Assembly (NCBI GenBank): GCA_020055645.1 | Contig: CM034546.1 | Location: forward strand, 88,102,001 to 88,166,000 | Direction of reading: 5' to 3' | Source: Tomocerus qinae | Lineage: Eukaryota > Arthropoda > Collembola > Entomobryomorpha > Tomoceridae | DNA length: 64,000 nucleotides | In this document: in pieces, positions 1 through 64,000 of the stretch | Numbering within the stretch: position 1 is the first letter of the stretch | Layout of the letters: the number at the start of each line of letters is the position of its first letter | The notes under the pieces: generated by a model | Seen by the model: only the letters and a program-made list of their open reading frames with translations | Database searches by the model: none | Told to the model about the DNA's origin: nothing | Position numbers and translations under genes: made by a program

Positions 1-3000
1 GGTTAATGAGGGGCATATTTTAGTTGGGACAGTAAACTCCCTAGGAGAAGTTCTGATTTACAACGTTGATTTGCAAGGTATGCTCTTTATTTGGTTAAAT
101 TTAATTTAAAGTTTACCTTTTTGACAATTTCATTCCTTTTTAAATTCCAGCCGGCAAAATGGAATTGTTTCAACAAATTGATATCAAAAAGTCTGTCGCT
201 CTTGATTTTGTATTTTACCAATTTGACGAAACTGATAAAAACAGTGTAGTATTCGCTCTAGGAATGGACACTGGTTCAGTGGCTATTTACAGTAGAACCT
301 TAGAAACATCTACTTTGAAACATGAAAACACGTTTTCTGTTGTGTGTACTCTAAACAAGCATGAAGATTGGGTACGGTGCATTACATTTGTCGCCTTAGG
401 TAAGCAAATATGATTTTAAAAAATTCCCTGTTTTGGGAATTTTTTTCATTGTCTTTGTATGTAAAATGTATTTTTTAAAAATAGAAAATGGAGACGTTTT
501 GATGGCATCCGGGGGAGAAGACTCTTTCATTGCTGTCTGGCGGTTTACGAAAAACAAAGCAGAAATTGATGATGAATTTGAATTTCAAATTCACGAATTT
601 CAAGAGTACCGAATTGTGTTTGATTCAATTATCATGGGACATGAAGGATGGATAAATTCGTTGCATTGGAATTCGCAAGGTTAAAATTGACGTATTTAAT
701 GTAATCTATATCCTCTTATCAACCCAGCCACGTTGGCTTGGTGGAGCACTAAGTCGTCTGACTACTCACTGTGTGCTTCCACTGCCAATTCGAGTTTTTG
801 GCGGGGTGAATTGGCCGAGGGCTGTTTTAGGCAAGTATGTGAGTTGGAAATGTGGAATTAAAACAATGATAAAGCACGAAACCCGCAACTGCAAGGGCGA
901 TCATAAGGATACCTCGTATGAATGACTACGAGAGTAGATTGGATCACCTGTCTTTGTTGGCAAGTAGACTTCCGGTAACAGTTCCAGAGTCCCACAACAG
1001 TGACTCGTAAATGACAGCCTTGTATTAGGCTTCTCGGGTATTAATAATAATTAAAAGCAATGCCAGTGTTCTCTATGGAATGTCCTGTATCTAAGCATTA
1101 TTATGTTGTGCTTTGTGATTCTAGTCTCTAAGTCTTTTGACTTTGACTTTTATTGTATAACTAGGCTCCCAGCATTGTGGGACTAAAGTTTTAAAAGTAG
1201 GCATCCATAAAAACTTGGCAGAATTAGAATTATTAGTAATTATTAAATAAAATCATTGTCAACATTTGGTTTATTTTCGAAATATCATAAATTATAATAT
1301 TATCCCAATATTATGTTTTGATGTTATAATTATTTTGAAACGACTCATTTCGGTGGTTTAGAGGAAGTGGGCATGTACGTTTTGCTTTTAAGGAACGTGC
1401 ATATATTATGTGTGCATTTTCTTAGGTTCTCCCTACCATACTAGGTGGGTGATTTTTTAAAGTGTACGATTATATATATGACTAGCCGGTCACAGGACCT
1501 AGGCCCTGTTATAAATAAAGCTAGTGTGTATTTCGGGGGCAATATTGTACGATGAGGAGAAAGTATTTCAGATGCATAGCTTTTTCTAATTGAACTTTTC
1601 ATGGTTTCTCATTTAGTGGGTCGGCATCGGAGGTAGAGATTTTACATTGATAGGTGTAGGAACTTTGTTTTAGAAAACTGTCCGTATCTCCGGACAGGAA
1701 GGAGATACTTGGCAAGAGTATTGTTTTGTATCATAATTTCAACGATGTAAATGGCCAAATTTTAAATTTTCCCGCACATAAAATAATAGGAACCTTAAGT
1801 GAACCTAAAGCTGGAAATATGTGAATACAGAACGCATGAACTGCTTTGTTATGAAATATTGAGTTGGGATTTACCACATTTAGGTAACGTTTAAGATTGA
1901 GGTCTGCTTAGCTGTGTTATCAGAGTGGCAAATTAATACACGATGATATAAACAAACATCCCTACGGAATTTTTCACTGCGCAACTCGAACAAGACGATT
2001 ATACTATAGAATAAGGATACATAGCTTTTTCTAATTGAAGTTTTCATGGTTGTTTATTTGGTGGGTCGGCGTTGGAGTTTACATTGATAGGTATAGGGAT
2101 TTTTGTTTTAGAAAACTGTCCGTATCTCCGGACACGGAGGAGGTACTTGGCAAGTGTATTATCTTGTATCATAATTTTAACAATGTAAATGGCCAAATTT
2201 TAAATTTTCCCGCACATGAAATATTAGGTTTCTTAAGCGACCCGAAGGCAGGAAATTTGCATACAGAACGCATGAACTACTTTGTTATGAAATACAAGAC
2301 ACGGTATAATATTTAATTGAAGGAAAGAGTTTCAACTACCACATAGCACAACAGTGACTTTAATGATTTTATCATCGCGCAAGCGTGTATATGCAAGTTC
2401 AATCTGGATGGAATTTAGCTTCTTTAGCAAATAAACCAAATATATATTTAAACTATATAAATAATCTATATGAAACATTGAGAACACTACAATAAAAATC
2501 ATATCACATGGCTAGCCCTAAACCGCAAAACATTTAAATGCTCCTATGAAGATAGGGTTTTAGTCACTGTATGTAAATATATTGCAGTTCAGTTTAAAAG
2601 ATGGCGGAATAGGACTCCGCTCATGACTCCCTCCAATCACAAGAACGAAAATTTTTAACATTAACGGTATCGGCTTCATATAGATTATTTATAGTATATA
2701 TATTAATAAGTTTTTATATATATAGCGTACATACAAACATCCGTACACACAAACATTCCTATCACGTTAATATTATAGTCATGATAGTACAAGACGGCTA
2801 GTATAAGTAAAATAAGCTTATTTCCTTACATAAATAATATTTCCTTACATAAATAATATTTCCTTACATAAATAATATTTCCTTACATAAATAATATTTC
2901 CTTACATAAATAATCTTTCCTTACATAAATAATATTTCCTTACATAAATAATATTTCCTTACATAAATAATATTTCCTTACATAAATAATATTTCCTTAC

Positions 3001-6000
3001 ATAAATAATATTTCCTTACATAAATAATATTTCCTTACATAAATAATATTTCCTTACATAAATAATATTTCCTTACATAAATAATCTTTCCTTACATAAA
3101 TAATCTTTCCTTACATAAATAATATTTCCTTACATAAATAATCTTTCCTTACATAAATAATCTTTCCTTACATAAATAATATTTCCTTACATAAATAATA
3201 TTTCCTTACATAAATAATATTTCCTTACATAAATAATATTTCCTTACATAAATAATCTTTCCTTACATAAATAATCTTTCCTTACATAAATAATCTTTCC
3301 TTACATAAATAATCTTTCCTTACATAAATAATCTTTCCTTACATAAATAATATTTCCTTACATAAATAATATTTCCTTACATAAATAATCTTTCCTTACA
3401 TAAATAATATTTCCTTACATAAATAATATTTCCTTACATAAATAATATTTCCTTACATAAATAATATTTCCTTACATAAATAATCTTTCCTTACATAAAT
3501 AATCTTTCCTTACATAAATAATCTTTCCTTACATAAATAATCTTTCCTTACATAAATAATCTTTCCTTACATAAATAATATTTCCTTACATAAATAATAT
3601 TTCCTTACATAAATAATATTTCCTTACATAAATAATATTTCCTTACATAAATAATCTTTCCTTACATAAATAATCTTTCCTTACATAAATAATCTTTCCT
3701 TACATAAATAATCTTTCCTTACATAAATAATCTTTCCTTACATAAATAATATTTCCTTACATAAATAATATTTCCTTACATAAATAATCTTTCCTTACAT
3801 AAATAATATTTCCTTACATAAATAATATTTCCTTACATAAATAATATTTCCTTACATAAATAATATTTCCTTACATAAATAATCTTTCCTTACATAAATA
3901 ATCTTTCCTTACATAAATAATATTTCCTTACATAAATAATATTTCCTTACATAAATAATATTTCCTTACATAAGTAATATTTCCTTACATAAATAATCTT
4001 TTCAACATAAATAATATTTCCTTACATAAATAATCTTTTCAACATAAATAATATTTCCTTACATAAATAATCTTTTCAACATAAATAATATTTCCTTACA
4101 TAAATAATATTTCCTTACATAAATAATATTTCCTTACATAAATAATATTTCCTTACATAAATAATATTTCCTTACATAAATAATATTTCCTTACATAAAT
4201 AATATTTCCTTACATAAATAATATTTGCTTGAGGTTGAGTGATATAGATACATTCTGTCAACCGATATAATTTCTATTATAGGGGAATTGCTTTCTTGTT
4301 CCAGCGATCAATCAACCGTTATTTGGCAAAACCTAGGAGATGTTTGGATGGAAAAGTCCCGGTTTGGTGTCATGGGAGGTCAACTTCCTGGAGGGTTTGG
4401 GGCCAAATTTATTAATAATATAACTGTTTCTTGGGGATTTCAAGGAGCTATCCAAATCTGGACTAAGTCGGATGTATCTACTGTTCTGTTCTATTAAAAT
4501 TTATTTCCGATTTACTCTATAATGCGAACCTTGTAAATTGATTTTAATTTTACCATTGAAGGATGACGAGTGGAATGTCCAACCAAGTGTGACTGGACAT
4601 TTTGATGCAATCGCCGATTTGGATTATCATCCGAAAGGCTACTACGTAATATCCACAAGTGATGATCAAACAACTCGAATTCACGCCCCATGGGGTCCTA
4701 GTCGCTGGCATGAAATCGCCCGACCCCAAATTCATGGTCATGATTTGTATGCGGTGAAGAGCATCGGTAATTTGATAGTTTCTGGAGCCGAAGAAAAAAT
4801 ATTGCGAGCTTTTCAACCCACAGAAATTTTCATTCGTAACTTGGAAGTTATTAGTGAAATCTCTGTTGATTTCAAAGAAAGTATGTAAAAATTTTTAATA
4901 ACAGTTGTGAATTTGTCATACTTCCAGAATTTTAATTTTTCAATTATTTCATTTAGTTGCACCTTCAGCATTTTTACCTGTGTTGGGTCTATCTAATCAG
5001 ACGGAGGCTGCTCCAGACTCTTCCGTTTTAGGTGACACTTCCATTGAAGTTAGATTAGATGAAGACTTTATTCGAGCACAGACATTGTGGGCAGAAGTGT
5101 CAAAATTGTATGGCCACGTGTATGAAATTTCATGCATTGCTACATCCCCCGTAGACAAATTAATTGCTAGTGGATCACAGGCCAGCAAACCCCAGTTCGC
5201 AGCAATAATTTTATGGTAAAGTTCCGCTAAAAATTACTGTAAAATAAGAATACGTCCTAATACCCCCCGAGTTCGAATACCCCCCTATTCGAATTGTTGA
5301 TCAATGTGAACATTACTAATAACTACAGATACATAATAATTATTATAAGAATACGGGCTAAGATTCTTCCTGAAGTATCTGGCCTATAGATAGATTGGAT
5401 ACAGTAATTCTGCTGAAGGAGAGTTCGCAATTCAGTGTCACTTTCTCTCAATTTCACATTAAGCATCCCCAGCTATCATTCCACGAACATCATGTGCTTG
5501 TTGTACATACCCTGGTTAAAGTTCGGTAAAAGTTAATAAACCATGTCCAATGGATGTATAAAGTAGCAGAGAGGGTTTGCCACGTTAATTGACATTTTTC
5601 CAATGACCTTTTGACCCAGATGACTTGATATTGATCTGACCTAACGAATGACCTTTCAAACGAGCTATTTCATGACGTTTTACAATGTCGACAGCAAAAG
5701 TTACACCAATTTTTAGTTTTTGAACCACGCCCACAGGCAGGGGTGTGTCCGATGTTAACCATGTTCAAACTTAACATATTGCCTTTCGAACGAGCTATTT
5801 CATGACGTTTTACAATGTCGACAGCAAAAGTTACACCAATTTTTAGTTTTTGAACTACGCCCACAGGCAGGGGGTGTGTCTGATGTTAACCATGTTCAAA
5901 CTTAACATATTACCTTTCGAACGAGCTATTTCATGACGTTCTACAATGTCGATAGCAAAAGTTACACCAATTTTTAGTTTTGAACCACGCCCACAGGCAG

Positions 6001-9000
6001 GGGGTGTGTCCGATGTTAGCCATGTTCAAACGTAACGAATAACCTTTCGCACGAGTTATTTCATGACGTTCTACAATGTCGACAGAGAAAGTTACACCAA
6101 TTTTTAGTTTTTGAACCACGCCCACAGGCAGGGGGTGTGTCCGATACTCACCATATTTAAACTCGACCTCAGTTTTATCCCTAGATTATGTTCAGAAAGT
6201 TTGAACTGGTTATCTCAAACCGTTCTTGAGTTATCATGCTAACAGACAGACAGACGGACAGACAGATCAGGCATTCCTATAAAGCAGCTCCGATACTTAA
6301 TAAGTGAGAGTAGGGAATTAACAATTTGAAAGTATTGAATTGGAACTAGTGGTGCGGCGAATAGTGGTTTTGCCGAATAGCACAATAACGAATAGTTGCC
6401 GAATAATGGGTGCCGAATACCAAATAATGAGTTTCAAAAAAATTTTGAACCAAATGGCAGGAAATTAAAAAAATTCCACCTAAAATAGTTTTGGAAAATT
6501 TTTATATTCTCTAACCTCCAATCCAACCGGTGTACAAAATTTACCACTTTTATAGTCAGGAGACTGACCTAGCGATATTTAAAATCCCGCTAAACAAGGT
6601 GACTTTTTTTTCGAAAATAAACGCTAGATCTAGTTAGCGATAAGGGGGTTTCTTAACTATTTTCTTCGCAACGCTACTATAACGGGAAAGTCGAGAACAA
6701 GTTGGAGGCAGATTTTGTCTCCCGGAGCCAAAATTTTGGGCCACAGTCCTTTAACTCTTACCAACGGCTCACAACGTGAAGCGAAAAGTTGGTAAGAGTA
6801 TAAAAACTTTAACTACCACTTTTAGGCTTTTTTACCAACACAATGGTGTATTCAAATTTAAAGAAAAAACTGCATTGTATGGTGTTATTAAATGAGCACA
6901 TACTGCCACATACCAATTTCTGAACAGTCAATTTCTAAAACAATGCTGTCAGGTACTTCTTCCTCCAATGCAATATATTAACTGATTGTTTTTAATTGTT
7001 TTAGAGTTGCCCTCTCAGTTTAATTGTTAAGACAATCTTAAGTTGTTATTGCATGATGAAGCTGCACTGGACATAGTATTAGCTGGCTTTAGGAGTCCTT
7101 TAGGAAAAGTCTTTTAGGAGTGATTCCCTCGTAGGAGTCGTTCCATGTAATCAAAACAATCACTAGTTTCTAAGCTATTTTATATTTCAGCGGTGAATCA
7201 AAATTCTGTACGTTTAAATAAATCTATTTTACTATCCTTTACCAATTATACCATTTACCACTGATTTTAGGTGGTAGCATTTAACATTTAATAAATACCA
7301 TTAAAATCCACTTAACTTAACACTACTGGTAAGTGGTATGGTATTTTGAATTTTGTACACTGTATCCAACATAACACTTCTCCAAGGTGCCAATAGAGTT
7401 CCTATCATGTGGATCGATACGTCAACAAATACCTATCGGAGTTGAGTATTGCAACTTTGGGAATGGAAACTGCCCTCATTGCATCGTCACATTGGTATAT
7501 AAAACCGTATTTGTTAAATGTACAGCCATTTTACGAAAATGTCGATTGTTTTTTCTGGATTCAAATTTTCCCAGTAATTACCTGATGGGATTAAAATGAA
7601 AATTGGTGGAGGGCTTCATTGATAGTTAAACCCCTTGGCAAGTTTAAATTTCCCAAATCGAACTTCAAAATTTTGAAAAATTCCCGTATTTGTAATAAAG
7701 GTGCCTAACCTAACCTATCTTAACATAACCGAGCGCAAAATTTTGACGTGTCGATCTATATGATAGGAACTTATAACGAATAATTGCCGAATATCATCAC
7801 TAATTGGAACACTGTTTCTTGAAATTAGAGTATCATCCAATCCTAGTGATGCGGCGAATATTCGGCAACTATTCGTTATTCGGCTATTCGGCACCTTTTT
7901 TTACTATTCGGCAGGTGCCGAATATTCGGCGTCTTCAGCCGAATATTAAACCGAATAGTATAATATGGTTTTTGCATCCCAAAAACAATGTGTGAGTCAA
8001 AATAAACTAAAATTCTATCAAAAGAGAAAAAAATATTTAAAATGTTTTGTTGGAGACTGTGTACAGAATTCAAAATACCACTTACCAGTGTAAGTGGTTT
8101 TTAAAGGTATTTATTTATATGTACCATACCACCACCTAAAATTGGTGGTAAATCGTATAATTGGTAAAAAAATAGTAAAATACATTTATTTTCTTACGAA
8201 ATTGTGCATAAAATTCACCGCTAAAATATTAAATAGCTTAGAAACGAGTGATTGTTTTACCAATTGACTTGGTATGCTCATTAATTGGTATACTCATTAA
8301 TAACATGATAAGTACAGTTCCTCCATTACTTACTACATCACTGTGTTGGTAAAAAAGCCTAAAAATGGTAAATTCCGGTTGGAGAGAGAATATAAAAATT
8401 TTCCAAAAATATTTTAATGAAATTTTTAAAAAATTCTTGCCATTTAGTTGAAAATTTTGTTAAATATTTTTTCGAAACGGATTATTCGGCAGCCGAATAC
8501 CGAATATTCGGCGCCGAATATTCGGTATTCGGCGCCCACTATTCGGCAACTATTCGTTATTACGCTATTCGGCAAAACCACTATTCGCCGCACCACTATC
8601 CAATCCAATTCTAATATCTGACATTCACTGTATTAGTCAGACATATATAAATATAGTATGTATCTATCAAAATTGTAATATCCAAAGAGGTTCTAATAAT
8701 ATAATATACACCTCTTTGGTAATATCATCATTAATTACTATTCATTGTAGCCTATTCACTTTGTACATTACTTAGGTGTGGTGAAAAATGGAAAAATTTG
8801 GGCGAATTCCCTTTCCATAAACTAAACGTGACAGACATGGAATTCAGTCCGGATGGGCGTAAACTTCTTTCTGTGTCCAGAGATAGAGTGTGGGCGGTTT
8901 GGAATGTAATTCGTTCTGTTGATGATTCATCACAAAAATTTTCAATGCAAGTTTTGGATTCAGGGAATTTTCACACAAGAGCCTTGTGGGTTGGAACATG

Positions 9001-9573
9001 GGCTCCAAGTGGGAATTATTTTGTTACTGGAGCTCGAGACAAAAAACTAGCCTTTTGGAAACCTACTAAAGAAAATGAGTAAGTTTGATGAAGAAACATT
9101 TTTAATGAAAATAAACCCTTTCTCTGACAGTTTGACTTAATGTTCCAAATGTAAGATGCAATTTATGTTCCAGAAAATATGAAATGGACATTGTAGAAAG
9201 TTTTGAAACATCGGTGACTGCAATAACCGTTAATCAAGATGGAATCGTAGCATTAGGCTTAGAATCTGGGCAAATATTTTTGTATCAATACAATTTAGAA
9301 TTGACAGGAAATGATGGGAAACTTAAACTATTACAAAAATTAGATAACAGGTTAGTATACATAGTATACATTTATAAATATACCTGGCTTCGCCAATAAA
9401 ATTATTTTTATGCAAGCTAGTTTGTTTAATCAACCGGTTACTATTTCTTTTATAGTGTTGCTCACCATGATGCTGTGAAACGTTTGAAATTTAACCCAGC
9501 TGAAAAATACCAATTTGCATCTGGTGGAGCGGATCATATTCTCAAGATTTTCAACATAACACCTCCACCTTAG
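1..9573 (+). CDS. ELP2: Elongator complex subunit ELP2, 3' part (5' end outside the window)
   Basis: WD40-repeat scaffold of Elongator, which modifies wobble uridines of tRNAs. The exon chain that stays in frame with GT/AG borders is 1-77, 151-399, 485-679, 4283-4473, 4562-4880, 4957-5215, 8776-9078, 9174-9350 and 9456-9573, giving about 628 residues here; vertebrate ELP2 is a little over 800, so roughly 200 N-terminal residues are missing. Diagnostic segments are LNKHEDWVRCITF, MGHEGWINSLHW, SGHFD-like VTGHFDAIADL, SDDQTTRIHAPWGPSRWHEI followed by ARPQIHGHDL, LWAEVSKLYGHVYEI, and VSRDRVWAVW, all in the family's order. The end is SGGADHILKIFNITPPP-stop. Splice phases agree at every junction. 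Introns 3 (3.6 kb) and 6 (3.6 kb) are inflated by satellites and hAT elements; the rest are short. Identification is very secure; the upstream start cannot be seen. Confidence 0.96.
680..2820. repeat. ELP2 intron 3, first part: decayed dispersed repeats
   Basis: No coding exon is visible. Positions about 1575-1860 and 2018-2300 are direct copies of one another (both run from CATAGCTTTTTCTAATTGAA through 'AAATGGCCAAATTTTAAATT' to ACGCATGAACT). Relatives occur at about 36043-36220 (GGTCACAGGACC... start), 24795-24850 and 39685-39785, so this is a dispersed family. The part 700-1250 has no recognisable coding potential and could be a retroelement UTR remnant; I cannot classify it. Confidence 0.6.
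2821..4232. repeat. 19-bp minisatellite, about 74 copies, two-state variant
   Basis: Tandem array of unit TTTCCTTACATAAATAATA in ELP2 intron 3. Almost all variation is at one base: the unit ends in AATA or AATC. Three 18-bp variants (CTTTTCAACATAAATAAT) alternate with normal units around 4005-4090. The exon 4 acceptor lies about 50 bp beyond the array end. Confidence 0.95.
5216..5640. other. ELP2 intron 6, opening segment with no recognised content
   Basis: About 420 bp of intron after exon 6 with no repeat or exon I can recognise. The donor at 5216 opens a 3560-bp intron that otherwise consists of a 130-bp tandem repeat and two hAT elements. Confidence 0.5.
5645..6165. repeat. 130-bp tandem repeat, four copies
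   Basis: Copies begin at about 5661, 5791, 5922 and 6052 (spacing 130-131 bp), each containing CGAGCTATTTCATGACG, ACACCAATTTTTAGTTTT and CCACGCCCACAGGCAGG. A diverged relative of the unit seems to occur near 21400-21510 and 34650-34750. A run of CAGACAGACGGACAGACAG follows at 6243. Short open frames here are antisense artefacts of the repeat. Confidence 0.9.
6347..7802. mobile_element. Non-autonomous hAT-type element with 8-bp target duplication
   Basis: The element starts TAGTGGTGCGGCGAATAG and ends with ...CATCACTA, so its termini are imperfect inverted repeats fitting the hAT end consensus YARNG (TAGTG). It is bounded by ATTGGAAC at 6339-6346 and again at 7803-7810, an exact 8-bp duplication. 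No transposase frame is present in the 1456 bp. The inside carries scattered copies of GTAAGTGGT-like and ATTCGGC motifs. It sits in ELP2 intron 6. Confidence 0.88.
7844..8598. mobile_element. Second non-autonomous hAT-type element, ATTCGGC-rich
   Basis: 755 bp, starting TAGTGATGCGGCGAATATT and ending ...TATTCGCCGCACCACTA, flanked by TCCAATCC at 7836-7843 and 8599-8606 (exact 8-bp duplication). The subterminal 100 bp at each side are dense in GCCGAATA/TATTCGGC in both orientations. Same family as the element 41 bp upstream, but with its own target duplication, so it is an independent insertion. Confidence 0.9.
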
Positions 9574-9764
9574 ACATAGTCATAGCTTACTCAAAAAGAT
9601 TAATGGTGCTGTGCTAACTGCTGATAATATTTATAAATAACTACCACCTATCACATATGTTTGTAAAAGATATATCTAAGCCAATGTGGTAATGTTAATT
9701 ATTTTAAATCAAAGTCTGGTTTTTGAAACGAAATACTTTTTAAGGTGAGTTTGCTATTTCAGCG

Positions 9765-9770
9765 AATAAA
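9765..9770 (+). terminator. ELP2 poly(A) signal
   Basis: AATAAA 192 bp after the ELP2 stop. The opposite-strand signal of the neighbouring bZIP gene is only about 60 bp away, so the two 3' UTRs are nearly abutting or overlap. Confidence 0.7.
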
Positions 9771-9830
9771 AACAGTTTGTACTCATTTTTATTCAAACTG
9801 CCTTATAGGTACATATTCTTTCAAAAATAA

Positions 9831-9836
9831 TTTATT
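9831..9836 (-). terminator. Poly(A) signal of the ATF2-like gene
   Basis: TTTATT on the + strand reads AATAAA on the minus strand, 70 bp downstream of the bZIP gene's stop codon. Cleavage would be expected a little below 9831, that is, in or near the ELP2 3' UTR. Confidence 0.65.
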
Positions 9837-9905
9837 AATGTAAAATGTAGCTTTAAAGCTTCCTCTCGTGTCGTTAATTAATGATACTAACAATTATAAA
9901 TAAGG

Positions 9906-12900
9906 CTAGTTGCGATTGCGAATATCTGCGGATGGAACTATAACAATCTGACTAGCCGCAGGGTGGGCTGCTGGCAAGATTTGCACCTTTACGGGAATTT
10001 CACAATTAGAGCTGGCTGATGACGGCACACAAACAATTTCTGTCCGCCTTTCTTGACCTTTTCTCGGTCGACCTCTTTTAGGCTTAGAATTGACTGAACG
10101 CTCCGCAATGACAGGTGCAGTGGCTACAAATGGTGTAGCGATGGTGGAATGAGTCGATAATGATGTTGAAATCGCTGAGGGGTTCATGATAATATTAGTA
10201 TTTTGTTTCAAGATATGAGGTTGCTGCGACTTCGTCTCGGCTTTTGTGACATCACAGTTCGCATGACGAGCTAAATGTTCCCGTAGAATTTGATTTTCAG
10301 TAAGAAGTTTTTGAATCTCTACACGAGATCTTGTCAAAGCTAATGAAAGAATTTCATTTTTGGATTCCAAATCTGATAACCATTGCTTTCTTCGTTCTCT
10401 CGATCGCGACGCAGACGCGCGATTTCTTTCTAATAATTCTGCTTTTCGTTCATTCTGTTCCACATCACATTGAATTTTATCTGTATCGTCTTGATTAGGA
10501 GGTGCTTTCACATTGTGTGCTAAAGAAGTATCCACTTGAACGGTCGACGATTTTACAGATATATTTGAAATTGAGGAACCTGTACTTACGCCGGCGGAAG
10601 GTTCTGCATCGGAAATATCGCATTGTGGGGTCAACGTTAAGCGAAGTTTTGATTTACTTATGGATTTTCCCGATGCAAATCGAGAATTGCTAATGTTCTT
10701 CGCTTTTAAATCGCAAGAGGTAGTAAAACTTATTTCTGGGTTGGTTAGACACGATTCACCTTGGAATTCTACATCACCAATAAAAACAGGAAGTGCTTGA
10801 TGTGATTGTATGGGAGTAGTAGTGGAGATACCAGGATTTTGTATTTGTGGGCCAGAAGATTGACTAATACTGTTAATGGTTTCGTTGTTGGATATGACAT
10901 TTTCTTCGCAGCCAGAATCGTTGGACACTTTGGTTGAGCTAATAACCAGTGGTGTAGAAAGTGACAAAGAAGTAGAGTTTGAAATGGAAGTTATGATGCT
11001 AGTGGAGCTTGTTGTCGATGAAATGGTAGGATAGCCAATGACCTGAGGCGTATTCAAAGTTTCCTGGTCAGCCGACCGTTTCATTGATAAAACAGGAATC
11101 GTTGTTGCTGGAGTAGACGTCGCGGTGGTGACAGAAAAATGAAATTCAAAATTCTCAGTCGATGGGGTAGCACTGGTAGCCTTAGAAAACTGCTCATCAA
11201 ACGGGTTAACATTTTGAAGATCTTGGAAAAGTCCTACTTCTTCACAATTACGGAAAAATCTGGTTGGTGATGGTGTTTCTTCCACGTAACTTTCCAGAGC
11301 TTGTGCAGTTAAGCTTCCCCCAGATTTATTCAAGTTTAACGACATTTCATGTCTGCGTTTGTGAACTTGAAGGTGATCTTCGTTAGTAAAACGCTGTTCA
11401 AATAACAAATGCTGCAATTAATACTTCCATTATATTACATGACTATGCCACGGTTCGCGGATCTTACGTTTATAGTCTAAAGCTCCTTACTCCTTTCCTT
11501 ATGTTATGGGGCTCACTATAACTAAGCTACTAAAAACTATATGTTACCTATACGTCTATATATTATGTGGTTTCACGATGCTAGAGATGCTTCAAACTAC
11601 CAATTTATGCAGAAAAATAGAAACACTAGTTTTAACACCTAAAACTAGTTTATTTAACATCAATTTTCATACAATATCACTTCTTCAACTACTTTTTCTC
11701 TGCTTTCCGAGAAAGAGAGAAAAGTTGCGTGCCGATCCGATCGGTGGAAGATGACAACTGACCATTTTAGAGATTTTGACTAGACTACTACTGTCCGAAT
11801 TATCCCAGGGAGATATTGACCAATCAGAGCACAGCATTTCATTTCAAAATTTTAAATGATTTTTATAAAGCAATCCCAGGGGAAATATTTATTGAAATAC
11901 TGAACTTTGCATTACCGATTTTTTTAAAAATAATAGAAATAAATCAAACAACAATTTAAAGATATTAACAATTATGGTGGCGTAATATTATGCATGGTTT
12001 TGCATGTCGTCTATATGATATGACTAATGTCTTTGTCTATGGGTTAACTAAGCTACTAAAAACTATGTTGTCTATAATGTCTTTGTCTATGGGTTAACTA
12101 AGCTACTAAAAACTATGTTGTCTATAATGTCTTTGTCTATGGGTTAACTAAGCTACTAAAAACTATGTTGTCTATATTATGTCTTTGTCTATGGGTTAAC
12201 TATATAAGCCACTAAAAACTATGTTGTCTATACGTCTATGGGTTATTAGAGTATTCATATAAGTTTGGACAATAAGATTGAAAAACAATAAAACTGATAA
12301 GAAAATATAATAGACGAGTTCGCGCTTCAGTGCGCACGAACAAAGGTGCTCACTGATGCGCGAACTCGTCTATTATATTTTCTTATCGGTTTTATTGTTT
12401 TTCAGGTGGTAGGTCAGTTTGGCAAAAGCCATTTTGGCAAAAAAATATTTTTTTTCAAATTGACCACTGTGGATAATTTGGCAAAACGAGTCGGATAATT
12501 TGGCAAAAGTCGGTTTAAGTAATGTTTAAGACGCTGCAGGACATATAAGATATGTTTTATGCTGGGTTCAGTACTTATTGATCCCGTCATCCCATGGGGA
12601 CTATTTTCAAATCCAGGGGGACAAGAAAATCGCTTCTCATTGGTGGATGAAATTTTTGTCCACGTTAGCCATGACCCTTACAGTGATACATTTTCTGTGG
12701 ATTTGATTAAAGGAAGAGCAAAGCAGATGGCAATTAATAGCCCATTAAAGTGCACAGGAGACATATACAATGAGGTAACACAAAAAGAAGATGAATTTTA
12801 TCAGCCATAGATTACTAGTAAAGATGCCATGAAACGACTATTAAGACGTCACAAGAGACATTCATACTGTTTTCAAGATCCAAAAAGAAAATTAGACCTG

Positions 12901-13542
12901 GTAATTTCTTACAGTTTAGAGTTCACATTTAAACACACAAGATTTTTATAATTTGTTTCACAAGATCACAAAAAATATTAATTTTTTCGACTAAAGAAAA
13001 CATGTTTCAATTATCCAAATGATAAAACCTGGTTACTCGACGGGACTTATTAACGATATTCAAAAGATACTCATTACTTCTGCCTATTTGACTACGCGAT
13101 CATGATTATTTATAACTTGATAATGATAATGTTTTTTTTATTGACCTACACAGCTATGATAAATGTAACTTGAACAGGAATAACACATTTTGCCAAATTA
13201 TCCGCTTTTTTTGCCAAATTATCCACAACGTTTTGCCAAATTATCCGACTTTTCAAAAAAAATTTTTGCCAAATGACTTTTGCCAAAATGACCTAGAACC
13301 GTTTTTCAATCTTATTGTCCAAACTTATATGAATAATCTAATAACTAAGCTACTGAAAACCTGTTCTATAATAATATGGGATATTATGGGATAACTAAAA
13401 GATACTTATTAAACACGCATAAAGCTAGTACTATTATTATATCATATATATACCTACATATATTATATTACATATGTTTATATAAAAAATGCATTCTTAC
13501 TGAAGTGCACCCTGGACACTTAAATGGCTTTTGGACTTCCAT
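9906..13542 (-). CDS. ATF2/ATF7-type zinc-finger bZIP transcription factor
   Basis: CRE-binding, stress-kinase-regulated nuclear factor. Two coding exons: 13542-13501 (MEVQKPFKCPGCTS, donor GTAAGA) and 11393-9906 (acceptor GAACAG, beginning RFTNEDHLQVHKRRHEM). Joined, about 509 residues. The junction completes a C2H2 finger (C9, C12, H25, H29) that neither exon holds alone, which strongly supports the splice. Next comes TPSPTRFFRNCEEVGLF, matching the ATF2 activation segment with its two MAPK-type Thr-Pro sites. A long Ser/Thr-rich middle follows, then the basic region LERNRASASRSRERRKQW with a leucine zipper at about residues 325-395, and an AT-hook PKRGRPRKG near residue 450. The AT-hook is an addition to the usual ATF2 plan as I know it. 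It may be orthologous to arthropod Atf-2. Intron 1 (2.1 kb) is filled by tandem and inverted repeats. Confidence 0.92.
12020..12245. repeat. 50-bp tandem repeat, about four copies
   Basis: Unit containing CTTTGTCTATGGGTTAACTA and AGCTACTAAAAACTATGTTG, with starts near 12026, 12076, 12126 and a longer variant near 12180. A diverged copy lies at about 11515-11560, and the array appears to resume at 13345 (AACTAAGCTACTGAAAAC) after the inserted element. Confidence 0.85.
12245..13345. mobile_element. Inverted-repeat element inserted in the 50-bp array
   Basis: Left arm from about 12248 (GTTATTAGAGTATTC) mirrors the right arm ending at about 13345. A second mirrored layer inside (about 12413-12520 and 13190-13295) is built from GGATAATTTGGCAAAA / TTTTGCCAAATTATCC blocks. 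A short open frame at 12559-12810 has no recognisable homology. The element splits a unit of the 50-bp array; the target duplication is not clean. It lies in intron 1 of the ATF2-like gene. Confidence 0.7.
12283..12406. repeat. Near-perfect hairpin, arms about 45 bp
   Basis: AAAAACAATAAAACTGATAA ... TTATCGGTTTTATTGTTTTT; the arms continue through AATATAATAGACGAGTTCGCG and its complement. Total about 124 bp with a spacer of about 30 bp. Looks like a foldback MITE nested in the larger element. Confidence 0.85.
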
Positions 13543-16271
13543 CGTTTAGTTTCAATAAAGTTACTAGATTCTTAGCCAAAGACAAAAACCTTTAGCTATA
13601 AGTGATAAGGTTATGTTGAATCGTCACAATCACACAATTGCATTTATTTTCAATCATCAACTTTTCTCAATTTTATCGATTCTTATTTTATAGATGTTGA
13701 TAGGAGTTCAATAGTATAGTTCAATCAAATCAATCTCTATCTACCCTACATGTTGTTTACGGATTACGATTACGGACATTAGATAACTATTCATATTATT
13801 TATAATACACACAAGACACACGTACATATTATTACTGACTGTAATGGAATGACAGGTACAGGTTGGGTTGCTGCAAACGGGACGCAGTAAGCGAAAATTT
13901 TCTAATTTTTTTCCCAATGGAAAATCACACTCAAATTTTTCGAATGTCATGTAAGAATTACGAATTTAGTCTTATGTATATAGTCCCTTTATAAGCCACC
14001 CGTCATTATTTTCGCGTTTTTTCTAACCTAATCTAATAAAAATATATACTATAAATGTTTGGTTGTTTCAATTTTATTAGGTTAGGTCAAAAAAGAAACA
14101 AATAGTGACCGTTTTTGAAAATACTTAGAAATTTGTTGCCTAATTTTTGCATTAAGGTCCGTGTTCCTGACTTTTGGAAAACCCAATTGACTATCAAAAT
14201 ACATGTTAAAATTTTTTGCTATTTTTGATATAACTTCCAGAGTTTTACTCCGATTTTCTAATGAAGTACATTTTCGGAAAGGTAAAAACATTGGCTAGGA
14301 TTTAAATAGAGAAAATTTTCGATTTTTTTGATTAGTTAGCAGTAGCAATGGTTCAAAATTTTATGGCGAATTTCTATCCAGATGTCATCATTAAAGTGTG
14401 ACATGTATAAAAACTGAGGCAATAATCGAAAATTTTCTCTATTTAAATCCTAGCCAATGTTTTTACCTTTCCGAAAATGTACTTCATTAGAAAATCGGAG
14501 TAAAACTCTGGAAGTTATATCAAAAATAGCAAAGAGAGTTTCATAAAAAAGGTTGAAATGTAAACTGCCTCATACTTGACCGGATGTGCAAGTCATAGAA
14601 TATCCGACATTGAAGCAATGGACTGATATCAACTTGACATGAGCTAGAGCATAGAGCTTTTCTCTATGCCAACGCTGATGGTGTCATAATTTTCATAGTG
14701 TCATTGCTTGATTACAGTCAGTAGTAATTCGATCCCATGGTTACTACTGATGTCCCACCCAAGAGATAGCAGTGCAATACTCGAAATAATAATGTGGGGA
14801 AATGCAAATGTGCCTCTACATCCAAATGTAGCCAGTTCATGGCATGAACAAATTCTTGTGCACATTGGATGAAGATTTTGCAGTGCAGATTGCTGTTGCT
14901 ATTGGCTTCCTGTGTTAAATAGCTACATACCATTCAAAATTAGGAACTTCCTTGGAAACTTTGAATTTTGTTATTTTGAAGTGTTGTCATTGGCCAAGTC
15001 AGCCTTTTTCTGCAGCCTGTTTGATTGAAGTCTAGCTGGGTGCATTCAGTCCACGGGCTGGGAGAAGCCCGTGGTCATGGATACAGCCACTGATCCCCTC
15101 GGTTTTATCTTATTCAAACTGGTGGCAGAAGGAGAGCAAAACAAAACACATCCTCTTATTGACTTCACCAAAAGTGGTAGGAGCTACATTTATGAAGATT
15201 CTGCAGATTACTGTTGCTATTGGCTCCCTGTGTTAAACAGCTACATAACCCATTCAAAATTATGGAACTTGGGTGTAAACGTAAACATTTTGTTATTTTG
15301 AGTGTATTGCACTGCTGTCTTGTGTTTGCATCCTCAGTTAGTTTGTCGGTTAGTAGGGCTATGGGTTTCGGCTACTATTAAGAGCATATTTTTATTCGAA
15401 TTTCGAAATATTTCAAAATTTCGAATTTCGAAATAATAAAGGAACAGCCACCTTAAGAAAAGAACAAAAAATAACCCATAGGCCTAGCTGACAGGTACAA
15501 AAATGACCCATATAGGCCTAGGCCTAGCTGACTGTATTAGTGTTTAGTAGTGACGACGACCAACGACGACCGAAATCGTCAATCAGGTTATGTTATGATT
15601 TTAATATACGAAATTAGTTAAACAGGAACCAATAGTGCTAAGGTTCTAGACAAATAGTGCTAAATTGCCTTGCTAATGATAATGTGATGACTGCACTGAT
15701 GACTGATGTAGTTGTCGGCAGCCGTGTCAAGTGTCAAAGTCACAAAATCACAATAATAACAGAGTTCCAATTCAAGTTCCAATTTCATTCAATAAATCCA
15801 AAATTTAATTATCTTATCTCCATCTACAGTTTATATTTCGCGCTTTCTGTTAGCCGCGAAATTCATCTAGAAGGTCTGTGACGTTTTAAGTTTGGTCGGG
15901 TTTTTGTTTTAATAAAAATATTCATTCTTCCGCAAATTAAATTACGGAAAGTCGTTTCCCTTTCCCCAACTACTCAACCACCTACTTACCATCAATCGAA
16001 GGATAGCAATCCGTTTCGTCATTCGGTCGGGCTAGGTAAGGCACAGGAAAAACGGCTGAATTTAGGCAGCGGGATATCGTTTCCTCTGTTTCCTCCAAGG
16101 TGCCACAAAACTAATCAAGATTTCCTGTATTCTATATTCTTATTTATTTCATAATAATAATAAGAGAATCAAGAGTCTGAAATTTTTTTGAAAATCACTT
16201 TGGATACGAGATATTTTAATTCAAAATCCCTCCCCTTCTCCTTGGAATAAATTGACACAAAACTGTAGTTT
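13543..16271. repeat. Intergenic repeats upstream of the ATF2-like gene
   Basis: 13543-13860 is the presumed promoter/5' UTR side of the ATF2-like gene with no exon seen. An end-like sequence GGTTGGGTTGCTGCAAACGG starts at about 13862. A foldback lies at about 14205-14540: ACTCCGATTTTCTAATGAAG on the left arm and its complement on the right. 14640-15460 is a dispersed family (TGTTAAACAGCTACATAACC; GGGCTATGGGTTTCGGCTAC) with relatives at 28740-29080, 29340-29930 and 31850-32010. A lone terminus GGCTGAATTTAGGCAGCGGG is at about 16054. No convincing gene. Confidence 0.7.
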
Positions 16272-17286
16272 GAATCACCCAACGTCAGACCTCTCGTTGC
16301 CCTGTGGTATGGCGATAAGCCTCCTGATTGGCTGAAATTTTTTGAAATCCAGCCTTCTGATTGGCTATTTCTATGACAAAAATTCTATAGATTACCCAAA
16401 TGGGGACATTTTAGCAAATTTTGAATTTTTGCAAGCTACAATGCAGTCATATCATGAATCATCTATTTTATTGCCCAATAGTTTTCCTTTCAAGTAGACG
16501 TTCATTCTGGAATATGATATTAAGCAATGAGAATGAGAAATGTATATATTGAGCTATTTACATGCATATCTAATGCAGTTAATCACACTATAAATTTTAT
16601 GCCATGAACTATGAATCATTTATTTTTATTACCTACCAGTTGCCCTTTCAATGTAGACTTTTATTCTGTAACATGAGATTGAGCAATGAGAAACAAGTAT
16701 AAATCGGAAGAACACACACTGGATATATAAATACAAAGTGCATAATCGAACAAAGAATGCTAACTGCCTAGTATCGTACAAACTCTTCTTACGATCTTTA
16801 AAATAATAACTCCTAAATATATCTACTCTTCGGCTAGAAAGGTATGGCAATCGATTTCATATTCCCCCAAAATTTGCGGTGTATCTTTTCAGTATTGTAC
16901 TTAATTCAGGCTTAGTAACTATAGTAAGTTACACGGAAAAGTAAATACAAAATTTGCGCGAAAATCATATCGATTGCCAAAGGTATTTAGCTCGAGAGTA
17001 AACATCAGACCGTTTCTGCTGATTCCTGACCACCCGATCCTGGTTCATCTGTAGTATCCAGGCAACATTCTCATACTCATTGCTTAATATCATATTAGCT
17101 TGACTCAAATACAACGCACCCTCGCAGAATATCGGTTTCGCACATTATTGACGCATGCGTAGTTTAACGACGCAAATGTGCGATTGCATTTTTCTGAGTT
17201 GATATTGCAGGTATTTGGGCTGAGGTAAAATTGTTTTCTTCGTCTTTCTCTACAGAATTTCGAAACGAAGTTCTTAATTAATAACG

Positions 17287-18664
17287 ATGGCGAAACCTGT
17301 ACTTAAGTCACAGTTAATTAACTCTATTGTTAAAGACACTTTAACCGCTATAAAAAACAACGACAATTCAGAAGAAAGTGACGAAATTTTTGACAATGCG
17401 TTTGATGAAATTGAAGCCATTTATATGCATCGGTATTTGACACCCCGAACAAAAGTAAGCCAAAACTAATGACAAGGTCTATTTAATATTTTATATCCAC
17501 TAACTTGTTACCTTGTATTTTTTTTATTTCTGGTTTTACTTGTTCTGTTCTGATTCAATTTCAGGTTTTGAAGTCGTCTGAATGGTGGGCAAAAATTCTT
17601 CCTAACTGTAACGACAAATATTTTAAACAAGAAATGCGAGTCACCAGAATTGATTTTGACAAGATGCTTCATTTAATTGAAGAAGACAAAATCTTTTCAC
17701 CTCGCCAATTACCTGTTAGCCACCAACTTGCAGTAGCACTAGCCCGATTTGGAGAAAGTGGAAATGGGAGTTCATGGTTAAAAAAAGCAGCAAAATTTTC
17801 ACTGGGCGAAGGAACCGTGGGGGACTGTACCAATCGTATTATAAAAGTTTGTTTATAGTTTATGCAAAGCTATATTAATTTATGGTTATGATTATTGACT
17901 TATTTGTATGTAATCCCGATTAGGCTCTGATAAACATCAAGAATGTTTATGTACAATGGCCGGATATTGACGAACGAGAAAACATTTGTGCCGACATGGA
18001 ATCTAAGCTACCTAACTGTATCGGTTATCTTGATGGTACGCACATTAATTTAGAACACGCCCCAATGGACGACCCAGAATCTTATTTTTCACGGAAGCAG
18101 CGCTATTCTATTCAGCTCCAAGGAGTAGTAGATAACCAAAAAAGATTTATTGATGTTGTCGTCGGTTATCCTGGGAGTGTCCACGATGCCCGAGTATACG
18201 CAAATTCAGCTATTGGTATTAATCCAACACAATTTCTGTCTAATGAACAATGGATAGCTGCAGATTCAGCTTACTCCTTATCTCCTTACATAATCACTCC
18301 GTTTCGCAAAAATTGCAATACAATTTCAGATTATGAAAAAAAAATATTTCAAAAGTATTTCTCGCGTTATCGCGTATTAGTAGAAAATTCTTTTGGTATT
18401 TTGAAAGCCATTTTTCAAAGCTTGCGCGAATTACGGATAAGAATTAATAAAAATAAGGGTCACTTAAAAGCATGTGAATGGGTATACGCCTGTATTGTGA
18501 TTTACAATATCATCATGCCTAATGATGAAGAATACTTTTTAGAAAATGTAGATGATACGGAAGAAGACAACGAAGAATATGCAGTTGAAAACACAAATAA
18601 TGAAAACGCTGAAATAAAAAGAAAAAATTTGCTGGATTGGATCATCAGAAATAAATTAGAATGA
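17287..18664 (+). CDS. PIF/Harbinger DDE transposase (HARBI1-like)
   Basis: Three exons, 17287-17454, 17565-17846 and 17924-18664, all in phase 0, give 396 residues, a normal length for HARBI1-type nucleases. Catalytic-core signatures are in place: IGYLDGTHINLEHAP (first Asp), SRKQRYSIQLQGVVD, GYPGSVHDARVY (second Asp) and RVLVENSFGILKAIF (Glu). The N-terminal part contains VALARFGESGNGSSW, corresponding to the helix-turn-helix-like segment seen in this family. No stop or frameshift interrupts it. It could be an active or recently active transposase; domesticated HARBI1 is less likely because its partner gene and flanking inverted repeats are still present. Confidence 0.93.
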
Positions 18665-18688
18665 ATCTGTATTTTCTCCAAATGATCA

Positions 18689-18694
18689 AATAAA
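18689..18694 (+). terminator. Poly(A) signal of the transposase
   Basis: AATAAA 25 bp after the transposase stop and before the convergent partner gene's end at 18730; such compact spacing is typical of a transposon-encoded transcript. Confidence 0.6.
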
Positions 18695-18729
18695 TGAGTA
18701 CAACTAATCAGATTCAATCTAATATTCAC

Positions 18730-19707
18730 TTATTTGTCCTCCATTCGCTTGCTTTCTAACTCTATTTTCTTTTCTTCGATTTCCAACTGTTTCCGCTTCA
18801 ATTCCATTTCATCGTTCCATTTTTGTCTTTCGAACTCCAATTTCATAATTTCAAATTCTATTTTTTGTTGTCTAATGCATTTTTTTCCATACGACAGGCT
18901 GCTAAAGCTGCAATGCCACTGTTTTCTCTTCTTTTAGAGCTGGAAATCAAAGCCTTCTTTTTCTCTGGTTCCTCAAGTTCTTGTTTTTCGTTTGCATTGT
19001 CCTGAAAAACACATTCATGGCTATTTTACATGCTCTAAATATTTTCAAAAGCTACAAATGTCAAAATGTCTGTATATATTTACATAAAATTACCCTTTTT
19101 TCTTCTTCGGTATCTGGAGGTGGCAAATCATTAACTGTAGCTGACTGGAGAACCACAGGAGGAAAAATATTTAGTCTAGTTCCGTAAATCTCATCGAGGT
19201 CTTCGAAAAAGGGACAGCGTTTATTTCGAGCATCTAATAAAAAATTTGGCTTAATAAAATATCTTAAAAAATTAAAAGCTATTTTTTAAAATCCATGGTT
19301 ACTTTCGAACGATTCTTGTCCTTCTTCATCTAAAACACCTTGACCGGTCTTTTCTCTCCACTGAATAGTTGTGATATAAGACTTTTTCAGGTGCCGAACT
19401 TTGTTTTTTAATTGCGACACGGTACAATCCGGAAATTTTGCCACTTTGAGAAAGCCAGCATAAAAAGTGTCGGCAGTTGGTTTCTGAAAAATATTTTTAG
19501 TCGTTAATCAGACATCAGCGCAAAGTTTGAAATAATAGCTAGTACTAATCAATTTTTAATTTGTATATTTAACTATCTTACTTCAATAGCCTTTCCCGAC
19601 TTAGTTTCCTTCAGAAGGACAAGAATTGTCTCTACTTCCAAACTTGTCCATCTCCGTTGTTGTTTACCGTCCCCCGTCGTTAATTCCGTTGTCGTTCTTG
19701 TGTCCAT
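18730..19707 (-). CDS. Harbinger Myb/SANT-like partner protein, C-terminus frameshifted
   Basis: Second gene of PIF/Harbinger elements; the family's product binds DNA and helps the nuclease reach the transposon ends. Exons 19707-19582, 19483-19303, 19233-19094 and 19001-18730. The N-terminus has the SANT-type helix RRWTSLEVETILVLLKE, then TVSQLKNKVRHLKKSY, then CPFFEDLDEIYGTR, a motif typical of this partner. The last exon enters a Glu/Lys-rich coiled coil. Read as given, a 7-A run (18880-18886) shifts the frame and translation stops at 18858 (about 196 residues); one more base in the run would restore about 42 residues of coiled coil ending at 18730. It may be a real lesion or a homopolymer sequencing error. 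Its 3' end faces the transposase 65 bp away. Confidence 0.82.
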
Positions 19708-20249
19708 CGTCGTTAATCACTTTAATGACTTATGATTATTGATCGAAATAAATAAAGCAACTGTATAAGCCCAAACGGCTATGGTGTTGACTTAAATGCT
19801 CAAATTTTGGTTGTTATGAAAGTAGGAAAAAAATTATAGTCGTCAACTACAATAGAATGTGCAAAAGTATACATGCCTTTTTGGTGAGCACTCTCGCACT
19901 CCTTTTGCAGATGCTTAGACCAATTAAAACAGGTTATGCGGTTCAAAATATTTACCGCCTTCGCAATTGCTCGCAAATGTGCAAATCCGCGAGGGTGCGA
20001 AACTGCGAGCTAGTATCTGAGTGGTGCTATTATGATATGACTATATATCATGATATATATGATTCATGATATGACTGCATTTGAGCTTGCTACAATTCAA
20101 AATTTGCTAAAATGTCCCCATTTGGGTAATCTATAGAATTTTCGTCATAGAAATAGCCAATCAGAAGGCTGGATTTCAAAAAATTTCAGCCAATCAGGAA
20201 GCTTATCGCCATACCACAGGGCAACGAGAGGTCTGACGTTGGGTGATTC

Positions 20250-20870
20250 TAACAGTATAGTGTATACCTCAGAGTTTGCCTTAGAGTGGTACATACATAC
20301 AGTACATAGTGATAGAATAGAAGAATACTTAAGTTGGCCAATTTATTCTGAAAAGAAGGGGAGGGAAAAATGAGGGAAAAGACCCCAGACTACCACAAAA
20401 CCTTATCCGTTTCCTCCAAACTTAATAAAATACCCTAACATCCATGATAATGTGATTATCTGAATGTACAGCTATAAACTAACAGCTAATCCGATCGGTA
20501 CTCGATAACTAACATCCATTGCCTCCCGTCACTATATTTTCTTTCGCCAGTAGGTTTATTTTTTATTAGGTTAGGTAAGAAAAGAGGCTAAAATAGTGAC
20601 GGGAGGCAATATGTTAGGATAATAGGTTCCCCGATCAGGGGATTGTCTAGAACCTATACGCATTGTCTAGCAAATGGGTATAGTATCGTTAGCTCTAAAA
20701 TATGGCTCCACAAAATACAGAGGTAATGTTTAACAATGGGGCAAGGTAGAAATGTAAGGAGGCGGCCATTTATTATTTATTATAATAACCATGGATATTT
20801 TGGCCGCCTTCCTTTATTTCCACTTTTCCTCATTGTCGGCCATCAGCCATATTTTAGAGCTACAGTTCGA
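20250..20870. repeat. Small palindromes between Harbinger and the next foldback
   Basis: A mirrored segment at about 20519-20615 (ATTGCCTCCCGTCACTATAT and its complement) encloses TTATTAGGTTAGGT. A second palindrome at about 20692-20863 has AGCTCTAAAATATGGCT at one end and its complement at the other. The sequence just before it (ATTGTCTAGCAAATGGGTAT) recurs at 58819, where a Helentron-like element has inserted. Confidence 0.7.
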
Positions 20871-21356
20871 ATCATGAGTTGTGATAGTGATTCAACTTTT
20901 GACTACATTTTTGCCTCTCTCTGATTGGTCCAAATTTTTTGTCACTAGCCAATGAAATTGCAGATTTCATTTTCATAAATCTATATGATTTCCAAAATGC
21001 ATTTTAAGGTTCTGTGTTTACGAAGACTATTCCTTCCAACTATGACAATGTATAACAAATAAGATTTACTTTAAAGTTTTAATCCACAAGATTACTTCCA
21101 ACAATTCAACTATGTTCATGCGAATGAGGTTGCAATGAGATTCGGATTTAGTATTCATCCAATTATTCATTTCTTTGTCATGAGTGCATAGTATTTGCTT
21201 TCATTAAATTCTACCCCTTAAAATGCATTTTGGAAATCATATAGATTTATGAAAATGAAATCTGCAATTTCATTGGCTAGTGACAAAAAATTTGGACCAA
21301 TCAGAGAGAGAGGCAAAAATGTAGTCAAAAGTTGAATCACTATCACAACTCATGAT
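20871..21356. mobile_element. Foldback element with about 138-bp nearly identical arms
   Basis: Arms 20871-21010 and 21217-21356 (ATCATGAGTTGTGATAGTGA and its complement at the outer ends; AAAATGCATTTTAAGG at the inner ends) surround a 206-bp spacer. Arm identity is very high, implying recent arrival or conversion. No coding frame inside. Confidence 0.88.
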
Positions 21357-21761
21357 TCAAACAGTAACGATAGTGTAATCTATTCAGAGTGTTACAAAAC
21401 GTGTCAGCTGTCGAACAAGCTTTTACACGACGTTGTAGGATGACTATAGAACCGAAGTTATGTCGATTTTTAGTTATTTTTAATTTTTGAACTCCCTTTC
21501 CCAGCCAGGGGTGAATGTGATCAGTGATCGATCTTGCCCATTTACTAACTTGGTCATAGGTTTACCTCTGCCCAAGTGAATTTGCTGAGCACAGAATAAC
21601 GTTAATAGACATTGGAAGATGCTGTTTTCGAATCTTGAGGTGGTGACCACCTATGTCACCAGTCTATATCATGACTTCGATGGATCGGACAAATAATGAA
21701 CAAAATGAGGACATTTTAAGGGATATTTTGTTTAGTCTATATAGATTTTGAAAATATTTTG
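21357..21761. other. Intergenic segment, partly repetitive
   Basis: Holds one diverged copy of a family also seen at 34645-34750 (CAGCTGTCGAACAAGCT; CGATTTT.AGTTATTT). No gene recognised. Confidence 0.5.
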
Positions 21762-22918
21762 AAAACCTACGGCAAGCCGTAACAGAAGCTCGCCTGATCA
21801 AAGGGGACCGGGTACACATTTTTTGGTGGAACAATAATAGAAATACATTTATTTTGAATAGTAAATCAAAGTAGATTAATATTGACTATTAAAATCAACA
21901 GAAAATCAAAATAGATTAATATTGACTACTATAATCAACACAAAATCAAAATAGATTAATATTGACTATTAAAATCAACAGAAAATCAAAATAGATTAAT
22001 ATTGACTATTAAAATCAACAGAAAATCAAAATAGATTAATATTGACTATTAAAATCAACAGAAAATCAAAATAGATTAATATTGACTATTAAAATCAACA
22101 TAAAATCAAAATAGATTAATGTTGATTATGAAAATCAATCTTCATTAATGTTGACTATGAAAATCAACAGAAAATCAAGATTGATAAATGTTGACTATGA
22201 AAATCAACAGGAAATGAAAATAAATTAATGTTGACTATGAAAATCAACAAAAAACCAAAATAGATTAATGTTGACTGTGAAAATCAACAGGAAATCAAAA
22301 TTGATTAATGTTGATTATGAAAATCAACAGAAAATCAAGATTGATAAATGTTGACTATGAAAACCAACCGAAAATCAAAATTGATTAATGTTGACTATGA
22401 AAACCAACAGATATTCAATCTTGATTGATTACGAGTATTAAAATCTACAGAAAATTAAAATCGGTTAATAATGTCTATCAAAATTAAAAAGAAATCGAAA
22501 AATGGAAATTTGACTATAAAATTGAATAAAAATCCAAAATAGATTTATTTCTATCGTCTAATAGTTATTTTCCGGTTTAATTTGCTTTATTATAAAATTT
22601 CAAATTTGGCAGAAGCGGAATGAAATATTTTATACTATCTGACTAACAATTTATAAAACGCCATTGAACTTTTTAATGTCCATTTAATGCCAAATTTTCA
22701 CTTTGTCTATCAAAATGAAGACAAAGTGAGCGCGCGGTATCTCAGCAACCAATGGACCGATTTACCCAAAATTCAATAGGGATCGTCAGTGGTCCATAGG
22801 CATTGTGTTTGCCAATTTTGGTCCTTGTCATTATCCGTCATTGCTTTCGAAAGTTATCGTGGTGACGGACGGACGGACAGACTGTGCGATTCTATAAGCT
22901 GCCTTATTCAGGCGAGCT
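21762..22918 (-). mobile_element. Helentron-like element with 40-bp minisatellite core, copy A
   Basis: One end is AAAACCTACGGCAAGCCGTA, containing a 12-nt stem-loop (ACGGC/GCCGT), followed by GCTCGCCTGA. The core (about 21860-22500) is a tandem array of about 40-bp units containing AATCAAAATAGATTAATATT. The other end runs through GCTTTCGAAAGTTATCGTGG and a GGACGGACGGACAG run to TCAGGCGAGCT. Stem-loop at one end, mirrored GCTCGCCTGA/TCAGGCGAGC subterminal repeats and a tandem core fit the structure of non-autonomous Helentrons (DINE-1/HINE type). Strand is set by placing the stem-loop at the 3' end. No Rep/helicase is encoded. Confidence 0.65.
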
Positions 22919-22929
22919 ACAACGGCGGG

Positions 22930-23061
22930 TTTTCGAAAAAATTGCATGTCTTTTTATCAAGTTCATATTATGAGGTCCACCAATCGATTTCTGAAGTCTC
23001 ATTACCTTCCGAAAAAAAGTTTTCCGGAGTTCCGGACCTTACACATCTCTTGTGTTTTCAA
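22930..23061 (+). repeat. Solo terminal repeat just upstream of Ku70
   Basis: Contains AGGTCCACCAATCGATTTCT, CTCATTACCTTCCGAAA and TTACACATCTCTTG. It is a single arm of the foldback element that stands complete at about 32778-33271 on the other side of the Ku70 gene, in the orientation of that element's right arm. It reaches to about 40 bp from the Ku70 start codon, so it probably supplies 5' UTR or promoter sequence. Confidence 0.8.
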
Positions 23062-23103
23062 TCTATATCTAATCATTGCTGTTTGGTTAATCTCTTAGTA
23101 AAA

Positions 23104-26100
23104 ATGGCATCCTGGAATCCACCAGTGGACTCCGATGAGGAATTCGAACAAGAAGAATTTAAAAGAAGTTCTGGAAAAGCAGCACTAATTGTGATAATTT
23201 CTACCTCTCCAGATATGTTTCAGCCGTTGGATTGGGAAATGGAAGATGACAAGAAAGTAGCAACTCCGTATAAAATGGCAATCAAGGTGAGCCAAACTTG
23301 TGGCTTTGCGTCTTGCGTCACTGGCGTCGACATTCTATATTATGCCTATGATTTTTGCATGAATTCGTCAATAATGTCAATCCTCACCGAGTTCTCTGCT
23401 GTGTGAACATGAATAATCATCATTAATGATGTGTTACGTCTAAATTACAGTAAAGTAATAATATAGGGCCGCAGCCAGTGATGTATACTATACTAAATAC
23501 AGTGATGAATATTCATCCCTGTATTTAGTAATGTACTGTCAAAAAGAACCGCGAAATTTTTTTAGTATTTTGAGAAAAATTTTTGGTTTTCCTATACCCC
23601 TATCACTATCACACGTGTCCCCCTAAAAATTTTGCTTCGGTGTATGACAAGCAGGACAAGCAGATTAGAAATTACAGGGTTGTAGAAGCACGTATACAGA
23701 ACTGAGTTTCGGGGGGGGGCTATAATAATTAAATTATATATATATTTGAGCATAGCGCGAAGAAGAAGAAGAAATAGGGGTGGGCCGAATATTCGGTTTG
23801 GGTTTGGTATTCGGTGGTTCGGTAATAAAATTGAAGGTAATATTATTTCACAAAACATACTCATAATCTCGACATTTTTTAAAGAATTTTTTTCAAAATT
23901 TAAATTATTTACAATTATAAGCATTATTCGTAACACTTAATACACTAATCAAAGTAGTCCGCCACATTCATTTGGGAGGGAGTGGTTAAAATTTGATAAT
24001 AATTTGCTTCAAAAAGGGTTTTAAATGCCATTTAACTTAACTCAGGTTAGGATGACCATGATTCGGCACCGAATATTGGGGCTTCGGTTTGCTGAATCAA
24101 CCGAATATTAGTTATTCGACAAAAACCCACCTATCCTATCAAAACCCAGGCAAAAACCCACCCCTATCAAAAATGACCTGAAAATGGCAAATAATTGCGC
24201 GGAGAAATTGCTATTTAGAGAAAAAAAATTCGGGGCTTCAGCCTTAAAGCCCATCCCTCAATACGTCCTTGGGGTTGTACATTGTCTTATTGTTCATTGA
24301 TAACTAATAAACAATTAACTCGAAATAAAAAGTGGCTATAATAATAATTATTTATTTTTACCCCATTGTAATGAATATTTATGAATGAACTAGTGCTGCG
24401 AAAGGTTATGGCGAAACAAAGTATTTTCCAACGCGAAAGACCTCGTCAGTATTCTTCTTAGTGGAACAGAGAAGCAAAGGAATTCTTCCGACTTTAGCAA
24501 TTTATACATGTTGCAAGATATGTCTCCTGTAAAAGTTAGCATGATTGAAGAGTTGGACGCTATCATGTCGTCCGATGACTTGAATGATTTTTCAGAAAAT
24601 ATTGGCTGCTCACCTCTTTATGATCTTAAGAATACATTTTGGCTAGCAAAGTCCATTTTCGAAGACGCGTAAGTAAATAGACTCTGAAGTCAGCTATTTT
24701 ATATGCTAGAGTAAAAATATAGACATTACGCTGGCTGGGAACTAAGGGCTTATTAGTTAAAAAGCATTTGCGACTTGAAAAATTTTATAATTTACATGTA
24801 AATGGCCAAATTTTTAAATTTTCCCTCACATGAAATAATGGGATCCTTAATAATTACGAAGTGATAAGAATAGAATACAGGAAATCTTGATTAGGATCCT
24901 TAAACTATTGCCCTAATACATTGCCTCCGTTTCCTCCCGTCACTTTTTTTGCCTCTTTTCTGACCTAACCTAACCTATTAAAAATAAACTGATTTATTGT
25001 TCCAGCCTAACAAGTAACGTGTTTATTTTTTATTAGAAAAACTGATTCATATATGAAAAAAGTATTATTCTTCACTAATGAGGATTCTCCACATTCATCG
25101 AAACCGAATTTGCAACAAGATGCTATTGAGAAGTTCAAAGATTTGGGTCGAGTTGACTTCAGCATTATCACATTTAAAAATGACTTTCAGTTCGATATAT
25201 TCTACTCAGTAAAGTTTTCAAAATAGATTGTTATTCAATTTTCAATATTCAATTTCCAGAGTCGTAATTTTCACGCTTTTTGTTGCTTTTTAAATCTAGC
25301 GTATTTTGGAGGAGAGTTCGTCAGTAGTTGTTGTTAAGAACGAAAGCTTGTTGAAAATGATAGAGATGAAACAAAGCGTACGGCGTCCTATTGTAAGAAG
25401 CACTTTGGAAATTTGTCCTGGATACAAAATTGGAGTCGGAATTTATTCTTTCATTCGGTATATAGTATAATTTACTGTAATCAATGGTTCTTTCTAATTC
25501 TTTTGTTACGCAAATCATGTAAAATTTATGAAAATGGTTCAGTAAAAGCGTTCCTCCACGACCTGTCGATGTGAATAAAGAAAACAATGATGTTTTAGAA
25601 AAGGTGGTCACCAAATCAAGAAAGGTAAAATGGATGCATATCTATTTACAGTATAATAATAAATTATGTACATAATATATTTACATTAAGCCGCGGGTTG
25701 AAATGACACTAAACATGTGTCAAAATTTTAACCTGCGTTGGCCATACCTAACTGACTGAACAAACTTAAATTGTATTTTTATCGAATAGGATACCGGAAT
25801 GCCGGTTTTAAAGTGCGAAGAGAGAAAAGTAGTTGCAGTCAAAGGCGTGGAAGCTGTGTTTGAAGAAGATGAGTTGAAAAGGCTAAGTTATGCTAATGAA
25901 GCTGGTATCTCACTGTTGGGATTTATGAATCGAAATGAATTGAAGTTTTTGAATTTTTATCGGTCGAGTTCTTATTTCCTCTACCCGGATGAGGAACGTA
26001 TTAGTGGGAGTCGGGAATTTTTTACTTCATTACTGAAGCGCTGTCATGCATTAGAGGTTATTTTTAAAATTAAACTTTGAAAAATCAGATCATTTGTGGT

Positions 26101-29100
26101 ATGAGACCCATGACGTTGGTTGACTTCTTTCAGAAAATTGCTCTGGTCAAATTGGTTATTGCACGAGGAAGAAAACTAAAAGTTGGTTGCTTGATCCCAT
26201 CTTTAGTAAACGATGCTTCTAACTTTCCCTTCCCGCAAGGTTTCCATCTATATTTGCTTCCTTTTTCCGGTAAAAAATTCCAACAAATTAATACTTTTAC
26301 TACTTCACATAATGTTAGACGTACTAACCTTACAGCGACATTTAAATAAAATCACACGTTGGCAATACATTGTTCAAAGCAAAATAAAATATTCTAAATG
26401 TTATAGTTTACATTTTGGTTATGTCTAAAAACTAGAGTTGTAATGTAAATTAATAAAATTGTTCTTTTAGACGAAATACGGAAAACGGAATTGCCGAACC
26501 ATCCAGATTCACCAGAAACTTTAGTCACAGTAATGGACAAAGTAGTGAAAAAACTTACTAACAAGAAATTTGACCTTTCACAGTACCATAATCCAGCTGT
26601 TCAGTTTAAACGTCGTCAGCTGGAAAAATTGGCTGTAGAAACTTTGGAGCAGGAAGATTATTATGATTATACAAGTAATTAATTTCTGTTACTCCATACT
26701 ACTATTACTGAAAGAATTGAACGAACGCGTCGTTACGCTTTATTGTATATAAATCATAATTTTATTATTCACTTAAATTTTGGGTTTCTTTTGGTCAAGA
26801 CCCTGATTTCGATTTGATACGGGTTCGATTGGGAGACTTGCCCACAGAACTTGAAACGGAGGTAGGCAGAGCAAGTCGTGATCCAATATTTGCGGATGCT
26901 TTTACTTCAACTGCAGCCAAGAAGCTAAAAGTGCCTATCAACATGCTAATGGAATATAAAAACAAAAGGGTCAGTGATGTTTTCTTTAAGGTGAATGTGT
27001 ATACAATTTGGGAAACTCAGGTGACTATCAAAACACATGTTAAAATTTTTTGCCATTCTTGATTCAACTTCCTGAGTTTTACTCCGATTTTCTAATGAAG
27101 TACATTTTCGGAAAGGTAAAAAAATTGGCTAGGATTTGAATTGGGAAAACTTTTGATTTTTTTGATCATTTAGGAGTAGCAATGGTTCAAAAGTTAACTG
27201 AATTTCTATCCAGAAGTCAACATTAAAGTGTGAACTGTATATAAACTGAGGCAATAATCGAAAATTTTCCCAATTTAAATCCTAGCCAATGCGTTTGCCT
27301 TTCCGAAAATGTACTTCATTAGAAAATCGGAGTAAAACTCAGGAAGTTGAATCAAAAATAGCAAAGAGAGTTTCATGAAAAAGTTTGAAATGTAAACTGC
27401 CTTATGCCTGTTTTATACTTCTCACTTTCACGTTTAGTGACGTCAAATGACGTCATTACGTTGGAAACCAAATTGGAAACATACTTTTACTAATTGAGTT
27501 TGAGAGTTCTAAAAGTACACTTTTCAGTAACAATCTCTGTCTCTAATGGAGACAATAAAGTGTCACTATTGTCACCCAAGAGCAATACCCGACAGTCCCC
27601 AACCAATTGCCGACAAAAGACTTTCCGAAAATTTAGCTACTCTGTCGAGGGTTGACTACAAAAATACGTTTAAAAGTTGATGCCGTCATTGGAAAATTCC
27701 TTACTAAGTACTGAGACTATTCAAACAATACCCAAGAAATTAATTTTGATTTTTCTCGGAATTTTACCAAATCTTTTGCGTTCAAATAAATATACAATAC
27801 GTAAGCATATATATATGCTGAAAATGCCTATAGATATGAAATATTTCAACGCCAAATGCGATTGATTTTTGGTAATGGATAGATTGCAGTATTTCAAAAA
27901 CCGGTCACTATTTGCCTTTTATAATCTTTAACCTAATAAAATTTAAACAACCAAAAATTTTTTGACTGTATTTTTATTAGGTTGGGTCAGAGAAAAATGG
28001 CAGGATAGAATATTAAGCGACTATGTATTGAAGACTAAATTCCTGATTTTTGCATTGGGAAAAGAACTCAAAAAAAATTTGGATATGATTTTGCATTGGG
28101 AAAAAATTCAATTCGGGGTCGGACATTACATTTTATTCCCTTTGATAGATATGTCACATTTCCAATACTATTTCACTAGACAATATAGCTGATTAGTCCA
28201 TGTTCGGTAACCAACCGCTTAGCTATCTAAATCAGCCTGTATGACATGTTACAATGACTGGGAAGTGGTGGCTAAAATATGTAAATGGTGATATTTTTAG
28301 TCTGGTGGCATCTTTAAAAAATCAAACACATTTAGCCGCTGTCCACGTTACTAGTCAATTATATTTCACACTTGGGAGCGCATGCGTTGAATGCTCTAAC
28401 CTCTCAGATTAGCGGTCACAGACCAAGTGCTCACATAATCAAAATTATTGGCATTCCATCCTGCGCGCGGGATGGCAGGCTATCGCCTGCCATCAAATCC
28501 GCGCACAGAATTCCATGCCAATAATTATATGATTTTAGCTGCTGTCCAATTTATTAGGCAATTTAGTTGGACGACTGGTAAAAATGGTTGTGGTCGGATA
28601 AAATTGAACGCTAAATGTGGCGTTAATGTCGCCTGTTAACTATAGCTAAGCAAATAGGGTGGCACTGGCACTGTAAATCACTTTAAAAAAAATAAAACTC
28701 ACTGAAAATAGGAGGGCCTAATAGCCTAATGGACCAGTTGTCGTTAAGGTCCGTGTTCCTGACTTTTGGAAAACCCAATTGACTATCAAAATACGTTAGA
28801 ATCATCTTTTGTACATCGTTCAAAATTGGCTAAAGTTCTGACCCGATTTTCTATTGTAATACATGGTCGGAATGACAAACGCATATCCCATTCAAAATTC
28901 GGAACTTATTGTTATTTTGAGTATTGCACTACTGTCGAGTGTTTGCATATCTCCGTATACAGTTAGCTTGTCAGTTGGTAGGGCTTTGGGTTTCGGCTAA
29001 CATTAGAAGCATGTTTTTGTTTGAATTTCGAAATATTTCAAACTTTCGAATTTCGAATTAATAAAGGAACACGGCCCTTAACCGGTATCAAAGTATCAAA

Positions 29101-32100
29101 GGGATATGGATGGGTAAAAAACTAACCCATATCTTGATTGTCGGACATCTACCAATAGACTTTCGGGTGTTTACTAAGTATACTTTTAAATAATTTGGCC
29201 AGTTGATAAAATAAAAAATAGTTGTTATTGAAAAGTGTACTTTTAGAACTCTCAAACTCAATTACAAATTAACTGTAGTGACGTCACAAAACGTGAAAGT
29301 GAAGTGAAAGTGAGAAGTATAAAACAGGTCTTATACTTGACCGGATTTGCAGGTCATGAATATCCGACAGATTGAAGCGATGGACTAACATGAGACAGAG
29401 CATTGAGCTTTTCTCTATGCCAACGCTGGTGTAGTCAATTTGCCCTGCGAATTTCCATTATGTAATAAAATTACTTATATCACAGTACAATAATTCGATC
29501 CCATACTGTCCCAAGAAATCTAGCAGTGTAATACGACAATACTCGAAATAACACTACATACGAGTGCAAATGTGCACCTAGGTGTTGTCAATGGCAAAGT
29601 CAGCCTTTTTCTGGCAGCCTATTTGATTGAAGTCTAGCTGGGTGGCACCCAGTGGGTACATTCAGTCCATGGGCTGGGAGAAACCCGTGGTCATACAGTC
29701 ACTGATCACCTCGGTTTTATCTTATTCAAACTGGTGGCAGAAGGAGAGCAAAACAAAACACATCCTCTTATTGACTTCACCAAAAGTGGTAGGAGCTACA
29801 TTTATGAAGATTCTGCAGATTACTGTTGCTATTGGCTCCCTGTGTTAAACAGCTACATAACCCATTCAAATGAAACTTGGGTGTAAACGAAAACATTTTG
29901 TTATTTTTATACGGGGAGAAACTGCAAAGCAGGCAGCGCATTGCCCGAAGGGCAATGTGTGGTTTCACCACTTATACTGCACTTCTGACGTAGGTAAAAT
30001 TTTGTCAACTGGAATTGCTCGTAAACTAGCAGCTTTTATGAAATAATGCAAGTTACCGAAAACGTAAAGCATTTCTTTGCGGGGTGTGCTTTAATATCAA
30101 ATCAGCTTTTCCGTGTCAACTTTAGCCGTAGGAACCGGAAGAATGAATTTTGAAATTGTTTGGTCATCTAATTTATCTCCTTGGCTACTTGGTACAATGC
30201 GTCATAGTCAATTGGGTACTGGATAGAGTGTATGGACTAGGAAACTAGGAATACACATTGAACATTCCATTTCCTAATTCAATCTCCGTAGATACGGAGT
30301 ACTGAGTGCACTGCACTGAGTGATGACGGCCATGTCGGATTTAAAGATGCATTATTCCTGTTACTATACGTAGTATTCCCATTCTCAATAATCCCAGTTA
30401 CATTCACACCTCAATGCAAATACGGAGTACTGAGAACAATTACAATTCCAGGGATGGAAAATATATTAGGCTTGAGGTTACTTACAGGGATTTAAAAAAT
30501 AAACAATGAGGGAAAATTTCAGGGATGAAAAAAATATCATTGAGTGCGATTCCAGGCATCGAAAATGTCTAATTGTAATAGGCATGCATATCTATAATGC
30601 TCATCATTACTATATACTATTACAAACATTTACGCTTTGCTGGCTTCTGTTGTACTAACTACGAGGATACCAACTATTTATCTCACTCAAGCGGGGGTTT
30701 GGGGGCGGCAGTCCCCAATAAAAAATAATATTTTATTACATATATAATATATTATTAATAATTTTGCGAAAATAACAAATTTATAAAGATCAAATAGCAT
30801 ATTATATATCATTTTTCCATAAACGTAAAATTTACATTATAACCTAGGGTGATAAATATTTCGGAAATGACAACTTTACTCGAGTACTGTACATTGTCAT
30901 GCATGGTATTGATACCTACATAATTAATTCCGAAATATTCATAATCTAGTTAAATCTTTTGTAGTTCGTAGTTATAAGATAGTTATAACCAGATATATCA
31001 AGAAAAACAATAAAATAAAAAATATAACAGGTAAAAACCTGGAAAAATATACGGTGAGAATGCCAGCAAAACTTAAAAACAAGGCATTATTTAGAGATTG
31101 CGGTATGAGAAAATAATGAAATTTTGCAAAAGTATTCTCCTAAATAATCTCCCCGTGCGTTTAAAGCTATTCCCTTGCAATTCTTCAACACTGATATCGA
31201 ACAGACTTTGTAATTGTTGTTATAATTGACAATAATTTCAAAATGAGATATCAAATTTCAACTTAACATAAATCTAACGTTTGGTAGATTTAAAGTTGAA
31301 AACTAAGGTCCAACTTCTTTAAATGGCGACTTCAATAAACATCAGCAATTTCTATGTTACAGTTATGAATGAAATTTTGACATTGCATTTAATTTTTATA
31401 CACCCTCATATTAGGAGTGCAATCATGTAATGATTTAAAGAAAACAAATAGAATATTTATTTTATCTAGAATATAGGCACAAAAAATTGCCATATCGTCA
31501 ACTCTCCTTAGCTTCGTTATTGACATTAAATCCATTATGCTATTTTACAAAGGCGTACAAAGATATAAGGGCAACAAATTCCTCTTTTACGAAATATTTT
31601 CCATCCCTACATAGGTTAACTACATTGACGGGCCAGGAAAACAAATACATTTTGAGGTTTTGGCTCATGTACTCATGTCACAAAACAAATGTTCAAAGAT
31701 AGTTCAAATGACTTAACTTTAAACGCACGAGGAGATATTTAGGAGAATACTTTTGCAAAATTTCATTATTTTCTCATACCGCAATCTCTAAATAATGCCT
31801 TGTTTTTAAGTTTTGCTGGCATTCTCACCGTATATTTTTCCAGGTTTTTGAGTATATTGCACTACTGTCTTGTGTTTGCATCCTCTGTTAGTTTGTCGGT
31901 TAGTAGGGCTATGGGTTTCGGCTACTATAAAGAGCATATTTTTATTCAAATTTCGAAATATTTCAAAACTTCGAATTTTGAAATAATAAAGGAACAGTCC
32001 CCTTAAGGGCAGTATGCATAATGACTGGTTAGGGTAACGTAACCCTATACCCCGAGTCAAAAATGTGACCCCGGTGGACGACCATGGTAAGTTGCCAATA

Positions 32101-32674
32101 GTTACAGTGCTATTTCAATACAGAAAAGTTGACCCTAGGTTGTACTAAGGTCAAGTTTTATACTATTTTGTGACTCTGGGTTAGGAGTACCCTCTGACTC
32201 GCCATTATGCATACTGCCATAAGAGGCAGGGTTACCAAGTAACTTGACCTGACCTCGACTATCAAATCAGCTCTGAACTTTTTTTTGAAAACTTGAAACT
32301 CCTCCGAGAGTACTGGTCGTAGAAAGACAAGATTGGTCTCTAAATTCGCAGAAAAACCTGGTTGAGGTCTGGTATTCAGCGCTAATTCATATTCATCTCC
32401 AATTTTGAGATATTGCGAATTTAAAATTAAACCCTTAATTTTCAAAAATGAAGTTGTGGTTGGTGATGTGATATTTTCAAATCAACTTCGGTTGATAAAA
32501 AATAAACATAATGTAATAAAGTAAATTGTAATTCTATAAATAATTTAGGTGGAGAAACAGACCGTAGAGGTCCTGAAAAATTTCTTGATGTCTAAAGAAG
32601 TTAACTTTCACAAATTTTCAAGAAAAGCTGAACTTGTGGCAATGGTCTATGAGTATTTTGATAAGCAAAAATGA
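23104..32674 (+). CDS. XRCC6: Ku70 (XRCC6), DNA double-strand-break end-binding subunit
   Basis: Ku70 pairs with Ku80 to ring broken DNA ends and start non-homologous end joining. Ten exons keep phase throughout: 23104-23286, 24394-24668, 25037-25208, 25300-25457, 25543-25624, 25790-26056, 26134-26269, 26471-26674, 26800-26969 and 32549-32674, giving 590 residues (human 609). An N-terminal vWA-like domain includes MKKVLFFTNEDSPHSS. The bridge and core include VGIYSFIRKSVPP, LLGFMNRNELKFLNFYRSSS, FLYPDEERI and FPFPQGFHLYLLPFS. The last exon encodes the C-terminal SAP motif TVEVLKNFLMSKEVNFHKFS with KAELVAMVYEYF. The start follows an acidic MASWNPPVDSDEEFEQEE leader like that of other Ku70s. 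Intron 9 (5.6 kb) isolates the SAP exon; retention would replace SAP with about 29 unrelated residues. All other introns except the first are short. Confidence 0.95.
23775..24165. mobile_element. Possible hAT-type element in Ku70 intron 1
   Basis: TAGGGGTGGGCCGAATATTCGG at the left and ...AAACCCACCCCTA at the right share an 11-bp terminal inverted repeat fitting YARNG (TAGGG). Inside are GCCGAATATT blocks like those of the ELP2 hAT pair. Flanking octamers (AGAAGAAA and TCAAAAAT) do not match, so the target duplication is unsupported. It interrupts a repeat whose two halves (CACGTATACAGAACTGA ... AAATAATTGCGCGGAG) lie closer together at 50048-50165. Confidence 0.5.
26990..27420. repeat. Foldback repeat in Ku70 intron 9
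   Basis: Same family as about 14205-14540: AAGTACATTTTCGGAAAGGT on the left arm is answered by ACCTTTCCGAAAATGTACTT-like sequence on the right, with GGCTAGGATTTGAATTGGG mirrored too. The left part begins within 20 bp of the exon 9 donor. Confidence 0.8.
27412..29332. mobile_element. Inverted-repeat element nested in the foldback family
   Basis: Left end CCTGTTTTATACTTCTCACT and right end AGTGAGAAGTATAAAACAGG are exact complements; the arms continue through GAGTTTGAGAGTTCTAAAAG. The host repeat reads straight across this point in its other copy (ACTGCCTCATACTTGACC at about 14568), so that copy is a related empty site; a short CTTAT-like duplication flanks the insert. A strong cruciform lies inside at 28440-28530. 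Confidence 0.72.
28440..28532. repeat. GC-rich cruciform, arms about 40 bp
   Basis: ATTATTGGCATTCCATCCTG reads out to GATGGCAGGC, then back through GCCTGCCATC to GAATTCCATGCCAATAATTA. It is strikingly GC-rich for this window and centred on GGCTATCGCC. Confidence 0.85.
29340..31032. repeat. Dispersed repeats, Ku70 intron 9, middle part
   Basis: 29340-29930 continues the family seen at 14575-15300 (GACCGGATTTGCAGGTCAT; TGTTAAACAGCTACATAACC), broken near 29905 by a GC-rich hairpin region (CGCATTGCCCGAAGGGCAAT at about 29938). 29990-31030 shows no gene and no repeat I can name. Confidence 0.6.
31033..31849. mobile_element. Inverted-repeat element with about 133-bp arms
   Basis: AAAAACCTGGAAAAATATAC at 31033 mirrors the right end at 31849; arms run to about 31166 and from about 31718 and include GCATTATTTAGAGATTGCGG. 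No coding frame. It lies in Ku70 intron 9 and interrupts the TTTTGAGTATATTGCACTAC family that resumes at 31847. Confidence 0.8.
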
Positions 32675-32732
32675 AAGTGTCATATGTCCATTGATATTGA
32701 TGCAAATTGTAATAGCATTTATTGTCCTATTG

Positions 32733-32738
32733 AATAAA
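32733..32738 (+). terminator. Ku70 poly(A) signal
   Basis: AATAAA 58 bp after the Ku70 stop; a foldback element starts about 40 bp further on. Confidence 0.7.
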
Positions 32739-32777
32739 ATGCACTTTTACGGTCCTTCAGTAACAATAATCCAGAAT

Positions 32778-33271
32778 GAAAACCCAAGAGATGTGTAAGG
32801 TCCGGAACACTTTATTTCGGAAGGTAATGACACTTCAGAAATCGATTGGTGGACCTCATAATAACTTGAAATGAAGACATGCAATTTTCTCGAAAACCCG
32901 CCGTTTGAAAGTTACGGCAAATTTTTCGAAAAAGTCACCATTGTAGCTGATTTATTCCGGAAGTTGTGGACTGATTTGAGTGAAATAAATCAATAATTGT
33001 ATAATATGGAATTCGTTTTCAAAATTTCTCTATCGGCACAGAATGCTCTTATTGTAACTCAAATTGGTCTACAACTTTTGGAATAAATCAATTAGAAAGG
33101 TGGAAAAGTGACTATGGAAAAATCTGCCGTAACTTTCTAATAGCGGGTTTTCGAGAAAAATGCATGTCTTTATTTCAAGTTTATAATATGAGGTCCACCA
33201 ATCGATTTCTGAAGTCTCATTACCTTCCGAAATAAAGTGTTCCGGACCATACACATCTCTTGGGTTTTCAG
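32778..33271. mobile_element. Foldback element downstream of Ku70
   Basis: Left arm (AACCCAAGAGATGTGTAAGG; TTTCGGAAGGTAATGA; AATCGATTGGTGGACCTCAT) is the complement of the right arm at about 33139-33271. Spacer about 230 bp. A lone arm of the same element stands upstream of Ku70 at 22930-23061. A 61-residue open frame here is an arm artefact. Confidence 0.88.
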
Positions 33272-33930
33272 TCTCCAGCTAGTTAGTATTGAAAACAAAT
33301 ATTTTTTGGCAAATAAATTTTGGACGTATCCATTTCTATTATAACTACACTGGAATAATACTTATTTATAATTTATACTCATGTAATTTGAATTTGCTAT
33401 CAATTTTAATCACTTCGTTGTAATTTAGGAATATGTAGTTACTAGTCTTATTCTTATTAGTCTAACGGCTACGACTACTTATCATCCAACTGGATTCAGG
33501 GTTAGAGTTGAGACTTTTACATAAAAATTTTCTAACAGTAATGGGGCTAAATAGGAAACTTTTGCTTTGGTTCCATTTTGGGCAAAAATGCGACCTCAAA
33601 GAGCAAAAATTTACCCTCGACTGACAACTACGACCTCAAAAGTGAAATCTCGACATCTGTACTGTTTGCTACCAGTTAGTAAGAAATGCAGGTGTTAGGT
33701 AGTAGGTAGTCGTTTTCCAAATCATATCCACAATCTGCAACCATTAGCCTGAGAATATTCCTTTTAAGATGCATTTGTATCTCGTACCGTGGTGACTATG
33801 TCGATGTTAATTATAATTTTGTTCAACAAAACATTTACGAGTACTAGTACGATCTATAATAATATTAGGCTATATACAAAGGTGTCATTTAACATAATAT
33901 TTTAAATGACACTTTAATTTTCCGTCAGTG

Positions 33931-36900
33931 TCATATTGTTCCTACGTATACGAAGCGGCCATCTGTCCGTTGAGCATTAGTTATGTCTCCTCGGATTTCA
34001 TCGCAACCTTTTATGGAAATTCTGTCCAACGTTTTGCAGTTTTGTATGAGGCTTACCAGCCCTTTCTCCGAAATCTATAAGCATATTATTTTGTACTATT
34101 GAAGAATTCGAAAGCAAACTTACAATATATATTCAATGTTGGCTGACTCACAAAAGTTTCGTCAATTGCAAGTTTTCTCAAATATCGCAAATTATTAAGT
34201 CCATACTTAATGCAACAGTTTGTAACTTTGGAATTACTGATATCTAGGGTGTGCAAATCTATAAAGAAAAAATTTGAACATTGGGTAAAGATAATTAAGG
34301 ATACAATCTAAGATAGTCAGGGCCGCAGCCAGAAAAAAATTTCGGAGGGGGCACCGACAAAAAATATGCCTTGGTGCCCCCCCCCCCCCCGCTGCGGCCT
34401 TGAAGATAGTAAATGAATTACACTAATAATGATATTACGTTTTAACGATCCAATAAAATGCCGTTGGGGCGAGATGTGCTTTTCCTTGATGTCATAATTC
34501 ATTTCCAAGTTATGGTAGTTAACTTCTTTTTCCAGCTCCTCTTGAGGTATTCCAGTGACTCCTGAATCACTCAACTATAAAATAATAATAAACCATTGCA
34601 AAAAGGAAATGGCTCCTACCCAAAGTTAGTTGGGTTTAGAAGTGTCACACAACGTATCAGCTGTCGAACAAGCTATTACACGACCTTGTACGATGAATAG
34701 AAACGATATACAAGTCGATTTTCAGTTATTTGCAATTTTTTACCCTCTTCCCGGTTGAATTTAGGCAGCGGTACTTTGTTGCCACTGTCTCCGCTGTTGC
34801 CGTTGGGGGCTATGTGGGGTTAGCGGCAACAGCGGAGACAGTTGCGACACGCTACAACCACTAGCGGCATCACTGACCAGCGGCAACAGAGACACATTAA
34901 TCTGATTTCCTCTGTTGCTGATGTTGCCGCTAAACCTAAGCCAGTTCAGCTATCTCGGCTGTCTCTAACCAACCTGGCAAAAGTGGCAGAGTTTCGGGAT
35001 TTGATCCATATCGCTGTGTTGCTCTTTAGAGCATTGAGCTCAGAGCATAGAGATATAACATAGGTAGGTATTGTACAAATCTAGAGAGAGCATTTGAAAA
35101 GGATGCGGAAAAGCACATGACATGATGAGGGGATCTGCGCGGAAGCTATTCTCATGTGTTTTAGTACAAAATGAATTTGAATTGCCTCCGACTTCATCCC
35201 TCATAGTCAATCAAAATTAAGTATTACACGTCACTATTATTCAATTTATAACATTGAGGGAATACGATAAGCTCTCTCTATATCTGCTCAGAGCAGCAGT
35301 GCACCATATATATAGAAACTATAATACTATATTAAACATTGAGAAAACTACAATAAAAATCATATGACATGGCTAGTCCCAAATCGCAAAAAAATTAAAT
35401 GCTTACATATGAAGATGGGGTTTTAGTCACCGGTTATAGTCACTGTATGTAAATAAATTGCACTTCATTTTAAAAGATTGCGGAGGAGACCTCGCTCATG
35501 ACTCCCTCCAATCACAAGAATGAAAATTTTTTAACATTGAAGGTATAGACAATGCGTCATATAGAAATTCCTTATAGTGTTATTATATATACGCAGTGCA
35601 CTGGCTTATAATAGGTTTAGTGGCAACAGAGGAAATCAGATTAATGTGTCTGTTGGCGCTGGTCAGTGTTGCCGCTAGTGGTTGTAGTGTCGCCGCTAGT
35701 GGTTGTAGCGTGTCGCCACTGTCTCCGCTGTAATGCTATTGCGCTAAACCCCCATCCCATACCCCCCCCACGGCAACAGCGGAGACAGTGGCAACAAAGT
35801 ACCGCTGCCTAAATTCAGCCATAATTCAAGGAAGAAAAGTATATTACTTTCTATAAAGTTTACATTGTTAAAACTTTAAAGGCATCTCTTAAAAAGATAT
35901 TGGTGACCTGAAAACAGTAGCGCAAAGAAACTTTTATATATTACTAGGCGGTCACAGGACCCACAAACAATTTTGTAAGAATTAAATATGGTTTCTAGTA
36001 GGCCAATTACACCGGAATTCAATTGGGTTCATCACTAATATAATGACCGGTCACAGGACCCAAGTCCTGTTATAAATAAAGTTAGTGTGTATTCCGGGGC
36101 AATATTGTACGATGGGTAGAATGTATTTCAGATACATAGATTTTCATGTTAATTCCAATTGACCTTTTCATGCTTTCTCATTAGGTGGACCAGGGCCAGA
36201 GGTACAGATTTTAGGTTACATTGATAGAGTCAAAAAATATTTCAAAACTTCGCCTTAGTACGGCCTAGGGTCAACCTTTTGTTTAGAAAGAGAATTTGGC
36301 TATTGGTAATTTACTCCGGTTACCCACCACATTTTTGACTCGGATACTTTTAATCACCATTATACATACTGCCATCACTGGACCATTTTAAGGCCGAGGT
36401 AGCCTTAATTAGCAATGTAGCGTCAAGCGATTAATTAGAAAATTGGGTGTTTTTTATTGTAATTTTAGCTCATCGCCTGAGGAAGCGAGCTTATAGAACC
36501 GCACAGTCTGTCCGTACGTGCGCCTTTCTGTCCCCACGATAACTTTCGAATGCAAAGACGGATATTGACCAAACTTGGCATAAACAATGCCTATTGACCA
36601 CTGACGGTCCCTATTGATTTTGGGGCAAATCGGTCCATTGGTTGCTGAGATACCGCGCTCTCACTTTGTTTCATTTTGATAGTCAAAGTAGAAAATGGGT
36701 ACTAAAAAGTTCAATTGCGTTTACTATAAATTGTTTGCGGAAAATATTTCACTCCGCTCCTACCAAATTTAAGAATTATTTTGATAGTCATATATAACTT
36801 ATTTTAAAACCTTTTGATTTTGATAGTCAATTATGATCAATATTGATCTAATTTGAATTACTGTAGATTTTAGTAATCAGTAATCAAAATAGACCTATTT

Positions 36901-39900
36901 CTACTATCATTCTACCAAAAATGTGCACATGGTCGCCTTTAGTCAGGCGAGCTTCTGTTACGGCTTGCTGTAGGTTTTGTTCTCTACTCCTGTACTCGAA
37001 AAAGAGTAAAATTTGAAAGTGAGTAGCGTCCACTCCTTTTTGGCAACAGTCCATACTCATTTCCAAGCACGTACGTGCTTGGACGTGTCCAGTGGGGGAG
37101 GGTGTGCAGCGCCCCTCTCAAAGTAACGTTACCTTATACCCCAAGTTAAAAATGTGACCTTAGTGGGTGGCCAGAGTATGTTACCGATCGCCAATATGCT
37201 ATTTTAATACAAACATATTGACTTAGGCATCGAAAATCTCTTGCAACCTGGATGGTTGCTGTGGAAATCGGCAAACGCCCCGCCCCCAAATTAGGAGGAG
37301 CTTACGTGTTCTCAGTCAATAGAATGTCACGCTCCCTTCGGGGGCGTGGCTAAAGCTAAAGTGTGGAAATTAGCCAGTGGGCGGGGCCTGTTACACTGGA
37401 AATTATTTTTTTTCCGATGCCTATTGACCCTAGATATAGTAACATGAAATTTTAGAATATTTTTTGACTATTGGAGTAACTCATTGAGCATACTATTATA
37501 CCATTAATGTATATCGTATATTTTATACATTGTGATGGTCGACATTATATTCAGGATTCCAAAAATGTACCACACAAGAAAATCGGGTAAGAACTTTAGA
37601 CAGAATTCCAAGAGTTGTAAAGCAATTTTTACATGTATTTTGATGATCATCAGATATTTCCAAATCTGAGGTACCGGGAGCTTAAAATCCTGGTGCATAC
37701 AAACGTAAATGATCTCTTGACTACCATATTCCTCATTAACTATTTTTGGGAAAGTCCTGAAGGATCCCAGATTTCTGATCCAACACACATAAAGTAAATT
37801 CAATAAAGATTCCTCGGAACTTATTCTAGAGGTTATATTTTGAAAATTTCACAATTTTGTCTTTGATTGGAAGATACAGGGATCACAAAATGCAAATACA
37901 GGATTATGTATCAATTTCAAGTTTCAAAATATGATATCTTCAAGCCAGAGACAAAAATGTGAAGTTTTCAAAGTATAACCTCTAGAATAAGTTTTGAAGA
38001 ATCTTTTTTACATTTACTACATGGGTGTAGGACCAGTCTTCTCTGATCCTTTAGGACTTTCCCAAAAAAAGTACGAATTTTCGAGATTCCCATTTACCCG
38101 GTTGGGTTGCTGCAAACGGGACGCAGTAACCGAAAATTTTCTAAGTTCTTTTCCCAATGCAAAAATCAGGCAACAAATTTCTAAGTATTTTCAATACCAG
38201 GCACTATTTGCCTCTTTTTGACCTAACCTAATAAAATTGAAACGACCAAACATTTATTATGTTAATTTTTATGGGAGGGTGAGGAGGGTGAGGAGTGCGA
38301 GGGTGAGGAGGGTGAGGAGGGTGAGGAGGGTGAGGAGGTTGAGGAGTGTGAGAGTGAGGGTGAGGAGTACATTTTTTACATTACGTATTTGAAGAGTTAT
38401 ATTGGGGAGGAGTAAATAAAATGTAGAATCATCAATTTCTTAATCCCCTGGGGGGAATCTATCAAGGTACTACAAAGGGAATTATTATTAGATACCTGAC
38501 AAATGTAAGCAGGTTATCTGAAAAAATAATTTAATTGTTTTGTTTGTAACTAAGCAAAACAAGGTCGGCCTATACGCTTTAAAACCCTTTATCTATTTAT
38601 ACCCCAAATGGGAATGTTGCTATGTAGAAACAAAAACTTTAAATCGTTAATTTTTTACCAAAATAAAGTTTTAGAATACTGGACCTACAAGTGCAAGATT
38701 GGCACTGCTGAAAAGCCGAGATTTTACTCCACAAAGATTTTGTTTTTACATAAAGCTTTTTTGGTACTAAAATGTCAATAACTACGAAACAAAGCAATAA
38801 AACGAAAAAAGTACTTACAACTTAGTAGAGTAGAATCTCGGCTTTTAAATTAACGATTTAAAGTTTTTGTTTCTACATAGCAACATTCCCATTTGGGGTA
38901 TAAATAGATAAAGGGTTTTAAAGCGTATAGGCCGACCTTAATTATATTGTTTTGCTTAGTTACAAACAAAACAATTAAATTATTTTTTCAGATAACCTGC
39001 TTACATTTGTCAGGTATCTAATAATAATTCCCTTTGTAGTACCTTGATAGATTACCCCCAGGGGATTAAGAAATTGATGATTCTACATTTTATTTACTCC
39101 TCCCCAATATAACTCTTCAAATACGTAATGTAAAAAATGTACTCCTCACCCTCACTCTCACACTCCTCACCCGCCTCACCCTCACCCGCCTCACCCTCCT
39201 CACCCTCGCACTCCTCACCCTCCTCACCCTCGCACTCCTCACCCTCCTCACCCTCGCACTCCTCACCCTCCTCACCCTCGCACTCCTCACCCTCCTCACC
39301 CTCCCACTCCTCACCCTCATGCAACGGCTGGCTTACTTCAACCACGGGTGGCTTATACAATGACTATGTACTGAACACTAAATATTTCATTCTTACATTG
39401 GGGAAAGAACTTAGAAAAATTTGGGTGTCATTTTCCATTGGGAAAAAAGCTTAGAACATTTCCGGTTACTGACTGCGTCCGTTTGCAGCAACCCAACCCA
39501 ACCCATTTACCCTCTATGATAATTTTTGCTGGTTACCTAGCAGCGTCCCCATTTGTGGCAAAAACAGTCTTTTGAAATCTGCACCACTGCCTTAAACGGT
39601 GCAAAAGCTTTACAGAATCGAAAACTGACTCACTTTTTTGGGAATCTAACTTTTATTAAACCAATTCAAAATTCAAAACATCAATGTAAATGACCAAATT
39701 GAATTTTCCCGCACATGAAGTAATAGAAACCTATGAGCGCACTGAAAGCTGGAAAAATTTTCATACAGAATGCATGCATTGTTCCTGTTTTTTGTGCCTT
39801 GTAAGTCGTAGGAGACTATAGACCGCGCAGTGCATAATTGCGTACTGCCATGAAATTGTTCTGCTTTGGACGTGTTGGAATTTGCCTCATTATGTGCGTT

Positions 39901-42900
39901 ATTATGTGCTTAGCTGCGTTTTAGAATTACGGCAAATCAACACACAGAAGTACAAACAAACCTACGGAATTAGACTTGACTGTAGCCGTTTATTTATAAG
40001 GATTTCAATCAACAAATTTGTTGCATTTTGCGATACTAAAACTGTACAATTGCAGATGTAGAAAATTAAGTTTACAGTAGTCGTTGTTTTTAAATACGAA
40101 ATATATTTTAATAAAAGGAATTAATAATTATTTTGATAAAATTATTTAAATGCTAAAATGTCTACGCTTACATGCTCTTTAACAGAGTTTTAGAGTCTTA
40201 TTATATTGAAAAAACTTTTTATAGTTCATTCCAAAAATCAAAAAAAAATTGCTTAAAAAAATTTTGTGCCAATTCAGTTAAAAACGGAAAATTCCGTAGA
40301 TTTGAATTAATATAACGATAGTTTGTAGAAAAAGGCAATCTTAATGCATCTCTTCCGAGTTCCATTTTAGCTGGCTAAAAATGATTTTGAATAGCCAGAA
40401 ATGAAATACCTAATTAGCTGATAAGTCAAAAAATAATTATTATTCTTTTAATTTTCAACCAAAACAATAATGACTTTCTTAGTTCCATGGCTCTATTTAT
40501 TTTATTTTTGGCAATAGACATTTCAATATATTTTGTCGCCTAAAATAGACTTTTTTGTCATTTTATCAAAACGCATTTAGTTGGACACGCTACACAAGAC
40601 TTTCCTACCACACCTTGATTTAGTATTGCATATTTGGGAGTTGTTATTATAGGGCCTCGCGCGAACATTTCGCAATATAGAGCCGCCACTGACTCCGGGA
40701 CTGCAATATCGTCGCGGATGTCCTTCGCGTTGGTCCCCCGGCTCCCTGGGCGCCGAAGGCCCCCGAAAAATTTTTTTGGGTCACGGATTAGGTCAGCCAA
40801 AAAGTAAGTTTTAGGCGCCCCTCTGGGTGCCCAAAGAAGAATGTTGTTCCGAAAGTTGTGTATGACCGATTTGAGTGACACTTTCTCAAAACTCGATCAA
40901 TATTAGTTAATTGGCCTGCCAAATATAAATGAATAAGGAAAACGAATGATTTCCTATTATCCAGTTATACATGGTTATACTACTGTACAATAAAATACTG
41001 CTAGTATAATTTATGACATGACACCATAGCAGGCAATATATTACATCAGTCCAATCTTTCACTTTCAAATACTCTAGGTGTTGTAAGTCACTGCAAATGA
41101 GCTGAAAATTTGCATTATTGCCGAAAGTTCCCCATCCAGATGCGTCCAAATGCACGAGATTGGGGAGGATTCCTAAGAAACGTGAAAACCATTTGGAATG
41201 TCCAATGAAATTAGCTCGATGACTCTGTTCATACATTTTCTGATTTCCTCCCATTTCTAGTTTTTTAATACGATGACGGAAGACACGTTGCTCAAACGGA
41301 TTAAGAATGATCGGACCGTCGCACCATGTGGTATTAGTACAATACAACTCCTCCAACCGATTCAGTTTTGCCAAGAAATCAAGATCGTTGTAGAAACTAT
41401 CAGGTCCAGAAACGCTTAGACAGCGGAGAAAGGGCAAGGAAATATTCAGAAATACTTTTTCACTTGCTGAGGGAATATCTTCCAGGTAAAGTTCTTCGAG
41501 AATGTTCCCTTTATTGCTGAGGAAATGAACGAGGGCGTTAACGCTGAAACGGCAGGAGTTGAGGCGAATTCCTGTCAAATTACAAAGCGCAACTGTGTCT
41601 CCAAGAGCAATCAAATCATCCGACGATAAATTGCTGTTTGAAAAGTCGATGAACCTTAGTTGTCCAGTGTAGCCAAAGCGGTTGACGTAGTTTTGTATTG
41701 GTTCTATAGTTGTATTTAAATTGAAATGAAAAATTATGTAGATTGAGTATCATTTTCAACAATATAGCAAAAATCCAAATGTGTTATTAGAAGTATTATC
41801 GTTTGTTATAAGTTATAACTAAATACAATAAATTATTATAATACCATTTTATCAAGGTGCGTATATAGCAACCAACACCCGATTTATAACAGGTGACGAA
41901 CCAAGCCCATTTTTCCATTGAAATGTCAGGAATAATCTGCGGGACCAAATGGTCCCGGACTGTCCCAGCTCAGTTCGGTTGCTATAGGTAACAAGCTACA
42001 ACTAAGCTGGGACAGTCCGGGACCAAATGATAGGCTGGGACGAAGAACAAGCAACCAGACTTCATTTTAAAATTACTCCCCAATCCATGGCGACAATAAA
42101 GTAAAATGTTGATAAACTCGACATACTTTATTAAGGGTGCAGTTACTGAATTAGCCAAGAAAAAAATTTAAATACTAAGTTAGTTTCTAATGGTTCCCAG
42201 AATCTAAAATCTTCCACACAGACACTACTACTAGGTGCAGTATTAGAACTACAACCCCTCATGCAGCGCAGTAGTACCAAACGGAACATTAATTTCTAAA
42301 TGAGGTTTATTCTAACCTGTGTAGACGGAAAGTTGCGTAATATGCATTATTACAAATTATTTCTTTAGTATTTTAATTTAATGGTTAGTTTGGAGTGATG
42401 GATGATTTCCTATCAAAAATATGTCTTTTGGTTCAACATTATTCTTGCATTTTTCGGTTCAGTATTTTAAAACTTTGTATAATTTTGCGGATATAAGTAT
42501 AATGGTCTGAATCACGAAATACCATAAAAACACAACCAGAAATTAAATTAAAATTGCAAAATAAGTAGAAGCCAAAATAAAACTGCTATTTCAATTTTAG
42601 ATTCGGCTCTAATTATTTCGTAAAGAAGACTGTTTGTTCTGATACAAGGATAACTAATTAAATACAACACAGGGTTATTACTTATAATATCCCATATCCC
42701 CCATCGCGCTCCGAGTAGGAATTAGAAAGCTCGCTCACCCATTTGTAAAGAACGTTTATGCTGATATGATGGGCGCAAAGCGAGTCAAAAATACTTCGAA
42801 AACAATAGATTTAAAGTTCTAAAAATTCTCACTTTCCAAATTTTTGGATTCACTTCCGAAAAGAATGTTTGGAAATAAAAATTCCAGAGTAATAAGAATC

Positions 42901-45900
42901 GCATTGGTGATTTTTTCAGCAATTTTTATAAAAATGTTCAGAAAAATATTCTTTAAAAAATGGCCAAGAATGGCTTGTTTCTGATCTGTCTGAGAGCTGT
43001 ATTAGAGATCCAACCTGTAGAATTCCGACCTTTATTCGATTTTTTTTGTAATTTAACCGATTTGTGACGTCACACGGCGACATTTCCTATACATTTCCAT
43101 GGGGCAGAAAAATATTTTAGACAAAATTATTTTAATTTTTTGACATGCACTTTTATCACGCCCCATGCAAATGCATAGGAAAGTCGCCGTGTGACGTCAT
43201 AAATCGGTTTACATACACAAAAATTCAGAAGTGCCTGGGAATTCCAAACCTATTTTATTTCTACTAGCCTTGGTAGAAAACGGTATTATAACATATTATT
43301 AGTAATAACCATATGTACACCCCTGAACAATTAAGAAAATTGGAAAAAAATCTTGAAATTAAGAGTTCAGGAATATTTGCGTTTGGTAATCACTCGTCTA
43401 AGTGACTGCGCCCTTAATTTTTAATAAACTCTGGTTGTTGATTTTGTAATGTAAACAAAATTTTAAAATGAAGTCTGGTTGCATGTTCTTCGTCCCAGCC
43501 TATCAAATGGTCCCGCAGATTATTCCTAAAATAAAGGCTTGATTCGTCACCTTTATTTATTGTTACAATACGCAAACATGTCTGTACAGAAAGGATAGGA
43601 GATTTATTCTTGCTATCCTTCTACGCTAATAAAGTTTCCATAGGGTTAGATTTGTCGCCAAGTCAGTCTGTGTTAAAATGGGTTTTAACCTGTGAAAGCT
43701 ATGTCACACCCTACTGCCCCGTACGAAAGTCATTTTGGATATGATCTCTATGCTGTTTCCATAGGGCTGTAAAAAACAGATCAAGTTGGTCAATCTCCAT
43801 TTAAGTTTACAAATTTGATCTGTTTTTTACAGCCCTATAGAAACAGCTTAGAGATCATATCCAAAATGACTTTCGTACGGGGCAGTAGGGTGTGACATAG
43901 CTTTCACAGGTTAAAACCCATTTTAACACAGACTGACTTGGCGACAAATCTAACCCTATGGAAACTTTATTAGCGTAGAAGGATAGCAAGAATAAATCTC
44001 CTATCCTTTCTGTACGGACATGTTTGCGTATTGTAACAATACATGCACCTTGCATTTTATGTATTGTCAAAACCAAATCACTTCTTCTGTATAGATAGGT
44101 AGGATGCAATCCTTTATGTACTAAATTAGTTTCCATAGGGTTAGATTTGTCGCCCGTCCGGTGTGTGTTAAAATTGGTTTTAACCTGTGAAAGCTATGTC
44201 ACGCCTTACTGCCCTGTACGAAAGTCATTTTGGATATGATCGCTAGGCTGTTTCCAGTTTCGGGGCAGGAATGTGAAAAACATTTAAAATTGGGTAATGG
44301 TTATTTTCAGTCTGCACTCTGTACATGTTCAAAAAAATTGCTTTTTTATTAACCTTAATTGTAATTATCAATTATTGAAACGTAACTCCTTACAAATTAA
44401 TAATAAAAACATGAAGCTATGGATGATGGATAATTGACTGCTTGAATACGACAAGGGGGTTAGATATTTTCATTGGATAAATACCTTAGCAACCCTAATA
44501 AGTTATGTGTATTAAAGTAGATGGTGTTTGTTTACAATTTATTTACAAAAAACACCCTTGTCGTATTGAACCAGTCAATTGTTGTTAGAAGAAATCAATG
44601 AAACATTTACATTTTACGTATTTAAATGAGAATACAGAATATAGCACTGCACTTTGAAATAATTGTGGAGGTCATTGTTGCGTCACATTGGATGTTGTTG
44701 CCAGTAAGTCCAGGAAATAAATACCAAAGACAGGGAACGAAAGCGGTGAGAAGGCCGAGTTAAATCGCAATAAGATACCACATATTTAGGGTTGATCCAC
44801 ATATTACGTAATCAAAAAATGTAGCCAGGATTCCAAAAATGTAAGTCCCAAAAAAATCGGTCTTATCTTTCGGGAGTAATTAAGCCAGAAGTAAAACATT
44901 TTTTAACATGCATTTAGATAGGCCCGGTTGCTATGAAGGCTTCCGTGGTGAGCCTCCTTAATAAATAAAATTTTAGGCATTCGAATTGAATTTTTGATTC
45001 GAACTTATTATGATGACATATCATAGGGGAGTCCGGCAAATGTTGACAGTCGATGACAGAGGGAAAAGATGGTTCTAAAAACGGCTACATTTTTTGATTA
45101 CGTAATATGTAGATCAACCCTAAATATGTGGTATCTTATTGCGATTTAACTCGGCCTTCTCACCGCTTTCGTTCCCTGTCTTTGGTATTTATTTCCTGGA
45201 CTTACTGGCAACAACATCCAATGAGACGCAACAATGACCTCCACAATTATTTCAAAGTGCAGTGCTATATTCTGTATTCTCATTTAAATACGTAAAATCT
45301 ACATGTTTCATTGATTTCTTCTAACAACAATTATCCATCATCCATAGCTTCATGTTTTTATCATTAATTTGTAAGGAGTTACGTTTCAATAATTGATAAT
45401 TACAATTAAGGTTAATAAAAAAGCAATTTTTTTGAACATGTACAGAGTGCAGACTGAAAATAACCATTACCCAATTTTAAATGTTTTTCACATTCCTGCC
45501 CCGAAACTGGAAACAGCCTAGCGATCATATACAAAATGACTTTCGTACAGGGCAGTAAGGCGTGACATAGCTTTCACAGGTTAAAACCAATTTTAACACA
45601 CACCGGACGGGCGACAAATCTAACCCTATGGAAACTAATTTGGCTGAATTTAGACAGCGGTGTCCCGTTTCCTTTGTTTCCTTCGTTTCCTGCGTTGCCT
45701 TCTTCCGTTTCCTACCTCACCGTTTCCTTCAGTGTTGTTTTAACCTCTCATATTTTCTCCGTTTCCTTTTTTCTGTTTAAATGTAATAAACTACTCTTTT
45801 GTTTCCAGCGTTTCCTTCGTTTCCTACAAACCTAATAAAATGCAGTACAACGCTAGTGTTTAAGGTTGTTTAAGCCCATTGCTCTGATCTAGGGGATTTT

Positions 45901-48900
45901 CTAGCATCTGCAGGTGGCAGAAAGTCCCTGGGGACTTTCGAGCACCCTTTTTCCATTTTCAAAATGTTCCCGAAGGCAGACTAAATATTTGTTGAATTTA
46001 AGCAGCGATACCTTGTTGTATATGTTGCCGATCACTATTTTCGCCTCTTTTCTGACCTAACCTAATAAAAGATAAACTATTTTTAATTAGGTTAGGTCAA
46101 AAAAGACCGACAAATAGTGACCGGTAACACCTTGTTGTATATGTTGCCGATCACTATTTTCGCCTCTATTCTGACCTAACCTAATAAAAGATAAACTAGC
46201 GATACCTTGTTGTATATGTTGCCGATCACTATTTTCGCCTCTTTTCTGACCTAACCTAATAAAAGATAAACTATTTTTAATTAGGTTAGGTCAAAAAAGA
46301 CCGACAAATAGTGACCGGTAACACCTTGTTGTATATGTTGCCGATCACTATTTTCGCCTCTTTTCTGACCTAACCTAATAAAAGATAAACTATTTTTAAT
46401 TTGGTTAGGTCAAAAAAGACCGACAAATAGTGACCGGTAACACCTTGTTGTATATGTTGCCGATCACTATTTTCGCCTCTTTTCTGACCTAACCTAATAA
46501 AAGATAAACTATTTTTAATTAGGTTAGGTCAAAAAAGACCGACAAATAGTGACCGGTAACACCTTGTTGTATATGTTGCCGGTCACTATTTTCGCCTCTT
46601 TTCTGACCTAACCTAATAAAAGACTTAAAAGATAAACTATTTTTAATTAGGTTAGGTCAAAAAAGACCGACAAATAGTGACCCGTAACACCTTGTTGTAT
46701 ATGTTGCCGGTCACTATTTTCACCTCTTTTCTGACCTAACCTAATAAAAGATAAACTATTTTTAATTAGGTTAGGTCAAAAAAGACCGACAAATAGTGAC
46801 CGGTAACGAGATACTGATTATTATTTTATGATGATGATGATTTAGAATTAATTTTAATGATAATAATCTGCCTTTGGGAACTTTTGGGAATTATAAAAAA
46901 GGATGATAGAAAGTCCCCTAGACGTTGCTCTGAGAATGGGCATTGGGTACATTTACATTGTATGGACGGTGTAGGAAACGCAGGAAACAAAAGAGTAGTT
47001 TATTACATTTTAACAGAAAAAAGGAAACGGAGAAAATATGAGAGGTTAAAAGAACACTGAAGGAAACGGTGAGGAAGGAAACGGAGGAAACGGAAGAAGG
47101 CAACGCAGGAAACGAAGGAAACAAAGGAAACGGGACACCGCTGTCTAAATTCAGCCACTAATTTAGTACATAAAGGATAGCATCCATACCTATCTATACA
47201 GAAGAAGTGATTTGGTTTTGACAATAATGCAATTGCAAATTATGAAAGTATTAGTATGGTGACCCGTCCTACGGACGGGTTTAATAACAAGGGGCTTGAA
47301 ATTTCAAAAAAAAATGAAAAAAAGTTTTTTAATTTGAATACTAATTTAAAACAAACTTCAAAAATTTATTATTTGCAAAAATGTTTTAAATTTAACCCTT
47401 AAACTTATGAATTTAACTCCATACCTGTTCGTTTACTAAGTTGAGAAATTTGGGTTGAAGTCTCCCACCCATGCTACACAATTTAGGAATATGAGTTGGA
47501 AGTCTCCCACTTATGTTCCCCCCTAGGAATATGAGTTGGAAGTCTCCCACTCATGCTACACCTTTTAGGAATATGAGTTGGAAGTCTCCCACTCATGCTA
47601 CACCAGTTAGGAATATGAGTTGGAAGTCTCCCACCCATGCTACACAATTTAGGAATATGATTTGGATGCTACACATTTCAGGAATATGAATTGGAAATAT
47701 CCCACTTATGCTACACCATTAGTGAATTTTATTTGGAAGTGTGAAGTGGCCCAATTATGCTACACCTTTTAGAAATAAGTTGGTCAAGCCGAGAATATAA
47801 TATTATTTATTTCCGTTTGTGTGTTGAAAGCCTGGATTTGTTTGTAACATTCTAACGCCACTGAGCCAAATTCAGGCTCTGAAATAATAGCACACATTAA
47901 TTTTTCCCTTTTATTAAGAGAGATTGCAAAATTTACCAATACTCCAGCGCGGCTTTAAGCGATTAAGTTGCACTCCTGCTCCATCTGGGATGCATGTAAG
48001 AGACAAATATCTAATGGTGAAGTGACAACAAAGGAATTGAATGAAATGTGACGAAAGCCAGATTCAATATTTTGGATTCAATAAATTTACCTCAAAGGAC
48101 CTCCACACCATTTGAGAAGACTCCAAAGGGCGTTATCTACCATATACGAACTCTTTTCTATAATGAGTTCTTTCATTCTCGTGAAAGTACCATTTCGAAA
48201 GTGAACTCCGAAATACTTTTTTATGAGCTCTGAATTAAATGAATACATTTCAGATGTCCAGGCGATTTGTAAATGCTCGAGATTGGAGCATCGAGCCAAA
48301 ACGTCAATGAACCCTGTTAGGGACATTTTAGAATTACGGATATGAAGATAAGTCATCGATGATCCATGCTTCAGCCAAAATTCTTGCTGTACAGTGTTCG
48401 ATATATCGTAGATGAAGGACGCTAATATTCTGAATTGAGTCCAAATAATTGGCGATTTATTAAAAATGTTCATTGCTTCGTTAAAGTTGTGCTTGATAGT
48501 CACGACAGGAAGATTCTTTTTCAGGCTGGGCTCAGAAGAAATAACTTCTAGCCATTTCTTGCATGTTTCGCGGACAGGAAGCAACTCATTCCAGTTAAAA
48601 TTTTTGAATATCGTTGCCAAGAACTGTACGCAATATGATAATAATTCGATCTTGCAAAAATAATAACTAAAAAAGTGATGCTTATATTATTAGGTAAATT
48701 CGTTATTATCAATAATTAAGGTATTAACCTTCTCATTGTAAATAACCAAAGATATTGAAGTGATTTCTTGTTCATCATTGGGGAAGTAAAACGTCACTCT
48801 GGATCGAGCCCTGGGTCGTGGATGTTTCTGGAGTGAAGAAATGAGAGTAGTCTCTACCGGAGAGCGATTAATTGTCACAACGACTGGAGTGTTTTCTACT

Positions 48901-49256
48901 TCGGTTGCATTTCGGGGATCGGCGGACCCAGGACGTCGTGATGTATTCCGAGAAGCCATTAAGACCACTCTTCCTCGACTAGGAGAAATTCCAGATCTCA
49001 CTTTGGATCTCGTAACAACGCGCATTGTGTTTGTGATGCGAACAGGATTTGCTGATGACAGTCGTATTGGTACCGCCACGGGTTGGCCGGAACGATAATT
49101 ACGAGAGATTCTTCCTGTTCGTACACTTTCAGATTTGTTGGTTGAGCCACGGCCATTCTCAGTGCTGTTGCCCGTTCTAGGGGAACTTCCAGTCGAATTT
49201 AGTCCACTCACCCCCATTGTTCTTCGGGTATTCGATGTTGGCAATACCCGCTGCAT
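33931..49256 (-). CDS. F-box / leucine-rich-repeat protein
   Basis: Likely substrate receptor of an SCF ubiquitin ligase. Seven exons, all phase-compatible: 49256-48729, 48623-48091, 48010-47937, 41703-41045, 34574-34439, 34258-34152 and 34074-33931, totalling 726 residues. The N-terminus (about 150 residues) is Ser/Arg-rich and disordered. The F-box spans the exon 1/2 junction: SISLVIYNEKFLATIFKNFN, then ELLPVRETCKKWLEVISS. LRRs follow: NLEHLQIAWTSEM, TGQLRFIDFSNSNLSSDDL, NILEELYLEDIP, NLVHLDASGWG, HLEYLKVKDWTD joined to LSDSGVTGIPQEELEKE, LHTLDISNSKV, LRKLAIDETF joined to ISEKGLVSLIQNCKTL, and ISIKGCDEI, ending VYVGTI-stop. Repeats reading through junctions support exons 4-7 as one gene. 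Introns 3 (6.2 kb) and 4 (6.5 kb) are full of palindromic transposons. The 74-nt exon 3 is the least certain. No one-to-one orthologue is recognised. Confidence 0.85.
34755..35815. mobile_element. GG-type inverted-repeat element (GGYTGAATTTAGGCAGCGG ends)
   Basis: Left end GGTTGAATTTAGGCAGCGGT, right end ACCGCTGCCTAAATTCAGCC. Both arms carry GCGGAGACAGTGGCAACA-type sequence, repeated and mirrored. Same terminus as the elements at 45642 and 52409, but no matching 8-bp duplication is visible here. Lies in intron 4 of the F-box/LRR gene; about 35330-35560 inside resembles 2455-2660. Confidence 0.72.
35816..38099. repeat. F-box/LRR intron 4: mixed dispersed repeats
   Basis: 36043-36220 is a copy of the family at 1490-1630 (GGTCACAGGACC, GGCAATATTGTACGATG). 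36464-36978 is a short Helentron-like copy (listed separately). 37080-37460 has CAACCTGGATGGTTGC and CCCCGCCCCCAAATTAGG but no gene I recognise. 37540-38090 holds a mirrored pair (CCTCTAGAATAAGTT region against TTATTCTAGAGGTTATATTT at about 37820). Confidence 0.6.
36464..36978 (+). mobile_element. Helentron-like element, short copy B
   Basis: Begins TTTTAGCTCATCGCCTGAGG and ends TTACGGCTTGCTGTAGGTTTT, so it is in the opposite window orientation to copy A. The middle keeps the GCGCTCTCACTTTGTTTCAT region but hardly any 40-bp units: the minisatellite has shrunk or never expanded. Confidence 0.6.
38100..39504. mobile_element. Palindromic GG-type element with 8-bp target duplication
   Basis: Flanked by ATTTACCC at 38092-38099 and 39505-39512. 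Left end GGTTGGGTTGCTGCAAACGG; right end is its complement with an extra CAACCC. Arms of several hundred bp (about 38270-38650 and 38850-39320) include a GAGGGTGAGGAG microsatellite present on both arms with different copy numbers. The long Glu/Gly or Ser/Pro frames across 39094-39454 come only from that microsatellite. Located in intron 4 of the F-box/LRR gene. Confidence 0.88.
39513..41044. other. F-box/LRR intron 4, proximal part
   Basis: 39685-39785 is a diverged copy of the 'AAATGGCCAAATTTTAAATT' family (1750, 2190, 24800). About 40640-40850 is GC-richer (CCGGCTCCCTGGGCGCCGAA) with an open minus-strand frame 40558-40881 that has no recognisable domain; I regard it as a repeat fragment. 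Confidence 0.5.
41886..43551. mobile_element. Inverted-repeat element in F-box/LRR intron 3
   Basis: AGGTGACGAACCAAGCC at the left and GGCTTGATTCGTCACCT at the right; further in, ATAATCTGCGGGACCA and its complement, and GGCTGGGACGAAGAACA with its complement at about 43484. A nested mirrored pair CACACGGCGACATTTCCTAT / ATAGGAAAGTCGCCGTGTG is at 43072-43195. No target duplication found. Confidence 0.7.
43555..44045. repeat. Palindrome with about 220-bp arms
   Basis: TTGTTACAATACGCAAACAT at the left is answered by its complement near 44035. Centre at about 43795 (CTGTTTTTTACAGCCCTATA region). Arms contain TTTCCATAGGGTTAGATTTG, CCCCGTACGAAAGTCATTTT and GGATATGATC and are nearly identical. Shares these sequences with the larger palindrome that follows. 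Confidence 0.88.
44436..44576. mobile_element. 141-bp MITE with empty site in the opposite palindrome arm
   Basis: Starts GACTGCTTGAATACGACAAG and ends CTTGTCGTATTGAACCAGTC; flanked by AATT at 44432-44435 and 44577-44580. The matching point of the right arm (about 45330) reads through with a single AATT, so it is the pre-insertion site. Confidence 0.88.
45642..47156. mobile_element. GG-type element with 8-bp target duplication, tandem core
   Basis: GGCTGAATTTAGACAGCGG at the left, its complement at the right, flanked by ACTAATTT at 45634-45641 and 47157-47164. The left arm of the surrounding palindrome carries a single ACTAATTT (complement, about 44126-44133) at the same point, confirming the duplication. 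Outer arms are made of GTTTCCTTCGTTTCC-type units and their complements; the core is a tandem array. No transposase. Confidence 0.92.
46005..46806. repeat. About 120-bp tandem array of self-complementary units, 6-7 copies
   Basis: Each unit reads CACCTTGTTGTATATGTTGC, then GATCACTATTTTCGCCTC, TCTGACCTAACCTAATAAAA, then TTTTAATTAGGTTAGGTCAA and GACCGACAAATAGTGACCGG; the two halves are near complements, so every unit can form a hairpin. One unit (about 46196) lacks its second half and one (about 46615) has an 11-bp internal duplication. Confidence 0.9.
47430..47770. repeat. About 42-bp tandem repeat, roughly seven copies
   Basis: Unit containing TAGGAATATGAGTTGGAAGT and CTCCCACTCATGCTACAC, increasingly degenerate towards 47770. 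It lies in intron 3 of the F-box/LRR gene, about 170 bp past the exon 3 donor. Confidence 0.88.
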
Positions 49257-49521
49257 TTTAGATATTATGATGTATTATTCCGAATTATAGTACTCCACTT
49301 ATCACTAAACTCTACTTCGAACTGTGAATGCCAATTAAGAATTTATCAGATAACAATCGATAGATTTAGTCACTTGAACTTCTTTTTATTTTTAACTTCT
49401 ACAAACACTCAAAATTGTTGTAGTCATAGTGATTCCGTGTAAGGTCGGATGATTTCAGATGATTTAGATTAGAAATGAAAATCCAATTTGTTCTGACTGA
49501 TGAACTTATATTATATGGGAC

Positions 49522-49972
49522 CAAGGAGCTTTAACTGGTTTAGATATCCCTTAATAGTCGATATCTGTATTACACTGGACATCTAGTGAGTCTGCAGTCT
49601 GCAGATTTTAAGTGAATTTGATGGCGGGATCCTTCGTACCATGAAGATATTTACAAACTACTACTATTTAGTGATGAATACCTTCATGGTACGAAGGATC
49701 CCGCCGTCAAATTCACTTATAATCACATCAAATTCACTAAAACCTGCAGACTCACTAGATGTCCAGTGTAATACAGATATCGACTATTGGTTTCTCTTTG
49801 GCTGTTTTTCATAAGGAGGGTTCAGTTAGACACTTTGCGTGAATATCTATAAGGGACGTTTTTCGTCCCATATCCGATTGTTGCCAATGACAACTGGTAG
49901 GATTTGTCCCTTATAGATATTCACGCAAAGTGCCTAGCTCAACCCTCCTGTTAAAACTGTTGACACTCCTTG
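49522..49972. mobile_element. hAT-type MITE upstream of the F-box/LRR gene
   Basis: Ends CAAGGAG... and ...CTCCTTG fit YARNG. Flanked by TATGGGAC (49514-49521) and AATGGGAC (49973-49980), seven of eight bases alike. Its inner body has a mirrored pair (TTATAGATATTCACGCAAAG). A second foldback is inserted in it at 49553-49788. It lies about 265 bp upstream of the F-box/LRR start codon, so it may sit in the promoter. Confidence 0.83.
49553..49788. mobile_element. Foldback nested in the hAT MITE
   Basis: AATAGTCGATATCTGTATTA and its exact complement form the ends; inner arms include CATGGTACGAAGGATCCCG with complement. The hAT copy at 63169-63386 reads ATCCCTTGGTTTC across this point and therefore shows the empty site. 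Confidence 0.88.
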
Positions 49973-50029
49973 AATGGGACTATCTTTCGAATTGGTCCCA
50001 TTCCGTTTGCAGACCAAGATGCTTAGTCA

Positions 50030-50280
50030 TAGTCATGGATACCCACCAAGCACGTATACAGAACTGATTTGCGGAGGGGGCTAAGATTTTCAATGAAAAT
50101 TTTTGGTATTTTTTGACAGTAATGAGACAAAAAAGGCTTAAAAAAGGCAAATAATCGTGCGGAGCTCGAAATTTTTTGCTATTTTGAGAAAAAAATCCCC
50201 TTTTCTTAAATTTCGGGGGGGGGAGGGCTTCAGCCCGTAAAGCCCATTCCTCCATACGTCCTTGATACCCACCCACCTTT
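50030..50280. repeat. Dispersed repeat related to Ku70 intron 1
   Basis: CACGTATACAGAACTGA and GGCTTCAGCCCGTAAAGCCC correspond to 23690-23710 and 24235-24255 (CACGTATACAGAACTGAG; GGCTTCAGCCTTAAAGCCCA). In this copy the two blocks are closer because the hAT-like insert is absent. Diverged relatives occur at 51005-51085. Confidence 0.7.
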
Positions 50281-50517
50281 CAAGTGTAAATTGCAAATCC
50301 CATATAAAAGTTTAAACTCTCTTATGGAACCTCCTTCTACTGAACACACCTGATGCGGGGAAGGGGAGGACGGGGGTATTTGGAGATTTCGTCAATAAAA
50401 TGTCGACAATAATTGACAAAGTTAATTTATTTTGATTTGAATTCCCAATTTGAAATATTAAGGCTATTATGATTTTATCTGTATAAGTAAATAATTCTTT
50501 TTTGGTATGTCGGTATC

Positions 50518-50748
50518 CAGTGTTCGATGACCAGCCGGCTGGTTGGTTAAAATGGCTGGCTATAATGGCCAGCCGGCTGGTTGAAATTCTTTGTTAGCCA
50601 GTGGCTGAAATGGCCAAAAATAGTGAGAAAATCATCCTTGATTTGGCGGGAAATTTAAAAAACCATGATTTTTAGCCATTTTGGCCACTAACCATTTCAG
50701 CCGGTTGGCTGGTCAAAATCATTTTCAGCCGGCTATAATAGAACACTG
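50518..50748. mobile_element. hAT-type MITE with exact 8-bp target duplication
   Basis: 231 bp, CAGTGTTCGATGACCAGCC at the left and GGCTATAATAGAACACTG at the right (YARNG ends), flanked by TCGGTATC at 50510-50517 and 50749-50756. Interior has repeated CCAGCCGGCTGG palindromes. Confidence 0.92.
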
Positions 50749-51592
50749 TCGGTATCTCCTTTTTAATTGTCGAATATTCTTTACATTGTCGATTTCACTT
50801 ATTTCTGTCGAAATCACCATTGTAATTGTTGGAATCTTTTTACCTTTGTCAATTGTCGAAATTTTATTGACGTTATCTTCTACAACCGGGGCGAGAAGCA
50901 GTTTATTTGCCTTGGATCTAGTATAGGATCCACAACCAAATCTATTTATCTAAAATTTAGTCTCTTTTTTCGAAAATGAGGCAAAAATTGCCTACAATTC
51001 ACAAAAAACTGTGTTATAGTATTTTGAGAAAAAAAAAATTTTCTTGAATTTCGGGGGTGGGCATTTGCCCCCAATGTCCCCCTAAATACAGCCTTGAAAA
51101 AATATTATGTCCACGATTCGATTAGCTGAAGCTATCCATTGGCTATCCATTGGCTATACATATTCGATTAGCTATCCATTGGGGGTGGAAGGGAGGAGGG
51201 AAGCATCATGTAAAATTCTCACCATGGAATTTTTGAACAGAGATTTAGACTGTGGCTGTGAGATTTATGAATTTATGACAGTAATAAAATATGACAACAG
51301 TACGAAAGGGTTAATAATTGTTATTGTTCTTAAACTGCTTTGGGAAAAACTAAAACTTGTAAATATGCACAATGGCTGCAAGAAATAAAGTGAATGCTTT
51401 TTACCATTTGCGTGTGTATGCTCATTAAAACTACTTAAAATACAGCATATCACATCGGCGGATTTTAGCAAATGTAGAAATTAAAACTGTGAGATTATTA
51501 TGCTAAACGAAATAGGGTATTGTACAATATTTGAGGTCCGAATCCGAACGTCCACATGTTCTTAGAATTCTTACAAAGATAGTTTCTGTAAA

Positions 51593-54500
51593 TCAGTTTG
51601 AAATTTCAGAACAGCTACTGTTTTCGTCAATTTCATATGCTAGATTTATATTGAGCCATTTCTCAACTTCAGGCAACGATGTTGCTTTACGACTGGCATA
51701 CTCAACAATCTGAAATTCAATTACACTTGTTAAAATAACATGGAAAATAATCAAATGATAATAATCCCCTTATTATTATTAATTAACTACCTGGTCCCTT
51801 TGAATTTTTCCAACAGCAAAATAAGAGCTTTGTGGGTGATAAAAATATAGACCACAAACAGAAGCTGCTGGCTCCATTGCTAAAGAATCAGTTAAGGTAA
51901 TGCCGGTAGATTTTTCAATATCTAAAAGCGACCACAATGTATGCTTTTCCGTATGGTCAGGTTGGCTTGGATAACCTTATGCAAAAGAAAAATGGAAATT
52001 AAATTACGATTATCTGTAAACAATTTTAAAAGAATACTCAAGAAATGGAAGACTTACCTGGTGCGGGTCGGATTCCCTGAAAAACATCAACATTACATTG
52101 TTTAGAACCCTTTAGTTGTAAAATGAACAATATTTTGCAATGATTACATTGGCTTACTTGGTACTTAATTTTGTGTAAATCTCCAGCCTCTAAATTCTCT
52201 GCTGTGTTATATCCCCAAAGCTGGGTTCGCACTCTCAGATGCAACTCCTCTGCAAAAGCTTCTGCCAAACGATCAGCCAATGCTTTAACCATTATTACAT
52301 TGTAATCGTCTAAATCTGCTTCGAATCTTTCAATCAAAATAATTATGTGAAACTTGATATTAAACATGTTAACGTAGTTAATTTAGTAAATCAAATTATA
52401 AAAGTTATGGCTGGATTTAGGCAGCGGGATCTCGTTGCCCCCAATGCCCCAAGTTTGGCCACTCCCGTTGCCCCAAGTGCTTCTAATGTGCTTATCTAAT
52501 CTATTGAATTCGTTACCCTGTTGCCCCAATATATTGCATTTCGTGGTTGAAGTAATACACAGGTTACAGAGGAGGATGAGGAGAGTGAGGGTGATGAAGT
52601 GGTCATTTAAAAACTGCTATATTTAATGGTTTTAAAGGTGTACATTTACAGGAAATTTGTACAGACAGGATATACCTTTAGTGCGTAGGATATATTATGT
52701 ATTTGCAAAAACTAAAACTTTGATTAATAACAAACTTACCTATAGTTTAAATCAACTTTACTTCATACTTTCATGTAAGTTTGATTGATTTAAATAGGGT
52801 AGTTTTGTTATAAATCAAAATTTTGGTTTTTGAAAATACATTATCCTACGCATTTTACGTATATCCGGACTGTACTTTCTTCTAACCTTTAAATTCCTTA
52901 AATATCTGTTTTTAAATGACTACAGCCTCACCCTCCTCTGCAACCTCTTACTTCAACTCGTTGCCCCCGTTGCCCCAAACGTAATAAAAAGCAGTGCACG
53001 TGTACTATATTGCGGGCAACGAATGCAATATATTGGGGGCAACGGTGGCAACGAATTTAATAGATTAGGTAAGCACATTAGAAGCACTTGGGGCAACGGG
53101 GGAAATATATTACGGTAATATGTTAAGTGGCCAAACGTACGGCATCGGAGGAGGGATTCCGCTGCCTAAATCTAGCCAAAGTTACACGCGATGCTCACTT
53201 TTTCACTATGTCGTTGCAACCAAAACCAGCCGAAACGGCAAAAATTCCTATGTAATCACATAACCCAGACTCAACAGGGGCAACAAAGTCAGAGAGGCAC
53301 AAATACGGTTCTTCTTTTACTTCTTTTTCCGCCTGATTTAAATGATTTAAATATTTATTTACATTATGATAATGAAGGTTTATATTATAAATTTAGAGAA
53401 TAAATTAAAACCTGCTGCCTAAGGCCATGTAAAACAGCAATTGGTTTTGAACCACACGTAGATCCAGGTGAATAAACTAAAATATCATCTCCTTGACTAT
53501 TTGCAGGGTAAAAGCCCACAATACCATTGGCAGACAAGGATCCGTCTTCTATTATCTGCTCTAACAACTTCTGAGCTTCACTAAACAGTTTTTGGGCTTC
53601 AGCTCCTATAGATAAGTGACAAAATTAGTTTAATTGAGACATACGTTTAATAAATATAAGAAATATCAATTACCTATTGCAGGATCATTAAATAACTTGG
53701 GATATCCTCGATTAGGGTATTTTCCTCTGAGCTGCCAAACGTCAAAGAAAGGTTTCCAGTCAATAAATTTAGACAATTCAATCAAGCTGTAATTTTTGTA
53801 GATTTCAGTCCCTAGAAATGCTGGTTTCTCTAAAAATCATAACAATTATAGATTAATGCACTGAAAGTAACCTCTTATAGTGTCTACTAACTAACATCCT
53901 CTTCCCGAAATAAAATGAGAACATACTTGGTAAGTAATTGTTCCAATCTAATTTTAATTTTCTCTCTCGGGCTTGTTCGATGCTAAGATATTTCCTGTCC
54001 CTCAGATTATCATAGTGGTCTTCCCGAATTTCTTCATACTCATCTGATATTTCTTCCAGGAAAGTCTCCCTATTTATATTGTCGAGCAATGCTGAGCACA
54101 CCATGACACTTTTAGACGCATCTAAAACATGAACGACTGGATTTGTATACTTCGGAGCAATCTTAACTGCAGTGTGTTGTTTGGACGTTGTTGCTCCCCC
54201 AATCAGTAACGGGACTTTGAAATTCAGTCTTTCCATTTCTTTTGCAACGTAAATCATTTCATCCAGCGATGGAGTGATTAATCCAGACAACCCTATAATA
54301 TCTGCAACAAACAAAGCATTATGAAAATTGTGCTAATACTAATATATTTATTTCTAAATCAAACAACTTACCAGCCTTCTCATTAATTGCCGTTTCCAGA
54401 ATTTTATGGGCTGGACACATAACTCCTAAGTCGATAACTCTATAATTATTGCAACCAAGAACGACCCCAACGATGTTCTTTCCAATGTCATGGACATCTC

Positions 54501-57500
54501 CCTTGACTGTTGCAAGAACAACTGTGCCAACATGATGTGCCTGCGGAATTCGTTGTAATAAAAATCATACGGCGTACCAATTACTCAGTGATACTTTATT
54601 TAAAATCTACATCACAAAAATTACCTCTTGAGAATTTGCAATATTAGCTTCCTCAATAAAAGGAATTAAATACGCTACTGCTTTTTTCATCACTCGGGCT
54701 GATTTAATAACTTGCGGTAAAAACATTTTTCCAGCACCAAAAAGATCGCCTACTTGACCCATACCGTTCATTAAAGGTCCCTCGATAACATTTAAAGGAT
54801 GTGCAAAAAGTGAACGGGCTTCTTCAGTATCTTCGACTATATGCAAATCTATACCCTGGAAGTTAAATGTTTCATTAGCCTTATATCCATTACTTGATCA
54901 AACTTCTGAAGAGAAAGTTCTTTCAGAAAACGAAAAAATTCTGAAAACCACTGAGAAATGTTAACTTACTTTCACCAAGGCATACGCAAGCCTTTCTTTA
55001 ACTTCTTTTGTTCGCCATTCCGCTTCTTTCTCTACCTTTTTTTCTGACTTTGAGTGGGATTGAGCGTACTCTAGTAATTTTTCAGTTCCCTTCATTTTGA
55101 AATAAATTTTACTATTAATACCATTCGATATACATTGCATCGTAAATTATAGCAATCTTTTCATGTTTACCTCCAGATTTCGGTTCCAGATGATGTCCTC
55201 ACACAAACGTAACAACGACGGTTCAATATCGTCATAAACCGGCAAATTTCCAGCATTTACGATACCCATATCCATCCCAGCCTGATTAAGGAAAAGGACA
55301 CGTAATGAAAACACTACACAAGAAAAATGAAGACCGACTGAAAAATCAATCTACCTTAATAGCATGGTACAGAAACACGGAATGCATTGCCTCTCGCACT
55401 ATTTCGTTTCCTCTAAATGAGAATGAGATGTTGGACACACCTCCACTAATTCGGCAACCAGGACAGCGTTTCTAAATTCAATCAAAATTACCATAAATAT
55501 TTAATTCACAGTTATGTAATACTAAATTATTCAACTTCCAGCACACCAACTTTGATTAGTGTAGTAGCTTCAATAAAATTAATCCCATAGTTATTATGCT
55601 CTTCCATCCCTGTTCCTAAAGTGAGAATGTTGGGATCGAAAATAACATCATTAGGATTAAATCCAACTTCATCCACAAGAATACGAAAAGACCGTTCACA
55701 AATTTCGACCTTTCGGTTCACTTCGGTAGCCTATATGCATAGTTAATTCAATTTTTGTTAGAAACCCATATTCATCATAATAATATTAACAAATGATTGA
55801 TTATATTATAATTTACCTGTCCTTCTTCATCGAAAGCCATTACAACCACAGCGGCACCAAATCGCTTAACAACTTTCGCCTTTTCAATAAAATCTTTTAC
55901 TCCTTCCTTCAACGATATGGAATTTACAATGCACTTCCCCTGGGTACATTTTAGTCCCGCCAAAATTACGCTAAAATTGGAAGAATCGATACAAAGAGGA
56001 ACCTAAATATGACCGAAAAAATTAATGCATTTTAGTATTATGTACAGGTCATCACTGCTGGTATTGAATTTCAAAAATCTTAGACATTATATACACGGTC
56101 CAACTGCTTACTTTACTAATTTCAGGTTCAGACGAAATCAAGTTTATAAAACGCGTCATCGCTTGAATGCCATCCAACATCCCCTCATCCATGTTGATAT
56201 CCAAGATTTGCGCACCATTCTCTACTTGCAATTTACAAATAGCTAAAGCTTCCTATTTCAAAATAATTTTGGTATTATGTTCATTATTTGTTATATTATA
56301 GTTCCCAAGTTTGACGGACTGAAAGGGAAAGAAGCAAACAGCACTTACATCATATTTTCCATTTTTAATTAGCCGGCAAAAGATTCGAGAGCCAGCCACA
56401 TTGCATCTTTCTCCAATGTTCACAAAATTTGTGTTTTTTCCAATCCGCATGGGTTCGAGACCAGAGAGTAGCATGTCATGTTGAAATAGAGGAAATGGGC
56501 TCCGCTTTCTTGGCTTTATATTATGCATAACTTTTGCAATCGCCCTTTTTGTGAACACAGTAAAATAAGTACAGGACTAATTCACTCACCAAATATAAAC
56601 ATAATTATTTATTTAATTATAAATACGCACTGAATGTGATCTGGTGTCGTTCCACAGCATCCTCCAACGATGTTCAGCAGTCCATCAATTGCAAAACCTC
56701 GTAGAGTTTCGGCCATTTCTTTGGGAGTCTCATCGTATTCCCCGAATGTATTCGGAAGGCCTAAAAATTATTGAAGAACTGAATGTTTCTGGAAAATCAG
56801 CCTGAGGAAAATAATGTATTACAACCTAAGTACCTATGTCGTAGCCCGTGAAAGGACATGGGATGTCACCGTGACAGCTTAGACTACGAGAGTGGCATCT
56901 CATAGCCTATGATTTGAGAGGACGGCATGTCAGGCTCGGAGAGGACGGTCAATACCTATATAATAGTTATCCCAATACCAAAACCTACCGCAAGCCGTAA
57001 CAGAAGCTCGCCTGAGTAAAGGGGGCCGTGTGCACATTTTTGGTATATCAATTGTGGAAATAATTATGATTTTGATTATTAAAGTGAACAGTAATTCAAA
57101 TTAGGTTAGTATAATTCATAATCCAAAATAAAAACCAACAGCAAATCAAAATAGATTGATGATTGATGTTGACTATCAAAATCTACAGAAACTCAAAATT
57201 GATTCACACTGAGTATTAAAATCAACAGAAAATCAAAATTAAATGTTACTGATTATCAAAATCCACAGAAAATCAAAATTAATTAATATTGAGTATTAAA
57301 ATCAAAAGGAAGTCAAAATAGATTAATGCTGACCATCAAAATCAACAGAAAACCAAAATTGATTAATATTGAGTATCAAAATCAAAAGAAAATCAAAATT
57401 AATTAATATTGATTATCAAAATCAACAGAAAATCAAAATTAATTAATACTGAGTATTTAAATTAACAGAAAATCAAAGTTTAATATTGTGTTTCTGCTGA

Positions 57501-60500
57501 TTTTCATTGTCTATCTTAATATATTTTGATTTTCTGTTGCTTTTCATAGTCAACATTAATCAATTTTGATTTTCTGTTGATTTTGATAGCCAACATTAAT
57601 TAATTTTGTTTTTCTGCTGATTTTCATAGTCAACATTAATCGCTTTTGATTTTATGCTGATTTTCATAGTCAGCAACTACATATTTTGATTTTCTATAGA
57701 TTTTCATAGTCAGCAACTACATATTTTGATTTTCTATAGATTTTCATAGTCAACAATTATCTATTTTGTTTTTCTGTTGATTTTCATAGTCAACATTAAT
57801 CTATTTTGATCTTCTGTTGATTTTCATTGTCAATCTTAATCTATTTTGAGTTTCTGTTGATTTTCATTGTCTATCTTAATATATTTTGAGTTTCTGTTGA
57901 TTTTCATTGTCAATCTTAATCTATTTTGAGTTTCAGTTGATTTTCATTGTCAATCTTAATCTATTTTGAGTTTCTGTTGATTTTCATAGTCAACGTTAAT
58001 CTGCTTTGATTTTCTATTGACTTTGATGGTCAACATTCATGCATTTTGATTTTGATACTCAATATTAACCAATAAATATGAAAATAAACCTATTTCTATT
58101 ATTCTACTAAAACTGAGTACACGGTTCCTTCACTCAGGCGAGCTTCTGTTACGGCTTGCCGTAGGTTTTATTCCATAACCAGTTTTTACTGGTTTTATTG
58201 GCTTTACTATAAAATTTCAATGTCGATACAAGCGGTAGGATATATTTTATACTATCCGTTAACAATTTATAGGAAACGCAATTGAACTGTTTAAGGCCTT
58301 TTTTCACTTTGACTATGAAAATGAAGAAAAAGTGAGCGCGCGGTATCTAAGCAACCAATAAACCGATTTGAACCAAAATCAATAGGGATCGTCACCAGTC
58401 CATAGGCATTGTTTATGGCAAGTTTGGTCAATATCCGTCATCGCATTCGAAAGTTATCGTGGGGACGGACAGACGTACGGACGGTACAGACGTACAAACG
58501 GACGACTGTGCGGTTCTATAAGCTCGCTTCCTCAGGCGAGCTAAAACTGAGGTATCAGGATGTAACTGAGCGAATTTCAATCAGTTATCCGTAATTTAAC
58601 AAAAGTTGATAGACGTGAATCATGACGTTGCCCAAAGTAGCTGTCCAATTACCGACCCTACTGTTGATGAAATACCCTCCTATTATTCGTGTGTGTTGCA
58701 AGGAATTGTAGATTACCGTTATCAAGGTGCCATAGGACCTTATACGGAAAGTTCGGAGAACATAATTTCTGCTATAGACAGTATTACTTAGTTGTCTAGA
58801 ACCTATATACCATACCCATTGTCTAGCAAATGGGTATAGTATCGTTAGCTCTAAAACCTACAGCAAGCCGTAACAGAAGCTCGCCTGAGTAAAAGGGACC
58901 GTGTGCACATTTTGGTTGTAATAATAATAGAAATAAATTTATTTTGATTATTAAAGTAAGCAGTAATTCAAACTAGAATATTTAATTCATAATTCAATAT
59001 AAAAACCAACAGAAAATCAAAATAGATTGATGTTAACTATCAAAATCAACAGCAAATCAAAATAGATTGATGTTGATTATCAAAATCAACAGAAAATCAA
59101 AATTGATTAATGTAGGCTATGAAAATCAACAGAAAATCAAAATAGATTAATGTAGGCTATGAAAATCAACAGAAAAATCAAAATAGATTGATGTTGATTA
59201 TCAAAATCAACAGAAAATCAAAATTGATTAATGTTGATTATGAAAATCAACAGAAAATCAAAATTGATTAATGTTGATTATGAAAATCAACAGAAAATCA
59301 AAATTGATTAATGTAGAATATGAAAATAAGCAGAAAATCAAAATTGATTAATGTTGATTATGAAAATCAACAGAAAATTAAAATTGATTAATGTAGACTA
59401 TGAAAATCAACAGAAAATCAAAATTGATTTATGTTGATTATGAAAATCAACAGAAAATCAAAACTGATTAATGTTGACTATGAAAATCAACAGATATTCA
59501 ATCTTGATTGATTATGAGTATTAAAATCTACAGAAAATTAAAATCGGTTAATAAAGATTATCAAAATTTAAAGGAAATCAAAAAATGGAAATTTGACTAT
59601 AAAATTGAATAAAAATCCAAAATAGATTTTTTTCAATCGTATAATAGTTATTTTCCGGTTTAATTTGCTTTATTATAAAATCTCAAATTTGGTAGAAGCG
59701 GAGTGAAATGTTTTATACTATCCTGCTAACAATTTATAGGAAACGCCATTGAACTTTTTAATGTCCATTTAATGCCAAATTTTCTCTTTGACTATCAAAA
59801 TGAAGACAAAGTGAGCGCGCGTTATCTCAGCAACCAATGGACCGATTTACCCCCAATTCAATAGGGATCGTCAGTGGTCCATAGGCATTGTTTTTGCTAA
59901 GTTTGGTCAACATCCGTCATTGCTTTCGAAAGTTATCGTGGCGACGGACGTACGGACGTACGGACAGACTGTGCGGTTCTATAAGCTCGCTTTCTCAGGC
60001 GAGCTAAAAATGGCTCCTGTTTGCCTGAAGAAGGCAGCTTATAGAATCGCACAGTCCGTCCGTCCGTTCGCCAACACTGTAACTTTTGAAGGCAACGTCG
60101 GAAGTTGACCAAACTTGGCAAAAACAATGCCTATGGACCTGTGACGAACCCTATTCATTTTGGTTCAAATCGGTCAATAGGTTGCTGAAAGCAGAGCTGA
60201 GCCTGACATGCCGTCCTCTCAAATCCTAGGCTATGAGATGCCACTCTCGTAGCCTAGACTGTCACGGTGACATCCTATGTCCTCTCACGGGCTACGACAC
60301 CTATACCACCAAGCACTATTCAGACCCTATAAAATTTAATGCTGCCATTTTCAGCTGTCGACCACCACTAAAATCATTTTTAACTTACCTGCATTTGGAT
60401 AGCATAAGACGTATGCATTGGTCATCTCACCCATTCTTTCGATATATGGTCGCATTTCAGACGCTCCCAGAGCACAGTTGAGACCTACACTAAAGTCAAA

Positions 60501-61784
60501 CACTAAAAGATATTATTAACTGTTGTATTAATTTTTGGTTAATTATTAAAATATTATTAGTACCATAGCGGGTTTGAATGAGAAACGCTTATGATGAATG
60601 CGTCCCCTGTTTGTCCTGACAGAGTTCGTCCGCTTTTGTCAACAATCGTTCCAGAAATCTACACAACAAATAGCACTATAATGTATAATTACCAACAATA
60701 TACCCAAGTCTAACCAATTAAACCTAACACATAAGGTGTTAATAACAGTAAGATACCAAAATAGGGCATGGAGTGTATCCTTCCTCGTCAAAAAGTTCCT
60801 GGATAGCATATAGAGCAGCTTTTGAGTTAGCAGTGTCAAATATTGTTTCAACCAATAATAGATCAACGTTTCCGTCCAGCAAACCCTTAGCCTGCTCTTT
60901 GTAAGCATCCTTCAATTCGTCAAATGCTGAAATAACACAAAATTAAAAATAAACTATGGCATCTACCGCAATCGGGTCAACGCCAATAACAAGTGATGTC
61001 TTGCTTAGCTTATATTCTTACATTACTATATTAATCAATTGAAATGGGCACCTGGCCCCCGATTTTGCTTATTTACTATCACCACCATATTTCTCTTTAC
61101 AAAGTGAGATGTTATTGTTAAGGTAAGTGATAAAATGTTTCAAAATGTACATACTGATATTTCGGTAATGAGGTTTTTCGACAGATGGAGAAATAGATAG
61201 AGTACGGTTAGTAGGTCCCAAAGCTCCAGCTGTAAGAACCAAATAGTTAACATTACAAATGTAGTGACAGTTCGAGAATGAATTTAGATCAAAGAAACAT
61301 TATCATTGCAATACTGACCCACATATTTGCGAGTTGCTGACGGATTGTCATCGACGAACTCTTTAACTGCCAGTCTAGCTACTTTGGCGGACTCCAAATT
61401 GAGTTCATAGGCGAGATGTTCCAGTCCATAATCGGACTGGGCAATTCTTGTCCCACTGAAAGTGTTAGTCTCTACTATATCAGCCCCAGCATTCAAATAA
61501 GCCTATAAAGTTAAAATGGGATCATCAAGTCCAATGGATTCATTTGCCTTTTATAAAAATCTACTTTTTAAGCTTACTTTGTGAATATCAATGATTATTC
61601 TTGGCTGTGTTATGGACAACAGGTCATTGTTGCCCTTCAAGCTCCTTTCATGACCAAGAAACCTTTCACATCTGAAATCTTGTTCTTCTAATTTATGTCG
61701 CTGAATCATGGTCCCCATTGCTCCATCGATGATTAGAATCCGTGATTCCAAATCAAAAATCAGTTCCTCTGATTTCGACTTCAT
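51593..61784 (-). CDS. MTR: Cobalamin-dependent methionine synthase
   Basis: Transfers methyl from 5-methyl-THF through cobalamin to homocysteine, in the cytosol. 24 exons give about 1253 residues (human 1265): 61784-61578, 61502-61319, 61229-61155, 60926-60757, 60658-60564, 60489-60389, 56760-56631, 56544-56349, 56252-56112, 56002-55817, 55730-55551, 55471-55355, 55281-55171, 55089-54970, 54855-54625, 54540-54373 (plus/minus one base), 54301-53927, 53829-53674, 53605-53412, 53332-53199, 52326-52158, 52076-52058, 51975-51791, 51709-51593. Homocysteine domain: [14 protein letters not shown] and zinc cysteines in GLNCALGA (249) and [11 protein letters not shown] (312, 313). Pterin domain: [14 protein letters not shown]. 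Cap: [21 protein letters not shown]12 domain: [15 protein letters not shown] with the cobalt-ligand His near 765. Activation domain: [15 protein letters not shown] and [14 protein letters not shown] (SAM binding). All catalytic elements are intact. Confidence 0.96.
52058..52076 (-). other. 19-nt microexon of MTR (exon 22)
   Basis: CAG|GGAATCCGACCCGCACCAG|GTAAGT on the minus strand encodes GIRPAP plus the first base of the next Gly; it holds part of the RPAPGYP SAM-binding loop. Skipping it would shift the frame. Confidence 0.9.
52409..53177. mobile_element. GG-type element in MTR intron 20, beside a splice donor
   Basis: Ends GGCTGGATTTAGGCAGCGGG and ...CCGCTGCCTAAATCTAGCC; flanked by AAAGTTAT (52401-52408) and AAAGTTAC (53178-53185), seven of eight alike. 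Arms are built of GTTGCCCCAATG/CATTGGGGCAAC-type units. Its edge lies about 20 bp from the exon 20 donor at 53197-53198. Confidence 0.88.
56980..58545. mobile_element. Helentron-like element, head-to-head copy C
   Basis: Starts AAAACCTACCGCAAGCCGTA, runs through 40-bp units in one direction (about 57110-57480), then units in the opposite direction (about 57490-58085), then a complementary stem-loop end GGCTTGCCGTAGGTTTTA at 58170, followed by a normal opposite terminus (58190-58545, ending TCAGGCGAGCTAAAA). The two stem-loop ends facing outward make a large inverted repeat. Confidence 0.65.
58853..60008 (-). mobile_element. Helentron-like element, full copy D
   Basis: Same architecture and orientation as copy A: AAAACCTACAGCAAGCCGTA, GCTCGCCTGA, about 14 units of the 40-bp repeat (58985-59520), GCTTTCGAAAGTTATCGTGG and TCAGGCGAGCTAAAA. 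It is inserted in a sequence (TGTCTAGCAAATGGGTATAG, GTTAGCTCTAAAA) also present at about 20665, which there reads on without it. Confidence 0.68.
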
Positions 61785-63168
61785 TTTTATTTCTAGAAAT
61801 AAAAATGAATGATTTAATCAATTATTGTCAATCGAATATTTAGATATATTCATAAAACATGATCATAATAATGGATAAATGTATTTCAGAAAAAATTCTC
61901 AAAGCAGACAAAACAAATATTTAGAATTTCATAAAACATTTTAAGTTTTAAGAAATATAATAATAATTTTTAAATTTATCATATCAAAATTAAAACTATA
62001 TAAATAAATGTTGCTATTTACGTCAATATAAATATATAATGTCTTCCCCTTTCTACAATTTTTTCTGAGACTGATAGTGTGTGATTATTCTGTGATCTGT
62101 TTGTCATACTTTGTAACTTCAAACTTAACAACTTGACATGAAATTAACAATAAATTCAAAATTGTAAGCAATGGTACAGATCATAAACTTGTAAAAAGGA
62201 ATAAAGGACGAGAGTTAGCCTGCCCCTGCCGTAATCCCCTTATTATAACCTAATAACTAAAATAATCCTACCCATGACCCATGTAAAAGTATACTCCCAG
62301 CGTCCCAGTTTTACGTGGTTTTACTACAAGTATACTAATAAGTACTCCATTAATATTCCTTGCAATCTGCAATACAAATGATAATACATTAAATGATGAA
62401 TGATAATTGCTTACATCGCTTAGCTAAGGTCCAGCGTCAACGACTGTTTTCAAAGCAAAATAACACCGACCGTTTTTTATGGTTTATGACTTCTTGTTCT
62501 GATTGGGTATGGTGTAATGTATGAGTAAAGTTAATTGTGCTGGAGACTCAATCTTGTACCACCTGTTGCTTGTTGATCTATTTATTTAGAATAATATACA
62601 ATACACAATACACAAATCAATCGCGAAGAATCACGTTCTAGACTCCTTTCAGCTATGTGAGCTTCGGATACTACTATCTTGTATTTGTGTTGCATTGCTG
62701 GAACATGCTGGAACGGAACCGTATGTGAGTTTAGCAATTTTTTTGGTGAGCTGCTGTGCTATTGTGATTTTGTGATGTTCAGTTCTAGATCATCTATTTT
62801 CTGTTTGTTCTAGTTCTAGCTGTCTCACTGCGTCACTGCTATCATTATAATAACAGAAGTTGGTCAGAAAGTCAGAATGAAACGGAATAGTTGAATCGAA
62901 AATCGAATGCACAAAATATTTTATACACCATTAACCTACTTTGAACTTGAAGTCGTATCGTAACGCGTATTTAAACAGTGGAAGGCAGACTTTTCATGCT
63001 TGTTGGAATATTCCCATACTGCTTGGGAGCCAGGAGCAAGAAAAGAATACTGAGAAGCGAATAGCTAGATTGGAATTATTCGTATAGAATTCATTGAAAG
63101 TTTTATAGCCCTTTAAAATAGCTTGGATCCTTTTACTTGCCAATAACATCATAATATTATATTATAGC
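61785..63168. other. MTR upstream region
   Basis: AT-rich, no repeat and no gene recognised. It should contain the MTR promoter and 5' UTR. 62640-63110 is slightly richer in unique-looking sequence but lacks a convincing open frame on either strand. Confidence 0.4.
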
Positions 63169-63386
63169 CAAGGAGCTTTAACTGGTTGGGTGGGGTATCC
63201 CTTGGTTTCTCTTCGGCTGTTTTTTCATCAATTTTTCATAAGGAGGGTTCAGTTTGGCACTTAGCGTGAATATCTATTTTTCGTCCCTTATCCGATTGTT
63301 GCCAAAGACAATTGGTAAGATTTGTCCCTTATAGATATTGAATGTGACTATCTGAACCCTCCTGTTAAAGCTGTTTACACTCCTTG
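63169..63386. mobile_element. hAT-type MITE with exact 8-bp target duplication
   Basis: 218 bp, CAAGGAGCTTTAACTGGTT at the left and ...TTTACACTCCTTG at the right, flanked by ATTATAGC at 63161-63168 and 63387-63394. Same family as 49522-49972, but without the nested foldback. Confidence 0.93.
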
Positions 63387-63394
63387 ATTATAGC

Positions 63395-64000
63395 AACTTT
63401 TCCATTATTTATATGCTATATTTCTTTTTAATATTCTATTTTCCTTGGTTACACCATTAATATTTTTTGGGAATAATACCTGCAAGTCCCCTACGCGGAT
63501 AGTAATAAAATTTATACAATGAGCAGGCCAGTTGAAAAAGTTAAAGTTTCAGAAAACGGCTGAATTTTTCATTTATTATTATTCGAAATTGCTAACTCCA
63601 ATGGACCCGACCGACCTAGCTGGGGTATACTACACCGTTGCTCTACAATTTGCACACACACTTTGCAATTTCTATAACTCAACTGTAAAACCTCCTAAGG
63701 TCATGGAAACCGATGCAAAGTGCAAATTGGTATTCAAACTTAATTTTCGTGGCCAGTTACGCTTCCAAAACTTTATCCCATTGTCCCGAGTTCCTGGACA
63801 AAATTTTTCAAAGTGCAAAATAACGGCGTAATACGCCCATTGGTCGGCTTCAGCTCAATCAATATTTCTGTTTTAACCATCTAAAGAGAAGCTAAACCAA
63901 CCAGTTGAAATGTTTTGAAAAACCTTGCATTTGGAACTGCCTTTTAGAAATGAGTATTTTAGGGAATCAAATAAGCCTATTTTTTCAAAAGAGAGACAAT
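63395..64000. other. Window end, no recognised gene
   Basis: A 99-codon open frame (63532-63831) lacks an ATG start in that frame and shows no domain I know. Left uncalled. Confidence 0.35.

Follow-up and report, generated by a model that had tools for sequence, protein, structure and literature searches.

The window, as the whole 64,000-nucleotide stretch of Tomocerus qinae DNA analysed here is called, contains a large palindrome with a different insert in each arm (Table 1). Minus-strand open reading frames (ORFs) flank it at 40907-41749 and 48087-48686, the latter with a weak F-box-like match below the cutoff, and the palindrome may lie in an intron. Elsewhere in the window, a plus-strand ORF (17924-18664) encodes a partial transposase with a DDE_Tnp_4 domain (E 2e-30), which we take to be of the Harbinger type. 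A smaller, near-perfect palindrome is found directly upstream of the main element, and 20 bp separate the TA flanks of the two. Over 125-127 bp, this neighbour resembles the main element's arms (about 90% alike), and the ends of both are also related.

Table 1. Palindromic element, its inserts and the neighbouring palindrome, in window coordinates
Feature	Position	Strand	Remarks
Neighbouring palindrome, 480 bp, near-perfect	43560..44039	.	arms 97% complementary; 12-nt loop; ends TA-TTGTTAC
Whole foldback (long-TIR) transposon copy	44064..47224	.	TA at 44062-44063 and 47225-47226; ends TATTGTCAAAACC common to other copies
Left arm (terminal inverted repeat, TIR)	44064..44826	+	about 620 bp without the MITE
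AATT, MITE target duplication, left copy	44432..44435	+	from the arm alignment
MITE, 141 bp, ends GACTG/CAGTC	44436..44576	.	family with variable A/T-only 4-bp target duplications
AATT, MITE target duplication, right copy	44577..44580	+	from the arm alignment
Loop between the arms, 256 bp	44827..45082	.	loop sequence recurs in other family copies
Right arm	45083..47224	-	about 620 bp without the 1515-bp element
Left copy of ACTAATTT, duplicated target of the 1515-bp element	45634..45641	+	from the arm alignment
1515-bp element, TIRs GGCTGAATTTAGACAGCGG	45642..47156	.	family with mostly 8-bp target duplications
Right copy of ACTAATTT, duplicated target of the 1515-bp element	47157..47164	+	from the arm alignment

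The unit measures 3161 bp with its inserts and 1493 bp after subtraction of both, each with one of its two target copies. A preliminary description had placed its limits at 44052..47232; these are corrected here to the interval between the two TA dinucleotides. The arm length of 770 bp given there was also wrong, as it counts the MITE. The match between the arms was nevertheless seen correctly. When the left arm is aligned globally with the reverse-complemented right arm, two large gaps and a 1-base gap near 44101 appear; the arms are otherwise near-identical, with seven substitutions in 620 aligned bases. The arms have 447 20-mers in common, and none was found in any of 20 base shuffles. In other copies, one or both arms are extended inwards by the whole or a part of the loop sequence, which is reversed when it follows the left arm.

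The insert in the left arm has the features by which MITEs are known, being short and multi-copy, with terminal inverted repeats and target duplications. Twenty other copies were fetched and all are flanked by identical 4-bp sequences of five kinds (AATT, AAAT, ATAT, ATTT and TAAT). As these flanks vary between copies, the 4-bp duplication is real and does not belong to a fixed terminus. The right arm reads GGAT-AATT-GTTG at the corresponding site, with a single AATT and no interruption.

The insert in the right arm has TIR arms of about 175-184 bp that are 93% alike, with internal tandem repeats around 46004-46807, and belongs to a family with GGCTGAATTTAGAC ends. Among 15 other fetched copies of this family, ten have a perfect 8-bp duplication, as has the window copy, four are without one, and one was ambiguous. 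The length of this duplication makes hAT, or another superfamily with 8-bp targets, a candidate assignment for the element. The left arm carries the empty site at 44123-44130, where a single AAATTAGT is the complement of ACTAATTT. The alignment thus agrees with the preliminary description on both inserts, on their flanking duplications and on the uninterrupted opposite arm with one copy of each target. As the arms are inverted repeats, each shows the state of the other before insertion.

The arms are not restricted to this locus. The search space was the 334-Mb genome assembly in 115 contigs, in which the arm segment 44130-44430 gave 658 first-look candidates; the 40 places that were scored from these are 97-100% identical to it and include nine inverted pairs, the window's among them, seven of the pairs being less than 4 kb apart. 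A 23-base arm-core pattern matched 367 times genome-wide with at most two mismatches, and its reversed control not once. Among the matches listed, those to the arm pattern look clustered at about 82-88 Mb of contig 1, in the first 5 Mb of contig 2 and at the ends of contig 4. The same arms were found in 35 fetched stretches (L009-L028 and L033-L047); 24 of them match both arms, the window's own pair being counted as the 25th, and L016 and L017 jointly form one more pair. L014, L040 and L041 have flanking sequence in common, so the arm counts do not all represent independent insertions.

The ends of the copies are conserved as well. Of 31 ends located in L009-L028 and in the window, 29 have the terminus TATTRTY [TATT(G/A)T(C/T)]; the left ends of L011 and L028 do not. 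Ten elements have both ends resolved, and in each of them the flanks share no exact duplication longer than TA. The target duplication of 7-8 bp that marks the P superfamily was looked for in the same ten elements, and none has a duplication of at least 7 bp. Judged from the ends, TA may be either a target duplication or a fixed part of the element's termini; no empty site of the palindrome turned up. Long inverted repeats that make up most of the element, together with many dispersed copies, are the structural hallmarks of foldback or long-TIR DNA transposons. Since the same arms, loop modules and ends recur at many loci, the palindrome in the window is one copy of a dispersed, TA-bounded transposon family of the foldback type.

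The membership in a family bears on the claim of the preliminary description that the arms alone, without an outgroup, prove both duplications. Both duplications are real, but a filled and an empty arm cannot by themselves tell an insertion from a precise excision. The direction is settled because other copies of the family act as the outgroup. At the MITE site, 49 of the 59 arm segments from outside the window are uninterrupted, nine do not cover the site, and one (L011) is split by a different element of 1.7 kb, also at AATT. At the site of the 1.5-kb element, 50 of these segments are uninterrupted, nine do not cover it and none is split. Nearly all covered arms of the family are thus uninterrupted at both sites; emptiness is therefore ancestral and the events were insertions, not excisions.

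The junctions were also searched for in the whole genome. The filled MITE junction has a single exact match; at one to two mismatches there were 25 further matches against 17 for the control, and the five with one mismatch are absent from the 100 arm places listed of 144. The empty MITE site has 59 exact matches, one of which is the right arm of the window, and 197 matches with at most two mismatches, against 54 for the control. For the filled junction of the 1.5-kb element, one exact match was found genome-wide, with seven further matches at two to three mismatches and one in the control. A second arm pair already carrying the inserts, a finding that the preliminary description had named as contrary to its order of events, was sought through exact junction matches in the genome, and none was found. 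It is well supported that the two inserts are genuine transposons, that their target duplications are true ones and that they landed after the arms existed. The order "palindrome first, then the two insertions" therefore holds for the inserts being later than the arms. As the palindrome is a copy of a foldback family, however, this order comes with the family and reveals little about the locus itself.

The locus is thus very probably a copy of the foldback family that was later hit by the MITE in its left arm and by the 1.5-kb element in its right arm. The palindrome itself would most likely have been moved in trans by a transposase from another source. A MITE of a family producing 4-bp duplications inserted at AATT in the left arm, and an element of a family producing 8-bp duplications at ACTAATTT in the right arm, both most likely moved by transposases of two other families. 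That the inserts arrived after the palindrome copy had reached the locus is suggested by junctions that are unique in this one genome.

The last of these steps has the most serious competitor, namely that the inserts entered an earlier copy of the foldback element, which then moved to the present locus together with them. This is unlikely, as neither filled junction has a second exact match in the genome, even if differences between arms can predate the last move, as is suggested by the 15 of 20 elements in which an arm has some foreign arm nearer to it than its own partner. The assembly could also have joined two haplotypes head to head, each with an insertion of its own, and a different insertion in each arm is what two alleles might look like. 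Such an artefact is very improbable; the arms end at the conserved transposon termini of other copies, their outer flanks are not the same, and other inverted pairs with this layout exist in the genome.

The recurrence of the arms also weighs against the origin implied by the preliminary description, a unique local inverted duplication, such as by template switching during replication, with later inserts. Near-identical arms and a short loop would suit it, but the same arms, ends and loop modules occur in inverted pairs at many places with different flanks, which makes it hardly credible. Precise excision, by which both arms once had both inserts and each lost one, draws on the inability of a filled and an empty arm to separate the two directions. 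It is extremely improbable given that, among the covered segments of other copies, all 50 are uninterrupted at the 1.5-kb site and 49 of 50 at the site of the MITE, and that neither filled junction has a second exact match. Later insertion of two transposons into a foldback copy is therefore retained as the reading of the locus.

The seven substitutions between the arms have been compared with the majority state of the family. The left arm departs from it at 44108, 44402 and 44685, and the right arm at 44233, 44607, 44610 and 44798. At all seven differences one arm keeps the majority base, and therefore no conversion is seen. Two of the minority states are not strictly private, as the right-arm state at 44798 is found in 4 of 37 other segments and the left-arm state at 44108 in 1 of 49. 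States common to both arms of the window against the family majority are located at 44076, 44092 and 44821; they also occur in other copies, so that no change is private to the arm pair. The view that arm-to-arm gene conversion has not erased either insertion stands for the inserts and for the seven substitutions, but it covers only events that would leave a trace. Three of the seven substitutions fall no more than 40 bp from the MITE site (binomial P 0.05), and one is near the 1.5-kb site; at two of the three positions near the MITE, the arm that changed is the empty one. This clustering is not taken as a signal.

Of 20 elements with sufficient shared sites, 15 have an arm to which some foreign arm is closer than its own partner; 17 were counted at first, from which L014 and L040 were removed, as their only closer arm is that of L041, with which they share flanks. 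The margins are often of one to two substitutions, with 31-53 comparators per element, and the closer foreign arm is thus a tendency and not a proof. As such, it would run against a steady homogenisation of the arms. In the window, the partner is the closest full-length arm (7/620 substitutions, against 9/621 for the nearest full-length foreign arm), and one of 53 comparators (L033, 330 sites) is closer to a window arm than the partner on shared sites. The arms may already have differed when the copy landed, which makes their divergence an unsafe clock for the insertion; dating from arm divergence was dropped in view of the closer foreign arms in 15 of the 20 elements.

One-arm inserts are common in the foldback family. 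Besides the two inserts of the window, a scan of junctions recovered 11 more, which are spread over nine of the 35 fetched stretches. Nine of these 11 (in L011, L015, L020, L037, L038, L040 and L042) face a partner arm that is uninterrupted at the site; for the other two (L018 and L033), the partner is uncovered or split. In L011, each arm holds an insert of its own and the opposite arm is intact at that site, and the layout in which two arms serve as controls for each other therefore recurs. A locus that looked striking when taken singly, as a palindrome with internal controls, turns ordinary once the family is known; it consists of nested transposons in a copy of a foldback transposon, which are real and were correctly read in their details. 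In transposons with long TIRs, either arm serves the other as an empty-site control, so that a single genome suffices to read target duplications. Where an insert is private to one arm, conversion has not happened. It is conceivable, though doubtful, that this is an undescribed TA-bounded foldback family whose arms of about 600 bp escape mutual homogenisation although they mostly lie within a few kb of one another. If true, elements with insertions private to one arm would offer a ready-made test of arm-to-arm conversion at short palindromes.

Several known systems resemble the family of the window. Elements of the Tc1/mariner type use TA as their target, and TA was found at both ends of all ten window-family elements with both ends resolved. 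The window family differs in that no transposase has been seen in it, that its TA has the standing of a presumed and not a proven duplication, and that its arms are far longer than is usual for such elements. No transposase of the Tc1/mariner DDE/D type was found in the subset of internal ORFs scanned. Galileo, a foldback-like element of the P superfamily in Drosophila, is similar in its long inverted-repeat arms and in having many two-arm copies without a transposase segment. For Galileo, another transposon is described as having entered a single long TIR, from which it may have passed to the second, and the target duplications are given as mostly 7 bp (PMC4168063). In contrast, the flanks of the window family share only TA and its inserts stayed in one arm; the two are likened by structure and not by sequence. 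Tetris of Drosophila virilis is presented as a non-autonomous foldback element with a variable middle domain, TIR ends in common with a MITE and no autonomous copy found (PMC4079207). The window family is alike in these respects, a likeness by description and not by sequence, and differs from the 8-10-bp target duplications and the internal repeats of about 220 bp in the TIRs of Tetris (PMC4079207).

No transposase of the foldback family itself was found, and the coding copies that were met (L016/L017 and L021) look nested. The 13.3-kb copy L016/L017 (contig 2, about 752256-765585) encloses, in L017, an uninterrupted ORF of 1659 amino acids with Helitron_like_N and PIF1 domains. Four related Rep-helicase stretches (L029-L032, each of 9.9 kb) have no arm matches, so the ORF is interpreted as nested or captured and was rejected as a sign of an autonomous partner. 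The 5.5-kb insert of L015, which has an ORF with an RVT_1 domain, was likewise discarded as an autonomous partner; it is taken for a retroelement that sits nested within one arm.

In L021, two ORFs (2211-2819 and 2898-3734), one of them with a DUF7869 domain, belong to a 2.3-kb element inside a palindrome copy. A second copy of this insert is present in contig 2 (58737285-58739575, 2291 bp, 99% identical). Among the best 40 candidates scored, this copy matches exactly to the palindrome borders and no further, and the ORFs were therefore assigned to a separate nested element and rejected as native to the foldback family. Near its right end, the L021 element has 49 bp at 94% identity in common with the 1.7-kb, AATT-flanked insert of L011. 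Because of this common stretch, DUF7869 may be the transposase domain of a family with 4-bp targets. A search for the name DUF7869 found no paper in the literature collection covered. In the genome, 157 protein matches were counted.
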